DNA of 22,064 nt. Origin: a virus. Below, one piece after another: positions 1 to 22,064 of the stretch (position 1 is the first letter of the stretch; the number at the start of each line of letters is the position of its first letter). The position numbers and the translations under genes are program-made. The notes below the pieces were generated by a model that saw only the letters and a list, made by a program, of their open reading frames with translations, did no database searches and was not told the DNA's origin. The stretch lies in the IMG/VR virus record IMGVR_UViG_3300032308_001010, positions 1 through 22,064 of that record. One strand, given 5' to 3'.

Positions 1-1388
1 ATCTCGCTTTGAATAACTTCAACGATGCCCCTTGTGATGCCTTCGTCCGGGTTTGCGTATCTGAAGTGGCGCAGGTTTGCCGATGCCACGCCCATCGTCT
101 TTAGGCGTCCTCTGATTCCGCGAGCGCTGTCTTCAAAGTCTAAATAGAAGACGCAGTTATCTTTGGCTAATTCTTGGCGCACCGCTTCGATGGCGATCCA
201 AGTCTTGCCGCTTTCGCTCTCTCCGAAGATGGCGTTTATCTTGTTTGCATAAAGGATGAAGTTGCCGTCTTCTCGCTTGAGAATGGATGGCCCTGGTTCG
301 TCTTCAAGTTCCATGTCGGTGATGTCCTGTGGGATCCACGAGCTGGTTGCGATCTCTTCGTTCTCATCGTGAAGCTGCACGTGGCTCGGGTTATGGGCTT
401 CAATCTGCTGCCAATCAGTGCGCAGTTCGGTCTTTGCTCCGAAGCCCTGCGATCGTAAATGCGAAGCTGCGGCTTTGAAGTCGCCCTTATGTTCTATCTG
501 GGTGTAGGCAGCAAATTTGGAATAACTGCTCTGCGCTTCGAAGATGGTCGAGGTGCTAAAGACGAAGAGTTTGCCGTTGCCGTTGAAGTTTGTCGTCGCC
601 GATATGCCTTCGGACTTGCCGGGACGTCTCCAAGCCGTCGATTCGCCCTTCTGATAAACCTTCGTCCATCCAAGTGGTTCAAGAATGCTTTCCCATGTGA
701 CGGTGTCGTTGTAGGCGTCGCCCGGTGTTTCAATGCCGTCCTTGCGTGGCTTTGTTTCTTCTTCAATCCATTCGGCCTTTGGCACTTCGTCGTAAAGGGC
801 GAAGTATTGGTGGATAATCTCGCGCTCTGCCATCGTGAAGGTTGGAATTGTCTCAATGGATCCTGCCGAGATCTGCCAGGGCTTGCCGGAAGGGTGGCAC
901 TTGCCGCCCGATGGCGCTGTGATCACGAAGCCGCCTTCTCCGCGTGTTTCTGCCAAGCATCCGCCGTCTTCGCCAGCTGCCTGTGCGATCTTGGTGTTGC
1001 CTGGCACTTTGCCGTCGCTTATTCGATATAACCAGTGGATTCCGCCGGAAGGCGTTGCTTCCATGTATCCGTTGACGAGCTTCGTCCAAAGGTGGCCATG
1101 CTCGCTGCTCTCGAATATCTCGCGGAGTTCAATGTGAAGTTTCTTCGCAACGGCTCTGCCTTCAAGTTCCAACATTTCAAGGTTGCCGGATACGGATCCG
1201 CAGATGATGCCGACGCCGTCTTGCTTCTTGCCAAACCAGCCCATTAATTCTTCGGGCGTCGGTCGCTTCTTCTGAAATGCCGTCCATGCTGGCAAACCGG
1301 GGCGCTTGGATCCATCCGCCGCTACTGGAACGGCGCTGATTCCTGCCGCTGCAAATCGCAGAGCTGTGGTCAGGATTTCATTGCTCAT
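1..1388 (-). CDS. PrimPol-AAA ATPase replication protein (C-terminus cut by window edge)
   Basis: This frame runs open from an ATG at 1388 to the window edge (462 codons visible), so the protein is partial. The N-terminal half (about residues 1-200) looks like the bifunctional primase-polymerase (PrimPol) domain found in phage and plasmid replication proteins: it has the SGGIHW signature near residue 115-119 with its histidine. The usual DxD metal pair seems to be replaced by LELE at residues 73-76. A second domain has a P-loop, GESESGKT (389-396), and a Walker B-like segment, FYLDFED (414-420), as in RepA/AAA_25 helicase-type ATPases. The likely role is priming and unwinding at the phage origin. 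The start overlaps the stop of the upstream 65-codon gene as ATGA, so it is probably translationally coupled. The ATPase assignment is firm; primase activity is inferred from the family. Confidence 0.85.
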   Translation of the reverse strand, partial: MSNEILTTALRFAAAGISAVPVAADGSKRPGLPAWTAFQKKRPTPEELMGWFGKKQDGVGIICGSVSGNLEMLELEGRAVAKKLHIELREIFESSEHGHLWTKLVNGYMEATPSGGIHWLYRISDGKVPGNTKIAQAAGEDGGCLAETRGEGGFVITAPSGGKCHPSGKPWQISAGSIETIPTFTMAEREIIHQYFALYDEVPKAEWIEEETKPRKDGIETPGDAYNDTVTWESILEPLGWTKVYQKGESTAWRRPGKSEGISATTNFNGNGKLFVFSTSTIFEAQSSYSKFAAYTQIEHKGDFKAAASHLRSQGFGAKTELRTDWQQIEAHNPSHVQLHDENEEIATSSWIPQDITDMELEDEPGPSILKREDGNFILYANKINAIFGESESGKTWIAIEAVRQELAKDNCVFYLDFEDSARGIRGRLKTMGVASANLRHFRYANPDEGITRGIVEVIQSE

Positions 1389-1582
1389 TCTTCTTCTTCT
1401 TCAACTTGAATGTAATGGGCGCGGACAAATGCTCCGCCAAGTCGCAGGCCTTCTTGGAAGCCCTTCTCGCGTTCTTTTGAACAACATCTGCCATCTAATT
1501 CAATTTTTCTGTTCTGCCATTTGAGAATATCTGCAACGATCGCGTCGAGGACTTTCTCGACTGCCTTGTCTTCTTCTGTCAT
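1385..1582 (-). CDS. small hypothetical protein, 65 aa
   Basis: I do not recognise this protein. It is short and highly charged, with two adjacent cysteines (CC near residue 33) and a run of five glutamates at the C-terminus. The frame can be extended upstream to 1633, but the ATG at 1582 is preferred. It is preceded by a G-run Shine-Dalgarno (AGGGGGG then AACAA), and the stop codon of the methyltransferase gene provides the first bases of that site. The gene ends in an ATGA overlap with the PrimPol gene, so it probably couples methyltransferase and PrimPol translation within the replication operon. Confidence 0.7.
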   Translation of the reverse strand: MTEEDKAVEKVLDAIVADILKWQNRKIELDGRCCSKEREKGFQEGLRLGGAFVRAHYIQVEEEEE

Positions 1583-1592
1583 TTGTTCCCCC

Positions 1593-2960
1593 CTAGTTTG
1601 TTGCTGTGATAAATCTTCTGATAATCCATTCAACGACCGGCACTGCTACCGCGTTGCCGAGCTGCTTGTATCGGTGGCTGTCTGCTTGTCCTTCTGTCCA
1701 CTGATCTGGAAACCCTTGCAGGCGCTCGCATTCAACTGGTGTCAGTCTTCGAACGGTTGAAGGTGTTGCCACCGCATGTGGCGAAGTCGTATCTAGCGTA
1801 AACATTGGATCTTCTTCGTTTCCGTATCCTTTGCCTTGCGGCCCAGATGTGTCTTTGCGACCAATAACGGTGTTTTGGATCGCGTGAACCATTGGCGTAT
1901 TTCCACCGCCGGTTCCCATCGTCGCGGCTAGTGTGTTGATCACGTCGCCTTGAATTCGCACGTCTTGGTGGCTCTTCGCGTAGAAAAATGTCGGATCTAC
2001 GTTGGTACTAACATAATTCGTGTTATTCATTCCAGAATTTGCTTGCAAAGCGCCGGCAATGCCATTCAAATCACGAACCTCACTTCTTTGATTTTGAGTG
2101 AAGATTGTGAATGTGGGGTCTGATTCCTGAATAACGAGATCGGTTGCGCCTTTGTAATCTCTGGCTTGAATTGATGAAGATATCTCATCTATTTCATAAT
2201 CGCCGAATCCTTGAATTCTTGCTACTTCTTGTATGACGATTTTGTTTTCATGCACTTGTTGTTGCTGTGGGAATTTGTAATCGCTGGCTTGAAGCGAACC
2301 TACTGTTTCGGATCCGATGAGGCTATTGCTTCCAGCGCCGTCTGAAGTTTTATAGGTAGGTTCTTTCCTCTTCGTGTTGCTCTGTTCAGAATACCTTGCG
2401 CTGCTCTCGGCGATAGCGAGTATTTCCGCAGGTGTTCTCCAGTCGTTTCCAAGATGGCCGACAATGAAGACTCGACGGCGTCTTTGGGCGACTCCGAAGT
2501 GTTGAGCGTCAAGCACACGCCATGCGATGCTATACCCGCGCTCTTCCAGCGCTCTGATAACGGTTCCCATATCTCGTCCTTCGTTAGATGAGAGAAGTCC
2601 AGGGACGTTTTCGAGAATAAAGCTTTGCGCTTTTGTTTCGTCAAGGAGTCGGCAGATTTCCCAGAACAATCCTGATCGTGATCCAATGAGTCCTGCTCTT
2701 CTGCCTGCAACGGACAAGTCTTGGCATGGAAATCCGCCAGTGATGATTCCGTTTGCTGGATCAAATCCTGCGCTGATAAGTTGTTCACCTGTTACCCCCG
2801 TAATGTCTCCGTATAGTTTTGTGTTTGGAAATCGCCGGGCTAGAACGCCTTGCGCGTGCTTATCCCATTCGACTGTTGCTACGACATTGATTCCTGCTCT
2901 TTCCATCGCAAGATCAAAGCCACCGATGCCTGCAAATAGCGAGACGCCAGTTTTTATCAT
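1593..2960 (-). CDS. DNA (cytosine-5) methyltransferase
   Basis: This is a 455-residue C5 cytosine methyltransferase with the family motifs in order: motif I FAGIGGF (9-15, SAM binding), motif IV GFPCQ (76-80) with the catalytic cysteine at 79, motif VI ENVPG (117-121), motif VIII QRRRRVF (159-165), and near the end motifs IX/X with RRLTPVECERLQGFP and KQLGNAVAVPV. The long stretch between VIII and IX (about 190-400) is the target-recognition region. It contains degenerate repeats of the type LQAxDYK. No restriction endonuclease is adjacent, so it is probably a solitary enzyme that protects phage DNA or marks it. The start at 2960 has a GGGGG Shine-Dalgarno six bases upstream. The recognition sequence cannot be read from the protein. 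Confidence 0.95.
   Translation of the reverse strand: MIKTGVSLFAGIGGFDLAMERAGINVVATVEWDKHAQGVLARRFPNTKLYGDITGVTGEQLISAGFDPANGIITGGFPCQDLSVAGRRAGLIGSRSGLFWEICRLLDETKAQSFILENVPGLLSSNEGRDMGTVIRALEERGYSIAWRVLDAQHFGVAQRRRRVFIVGHLGNDWRTPAEILAIAESSARYSEQSNTKRKEPTYKTSDGAGSNSLIGSETVGSLQASDYKFPQQQQVHENKIVIQEVARIQGFGDYEIDEISSSIQARDYKGATDLVIQESDPTFTIFTQNQRSEVRDLNGIAGALQANSGMNNTNYVSTNVDPTFFYAKSHQDVRIQGDVINTLAATMGTGGGNTPMVHAIQNTVIGRKDTSGPQGKGYGNEEDPMFTLDTTSPHAVATPSTVRRLTPVECERLQGFPDQWTEGQADSHRYKQLGNAVAVPVVEWIIRRFITATN
2300..2788 (-). CDS. candidate overprinted gene inside the methyltransferase gene (+1 frame), 162 aa
   Basis: This frame begins with GTG inside codon 58 of the methyltransferase and stays open for 162 codons in the +1 frame, ending near methyltransferase codon 220. 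Six bases before the GTG is GGGGG followed by TAACAG; the methyltransferase start itself has GGGGG followed by TAATCA, which is the same spacing and nearly the same spacer. The product is hydrophilic. DFHAKT near residue 18 is the +1 reading of catalytic motif IV, and SLSPRAAQGILNRATRRGK lies near its end. From memory, unnamed phage proteins share these two signatures, some of them free-standing rather than overlapping a methyltransferase; I could not check this. The alternative is that the resemblance is only a frameshifted shadow of a conserved enzyme. No function is proposed. Confidence 0.4.
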   Translation of the reverse strand: MNNLSAQDLIQQTESSLADFHAKTCPLQAEEQDSLDHDQDCSGKSADSLTKQKRKALFSKTSLDFSHLTKDEIWEPLSERWKSAGIASHGVCLTLNTSESPKDAVESSLSAILETTGEHLRKYSLSPRAAQGILNRATRRGKNLPIKLQTALEAIASSDPKQ

Positions 2961-2986
2961 TGATTACCCCCTTGTTTATTCTTGCG

Positions 2987-3041
2987 TGCGTGTGATCGGA
3001 ATCGAACCGATCCGCTTCCCCTACGGCTACCTAGCCCACGC
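2987..3041 (-). other. truncated tRNA-like element (T-arm intact)
   Basis: Read on the minus strand, bases 3011-2995 form a perfect T-arm: stem ATCGG/CCGAT with the loop TTCGATT. It is followed by CACACGC (2994-2988) and a discriminator-like A at 2987. The matching 5' acceptor strand is GCGTGGG (3041-3035), which pairs with one mismatch. Between it and the T-arm are only 23 bases, including a short D-arm-like hairpin GGCT-AGGT-AGCC. That is too little for a D-arm plus an anticodon arm, so a canonical tRNA cannot be folded. CCA is not encoded. The element could be a decayed tRNA, a phage attachment core copied from a host tRNA 3' end, or a structured leader for the methyltransferase mRNA. No integrase is visible to favour attP. 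Confidence 0.45.
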
Positions 3042-3042
3042 G

Positions 3043-3060
3043 CCTTCCCCGAGTGGAAGG
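3043..3060 (-). other. 6-bp hairpin after the possible ssDNA-binding gene
   Basis: CCTTCC and GGAAGG pair perfectly around the six-base loop ACTCGG, 23 bases downstream of the stop codon at 3083. No T-run follows, so it is at best a weak terminator or an mRNA-processing structure. It abuts the tRNA-like element. Confidence 0.35.
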
Positions 3061-3082
3061 TGTTGCTCGGGAATTGCTTATC

Positions 3083-3556
3083 TTATGCCGGCTTTGCTCC
3101 AAGTTGTGCAAGGAGCGCGATCACTTCTGGGGTTAATCCATCGGCGGTTACGACTTGCTTTGGCTCTGCCGCAGCTGCTGGCGCTGCCGCTGGCTTCGCA
3201 GGGGCAGATGCAACGAAGGCGTTTGCCTTTGCTAAATCTGCCGGGTTGCTGGTTGCGTCAATCAGGATCCAGGGCGCTGACTTTCCTGGCTTTGCTGTTC
3301 CCTGTCCGATGCGTGCGAGAACCTTCTGGCCGACTTTGTTCTTCAGCGCGTTCTTTAGCGCAACGTTGAAGAATAGAAGCCCTTCGTGAATCTCCCCGGT
3401 GTCGAGGTTGGTCACGTTGACTTCGATTGCGTCGGTGTCGCCATGCACAGTGGTGATGCTGGCTTTGTATTCGGTTGGTTGGATGATCAGCAATTGGTTT
3501 GCGAGATCCGCGACCTTTGGCTGGTCGCCGCCTGTTGCTAGTTCAGAGAATGTCAT
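3083..3556 (-). CDS. phage replication-region protein, possible ssDNA-binding (OB-fold) protein
   Basis: This is a 157-residue protein. Residues 25-105 are beta-rich with alternating hydrophobic positions (for example TDAIEVNVTNLDTGEIHEG and a later PWILIDA strand), which would fit an OB-fold. An Ala/Pro-rich linker (about 117-132) follows, then a short C-terminal tail. Small phage single-strand binding proteins have this layout, and the neighbours are a Cas4/RecB nuclease and a PrimPol replication protein, so a ssDNA-binding role is plausible. No diagnostic motif is visible and the C-terminus lacks the acidic tip typical of bacterial SSB. The start at 3556 has a GGGGG Shine-Dalgarno seven bases upstream and overlaps the stop of the 37-codon gene as ATGA. 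Product assignment is tentative; that it is a gene is firm. Confidence 0.75.
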   Translation of the reverse strand: MTFSELATGGDQPKVADLANQLLIIQPTEYKASITTVHGDTDAIEVNVTNLDTGEIHEGLLFFNVALKNALKNKVGQKVLARIGQGTAKPGKSAPWILIDATSNPADLAKANAFVASAPAKPAAAPAAAAEPKQVVTADGLTPEVIALLAQLGAKPA

Positions 3557-3666
3557 TCTCTTTCCCCCTTTGTCTTGGTGTTGCTTGGTTGTTGGGTTTC
3601 CAACTCTGTAGGCGGATTGCTTTCCGCGATTTCCTTTGCTATGTCCGAGATCGTCTTCTCGGTCAT
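3553..3666 (-). CDS. very small hypothetical protein, 37 aa
   Basis: I do not recognise this protein. It is short and polar, beginning MTEKTISDIAKEIAESNPP and ending in a charged TKGERE tail. The frame extends further upstream, but the ATG at 3666 overlaps the stop of the Cas4-like gene as ATGA. Its own stop overlaps the next start as ATGA, so the three genes form a translationally coupled chain. The double overlap is the main support that it is real. Confidence 0.6.
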   Translation of the reverse strand: MTEKTISDIAKEIAESNPPTELETQQPSNTKTKGERE

Positions 3667-4400
3667 GGAGTGGTGTCTCCGTTGCATGCCTTCGCTAAGT
3701 CTGTGCTGAAAGGCTGGAAGTATGGGCAGTAATTGCAGAGCCGATCGGGGCTTGCTGGTATCAATTGCCAAAGTTCCGGGCTGTTCTCTACATCAACGGT
3801 TGCAAGCAATCCGTAGACGGTGTCGAGTCTAGCCAGGGCTGTGATCGCAACGGATTCGTCGTAATCGTGAAGTTCCACATGCATGTCATCAAGGCTTCCC
3901 CCGGTTGGTAGATAAATCAGGGCGACTTGTTTGACTTCTGCGCCTTCTTGCGCTTTGCCGTAGCCGTAAAGTTGGACTTGCACGAGCTGTTGCTCGGTTG
4001 CTCCTTCTTTGCGTCGCTTCTCTAGGCCTGTGCTGCCGGTGGTTTTCCAGTCCATAACAATGCCGCGACGCTTGTCGAATAAGTCCACTGTGCCGCTGAG
4101 ATTGGCTCGAATGGTGACCTTCTGTTCGACTTCAAAGTCTTCAAGTTTGCCGAAGATTTCAGCCAGGTGCGCATGGATCGCTGTTCCGACTTGCGCTGCC
4201 CAGTTTCCGCCGCCGGGGATCTCGTTTGCTTTATCCCAGTCGAGAAGCTTGTAGGCAATGCGCCGGGTGCATGAATGGCCTATCTCGGATGGCCCGATAT
4301 AAACCTGCTTTGATCTTGGTGTCCATGTGCCTGCCTTCGTGATGATTGCTGCCAATTCATCCCCGAGTGCCTTGCCTGGTGCGTGCGGTGATACAAACAT
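3663..4400 (-). CDS. Cas4/RecB-family exonuclease (PD-(D/E)XK, probable Fe-S)
   Basis: This is a 245-residue nuclease of the PD-(D/E)XK superfamily. The core is visible as GTVDLFD (motif II aspartate near residue 106), MDWKTTG (the D-x-K pair near residue 117-119), and a following QVQLYGYG with the conserved glutamine and tyrosine (motif QxxxY type). One cysteine lies near residue 44 (HSCTRRIAYK). Three more lie at the C-terminus (CNYCPYF and a last Cys about 14 residues on), the four-cysteine arrangement that holds a 4Fe-4S cluster in Cas4 and AddB. In phages such enzymes act in DNA end processing and recombination. The gene sits between small coupled genes in the replication block, without any Cas genes. 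The family call is firm; cluster binding is inferred from the cysteine layout. Confidence 0.88.
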   Translation of the reverse strand: MFVSPHAPGKALGDELAAIITKAGTWTPRSKQVYIGPSEIGHSCTRRIAYKLLDWDKANEIPGGGNWAAQVGTAIHAHLAEIFGKLEDFEVEQKVTIRANLSGTVDLFDKRRGIVMDWKTTGSTGLEKRRKEGATEQQLVQVQLYGYGKAQEGAEVKQVALIYLPTGGSLDDMHVELHDYDESVAITALARLDTVYGLLATVDVENSPELWQLIPASPDRLCNYCPYFQPFSTDLAKACNGDTTP

Positions 4401-4490
4401 CTAGTCGTCGTCCTCTTCGTCGTCTTCGTAAGGCGTGAAGATGGGCGTCTCCGTAATGCCTGGGTTTGGGATGATTGTGGGCAGGCTCAT
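4401..4490 (-). CDS. tiny acidic-tailed protein, 29 aa
   Basis: This minute gene exactly fills the gap between two real genes. Its ATG at 4490 overlaps the stop of the 104-codon gene (ATGA), and its TAG stop is followed directly by the ATG of the Cas4-like nuclease. The product begins MSLPTIIPNPG and ends in an almost purely Asp/Glu tail (YEDDEEDDD). The function is unknown. Acidic tails of this kind can mimic DNA or bind OB-fold partners, but that is only an analogy. Support is the perfect fit to both junctions. Confidence 0.6.
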   Translation of the reverse strand: MSLPTIIPNPGITETPIFTPYEDDEEDDD

Positions 4491-4801
4491 TCTTGCTCCA
4501 CGATCGTAAAGCGCCGGCTGATCGAAACGGTTTCCAGCGCGTCTATAACTTGCTCGGGAAGGATCTCCCTTGCTCGCTTTGTGTCGAAGCGTTTGCTTTC
4601 AACTCTTGTCCATCTTATAACTGGGCGATTCTGGTACATCGCAAGTTCGGCATCGCCCATCGCTGCTTCTAAGTGCGATCGTGCGATGTCTGCGATCTCG
4701 CCCCACTTCTTTGCTTCTGCCTGCGCTTCTTTATATTGGCGCAGCCATTGGCCCACTCCGTCGTCAAAATCAACGACGCCATGTTCTATCTCCATTGTCA
4801 T
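4487..4801 (-). CDS. recombination-module accessory protein resembling the tail of YqaJ nucleases, 104 aa
   Basis: The N-terminal part is helical and charged (WLRQYKEAQAEAKKWGEIADIARSHLEAAM is consistent with one long helix, about residues 17-46). The C-terminal 40 residues read as a strand RPVIRWTRVESKRFDTKR followed by a helix and SISRRFTIV. From memory this pattern (aromatic strand, KRFDTK, then SRRF) matches the C-terminal segment of YqaJ viral recombinases and a family of small phage proteins next to them. Here it stands two genes from the Cas4-like nuclease, so a shared role in DNA recombination is plausible. The frame extends to 4888, but the ATG at 4801 has a GGGGG Shine-Dalgarno six bases upstream and was chosen. 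It ends in an ATGA overlap with the 29-codon gene. Confidence 0.75.
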   Translation of the reverse strand: MTMEIEHGVVDFDDGVGQWLRQYKEAQAEAKKWGEIADIARSHLEAAMGDAELAMYQNRPVIRWTRVESKRFDTKRAREILPEQVIDALETVSISRRFTIVEQE

Positions 4802-4811
4802 TCCTTTCCCC

Positions 4812-5201
4812 CTAATACCAGCCGTAGCCGGTCTTTGCTTTTTGTTGTTTCCAGTGAGTCCAAGCTGCGCAAGGGCCGCCTGATCCATATCGTCGTCCGA
4901 TATAGGCTAGGGCTGCGATCGTCTGGCTCACTCTGGATTCAGGGTGTCGCATTCCTAGATTCTTGTATGTGCCGGCAAGGAGTTGACCCACGCCCTTTGC
5001 AGAGCTTTGTGGGTTATTGACGGATTGCCACGCGCTCTCCTTGCCGATTAATTGCGCGAAGCATTTGTATTGCTGTGGCTGCAGCAATTCTCGGGCGAGC
5101 ATCTTTGGATCGATGTGTTGCATCGGTGTCCTCTGCTCGTAAATGACCGGCGGTGTTGCCGGGGCTGGTGTTAAGGCTGTCGCTGCGATTGTGCTCGTCA
5201 C
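4812..5201 (-). CDS. small lytic-transglycosylase-like (SLT-type) protein
   Basis: This 129-residue protein has the soluble lytic transglycosylase hallmarks. A catalytic-type glutamate lies in GKESAW (about residue 54), followed by NPQSSAKGVGQLLAGTYKNLG, which matches the conserved S-x-x-G-x-x-Q segment. Then come TIAALAYIGRRYG and a C-terminal GGPCAAWTHW. Such domains cleave peptidoglycan strands. The N-terminus (about 25 residues) is Ala/Thr/Pro-rich but not clearly a signal peptide. The GTG start overlaps the WhiB gene stop as GTGA. Its place inside the early replication block, far from the late lysis cassette, is unusual. It may act in host-envelope remodelling or be a structural enzyme expressed out of block. 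Confidence 0.78.
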   Translation of the reverse strand: MTSTIAATALTPAPATPPVIYEQRTPMQHIDPKMLARELLQPQQYKCFAQLIGKESAWQSVNNPQSSAKGVGQLLAGTYKNLGMRHPESRVSQTIAALAYIGRRYGSGGPCAAWTHWKQQKAKTGYGWY

Positions 5202-5662
5202 CGTTGAGATTCCAATGATGAAGATAAATCGTCGGATTGAATATTTCTGATCTGGTTTGATTGGTCTTCTCGCTTTCTCGCCTTGTTTGCTTCAGTGAAG
5301 ATCCGGTAAACCTGGGTCACTCTGATGCCTACTTTTCTGGCGATTTCGTCTGTTGAGATTCCTTGATCGCGTAGCTTGATGATGCGCTTCTGGCGCTCCA
5401 TCTTCTGGTCGCGTTTCAAGTTCTGGCCCCTCTCGGACGGCGTCTTGCCGCCCCAGATGCCATGTGGGATCTCTTCTTTGATGGCGTATGCCAAGCATTC
5501 CTTTCTTTCAATACAACCACCGCATATTTTGCGAAGGTTTGGGAGGCGCTCTGCCTCTTCTACTTTCCCTTCCGGGAAGAAATAATCAGGATCGCCAATT
5601 TCGGCGCAGGCTGCGTGCTCGAAGAGCTGCACGAATGGGAGGTGCTCTGTGGTTCTAATCAT
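5198..5662 (-). CDS. WhiB-family iron-sulfur transcription regulator with C-terminal HTH
   Basis: The first 80 residues carry the WhiB signature: a lone cysteine (AACAE, residue 19), then CGGC (47 and 50) and a further cysteine (56), which together would ligate a 4Fe-4S cluster, followed by the G(I/V)WGG turn (GIWGG, about residue 69). The C-terminal half adds a basic helix (KMERQKRIIKLRDQG) and a helix-turn-helix-like stretch ISTDEIARKVGIRVTQVYRI. At 154 residues it is longer than most host WhiB proteins. WhiB proteins bind the host sigma factor and redirect transcription, so this is probably an early or middle regulator of phage or host genes. It is the best host marker in the window. The start overlaps the preceding gene by eight bases. 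Confidence 0.92.
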   Translation of the reverse strand: MIRTTEHLPFVQLFEHAACAEIGDPDYFFPEGKVEEAERLPNLRKICGGCIERKECLAYAIKEEIPHGIWGGKTPSERGQNLKRDQKMERQKRIIKLRDQGISTDEIARKVGIRVTQVYRIFTEANKARKREDQSNQIRNIQSDDLSSSLESQR

Positions 5663-6005
5663 GGCGCTTTACCCATTGCTCTAAATTCTCAACGACCCAG
5701 GCTTTCTCAATGCCTGCGTTGCGTCTCTTAATGATGACATATGCCGGTGGAGTTTGCTCTAGTCCTCTGGCTTTTGCATAATTGTTTGCTTCTGTGGTCG
5801 CTTCTTCCCAGAACGCCGGGAGTGAGATGTTCTTTCGGTTCTTTAATTCCAGAATGTATGTCTTGCCTGCAACGATCGCGACGATGTCTCCTTCGTCTTT
5901 ACTGCCGGCTTTGGTCAATCGTTCAGCGATCGCGCCAACGGAACGCAGCCATCTCATTACATCTGTTTCAAAGAGTGCGCCTTTGCGTCCGTTTGGGTTT
6001 GCCAT
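5655..6005 (-). CDS. Hjc-like Holliday junction resolvase / PD-(D/E)XK nuclease
   Basis: This 116-residue protein begins with GRKGALFETDVMRWLRSVGA, matching the KGxxFExxV helix of archaeal-type Hjc resolvases and relatives with its conserved glutamate. It continues with DEGDIVAIVAGKTYILELKNRK, the GD...ExK catalytic pattern (D near residue 39, E53 and K55). Phages of actinobacteria commonly carry such a resolvase in their replication block to clear branched DNA before packaging. The start at 6005 directly follows the stop of the upstream gene (TAAATG). The nuclease fold is a confident call; junction resolution as the exact activity is inferred. Confidence 0.82.
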   Translation of the reverse strand: MANPNGRKGALFETDVMRWLRSVGAIAERLTKAGSKDEGDIVAIVAGKTYILELKNRKNISLPAFWEEATTEANNYAKARGLEQTPPAYVIIKRRNAGIEKAWVVENLEQWVKRHD

Positions 6006-6344
6006 TTACTTTACAATTTCCAATCTTGGCGTTGCTGGTTCTCTGATCGCTCGAACGGTGATGAGGATCTGTTCTGCCAAAGTCAGCGCTTCGTCTTGGC
6101 TCATGTTTGCAATCAGTAGAGCTGTTGGATCTAGTTTCTCGCGATGTTTGGAATATCGATCAAAGCCTTCTTCTGTCTTGAGGCTTTCAACTTTGCCATA
6201 ATCGGCCAAGTCTGCGATGTAGTCCGGGTGGACTTCGTTGCCGGTTTCTTCTATCAAATCAAGGACGGCATCTCGTTCTTCTAAATAAATCGCTAGGCGT
6301 CCTTCGTTGCCATGAACTGAAAATAAAGGCTCGCGATATTTCAT
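6006..6344 (-). CDS. hypothetical phage protein, 112 aa
   Basis: I do not recognise this protein. It is acidic and mostly helical by eye, with no cysteine pairs, membrane segment or nucleotide-binding loop. The middle (HPDYIADLADYGKVESLK) and the end (DEALTLAEQILITVRAIRE) suggest two amphipathic helices. It is the second gene of the leftward early operon. Its ATG overlaps the upstream stop as ATGA and its stop abuts the resolvase start. Confidence 0.75.
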   Translation of the reverse strand: MKYREPLFSVHGNEGRLAIYLEERDAVLDLIEETGNEVHPDYIADLADYGKVESLKTEEGFDRYSKHREKLDPTALLIANMSQDEALTLAEQILITVRAIREPATPRLEIVK

Positions 6345-6499
6345 CGGCGGATTGCCTTTGTGATCTTGAGTTGCTTGCTTTCGTATTGCATGGCTTCTCG
6401 GATCTGTTCTTCAAGTGGGTCATTCTGCCATCGCAATAATAATGCGGTGATAATTCCTGCCGCTGCAATCCCTGCTCCGATGATGAGTTGTACTTCCAT
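6341..6499 (-). CDS. small single-pass membrane protein, 52 aa (first gene of early operon)
   Basis: The protein starts with a hydrophobic segment, roughly residues 3-22 (VQLIIGAGIAAAGIITALLL), which would span the membrane once. A charged amphipathic tail with alternating Lys/Glu follows. The frame stays open to 6598, but the ATG at 6499 has a GGGGG Shine-Dalgarno four bases upstream and was preferred. It is the first leftward gene after the divergent intergenic region, so it should be expressed early. The function is unknown; small early membrane proteins of phages often target host envelope processes or superinfection, but nothing here shows that. Confidence 0.7.
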   Translation of the reverse strand: MEVQLIIGAGIAAAGIITALLLRWQNDPLEEQIREAMQYESKQLKITKAIRR

Positions 6500-6625
6500 C
6501 TTTCCCCCGATCTTGTGGCGCTGTGCCTTATTGTCGCCAATTGTGGGGGCTACTGGGGCTGTTTGTGGGTTAGCCACGCCGTTGCTCCGCCGGGGCACTG
6601 GCGCTCACGCTCAGTTTGCCCTGCC

Positions 6626-6634
6626 TGTGGATAA
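6626..6634 (-). promoter_or_regulatory. consensus DnaA box
   Basis: The minus strand reads TTATCCACA, the exact DnaA-box consensus, in the middle of the divergent intergenic region. Only one perfect copy was seen, so it may be a host-DnaA binding site for an origin or a regulator site, or a chance match to a nine-base word. Confidence 0.4.
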
Positions 6635-6708
6635 AACTCACAAGGTTCAGGCGCGTTGCTGTATTGCTTATTGTATGGACAAGCCCTAAGTTATGGGTGT
6701 GGGCAAGA

Positions 6709-6736
6709 GGGGAAACTCCCCGAGGCCTACGGGGGG
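6709..6736 (+). promoter_or_regulatory. two mutually exclusive hairpins covering a ribosome binding site
   Basis: Hairpin A is GGGGA-AAC-TCCCC (6709-6721). Hairpin B uses the same C-run: CTCCCCG (6716-6722) pairs with CGGGGGG (6730-6736) around the loop AGGCCTA, with one G-U pair. The G-run in hairpin B is the Shine-Dalgarno of the gene starting at 6744. If A forms the site is free, and if B forms it is hidden. This would be a simple on/off leader for the rightward operon. It is seen in sequence only; no ligand or protein is known. Confidence 0.4.
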
Positions 6737-6743
6737 TAATAAA

Positions 6744-7046
6744 ATGTCAGTCTTAACTCTTGAAGATTTAATCGTCGAAGCCGTTACCGAGCTTGCGATC
6801 TCTGGCGAGTGCGATGTTCCGGTTGATAATAGATGGAACGGCGCTGATCTCGTTTCTGCTGGTTATTACGAGAAGGTTCCTTATGCCAGAGGTTACAGCA
6901 TGAAGAATGGCGTGCGTCTAACTGTGGAAGATGAAAGCATTCATATTTACAAGATTGAGAACTGGGGAACTTCTGCTCATGTTCAATTCTCTGGTGAGAT
7001 GGTTTCTTCTTCTGTGTTCGTTGCGATCGTGAAGGAGTGGATCTAA
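6744..7046 (+). CDS. hypothetical phage protein, 100 aa (first gene of rightward island)
   Basis: I do not recognise this protein. It is acidic with mixed helix and strand: an N-terminal helix (LEDLIVEAVTELAI), then beta-like segments rich in Tyr, Val and Ile. It has one cysteine and no membrane segment. An in-frame start exists at 6693, but the ATG at 6744 has the G-run Shine-Dalgarno seven bases upstream, which the upstream start lacks. It is followed directly by the next gene (TAATG overlap). Confidence 0.75.
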   Translation: MSVLTLEDLIVEAVTELAISGECDVPVDNRWNGADLVSAGYYEKVPYARGYSMKNGVRLTVEDESIHIYKIENWGTSAHVQFSGEMVSSSVFVAIVKEWI

Positions 7047-7282
7047 TGTCTCAGCGTCTATGGGTTTCTGATAATGGCGATGTGGTCTGCGAAGATCACA
7101 CTGGAATGTATCTTCGTTGCGCAATTGAAGCGAAGCCGAAGGCGGTCAAGCATCGCACTCCGCTTGGCAATTGGTCGCTCTATTTCACGCATCTTCTTGG
7201 TGGCGAGAATCTGGTCTGCGAGACTTGCGTTCCCTGGAATTCTCCTGATCATCCTTCTAATAAAATGAAAGCAGGTGCATAA
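7046..7282 (+). CDS. hypothetical phage protein, 78 aa
   Basis: I do not recognise this protein. It holds four cysteines, two of them as a CETC pair late in the protein (about residues 58-61), which could be half of a metal site. The ATG at 7046 overlaps the previous stop (TAATG) and has GAAGGAG upstream at normal spacing. The stop overlaps the next ATG in the same way. Confidence 0.7.
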   Translation: MSQRLWVSDNGDVVCEDHTGMYLRCAIEAKPKAVKHRTPLGNWSLYFTHLLGGENLVCETCVPWNSPDHPSNKMKAGA

Positions 7283-7464
7283 TGTCTTGGTATAAATTGG
7301 TTTCCGATACAAAGGTTGCAGGCTTGCCTGATTGCGAGGCTTGCGATGGTCGCTGGCAGGCGATCTTCAAGAAGCAATATCAACTTCCAAATGGCGATCG
7401 CTACTGGATGGATGTTTGCGTCTTCTGCTCCGGAAAAAACCGCGATTTCGAGGTGCAGTCATGA
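7282..7464 (+). CDS. small zinc-ribbon-like protein, 60 aa
   Basis: Two CxxC pairs (CEAC near residue 18-21 and CVFC near 46-49), separated by a strand-rich middle, give the spacing of a small treble-clef or zinc-ribbon fold. Nothing else identifies it. It overlaps both neighbours (TAATG before, ATGA after). Zinc-ribbon miniproteins in phages often bind nucleic acid or host transcription machinery, but no target can be inferred here. Confidence 0.7.
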   Translation: MSWYKLVSDTKVAGLPDCEACDGRWQAIFKKQYQLPNGDRYWMDVCVFCSGKNRDFEVQS

Positions 7465-7619
7465 GCAATAATTCTTTCTTTTGTGAGTGCGCTCTTTGTG
7501 GTTTCAATGCCGTTCTGGTTTATCGCTGGTATCAATACGACAATGGTGAACAGTCGCGGATTCCAGTTTGTCCTGCATGTGCCAATCTTCATGATCTTCT
7601 AGTGAAAGGTAAGAAATAA
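7461..7619 (+). CDS. second small zinc-ribbon-like protein, 52 aa
   Basis: A cysteine cluster CECALC near residues 8-13 and CPAC near 37-40 form a second two-knuckle metal site in the gene right after a similar protein. The two share size and layout but little sequence, so they may be old paralogs or convergent. The start at 7461 overlaps the previous stop as ATGA. The function is unknown. Confidence 0.7.
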   Translation: MSNNSFFCECALCGFNAVLVYRWYQYDNGEQSRIPVCPACANLHDLLVKGKK

Positions 7620-7790
7620 ATGGGTGCTATGAAAGCCGTTCTAATGGATATCAGCGAGGGCATGACTCTTGCTGGTCGCAATCTGGTCGATTCTGCTGAG
7701 GCACAGGATCCAGAATTGATGGAGGCGGTTATGGTCAATATCTTAGATTCCCTGCCTTCTTATCTGAAAGCTTTGAGAGGTGAAGCGTGA
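7620..7790 (+). CDS. small hypothetical protein, 56 aa
   Basis: I do not recognise this protein. It is methionine-rich (seven in 56 residues) and looks wholly helical (MTLAGRNLVDSAEAQDPELM and a second helix ending KALRGEA). The ATG at 7620 follows the previous TAA without a gap, and ATG 7629 is an alternative. The stop overlaps the next GTG as GTGA. Confidence 0.65.
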   Translation: MGAMKAVLMDISEGMTLAGRNLVDSAEAQDPELMEAVMVNILDSLPSYLKALRGEA

Positions 7791-7954
7791 AAATGGATCC
7801 GAAGTTCGTGCGTCGTCGTCGCGCAGTGGCGATCGTGATCGGCTTGCTCTTGCTGAGCCTGTTCACATATGCCACTCGCGATGTTTGCTGGACTGGTTCT
7901 GGCTATGGCTCTTGCTCTGTAATGATTGACGAGGTGATCTCGGATGGCCGTTAA
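7787..7954 (+). CDS. small signal-anchor membrane protein, 55 aa
   Basis: An arginine-rich start (FVRRRR) is followed by one hydrophobic segment (AVAIVIGLLLLSLFTYA, about residues 15-31), then an external tail with two cysteines (DVCWTGSGYGSC) that could form a disulfide. This fits an N-in, C-out anchor. The GTG at 7787 is coupled to the upstream stop, and an ATG two codons later (7793) is equally possible. The function is unknown. Confidence 0.65.
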   Translation: MKMDPKFVRRRRAVAIVIGLLLLSLFTYATRDVCWTGSGYGSCSVMIDEVISDGR

Positions 7955-8075
7955 GAAGGCGCGTTCCGTCCGGGTGTCCGATTCCCTGTGGCAAGCGGTC
8001 AAAGATAAGGCTGAAACGGATCAGAAATCGGTCAGCGAAGTCATCGTGGATGCCCTGAAAGCCTACGTGCGATGA
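7944..8075 (+). CDS. ribbon-helix-helix DNA-binding protein, 43 aa
   Basis: The sequence has the minimal Arc/CopG plan: a basic strand (KKARSVRVSDSLW), a first helix (LWQAVKDKAE), a turn, and a second helix (VSEVIVDALKAYV). At 43 residues it is about the smallest working form of the fold and would act as a dimer. It probably represses its own operon or another phage promoter. It overlaps the upstream gene by eleven bases and the next as ATGA. Confidence 0.8.
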   Translation: MAVKKARSVRVSDSLWQAVKDKAETDQKSVSEVIVDALKAYVR

Positions 8076-8314
8076 ATTGGTGGCATCTAATCTCTGCGCC
8101 TTTGGCTGGCATCCTTGCTCTGGCTTATGGTCGTCGGATCTGGTTCTGGTTTGCTGTGGGTTTATTCTTTGGATTCTGGTCTTTATTGATCGTGCTTCTG
8201 CCTAGAAAGGAGTTGCGCGTTCCCACTCTTCCCGATTGGTTCCTTGTCTATTGGGGCAATCGGGCGATTGCAAAGGAGATGCGATCTATCCGGGATCCAT
8301 CCGATCTCCTTTAG
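8072..8314 (+). CDS. membrane protein with two hydrophobic segments, 80 aa
   Basis: Residues 3-20 (WWHLISAPLAGILALAYG) and 23-43 (IWFWFAVGLFFGFWSLLIVLL) are strongly hydrophobic and tryptophan/phenylalanine-rich. They are followed by a basic junction (PRKELR) and a soluble C-terminal part of about 30 residues. It is the last gene of the rightward island, ten bases before the terminator stem. The topology is holin-like, but it is distant from the endolysin, so another membrane role is as likely. Confidence 0.7.
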   Translation: MNWWHLISAPLAGILALAYGRRIWFWFAVGLFFGFWSLLIVLLPRKELRVPTLPDWFLVYWGNRAIAKEMRSIRDPSDLL

Positions 8315-8323
8315 CGAGAAATG

Positions 8324-8361
8324 CCCCCCACCGCCTGTTTATTGGCTGTGGGGGGTATTTT
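8324..8361. terminator. bidirectional Rho-independent terminator between convergent operons
   Basis: CCCCCCAC (8324-8331) pairs with GTGGGGGG (8348-8355). One mismatch follows and then GCC/GGC continues the stem around the loop TGTTTATT. On the plus strand it is followed by TATTTT (8356-8361). It lies exactly between the stop of the rightward island and the last late gene on the other strand, so it probably ends both transcripts, most efficiently the rightward one. Confidence 0.88.
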
Positions 8362-9224
8362 CATGCCTTGAGCGCCCTAGCGATTCCTTCTTCTAGGCTG
8401 ATCTTTGGCTCGTAAATCTGGAACATCTTTGTGGGGTCGCCTACTCGGTATTCGACTCCGCTTGGCTTTCCTGGGTGCTTCTTAATCGGTGCGAGGTATC
8501 CCTGCGCCAACATGATCATCTCTGCGAGCTGGATGAATGAAGTCGGTCGTCCGGTGCAAAGGTTCAAGGTTTGGATGTCGTTTGTGATCGCTTCGAACGT
8601 AGCTGCAACGACGTCGTCTATGTGAATAAAGTCGCGCACTTGCTCGCCTGTTCCCCATACTTCGAATGGGTCAAGTTTGGCTTTGCCGCGTGCGATCAAT
8701 GATGGGAATGGGTAATCGAGCGCTTGGTCGCTGCCATATCCGCTAAATGGGCGCAGGATGTTGACTTTGATTCCTTCTGCTCTGGCGTATTTTGCCAAAG
8801 TCTCGCCGGTCAATTTTGCCCATCCATAACTGAAATCTGGCGTGCGAATGTGGTCAAGATTGATGTCGCCTTCTCGAAGGCGTTGCTGGTAGGCGGCTCT
8901 TTGTAGGTAGATCGGATAAGCCGCCGAGCTGCTGTAATAAACGAGATGCTTTGGCTTGGTTCGCACCGCCCACTGGAACATGTCGCTGTCGATCGCGAGG
9001 TCGCTGGCAACGGCCAAAGGGTTCCCTTCAATCGTGGCTCTGCCGCCGACGATCGCGGCGAGGTGAATAACGACGTCGTATCTGGTGTCGTCCTTCTTGA
9101 AGAAATCCCTGCAATCAATTCCGTTTGCGATGTCGATGCCGGTGATCTCATGGCCTTTGTCGTCTAGTGCTCTGTGGAAAGCGCGGCCAACGAAGCCGGC
9201 GTCTCCTGTTATTAGAATTTTCAT
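8361..9224 (-). CDS. NAD-dependent sugar epimerase/dehydratase (extended SDR)
   Basis: This 287-residue extended short-chain dehydrogenase has the nucleotide-binding TGDAGFVG near the start, then HLAAIVGG (about residue 55), the serine segment YYSSSAAY and the catalytic YGWAK pair (Y and K four apart). A late RDFIHIDDVVAAT block is typical of UDP-glucose-4-epimerase and GDP-sugar epimerase relatives. It would interconvert a nucleotide sugar in the cytoplasm. The neighbouring genes are two glycosyltransferases, so it likely supplies their donor. The ATG at 9224 overlaps the upstream stop as ATGA, the common junction here; ATG 9233 is an alternative. It is the last gene of the late block. Confidence 0.9.
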   Translation of the reverse strand: MKILITGDAGFVGRAFHRALDDKGHEITGIDIANGIDCRDFFKKDDTRYDVVIHLAAIVGGRATIEGNPLAVASDLAIDSDMFQWAVRTKPKHLVYYSSSAAYPIYLQRAAYQQRLREGDINLDHIRTPDFSYGWAKLTGETLAKYARAEGIKVNILRPFSGYGSDQALDYPFPSLIARGKAKLDPFEVWGTGEQVRDFIHIDDVVAATFEAITNDIQTLNLCTGRPTSFIQLAEMIMLAQGYLAPIKKHPGKPSGVEYRVGDPTKMFQIYEPKISLEEGIARALKA

Positions 9225-9937
9225 ATGAGCCATTCTGTCAGGTATTTGTCGCTTCCTGATTCGCTCTTTGCCATCGCCTGGTCAATGCTGAAGACGAAGC
9301 GATCGTCTGCTTCTAAAGCTGCCCCTATGTGGTGCAGAGTGGCCTTCTTTGCGATCGGAAATGACCGGCGCTTGCTCTGGCCTTCTGTGGGGGTTTCGTA
9401 GCTCTCATCGTGTATCAGGGTGCTGTCCTTGATCAACGGCCAAATGTAGGCTGCCAGCCAGTCCTGGTCTTGCGTGTAGTAATTCTTCGCCGCTTCTGTT
9501 TCGTGCAAATCTGCCGGGATTGCCCTGGTTCGAGCTGCAAACATGCCGGCGCTGATCTTGTAATTGTGGCCTGTGGGGTGGTCTTTCATAATGTGGAAAT
9601 CAAGGCCGCTTGCCAGAAACTCTTCGTGTGCGATCCGTTCCCGGTGCGTCAGTCTGGCATCCGCATCCCGGCTGAGAACGACGTCGAAGTCCTGGTCTGC
9701 CAAAGCCTGAAATCTCCAAAGTTTGGCTGTGTGGTCTTCTGGCCCATTCTGCTCTTCTAGCTGCACGTGGGGGAAGAGCTGCAATGTTTGCTTGATGGAT
9801 TCTGGAACGCTTGCCCCGGTGTAAAAGCGCAGTGTGAATCCTTTGAAGTGCCTAGTTGCCAGAATTGCGTTTTTGATCGCGCCGATCGTGTATCGCTCTT
9901 CGCTGCCGTATAACGAGTAGGCGATGAGCTGCTTCAT
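9221..9937 (-). CDS. glycosyltransferase, GT-A type, 238 aa
   Basis: The protein opens with a Rossmann-like strand and SLYGSEERYTIGAIKNAILA. A DxD-type motif sits in VVLSRDADARL (about residues 87-97), the metal and nucleotide-sugar site of GT-A enzymes. Late residues (KDHPTGHNYKISAGMFAAR) resemble the acceptor-side region of phage and bacterial glycosyltransferases of unknown linkage. It is coupled to the next gene upstream by ATGA and downstream to the epimerase, so the three act together. The likely target is a virion protein or host-surface glycan; the sequence does not say which. Confidence 0.8.
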   Translation of the reverse strand: MKQLIAYSLYGSEERYTIGAIKNAILATRHFKGFTLRFYTGASVPESIKQTLQLFPHVQLEEQNGPEDHTAKLWRFQALADQDFDVVLSRDADARLTHRERIAHEEFLASGLDFHIMKDHPTGHNYKISAGMFAARTRAIPADLHETEAAKNYYTQDQDWLAAYIWPLIKDSTLIHDESYETPTEGQSKRRSFPIAKKATLHHIGAALEADDRFVFSIDQAMAKSESGSDKYLTEWLI

Positions 9938-10611
9938 GGCTTCAGTTTGCGCTTAAGCAATTCGTAGGCTTCGCTCTGAATGTAGTTCTGGTAAGCGAGC
10001 GCGTCAAATGAATATATTTCGGTCGCGTTGACTTCTTTGTATCCCTCATCCCATTCGGCTTTGCCGGCGCTTGGGTGCATGTGCTCAATGATCACGTGAT
10101 CAAGATAAGTCAGCGCCCCTAAATCTTGGCCTAGTTTCTTCCAGAAGTTATCAAGGTATAAATGCTTCATCTTTGGCGGAACCATGCCATCAAGCGCTTT
10201 GACGATGTCGCTGGTCATCGCAATCATGGTTGGAAGTCGCTCGCCTTGTAGTAGGTCGTTGCCGTAGGCCATTGACGGTCGCTTCTGCATCGCCTGAATA
10301 AGAATGCCATCCCACCCGGCTGTGCGTGGGCGGTGGTCGTCGCCTAAGAAGGCGAAGTATTTATATTCGCCCTTCTTTGCGATCGCACTGGCTGCCTTGT
10401 TGATTGGGTAAGCCATTCCCCGGGTTTCGTTCTCGATCGTCATGCACTTCTCTGCGCCTACTTCGTATTCATAGGCATCGTGCTCTGGATCGTTTGCGTC
10501 AATGACGAAGAGAATGTCTGAATGTGTGGAAAGTTTGTCATGCTCTGCCAATAGTTCGATTGCGTTGCGTGGGCGTCCTCTGGTTGGTACGAGGATAATC
10601 ATTTCGTTCAT
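9934..10611 (-). CDS. glycosyltransferase, GT2-like, 225 aa
   Basis: An N-terminal strand, IILVPTRGRPRN, is typical of family 2-like phage glycosyltransferases. It is followed by FVIDANDPEHDAYE (nucleotide-binding acidic pair) and FAFLGDDHRPRTAGWD near residue 90-105, where GDDHR is the DxD-like metal site. The late sequence YLDNFWKKLGQDLGALTYLDHV fits the acceptor domain. It overlaps both neighbours as ATGA. It forms a three-gene sugar cassette with the next glycosyltransferase and the epimerase. The donor sugar and acceptor are unknown. Confidence 0.83.
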   Translation of the reverse strand: MNEMIILVPTRGRPRNAIELLAEHDKLSTHSDILFVIDANDPEHDAYEYEVGAEKCMTIENETRGMAYPINKAASAIAKKGEYKYFAFLGDDHRPRTAGWDGILIQAMQKRPSMAYGNDLLQGERLPTMIAMTSDIVKALDGMVPPKMKHLYLDNFWKKLGQDLGALTYLDHVIIEHMHPSAGKAEWDEGYKEVNATEIYSFDALAYQNYIQSEAYELLKRKLKP

Positions 10612-10871
10612 TGATTCGTCGCAATCTCGCCGGCTATCGCTGCGTAGGCCGCTAAATCTACGAATGAGTCTTCTGTCTCCGTCTGCATCAAACGTGCGAC
10701 TTTAACTAGCGCCATGCATATCGCCACTTGCTGTGGGGTTATTTCGTGCTCTAGATATGTCGTCCATAAGTCTGCAATTCGGCGATGGTTGGTTCTTGGA
10801 TCGCCGTAGATGTTCTGGCGGTCTTTGGCTGTGAGTCGAGCTGCTTCTTGAAGAATATCCCCCCGATTCAT
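10608..10871 (-). CDS. DUF6378-like phage protein, 87 aa
   Basis: The pattern DRQNIYGDPRTNHRRIADLW, then ITPQQVAICMALVKVARL and DSFVDLAAYAAIAGE, is that of a small helical family common in phages (from memory, DUF6378, with distant resemblance to nucleotide-pyrophosphohydrolase helices). The conserved polar residues D, N, H and E/D suggest a binding site, but the activity is unknown. It lies between the lysis genes and the glycosyltransferases, with ATGA coupling to the latter. Confidence 0.78.
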   Translation of the reverse strand: MNRGDILQEAARLTAKDRQNIYGDPRTNHRRIADLWTTYLEHEITPQQVAICMALVKVARLMQTETEDSFVDLAAYAAIAGEIATNQ

Positions 10872-10874
10872 CGA

Positions 10875-11069
10875 CTACTTTGCTCCGCGTCCGAATTCGG
10901 TTGCTTTAGGATCGATCGCCTTCAAGATTGGCCCGGCGACTGCTGCGATTCCTGCTGCAAGATATTCCTTCAGTGGGCGGTTTGGATCTGCAAGATAAAG
11001 AGCTGCGATTGCCGCTGCTCCTGCTCGCAGGTAGGTCATGATGATCGCTTCAAGTTTGTTCTTATCCAT
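10875..11069 (-). CDS. small hydrophobic protein, possible holin, 64 aa
   Basis: Two hydrophobic stretches (about residues 10-30, MTYLRAGAAAIAALYLA, and 38-52, LAAGIAAVAGPILKAI) are separated by a short Asp/Pro/Arg turn, which fits a two-pass hairpin. The gene directly follows the endolysin, and a good Shine-Dalgarno (AAGGAGA) precedes the ATG at 11069. The position suggests a holin or holin partner, but the hydrophobic segments are short and alanine-rich, so this is moderate. Confidence 0.65.
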   Translation of the reverse strand: MDKNKLEAIIMTYLRAGAAAIAALYLADPNRPLKEYLAAGIAAVAGPILKAIDPKATEFGRGAK

Positions 11070-11571
11070 TTGTGATCTCCTTAAATTTAGGGCGTCCAAA
11101 TCCTACGATAAAGACTGGAATTGATGGCTTTACTTTGCCGCGATTCTTCTTCTTAAATGCTCGAATCTTCTGGCAAACTTCGCCGCCGTTGCGCTGGTCG
11201 CCCTTCTTGTCCGGGCTGGTGTTGCCTTCAATTGTGGTCACTGTGCCGTTGCCGTTATTGCTGATTACGATTCCAACGTGTGAAATGCGATCGAGCGCAT
11301 CTCCTGGAAAGTCAAAGAAGGCTATATCGCCTGGCTGTGGATCTGCTACTTCTGCAAGTGTCCAAGCGTTCTTGTCCATGAATGCTGTTGCTCCTGCTGG
11401 CGTGTATGTGCAGTTTGGAATCTTGATGCCGGCTTGCTTTGCGCACCAGTTCACGAATGCTCCGCACCATGCTTGCTTTGGCTTCTGATATTTTGTTTCG
11501 TTATCTTGAGGCCCTTCAATGTAGCCGAGTTCTGCTTTGGCTACATCTAGAAACTTCTCCAGTTGATTCAT
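11062..11571 (-). CDS. CHAP-domain endolysin
   Basis: This 169-residue protein has the CHAP amidase/peptidase core: the catalytic cysteine in WCGAFVNWCAK (about residue 36), PGDIAFFDF (about 80-88), the catalytic histidine in SHVGIVI (about 97) and a downstream EGN. It would cut peptide bonds or the amide link of host peptidoglycan at lysis. No separate wall-binding domain is evident; the basic tail after residue 135 (KKKNRGKVK) may serve that role. The gene overlaps the upstream membrane protein as ATGA and is followed by another small hydrophobic protein, forming a lysis cassette. Confidence 0.88.
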   Translation of the reverse strand: MNQLEKFLDVAKAELGYIEGPQDNETKYQKPKQAWCGAFVNWCAKQAGIKIPNCTYTPAGATAFMDKNAWTLAEVADPQPGDIAFFDFPGDALDRISHVGIVISNNGNGTVTTIEGNTSPDKKGDQRNGGEVCQKIRAFKKKNRGKVKPSIPVFIVGFGRPKFKEITNG

Positions 11572-11786
11572 TTCCTGCCCCCTCTTGGTTTGCTGTTTTC
11601 TAAGAGTAGGGTATAAATCTCATCCACTCTGGTTTCAACTCTGGAAATTCTATCGCTTACCGAGCTGCCGCCATTGGGTTTCAATTCGGCCAGATAATGC
11701 TTGACTAGCCATCTGGTGATCGCTGCAAATGCTCCGGCGATCGTAATAATTGAAACCGTCAAGGCTGCGTAATCCTGCGCTGTCAT
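11568..11786 (-). CDS. holin-like membrane protein with coiled-coil tail, 72 aa
   Basis: One transmembrane segment (about residues 6-27, YAALTVSIITIAGAFAAIT) is followed by a basic junction (KHYL) and a heptad-like helix (SDRISRVETRVDEIYTLLL), then a basic end. This single-pass plus coiled-coil design is common in holins next to endolysins. A longer frame exists, but the ATG at 11786 overlaps the previous stop (ATGA) and was chosen. Confidence 0.72.
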   Translation of the reverse strand: MTAQDYAALTVSIITIAGAFAAITRWLVKHYLAELKPNGGSSVSDRISRVETRVDEIYTLLLENSKPRGGRK

Positions 11787-12037
11787 TGGTTGACTTCCAA
11801 AATGTAAACAAGGGCGGTTCCGGTATTGGTTACGGCCCATACTTCTGTCGTCGCTGGCAGGTGCATTATGTCGTGGCTGTTGTTGTCGATCTTGGCTCCG
11901 TTTGAAGTGCTGACGGTGTTATCTCCGCCGATCCAAATATTGCCAGATTCGTTATGAATGTGGACTTCCCTGAAAATGTTGCCGGTTGCCACGATCTTCG
12001 TGGGGCTAGTCGTTACTGTCACTTGCGATGTGCGCAC
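11783..12037 (-). CDS. small virion-associated protein (hypothetical), 84 aa
   Basis: The product is beta-rich and polar throughout: VTVTTSPTKIV, EVHIHNESGNIWIGGDN, EVWAVTNTGTALVYILEV. From memory, similar short all-beta proteins (with the IWIGG and VTNTGT segments) lie in tail or lysis regions of many phages and are annotated as structural or hypothetical. The GTG start at 12037 has a strong AGGAGA Shine-Dalgarno. It may be a decoration or fibre-tip domain; no function can be stated. Confidence 0.7.
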   Translation of the reverse strand: MRTSQVTVTTSPTKIVATGNIFREVHIHNESGNIWIGGDNTVSTSNGAKIDNNSHDIMHLPATTEVWAVTNTGTALVYILEVNQ

Positions 12038-12143
12038 GTTTCTCTCCTGGTTTCTTCTGGATCCCCGATGCTTCTACTTCGTCGACGGCGTCGTCGATCG
12101 TCCGGGTTGGTTCCCGGGTGCAATCGCCTTCTGCGTATCCCAT
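12006..12143 (-). CDS. small hypothetical protein, 45 aa
   Basis: This short frame starts with an ATG immediately after the TAA of the upstream gene and ends inside the next gene, overlapping it by 32 bases. It fills what would otherwise be an untranslated gap. The product is charged and without recognisable features (MGYAEGDC at the start, an acidic helix, then a basic end). The Shine-Dalgarno of the following gene lies within it. It could be non-functional, but the position favours a coupled minor gene. Confidence 0.45.
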   Translation of the reverse strand: MGYAEGDCTREPTRTIDDAVDEVEASGIQKKPGEKRAHIASDSND

Positions 12144-12494
12144 TTATAGGGCGGCGATCTCGAATTCGATCCAGGATAAGGATTCCTCATCCCATGTATA
12201 ACGCTTGCCGTCTTCTGGCATTGGCGTCGGTGCTTGCCAGAATGATCCGCTTCGAATCCATGATGGATAAGGTTGCGGTGTTATGAAGATATCTTCTTCT
12301 TCGTTATATAAATATCCAATTCCTGCATATGTTCCGCGTATTTTTGAATTGTAAGATGTTCGTTTGCAGATTTGACCTTTAAAGTTGCCATACCAAGTTT
12401 CAGGATCTAATCCTTCTATCAATTCAGTTTCATCAATGCCAGTAATTACTTCAATCACGATGTTATCTTCGTTTAGAAATGCGTAGTGTGCCAT
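12144..12494 (-). CDS. phage tail-region protein of the NYAGIGYxY type, 116 aa
   Basis: Sequence features (MAHYAFLNEDNIVIEVI at the start; CKRTSYNSKIRGTYAGIGY in the middle; PYPSW and YTWDEESLSW at the end) match, from memory, a small protein found very widely in aquatic phages next to tail fibre genes, where it is thought to be structural or a fibre accessory. The frame extends three codons upstream, but the ATG at 12494 overlaps the previous stop as TAATG and was chosen. Confidence 0.78.
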   Translation of the reverse strand: MAHYAFLNEDNIVIEVITGIDETELIEGLDPETWYGNFKGQICKRTSYNSKIRGTYAGIGYLYNEEEDIFITPQPYPSWIRSGSFWQAPTPMPEDGKRYTWDEESLSWIEFEIAAL

Positions 12495-13393
12495 TATGTC
12501 CAACTCACATTTCCTGAGCCAGCAGTAATAGTTGTTACCTTAAAACCGCCTGAAGGTGATGCTGTTGATCCAGTTAAACCTGCGCCGATAGTTATTGTTC
12601 GAGTGTCTGGATATTTGAGAATAACAACGCCCGATCCACCCGCGAAGCCTGCTCGCGCTGTCTGAAAACTTGATGAAGCACCACCGCCACCGCCACGATT
12701 TGCCGTTCCTGCTGAACCGCCAACTGTTGCGCTTCCGTTCCAATATTGTCCGTCGCCACCGCCACCTGTTCCGCCGGTTCCTTGCCCGCCAGTTGCAGCG
12801 TATCCACCACCGCCACCACCGCCTGCGTAGGTTACTGATGTTCCTGTAATACTCGATGCCGAACCATTGCCGCCATTGCCGCCTTTGGTAGATGTTGCGT
12901 TTGCACCTACCGCGCTAGCACCACCGCCGCCACCGCCATAAGCTTGTGTCGTTCCGTTTCCGCCATTATTGCCCTGAGTTGGACTTGCCGTGGCTGTGCC
13001 GCCTGTCCCCGGCCCTGAACCACCTGCACCAGAACCGCCTGTGCCGCCGTTTGCTGTTCCGGTCTCAGAACCACCGCCACCGCCACCGGTTGCTGTAACT
13101 GTTGAGAAAATTGAATTAGTTCCTGCGCTGCCGCTGGCATTCCCACTAGAACCGCCACCGCCAACTTGAACGGAATAGTTTGTGCCAGTAAGCCTGGAAG
13201 TTAAAGTGTTCGTTAAATAACCACCAGCGCCCCCACCGCCGCCGCCGTTGGCGTTGGTAAAGTTTCCACCGCCACCGCCACCGCCACCAGCGACGACAAG
13301 ATAATCAACGCTGAAACTTGCCGGCGCAATTGATGAAGTAAATCCATAAGCTGAAGCTGCGAGGCCGCCTCTTGCTCCTAGTATCGGTGACAT
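12494..13393 (-). CDS. glycine-rich tail fibre / adhesin
   Basis: Most of the 299 residues are glycine, in runs of three to eight separated by Ser/Thr/Asn/Ala. The opening of the glycine region is the DYLVVAGGGGG motif common to phage fibre tips and glycine-rich adhesins. Such stretches can pack as polyglycine-II helices, with the short loops forming the receptor-binding surface, as described for glycine-rich phage adhesins. The C-terminal part (SGVVILKYPDTRTITIGAGL) is a conserved closing module of this family. It probably sits at the tail tip and contacts the host. The loops between glycine runs are where receptor variation would be expected. Confidence 0.85.
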   Translation of the reverse strand: MSPILGARGGLAASAYGFTSSIAPASFSVDYLVVAGGGGGGGGNFTNANGGGGGGAGGYLTNTLTSRLTGTNYSVQVGGGGSSGNASGSAGTNSIFSTVTATGGGGGGSETGTANGGTGGSGAGGSGPGTGGTATASPTQGNNGGNGTTQAYGGGGGGASAVGANATSTKGGNGGNGSASSITGTSVTYAGGGGGGGYAATGGQGTGGTGGGGDGQYWNGSATVGGSAGTANRGGGGGASSSFQTARAGFAGGSGVVILKYPDTRTITIGAGLTGSTASPSGGFKVTTITAGSGNVSWT

Positions 13394-13402
13394 TGATTCC
13401 CC

Positions 13403-14299
13403 TTATGCGAATTTGGTCTGGCTTGCAAATACTGTGTAGGTAGGCGTCGCCGCTGTCTTGACGACTGTGTAAACGTAGGCGTCAATGCTTGAGGCGTTGC
13501 CGGCTGTCCATGCTGTTCCGCCCTGGTATTTCGGTGTTATTGCTGATCCGTCAATCTGCACCGCGTTATTGTAATAGGCGGTACTGCCTTGAGTTACAAG
13601 GTGCGTTACTGTGATCGCATCTCCTACGGTCAATATCGAGTTGAGTGTGGTTCCTGAATTGCCCCGAATGTTCAGCGTCCAGTTTGCGCTGGCGTTGCTG
13701 GTGAAATAAAGGACGCCCTGTGTTATGGCGTCATATGCGATCGTGCCTGTGGCTGCCGTAGCTGCGACTGTGGTTCGCTCTTCTGGCCCTACGAGAACAG
13801 GGCCTGTAATTGTGCCGCCGTTGATCGCTGGGCTGGTCAGGGTCTTATTTGTGAGCGTGTCTGTGGTGTCGCGTCCTACGATCGTGTCGGTTGAAGTCGG
13901 AAGGGTCAAAGTGCCGGTGTTGCTGATCGTGGCGATGATCGGGGTCGTCAGAGTCTTGTTGGTCAAAGTCTGGCTGCCGGTCAAAGTGGCAACGGTTGAA
14001 TCGATGGCAAGCGTTACGGATCCTGAAGTTCCGCCACCGCTGAGTCCTGTTCCTGCCGTTACTCCAGTGATATCTCCCGGGTTGCTAACGTCCTGCCACG
14101 CTGCGCCGTCGTAATATTGCAACGCGTTTGTATCTGTAAGGTAGGAAAGCATGCCCTCTGCGATCACGCCGCTGAGTGCTGTGGTTCGAGCTGCTGAAGA
14201 TGCAAATACCATCGTGGTTTGTTGCATCAGAAAAGTATTGACTTGCGCTGCTGTCAGCACGTCTCCTGTTGCGAATAACTTGTAGCCTGCTCCTGCCAT
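13403..14299 (-). CDS. tail fibre / minor tail protein, beta-rich, 298 aa
   Basis: The N-terminal section (YKLFATGDVLTAAQVNTFLMQQ) is a common phage fibre start. The middle contains Thr/Gly-rich repeats, including two copies of TLTNKTLT followed by TP or SP, typical of trimeric fibre shafts. The C-terminal part (WTLNIRGN, ITVTHLVTQG, YYNNAVQIDG) is all-beta and resembles a fibre head. A good Shine-Dalgarno (AAGGAGA) precedes the ATG. It lies between the baseplate-like minor tail gene and the glycine-rich adhesin, so it probably joins them. Confidence 0.8.
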   Translation of the reverse strand: MAGAGYKLFATGDVLTAAQVNTFLMQQTTMVFASSAARTTALSGVIAEGMLSYLTDTNALQYYDGAAWQDVSNPGDITGVTAGTGLSGGGTSGSVTLAIDSTVATLTGSQTLTNKTLTTPIIATISNTGTLTLPTSTDTIVGRDTTDTLTNKTLTSPAINGGTITGPVLVGPEERTTVAATAATGTIAYDAITQGVLYFTSNASANWTLNIRGNSGTTLNSILTVGDAITVTHLVTQGSTAYYNNAVQIDGSAITPKYQGGTAWTAGNASSIDAYVYTVVKTAATPTYTVFASQTKFA

Positions 14300-14311
14300 G
14301 ATTTCTCCTTG

Positions 14312-15568
14312 TTAGTAACTGAGAACGCCTGCGACGCCCAGAATTCCTTGCGATGTGCTGTCGAGAATAAACGCCTGGATAATGGGTTCGCTCGTCAGTA
14401 TCTTAGTGGTGAATGTTGTCCTTGTTATGTCGTGTTGCAGTCCTTGTACGAATAATTCGCTGGTGATTGATGTTGATCCCGGCATCGCCTTTGTAACGTT
14501 GACTAGGTCGAATATCTCTAAATTAACGCCAGCGATGTTGCGTGCTTCCTGGCCGTCGTCGACAAGGTTGAGCGTCATTGAATCAATGCGAAGCGTTGCG
14601 TTCTTGCGTGATTGCAAGATCATCGTTGCTTGATCTAGTGATTCTGTGTCTGTCTGCACCAGAATGCCTGTTCTGGCTCCTGAATGGATGAAGTAGTTAT
14701 CAATTGATGTCTGATCACTTACGATCTGGTTTGTGCCGTTCAATCTTTGAACCGAGACATTATTGACGATCAGGGTGTCGTCAAAGGCCAGATCGATCTG
14801 GGCGTATCCAATCCCTATGCCATCGTCGCTGAAAACTGTAGGGGTTGAGTCTGCGTACTGGCTGACTGTAGTTCTGGAGTAGAAGGTTGCGTTTCCTTCC
14901 GCATCCAGAAAGAAGCCGCCAAATTCGCTATTTTCCACCGTTTGAATTGCTTCAAGTACGGTGCGATCTGGTGTTGCCGGATCTGCCTGCATCGTGCTGT
15001 CGCCGGCGTTGATGTCTCTTTGCGAAGTTGGCCAGTCGACAACGTCTAGAAGTTTGTTGATGCGCGTTCCGCTTAGTTGCCCTGCTCCGGTATCTGGCAC
15101 TGTGCTAATCGCTGCGTTATTTAGAAGGCGGAAGCCATCAACGCAATTGAGAATCACCCTAGAAACTTCATCGGCTCCGAGCGCGAAGGTGGTGTCGTAG
15201 CTGGTGATAAATCCTGAGAAAAGGTAATAGCGAACGCCTTCGTAATCTGCCCAGATTCGGATCTTGCGCAAGGGTACGAGTTTGCCGTAGTAGGGGCCTG
15301 CGGTATTGGCCGGGTTCCAGTCGCCGGTTTCGTCTTTGATCTCAACGACGGCCGTTCCTGCTTCAAATTTGTTCAGGATGCGGTTGCGTCCTCTTCGAAT
15401 GGATGAGCGCAGAATGATGTCTGAAATATCGACCGAGTCGTCTGCGTCTGCGAGCTGCCCTGTTCCGAGTTTGCCCTTGATTGCGTCGTCAAGGGTGAAG
15501 GCTGTCGAAATAAACGCCGGGCCGTTCACGAAGTCGATTGATGCTCCGAGCTGTGGAATGCCTGCCAT
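14312..15568 (-). CDS. minor tail / tail-tip (baseplate hub-like) protein, 418 aa
   Basis: This 418-residue protein lies directly after the tape measure, the usual place of distal tail and hub proteins in siphoviruses. Visible segments are GTAVVEIKDETGDWNP (near 70-85), a W-A-D-Y-E-G-V strand, and a long beta-rich region with TLIVNNVSVQR and NLVDDGQEARNI. From memory, the W-N-P segment with an adjacent G-K-L-V-P-L-R-K-I-R-I strand occurs in actinophage minor tail proteins. The start overlaps the tape-measure stop by one base (TGATG). The exact position in the tail tip is inferred from gene order. Confidence 0.8.
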   Translation of the reverse strand: MAGIPQLGASIDFVNGPAFISTAFTLDDAIKGKLGTGQLADADDSVDISDIILRSSIRRGRNRILNKFEAGTAVVEIKDETGDWNPANTAGPYYGKLVPLRKIRIWADYEGVRYYLFSGFITSYDTTFALGADEVSRVILNCVDGFRLLNNAAISTVPDTGAGQLSGTRINKLLDVVDWPTSQRDINAGDSTMQADPATPDRTVLEAIQTVENSEFGGFFLDAEGNATFYSRTTVSQYADSTPTVFSDDGIGIGYAQIDLAFDDTLIVNNVSVQRLNGTNQIVSDQTSIDNYFIHSGARTGILVQTDTESLDQATMILQSRKNATLRIDSMTLNLVDDGQEARNIAGVNLEIFDLVNVTKAMPGSTSITSELFVQGLQHDITRTTFTTKILTSEPIIQAFILDSTSQGILGVAGVLSY

Positions 15569-17895
15569 CAGAGTTGGATCGCTGTCTTCGTGATCGCCTG
15601 ACCGTTATTCTGGCCTTGAAGAATGGCGTTGCGGATCGCGTTGACGAGGTCGCCTTCGCTGGTAACGCTGCCGTTTACAACGATGTTGACGGTTGATCCG
15701 CCCATCGTTCCCATCCGGTTGAGTGGAATTACGGCCTCTGGCCCTGCTTCGCCGATCAGAGCTGCTGTGGGGCTGTTAACGATGCCGCCGTCTGCCAACA
15801 TCGGCATGCGGTTGAGTTTGTTGATCAAGCCCTGTGTGGTGAAGTTGCTGGTCGATGGTGCTGGCGTCGTTACCTTTGGAGCAACAGGCCCGATAAATCC
15901 TGAATCTCCTGGCTTGATTGGGCTTACTGGGAATACAACTTCTGGCTTGAAGCCCGGCGGTAGTGGCGTTCCTGCTACTGGCGCTGGCGTTACTGGTGCT
16001 TCAATCTTTGCGCCTGAAGCTGCAACGTATTTATTGAGCGCGTCGAGCGCGTCCTTCCATGATTTTGCCGCTGCATCTCCCGGTGCTGGCCAAAGCGCGG
16101 AAGGGGTTACTCCATCTGCGATCTTCTTTGAATAATCTGCTACTTCTTTGTTTGTCAGATTCCATTTAGTTGCAAGTTTATTGATCTCATCATCTGAAAG
16201 TTTGCCGTCGTTGAGCGCGGCGAAGAATTCTAGATACATCTGTGCTTGCGATGTAGTTACGTTCCATTGGGTTGCAAGTGCGCCGACTTCTCTTGTGGAA
16301 ATCTTTCCGTCGTTGACCGCGAAGATTGCACTGGTGTAGGCGACGACGGCGTCTTTGCTGATTCCCCACTTCTGGGATAGGACGATTACTTCTTCTGGTG
16401 AAATCTTGGAATCTGCAACAACGCCGAGCAAGTCGGTGTATCGCTTGATCGCGTCGTTTGCCTTGAGTTGCGCTTCAAGGTTTGCGAGGATGGCCTTGAC
16501 TCGTTCTGCTTCTTGAAGGTTTGCCTGCTTTACAAGATTGAGGCGTGCCGCTTCAAGTTGGATCGGATCGGTTTCGTTTGTTGGTTTGATTCCAAACTTG
16601 CGCAGGGCTGCAAGCGCCTTCTGTGTAGCAATAAGTTTGAGGTCTGCTGCTGTGAGCGCCTTTGTGTTCTTTCCGGCTTTGCCAAGATCAATGTTAAGGC
16701 CACCGAGACTCTTCATAAAGTCTTCGGTGGTTCCATTCAATCCATCAAATGAAAATTCTAAATCTTCGCCTGTGCTTTCCAGTTTATTCATCTCACTGTT
16801 GGCCTTCTTGGTTACAAGATAAAGACCGCCGAGTGTGGCTGTGAATGCGGCAACGCCTGCGACGGCTGCCGCGACTGAAATTCCGCCGGTGGCTGCTGCC
16901 TGTGCCGCCGCTGCTCCGATCGCTGCTGCTCTAATCGCTTGATAAGCCTTGACGAGTCCTTGTATCGCTGTAACGAATCCGATCACCTTGCTGGCTACAA
17001 ATGTTGCGGCAAATATCGCGCCAAGTGTTACGAATACTTCTTTGTGCTTTGCTACGAATGCGAAGACTTTGAAGATAGCAAATCCAAAGCCGACAATGGC
17101 TTTGATTGCCTGTGTCATAACTGCAACGAGTTTATTTCCATTTTCGTTCAGAAATGTTTGTATTGCCGGGATGACTTTAGTGATCATCACTGTGAATAAT
17201 TCTTCAAGCACAGGCAGAAGTGCTGTTCCGAGCGTTTCTTTGGCTTCGTCAAATGCGATCGCCAAGCGTTTCATTCTAAATTCAAAGGTGTTTGCTCTTG
17301 CTGCCGCAGCGCCAGCGAATGTCTTTGCGGTCAGCGCAAGTACGGCGTTGAGGTCTTTGGATTTGACCATTGCGTCTGTAATTGGCACGCCGAGATTTCT
17401 GAGCGCTTTGTAGTTTCCTTGTAGTGCCTTTGTTACTGCATTTGTTGCTGAACCTAAATCGACGGATCCGCCTGCTGAAACATCAAGGGCAAGTCCAAGA
17501 AGTTTTTGACCATCTGCAAGTGATGAGGTCACGCTTGATAGTTTTGCTAAGGCTGGTCGCAAGTCGTCATCAACGACTCCAAATGTGCGCTGAATTTGAT
17601 CTATAAATAATTCGGTCGCTGCGATCGCTGCGTCTGTTGCTCCGGTGGTGTTCTTGAGCGAATTGGCAAGAAGCGTCTGAGATTTTTCATCTGCGATTGC
17701 CGCCTTGACGGAATCGACTCCGATCTTGATCGCGAATGCTGCGCTTGCCGCTGCCGCTAATCCGAACGCCTTGCTTACTTGGCCTGCGAATTTGTCGAAA
17801 GATTTGCCGAGTTTGTTGATATCTCGAGCTGCTGCCTTGCTGCCTTTATCTGAATATTGGGTAACAATCCGGGCTACTACTGCGCCTATCGCCAT
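15568..17895 (-). CDS. tape measure protein
   Basis: At 775 residues this is the longest gene here. The N-terminal 120 residues are helical with Lys/Ala repeats (DINKLGKSFDKFAGQVSKAF). Two long hydrophobic stretches (about residues 270-370, Ala/Val/Ile-rich) would be membrane-inserting on infection. A three-copy repeat lies at 486-587. The end has ADGGIVNSPTAALIGEAGPEAVIPL, the near-universal C-terminal tape-measure motif. It sets tail length; at about 0.15 nm per residue the tail would be near 115 nm. It follows the tail chaperone genes and precedes the tail-tip gene. The call is firm. Confidence 0.95.
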   Translation of the reverse strand: MAIGAVVARIVTQYSDKGSKAAARDINKLGKSFDKFAGQVSKAFGLAAAASAAFAIKIGVDSVKAAIADEKSQTLLANSLKNTTGATDAAIAATELFIDQIQRTFGVVDDDLRPALAKLSSVTSSLADGQKLLGLALDVSAGGSVDLGSATNAVTKALQGNYKALRNLGVPITDAMVKSKDLNAVLALTAKTFAGAAAARANTFEFRMKRLAIAFDEAKETLGTALLPVLEELFTVMITKVIPAIQTFLNENGNKLVAVMTQAIKAIVGFGFAIFKVFAFVAKHKEVFVTLGAIFAATFVASKVIGFVTAIQGLVKAYQAIRAAAIGAAAAQAAATGGISVAAAVAGVAAFTATLGGLYLVTKKANSEMNKLESTGEDLEFSFDGLNGTTEDFMKSLGGLNIDLGKAGKNTKALTAADLKLIATQKALAALRKFGIKPTNETDPIQLEAARLNLVKQANLQEAERVKAILANLEAQLKANDAIKRYTDLLGVVADSKISPEEVIVLSQKWGISKDAVVAYTSAIFAVNDGKISTREVGALATQWNVTTSQAQMYLEFFAALNDGKLSDDEINKLATKWNLTNKEVADYSKKIADGVTPSALWPAPGDAAAKSWKDALDALNKYVAASGAKIEAPVTPAPVAGTPLPPGFKPEVVFPVSPIKPGDSGFIGPVAPKVTTPAPSTSNFTTQGLINKLNRMPMLADGGIVNSPTAALIGEAGPEAVIPLNRMGTMGGSTVNIVVNGSVTSEGDLVNAIRNAILQGQNNGQAITKTAIQL
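16135..16440 (-). repeat. three 34-residue repeats inside the tape measure
   Basis: Protein residues 486-587 consist of three back-to-back units of exactly 34 residues, each starting with Y and containing the core DSKIS/DGKIS/DGKLS, then E-x-x-x-L-(A/S)-x-K/Q-W-(G/N). A fourth start (YSKKIADG) is cut short. The DGKIS-x-x-E core looks like half of an EF-hand calcium loop. The DNA of the units is diverged, so this is an old duplication kept at protein level. Confidence 0.8.
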
Positions 17896-17901
17896 GCTCG
17901 G

Positions 17902-18453
17902 TTATCCCTTCTCTTTATTTAGATTGGCTTTCAGGGTCTTCTGTGCGTCGTCCATTGCTGATCTGATATTTGCGTAAATTCGAGGGCGATCGCGGTCAAT
18001 GACGGCCCATATTCCGCGACTGGCTTTGCGGAAGCGGTCATTCAAGTTGCCGATCATCTTGCGTCCGGTTCCTTGCCCTGGCGTCCTGCGTCCTGCAACT
18101 TCAAAGATAACGCCGGAGGCGGTCTTGTTAAATAGTGCGCCTGCGCTGGTGGTGTAATCGGCTCTCACGCGGCCTTCTGAGCGAGTTTTAATAATGCCCT
18201 GACGGATTGCTTGCGGATCCCACGCTGGCCAACCCTCACCGCCTCTGGTGGTCTTTCGTGGGTTCTTTGGCGCTACTGATCGCCATCCACTCATTGGGGG
18301 TTTGTCCGGGATCTGTTCTTTGGCTGCATTTTCGGCTAGGCGCAGCTCGTCGTTGATTACTTTGTTAAGCCGACGAGCTGCGTCCTTGTCGAATTTCTTC
18401 AAGGCGGCGGTGGTTTCTTTGATGCCGCTAATTGCAACGACTTCATTGGCCAT
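17902..18453 (-). CDS. HK97 Gp10-like protein (neck/tail component), 183 aa
   Basis: The opening GIKETTAALKKFDKDAARRLNKVIND and the following AENAAKEQIP are those of the HK97 gp10 family, which normally sits in the head-tail joining region. A basic central part follows (KNPRKTTRGGEGWPAW) and then a segment with RKASRGIWAVIDRDRPRI. It overlaps the tail-chaperone extension by eleven bases. Its place between the chaperone and the tape measure, rather than next to the connectors, is unusual. Confidence 0.75.
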   Translation of the reverse strand: MANEVVAISGIKETTAALKKFDKDAARRLNKVINDELRLAENAAKEQIPDKPPMSGWRSVAPKNPRKTTRGGEGWPAWDPQAIRQGIIKTRSEGRVRADYTTSAGALFNKTASGVIFEVAGRRTPGQGTGRKMIGNLNDRFRKASRGIWAVIDRDRPRIYANIRSAMDDAQKTLKANLNKEKG

Positions 18454-18858
18454 GTTTGTTTGCCGCCTTTGCCTTCTCCTTGAGATAGATCACGATCGCT
18501 TCAAGTATGCCGTCTGGTGCATCCAATAATGAAATTGGATCTATCCCGGTCTCCACAGAAACTGCTGCTATTGAATAGGTCAGGCTATCTCTGTGGATTC
18601 GGAATTTGGGTCTGTGTCTAGTTGCACTCCTTCGAGCGTATCTAAGAACTCTGGCCCGAACGGTTTCACAACCACTCCGTTTGCTCGAAGTGCAAGCCAA
18701 CCGAGATAGTAGATGTGTTCGAGTTTCTGTTCTTCGCCGATGAGTTTTGCTAGGCCTTTGCCGTACTTCTGCTCGAAGTCGACGATGATGCGTGGGCGTA
18801 ATGAGAACGTTTTTTCCACGCCATCAATCGTCTTGACTTTGATATTTAATCCATCCAT
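18443..18858 (-). CDS. tail assembly chaperone, long form made by -1 frameshift
   Basis: The 92-codon short frame continues, after a -1 slip at the heptamer CCCAAAT (18610-18604), into a second frame ending at 18443, giving about 138 residues. The added part is DSLTYSIAAVSVETGIDPISLLDAPDG and a helical end (IVIYLKEKAKAANKHGQ). It lies just before the Gp10-like gene and the tape measure, as the G/GT pair does in lambda and in many actinophages. The long form should bind the tape measure while the short form recruits tail-tube protein. The frames and slip site are seen in sequence; use of the slip is inferred from the family. Confidence 0.85.
18580..18858 (-). CDS. tail assembly chaperone, short form (G-like), 92 aa
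   Basis: The short product starts with MDGLNIKVKTIDGVEKTFSL and continues as a helical protein (IIVDFEQKYGKGLAKLIGEE, HIYYLGWLALRANG), the typical layout of small tail chaperones in actinophages. An AGGGGG Shine-Dalgarno lies five bases before the ATG. It ends eight codons after the slippery site. It follows the tail-tube genes and acts in tube polymerisation around the tape measure. Confidence 0.85.
   Translation of the reverse strand: MDGLNIKVKTIDGVEKTFSLRPRIIVDFEQKYGKGLAKLIGEEQKLEHIYYLGWLALRANGVVVKPFGPEFLDTLEGVQLDTDPNSESTEIA
18604..18610 (-). promoter_or_regulatory. programmed -1 frameshift heptamer (CCCAAAT)
   Basis: On the minus strand the in-frame codons are CCA and AAT preceded by C, which is exactly X XXY YYZ with X=C and Y=A. 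After a one-base slip the tRNAs re-pair on CCC and AAA and the ribosome enters the frame that ends at 18443. It is the only such heptamer found in the short overlap of the two frames. No downstream pseudoknot was worked out by eye. Confidence 0.8.
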
Positions 18859-18876
18859 CTTTTCCCCCTACTTTCT

Positions 18877-19281
18877 TTATGTTGTTGTCTTCGTAATTGC
18901 GCCGGAGATCGGCCAAGTTACAGATGCTGTTGCTAATTCGCCGACGGATCCATTTAGCGGAGTCCATTCAGAGACAAGCGTAGAGAATTGGTACTGCGGA
19001 TTTACTGTTGTTGTTGTTCCTGCTACTGGCTTTGCAACGACTGAGACTGCTGTTCCGAGCAACGGATAGATTGTTTGCTCGACTGCTGATGTTGCGTAAT
19101 CCTGGTGAAATTCAAACGTCACAGAATTGTCTGCAAGACCGGCAACACGTGTCTTTGCTGTGTTTCCGAACGCAGTGGTTTCGACGATGTCGTATGTTGA
19201 ATTAAGCGTGATGCTTGAAATATATGTACTCAGATCGGTGCTTCCGAATACAACGGATGCGTTTGTTAGTACAAGTCTTGC
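18877..19281 (-). CDS. tail-tube protein, second paralog
   Basis: This 134-residue protein aligns end to end with the gene just upstream, about two-thirds identical by eye, with fully conserved blocks TYDIVETTAF, AKTRVAGL, EFHQDYAT, VEQTIYPLLG, SEWTP and NGSVGELATASVTWP. The longer in-frame start at 19323 lies inside that gene; the ATG at 19281 begins MARLVLTNA like its paralog. Tail-tube proteins polymerise into the hollow tail. Differences lie mainly in the first 30 residues and at 80-100, likely the surface loops. It precedes the tail chaperone. Confidence 0.88.
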   Translation of the reverse strand, partial: ARLVLTNASVVFGSTDLSTYISSITLNSTYDIVETTAFGNTAKTRVAGLADNSVTFEFHQDYATSAVEQTIYPLLGTAVSVVAKPVAGTTTTVNPQYQFSTLVSEWTPLNGSVGELATASVTWPISGAITKTTT

Positions 19282-19283
19282 CA

Positions 19284-19694
19284 TTATGCGACCGCCTTCG
19301 TGATTGCTCCGGTTACTGGCCAAGTTACAGATGCTGTGGCCAATTCACCGACGGATCCGTTTATCGGAGTCCACTCTGAAATAATAGCAGAGCAGGTATA
19401 ACTTGGATTGAATGCGCTGGTGCTTGAGCCGTTTGGCTTTACGATCACTGCTGATGCTTGTCCGAGAAGTGGGTAGATTGTCTGCTCTACTTCGCCGGTT
19501 GCGTAGTCCTGGTGAAATTCCAGGGTGATTGAGTTGTCTTCTAATCCAGCAACACGTGTCTTTGCTGCTGTTGATGAGAATGCGGTGGTTTCAACGATGT
19601 CATATGTTTCGTTGAGTGTTACTGACGCGACCAAATCGCTCAGATCCACTCCGCCGACGGAGATAAATGCGTTAGTGAGAACTATGCGAGCCAT
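19284..19694 (-). CDS. tail-tube (major tail) protein, first paralog
   Basis: This 136-residue protein is beta-rich with the same blocks as the next gene. The small size, position after the connector genes and before the chaperone, and the alternating strand pattern are those of siphovirus major tail proteins in actinophages. The ATG overlaps the previous stop (TAATG). One of the two copies is presumably the bulk tube subunit; the sequence does not show which. Confidence 0.88.
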   Translation of the reverse strand: MARIVLTNAFISVGGVDLSDLVASVTLNETYDIVETTAFSSTAAKTRVAGLEDNSITLEFHQDYATGEVEQTIYPLLGQASAVIVKPNGSSTSAFNPSYTCSAIISEWTPINGSVGELATASVTWPVTGAITKAVA

Positions 19695-19885
19695 TATTTA
19701 GTCGCTCCTTCTTCTGTTTCGGTTTTGATGGATGGGTTTTGTGGTGCTGTGTTACTTGCTTTGATGTGGTTTCCAGCGATCAGGGTTTCTGCGCTGATTC
19801 CTGCATCTTGCAATTCTTTAGCGGTGATTGTGTCACCTTTGATTTTTCCGCAGACTTCTCGGTTTGAGATTACTGTGTATGTCAT
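19694..19885 (-). CDS. small hypothetical protein between connector and tail genes, 63 aa
   Basis: The opening MTYTVISNREVCGKIKGDTI followed by TAKELQDAGISAETLIAGNHI is, from memory, frequent in actinophage structural regions without known role. The remainder is a disordered acidic/Asn-rich tail. A strong Shine-Dalgarno (AAGGAGA) precedes the ATG. It overlaps the tail-tube start as TAATG. Confidence 0.72.
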   Translation of the reverse strand: MTYTVISNREVCGKIKGDTITAKELQDAGISAETLIAGNHIKASNTAPQNPSIKTETEEGATK

Positions 19886-19895
19886 GTGGTTCTCC

Positions 19896-20300
19896 TTATC
19901 CCCAGATTGTTAGGCGGTATCGGTACGAGAGAAATGTGTTCGATTGCGAGTCGTATGTTCCAGACTCCGCGCCTATCACTCGCAATGTCTGGCATGTTCC
20001 GCCTAGCGTTCTGTCTCCCTCTATTGCTGCTTTGATGGATGTTGCTCCTGTGCCTGCAAGGTATCCGTCAAGCTTGTCCTGGCCTGCTCGCTCTGAGAAG
20101 CGCTGGACGATCACATAAATATCTACGTTTGCTTGGTCTAATCCCCGGGCGTTATCGATATCGAATGTGAAGTCAAGCTGCCCGACGATCGCGCATGGCG
20201 GTGTTACTGGTTCTGGGATTAATTCATAAACGCGAAGCCCTGAAATGGTTTGAAGTCTTGTCTTGAGCGCGTCTCGCACTTGGCTTGGTTGCATTGGCAT
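19896..20300 (-). CDS. tail terminator / head-tail joining protein, 134 aa
   Basis: It begins QPSQVRDALKTRLQTISGLRVYELIPEP, a helix followed by a strand, then LDFTFDIDNARGLDQANVDIYVIVQRFSERAGQDKLDGYLAG and a closing FLSYRYRLTIWG strand. This helix-strand layout with the IYVIV core matches phage tail terminators and minor capsid proteins that sit between connector and tail tube. The start overlaps the connector stop as TAATG. Gene order supports a joining role; the specific family is less sure. Confidence 0.75.
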   Translation of the reverse strand: MPMQPSQVRDALKTRLQTISGLRVYELIPEPVTPPCAIVGQLDFTFDIDNARGLDQANVDIYVIVQRFSERAGQDKLDGYLAGTGATSIKAAIEGDRTLGGTCQTLRVIGAESGTYDSQSNTFLSYRYRLTIWG

Positions 20301-20908
20301 TATTTAGCCAGCCCATTGTTCTTGCGGAATGGTCGAAGCAAGGCTTCAACGTCTGCGTCTAATTTGGCTGTGAGGCGCACTGTGCCTAAGTCCGGGCTTC
20401 CTGCGATGCCGAATGGCGACTGGCGACGTGTAAATAATCGAGCTGCTTGGATCAAGGTTGCCATGTTGATCTCTGCTGGCACTGCGTTCCATCCCCAGAC
20501 GCCTGTGATTCGGCATGCCTGTGGCAAGTAATACGGCCAAACGTAGCGGCCAATGGCAAGAATGCGATTGACTGGCCAGCCGCGCTGTGGGTTGTTTACT
20601 GGTTCAAGCATGTAGTCGCTGGTCGACCAGACGGTATCCCATGTCTGGTTGAAGTTATCGTCTGTGGCTACTTCGGTAATTGAAACGTTATCGTCCATGT
20701 TCATCGTCCAGGGATCAAGTGGGGTGTAATAACGCGCCACTGGTGATTGCGTCGTTCCGTTGCGGTAAAAGAAGCGCCCGGTGTAATCGTCAATCATGCG
20801 GCTCGTTGCTGTGATCGCTGCTTCTAGTGGGGTGTCGTCCACGCTGTCTGTGATTGCAAGTGAGGCCTTTAATTCGGCTAGGGTGCAATAGGCATTAGTT
20901 AGGGCCAC
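20300..20908 (-). CDS. head-tail connector (adaptor) protein, 202 aa
   Basis: The start ALTNAYCTLAELKASLAITDSVDDTPLEAAITATSRMIDDYTGR is the helical opening of HK97 gp6-like adaptors. A beta-rich middle and a final helix with ATLIQAARLFTRRQSPFG follow, where the R-R-x-S/P pattern is typical. It forms a ring below the portal. The GTG start at 20908 has an AAGGA Shine-Dalgarno and overlaps the preceding small basic gene by 14 bases. The gene is the first connector after the capsid region. Confidence 0.88.
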   Translation of the reverse strand: MALTNAYCTLAELKASLAITDSVDDTPLEAAITATSRMIDDYTGRFFYRNGTTQSPVARYYTPLDPWTMNMDDNVSITEVATDDNFNQTWDTVWSTSDYMLEPVNNPQRGWPVNRILAIGRYVWPYYLPQACRITGVWGWNAVPAEINMATLIQAARLFTRRQSPFGIAGSPDLGTVRLTAKLDADVEALLRPFRKNNGLAK

Positions 20909-21020
20909 GCTTCGTCCTTCTTTCCGGTTTCGGCAGCATTGCGCGTTCTAGTTTGGGATCGGCGGTTGCTGTTTCCTTTGCCGGCTTGCGCCGGGTCTTC
21001 TTAATCTTTCCAAATATCAT
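20895..21020 (-). CDS. small very basic protein, 41 aa
   Basis: This short frame bridges the gap between the glycosyltransferase and the connector. It starts with ATG at 21020, with a GGAAGAG Shine-Dalgarno upstream, and overlaps both neighbours (20 and 14 bases). The product is strongly basic (MIFGKIKKTRRKPAKE at the start, KPERRTKRGPN at the end) and proline-containing, so it is probably disordered and could bind nucleic acid or the capsid interior. No family is recognised. Confidence 0.55.
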   Translation of the reverse strand: MIFGKIKKTRRKPAKETATADPKLERAMLPKPERRTKRGPN

Positions 21021-21684
21021 GATGTATCTCTTCCATCCAGAAGCTCTTCTGGTGTGGCAATATGGCGGCGGTGTTGACGTGGATCGTAAATCCGAGCGCC
21101 TTTGCCCTTCGGCAGAATAATAAATCTTCGCCGATCCAATCTCCGTTTACTGGCCCATCCCAGAACCAGCACCAGTCTGTTCCCTGGTTCGGATCTGCAA
21201 TTTCGCGCATCTTCTCTAGAACGCTTCGGTGAACGAGCATGCACCCGGTTCCTGCCGCGTCAATTTCGAAGACTGCGTTCTTGTCGTATTTGTAAAGTGG
21301 AAGGAAGCCCTTATCTGAGTCCTGAAATATGCAGGGGACTGGCTTTGGATAAGCCTTGCCTGGAACTCCAAATCCTGCAAAGACAAGGCCTGCAACGATC
21401 GGGCGGTCTTTGTCATGGGCTGTGTCGATCAAGGCGTCAAATGCTGCGACGCCGAGCTGCTCGTCTGAGTCCAACATAAGAAGCCAGTCGCTGTCGGTGT
21501 TATCCAGAAATTGTTTGACCACTCGGTTGCGTTGCTTTGATAAAAGTCCGGAACCCTTGATTCTTACAAATGGCCCGAGTCTGCTGCTTCTTGCTTGCGC
21601 AAGTTGAATTAGCATGTATGCGAATGATCCGTTTACGGATCCTGGATCGCACGAACCGATTGTTACTTTGTGTCCTGTCTTCAT
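21001..21684 (-). CDS. glycosyltransferase, GT-A (GT2-like), between capsid and connector genes, 227 aa
   Basis: An N-terminal strand is followed by the family core: WLLMLDSDEQL with a DxD-like D-S-D (about residue 74), then RPIVAGLVF, and a late GTGCMLVHRSVLEKM and GEDLLFCRRAKALGF, the acceptor-side G-E-D motif of GT2 enzymes. The frame is open to 21747, but the ATG at 21684 has a GGGGG Shine-Dalgarno six bases upstream; the upstream part overlaps the hairpin. It sits right after the major capsid gene, so modification of virion proteins is a natural hypothesis. The sugar is unknown. Confidence 0.85.
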   Translation of the reverse strand: MKTGHKVTIGSCDPGSVNGSFAYMLIQLAQARSSRLGPFVRIKGSGLLSKQRNRVVKQFLDNTDSDWLLMLDSDEQLGVAAFDALIDTAHDKDRPIVAGLVFAGFGVPGKAYPKPVPCIFQDSDKGFLPLYKYDKNAVFEIDAAGTGCMLVHRSVLEKMREIADPNQGTDWCWFWDGPVNGDWIGEDLLFCRRAKALGFTIHVNTAAILPHQKSFWMEEIHHDIWKD

Positions 21685-21704
21685 TTGTTTCCCCCTGTTT
21701 AGAA

Positions 21705-21747
21705 GTGCAGGGCGAGTGACTCGGGGGGTGGGCCACTCGCCCTGCAC
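21705..21747. terminator. long perfect hairpin after the major capsid gene (attenuator or processing site)
   Basis: GTGCAGGGCGAGTG (21705-21718) and CACTCGCCCTGCAC (21734-21747) are perfect 14-base inverted repeats around a 15-base GC-rich loop. The structure lies 20 bases after the capsid stop, between capsid and glycosyltransferase. On the coding strand no T-run follows, so it is probably a partial terminator or an RNA-processing/stability stem that keeps capsid message high relative to the next genes. Confidence 0.7.
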
Positions 21748-21767
21748 AATTTAGTGCTTTGCTTCTG

Positions 21768-22064
21768 TTAGAAGCTTGGGGCGCTTAGACCTGTGCCTGA
21801 AATGATTGAGGCTGCAAGTGGGTAGCGCTCTGCTGTGTATGCGGCGTAGCCGTAAACGACAGACTTGATTGTGAGGTTGCCAGCGCCTGTCGCATCGAAG
21901 CGAAGTGCGAATGGTGATCCTGGCTGCTCCCAGAGATGAGATTCGCTTGCTGTTACGCAATAGATTTCATCCTGGTTTGTTGTTGTTCCGTATGTTGTTC
22001 CGATGTTTGCATCGGTGATGATTGGAAGTCCGAGCATCTGGTATCCGGAGTTTCCGTATGTTGG
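21768..22064 (-). CDS. major capsid protein, HK97-fold (N-terminus outside window)
   Basis: The visible 98 residues are the C-terminus of a capsid protein. They run PTYGNSGYQMLGLPIITDANIG, EIYCVTASESHLWE, and the closing NLTIKSVVYGYAAYTAERYP. The last part is the P/A-domain strand typical of HK97-fold capsids in actinophages (Y-x-A-x-T-A-E-R-Y-P-x-A). The frame is open through 22064, so the gene starts beyond the edge. It is followed by a long hairpin and then a glycosyltransferase. Confidence 0.88.
   Translation of the reverse strand, partial: PTYGNSGYQMLGLPIITDANIGTTYGTTTNQDEIYCVTASESHLWEQPGSPFALRFDATGAGNLTIKSVVYGYAAYTAERYPLAASIISGTGLSAPSF

Follow-up and report, generated by a model that had tools for sequence, protein, structure and literature searches.

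A candidate modular operon of tiny genes with an exchangeable front and a nearly fixed core in a probable uncultured actinophage

Control elements ahead of small phage genes

The promoter early stem-loop (PeSL) of T4-type phages was reportedly described by Arbiol in 2010 and by Comeau in 2014. PeSLs are described in PMC4503421. In the T4-type variable regions, small exchangeable genes follow a promoter-like block joined to a stem-loop, the promoter/stem-loop unit can be copied and reused with other genes, and the element occurs in many copies and at high density. A second comparison is offered by the start-associated sequence (SAS) of the cluster K mycobacteriophages, which the portion of PMC3203893 drawn on here portrays as a 13-bp repeat present 11-19 times in a genome, with 17-bp inverted repeats accompanying half of the copies; in these actinobacterial phages, SAS/ESAS is a conserved inverted-repeat element placed just upstream of the start codons of non-structural genes. 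A third one is provided by the MabR prophage of Mycobacterium, whose genes 85 and 87 are homologues (43%) of one of the genes described below (g2).

The locus considered here lies in a 22,064-base IMG/VR virus record, which was analysed over its whole length and is called the window. As in the PeSL regions, a promoter-like block and a hairpin head exchangeable small genes, and the unit has been reused, as witnessed by its second copy in one relative (L168). While the PeSL is present in many copies, one copy per contig is found here, and we therefore set the island beside the PeSL regions and do not count it as a member; furthermore, the phage is not T4-like, and its cargo, rich in zinc-type proteins, is followed by a nearly fixed core of ribbon-helix-helix (RHH) and membrane proteins. 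With the SAS/ESAS elements the leader of the island shares its inverted-repeat character and its position, but it is single and about 90 bp long. Both comparisons were made by description. We regard it as rather probable that the island is a modular operon, probably an early one, that combines a promoter-hairpin leader with a fixed RHH/membrane core and exchangeable tiny proteins.

The phage and its genome

Read from its right end at 22 kb, the window carries head and tail genes, by matches to PHROGs families, as far as about 12 kb, followed by endolysin, glycosyltransferase and epimerase genes; beyond the island lie genes for RusA-like, WhiB-like, exonuclease, methyltransferase and polymerase/primase proteins. 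These matches suggest a siphovirus-like phage. Two adjacent genes (18877-19323 and 19284-19694) both match the major tail protein family phrog_4574, which suggests a tandem duplication. In the WhiB-like protein (5198-5662), the C-terminal part matches the helix-turn-helix (HTH) portions of families that include invertase.

WhiB serves as a marker for actinobacterial hosts in the parts of PMC6802176 and PMC10202952 used here, and among the named polymerase matches (the best 15 of 39 records) Arthrobacter phages rank at the top with 40-46% identity. Judged from such matches, the window probably stems from an uncultured actinophage. The label "freshwater" would be borrowed, by analogy, from the kind of phage treated in the cited parts of these two papers, and not from the window's own sample. 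No DNA-level match was found in named phages, either for the window or for the island of the relative L013.

Architecture of the island

An earlier sequence-only reading had described an inverted island of eight coupled genes bounded by a control region and a terminator. Its layout agrees with the ORFs and with their neighbours: eight ORFs of 43-100 codons occupy positions 6744-8314 on the plus strand between two minus-strand blocks, with a right neighbour at 8361-9233 and a left neighbour at 6341-6598 as listed, or at 6341-6499 from the ATG preferred by eye. The seven junctions between the genes are overlaps of 1, 1, 4, 0 (touching), 4, 11 and 4 bases, the coupled ATG having been chosen over the longest listed frame for g1, g2 and g4.

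All on the plus strand, the front genes are g1 (6744-7046; 100 aa), which is the most frequent among 13 alternative first genes and has a predicted alpha-beta4-alpha fold (pLDDT 81); g2 (7046-7282; 78 aa), which encodes a CxxH...CxxC zinc-type protein with homologues in Mycobacterium prophages; and g3 (7282-7464; 60 aa) and g4 (7461-7619; 52 aa), which encode paralogous ribbons with two CxxC pairs each (CxxC...CxxC). The core comprises g5 (7620-7790; 56 aa), helical and with an MGAxK start; g6 (7787-7954; 55 aa), with a basic N-terminal end, one hydrophobic segment (residues 11-34) and a Cys-containing tail; g7 (7944-8075; 43 aa), an Arc-like RHH protein; and g8 (8072-8314; 80 aa), a membrane protein with a strong hydrophobic segment at residues 22-45. 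The hydrophobic segments of g6 and g8 correspond to the two membrane proteins of the earlier reading.

Codon bias alone did not separate these eight genes from competing ORFs. In each of them, differences at the third codon position exceed those at the first and second positions, and no in-frame stop is present in the homologues (10-49 related loci per gene, 4-49 of them sufficiently close and long for use; 4 relatives only in the case of g4). The third-position excess rules out that the ORFs arose by chance, and by this comparison of sequences the eight genes are real.

The 3' end of the island is marked by a terminator-like hairpin that can form on both strands (8318-8362), in which CCCCCC (8324-8329) faces GGGGGG (8350-8355). 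The region 8300-8375 folds with -34.3 kcal/mol on the plus strand (z -4.55) and with -31.3 kcal/mol on the minus strand (z -3.95), none of 200 shuffles being as good in either case; this makes the hairpin a putative two-way terminator. A simple terminator scan did not list the hairpin at 8318-8362. Just upstream of it, at the extreme end of g8, lies a 20-nt imperfect inverted repeat (8272-8312; 80%). In L168, the space that separates the island terminator from the epimerase gene is occupied by many tandem copies of a short unit resembling AATCATCGCTC, which form a long array (L168:6300-6600), and L146 likewise has a long spacer at this place.

A variable front and a nearly fixed core among relatives

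Homologues of island genes were found in 167 other uncultured viral contigs, both flanks being visible in 100 of these. The resulting 168 mapped sequences include the window; 28 loci had been removed (23 contig repeats, L001, which is the window itself, and four named records). The module is oriented against both flanks in 94 of the sequences, along both in 7, next to a single visible flank in 66 (where some loci obtained with g3/g4 may belong to other modules) and without a visible flank in 1. We call an island close when the epimerase is at least 85% identical and both the left flank gene and g8 are present, a definition that yields 54 islands (the window and 53 relatives), 45 of them non-redundant.

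All 54 close islands are inverted, while the 7 co-directional modules among the 101 two-flank sequences are all distant relatives. "Inverted" is thus a fitting description of the window's clade and not of the module as such, and the orientation of the island seems to follow the clade. An invertible segment was rejected in view of the 94 modules that lie against their flanks as opposed to 7 along them, the close islands all lying against; a search for an inverted repeat of at least 12 bases joining both ends of the window's island found none.

The twelve nearest flank genes are present in every close relative whose contig reaches them. Within the island, by comparison, g1 was found in 39 of the 53 close relatives, g2 in 17 (and hence is absent from 36), g3 in 33 and g4 in 12, while g5 is present in 50 and g6, g7 and g8 in all 53, the last by selection. 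The 54 close islands display 38 gene orders, an approximate count because the ORF caller misses some genes (such as g3 in L010), and one from which V17, V65, V91 and V92 (readings of the control region) as well as V140 and V141 were left out. Identity also jumps from gene to gene: in the mosaic island of L018, g1 stands at 55% and g8 at 95%. Median identities overlap (59-90% for g1-g8, 65.8-96.6% for the flank genes), so that the island is not distinguished by identity alone. The gene-content comparison agrees with the accessory island that had been proposed, and as judged from it the island is a module with a variable 5' front and a nearly fixed 3' core (g5-g8).

A change in gene content is not unique to the island. 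Among the 19 close relatives whose contigs extend to the polymerase gene, only 2 were found to have the DNA methyltransferase gene at 1593-2960, which marks a second variable spot in the window.

KAGA or KVGA forms the C-terminus of many cargo proteins that are otherwise unrelated, since their last codons overlap the ribosome site and start of the next gene, as read from the sequences. Such common joints may help the exchange of genes.

The leader and its reuse with unrelated genes

The conserved block upstream of the first gene ends in a run of G and AAAATG or similar; in the window, a G-rich putative ribosome-binding stretch together with the start codon of g1 (GGGGGGTAATAAAATG) occupies 6731-6746 on the plus strand and is conserved in the alignment of 41 leaders (34 distinct). 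A putative promoter-like site, read by eye from the conserved leader, would consist of TTGCTT (6664-6669) and TAAGTT (6687-6692) with 17 nt between them (6664-6692, plus strand); a consensus promoter scan did not return this site. It is followed by a 5' leader hairpin (6699-6730, plus strand) with the outer stem GTGGGC/GCCTAC and the inner stem GGGG/CCCC.

Two leader types, GTGGGC/GCCTAC and ATCGGC/GCCGGT, retain one outer stem, and L010 and L184 combine the outer stem of one type with the inner stem of the other. Pairing is possible in 95.1% of the cells, as compared with 86.4% in shuffled and at most 55% in slid controls, and 17 cells are altered on both sides versus 4.2 in shuffles, numbers that derive from related sequences with few independent changes. 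Two of five covariation measures did not rise above shuffling (double-change pairs, 77/500; further pair types, 498/500). Taken together, covariation within this set of sequences argues for the leader hairpin. The window's own 161-nt leader folds no better than its shuffles (z -0.32).

Model R1, which was built largely from the same loci on which it was run, matches the leader in 37 of 47 sources and always at the island; the ten sources without a match are distant ones, and an extra match in L072 (E 0.67) was dismissed as chance-level. There is one leader copy per source in 36 of the 37 matched sources and two in L168, where the second 120-bp copy (95.8% identical) stands within the island ahead of a different gene. 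Exact leader cores across the viral collection, counted in 36 and 11 contigs of which many are fragments, are likewise single in 46 of 47 and double only in the L168 contig; three further contigs with an exact leader core also carry it at this island. As in the PeSL regions, the leader unit stands ahead of unrelated genes: 38 leaders precede 13 families of first proteins that lack mutual similarity at E 1e-4, with g1 as the first gene in 21 of the 38. Rfam returned two matches, both far under the gathering scores. In distant loci, hairpins upstream of the first gene were seen as single minimum-energy folds (12 sequences, one unrelated pattern match among them).

The upstream dyad

Further upstream, the inverted repeat CCTGTG-N9-CACAAG(G) at 6624-6645 (no strand assigned) is a candidate operator. 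The pattern CTGTG-N5..13-CACA[GA] is found upstream of the island in 41 of the 54 close islands, with just two further occurrences in those loci, and the full dyad is absent from the other 13. Its spacer is 9 or 11, which is unusual for a dimer operator. A single TGTATATACA precedes the first island gene in 13 of 55 sequences, each of these 13 being a distant relative. Judged by their position and sequence, the dyad and TGTATATACA fit a regulated promoter, possibly under the control of g7.

The dyad of the window holds a DnaA-box-like TGTGGATAA (6626-6634), and in several relatives another TGTGGATAA lies within the epimerase region. A reading of position 6626 as a DnaA box or replication origin is weakened by relatives that keep the dyad arms but alter the box (CCTGTGGGCCTGGCTTTCACAGG).

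The products of the island

Searches of Pfam, PHROGs, NCBIfam, PADLOC and, for g1, g2, g3/g4 and g5, the PDB gave no confident function for the eight products except g7. This protein matches the Arc-like family phrog_6506 (E 1.6e-11), in accordance with the earlier RHH call, and scores 16.5 bits against Pfam RHH_1, below the cut-off of 20.5. None of the eight products matches a structural or replication family. The statement that the others lack recognised homologues holds for named families, including the named phages, in which neither g1 nor a relative of g5 was matched; at the sequence level, scans of uncultured viral contigs found g1 at 14 loci, g2 at 49, g3/g4 at at least 80 (of 87) and g8 at 64. 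Zinc-type products are present as predicted, but they number three and not two, namely g2 (CxxH..CxxC) and the paralogues g3 and g4 (CxxC..CxxC).

Among these, g2 is the best delineated. W6, C15, H18, G20, Y22, H36, T38-P39-L40, Y46, C58 and C61 are invariant in all 24 aligned sequences, the window included, and the invariant residues, C15, H18, C58 and C61 among them, are present in both Mycobacterium prophage homologues aligned. It also has relatives in three prophages of Mycobacterium (42-43%) and in one plasmid of Dermacoccus (39%, E 4e-5); 22 pattern matches to cellular homologues in one scan of genome contigs yielded none that was confirmed. In the MabR prophages, the g2 homologue (L061:8030-8230; L062:6001-6201) differs from that of the island in its annotated neighbours and shares 8 bases with an ADP-ribosyl glycohydrolase gene; from this arrangement a functional tie of g2 to that enzyme is possible. 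A known fold for g2 was discarded because no PDB match was obtained (Foldseek gave E 2.2 at best, and no VIA Z exceeded 2.5), the sole notable structural match being an uncharacterised viral protein (1.8e-8). The cargo family V18 (L115:1654-1902) shows a g2-like CxxH...CxxC with a nearby W but no detected similarity; it is a possible distant relative of g2.

The structural matches of g1 were set aside, since the best Foldseek E was 0.35 and all VIA matches stayed below Z 8 (Mediator, 7.6; type III chaperone SycT, 7.0; immunity protein TriTu, 6.2). The profile matches of g5 were discarded as well, as they were designed helical proteins.

Proposed operation of the island and alternative explanations

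We suggest that the conserved promoter-like block and 5' RNA hairpin (6664-6746) drive the variable cargo, here g1-g4, and then the core g5-g8, with transcription starting early in infection from the divergent control region. The leader hairpin might cap and stabilise the message or tune its translation, and the closing hairpin would end the island transcript and could also stop the opposing one. The RHH protein g7 may bind the upstream dyad and shut the operon down, while the membrane proteins would act at the cell envelope. Cargo genes would be swapped between phages, with breaks at the start codon that follows the leader and at the short overlaps of stop, ribosome site and start. In a bolder version, which we consider improbable, the leader is a docking site for gene capture, a cassette-exchange anchor through which proteins of 35-80 residues, mostly zinc ribbons, would rotate ahead of a constant RHH/membrane control core, each of them directed against a different host factor or defence.

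Alternatively, the island might be the immunity or lysogeny-control region of a temperate phage, with g7 as the repressor, the divergent region as the switch and the small genes serving conversion or superinfection exclusion. Its location between the late and replication modules, where the integrase and repressor of the Arthrobacter phage Peas also sit, would suit such a role, as would the divergent control region, the RHH regulator, the dyad and the Mycobacterium prophage region with the g2 homologue, whose genes are thought to be mostly lysogeny-expressed in the portion of PMC9434293 used here. Yet a tyrosine integrase (PF00589) was found in none of 14 records, possibly fragments, and a resolvase-type recombinase (PF00239) or ParA-type ATPase (PF13614) in none of 20, some longer than 31 kb and again possibly fragments; an HTH_3 search of 20 records gave three matches at E <= 0.001, none above the cut-off. 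A terminase was found in only 5 of the 20 records, which leaves their completeness uncertain, and a repressor of an unknown kind could have escaped these searches. On balance, we think a lysogeny-control region rather unlikely.

The core could also be an addiction or exclusion module in which g7 and g8, together with g5 and g6, pair an antitoxin-like RHH regulator and a small membrane protein that acts as a toxin or in exclusion, the 5' genes being passengers. RHH domains are common in antitoxins, and g7 and g8, with an overlap of 4 bases, occur together in all 53 close relatives (g8 by selection). We hold this to be quite doubtful, as no toxin family match was found for the island products and distant loci such as L031, L036 and L041 match g7 but not g8, although a diverged g8 could escape detection. 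A role of the small genes in lysis, as accessories of the holin, anti-holin or spanin-like kind, is highly improbable, despite two membrane proteins and an L059 island that lies about 1.6 kb from an endolysin match, because the window's endolysin (11062-11571) is on the other strand, four genes away, and has a small hydrophobic neighbour of its own (11568-11840), and because zinc ribbons and RHH proteins are not usual lysis parts.

Zinc-type cargo and a candidate role in host interaction

Under the modular operon that we prefer, the cargo proteins would bind host targets, and host takeover or counter-defence is a plausible candidate role. Two zinc-type ligand pairs are found in 10 of 40 island families (V17, V65, V91 and V92 left out; some of the 40 are single, possibly spurious ORFs) as compared with none of the 28 other window genes tested. 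One to four such two-pair genes are present in 53 of the 54 close islands; in the remaining one, L010, the ORF caller missed a g3 match. Searches of known takeover and anti-defence families gave no confident match among the eight window products. Thin hints of an anti-defence role come from a weak match of g4 to the Lar-like restriction alleviation family phrog_6422 (E 0.0084) and from a C5 DNA methyltransferase-like gene (L057:7734-8465) inside the small-gene region of a co-directional, distant clade.

Tiny phage genes usually remain orphans. Since the front genes change behind one shared start signal, the island is a good place to seek phage tools against host cells: it offers one bounded slot, defined by position, leader and core, that can be mined across uncultured actinophages, each gene after the leader being a candidate host-interaction protein. 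It also provides a natural test of whether promoter-hairpin cassettes aid gene shuffling outside the T4-like phages.

In the wider cargo sets, single matches to RusA, head, HslV-like, excisionase/BldC-like and terminase families were obtained; these sets include distant loci with loose island borders, and nothing is drawn from such matches. A PADLOC match to mad1 (E 3.8e-10) in a distant locus (L140:7130-7309) concerns a short HTH protein. The co-directional island region of L037 contains an ORF of 543 aa (L037:6844-8475), presumably a lyase of the adenylosuccinate lyase type to judge from a motif.
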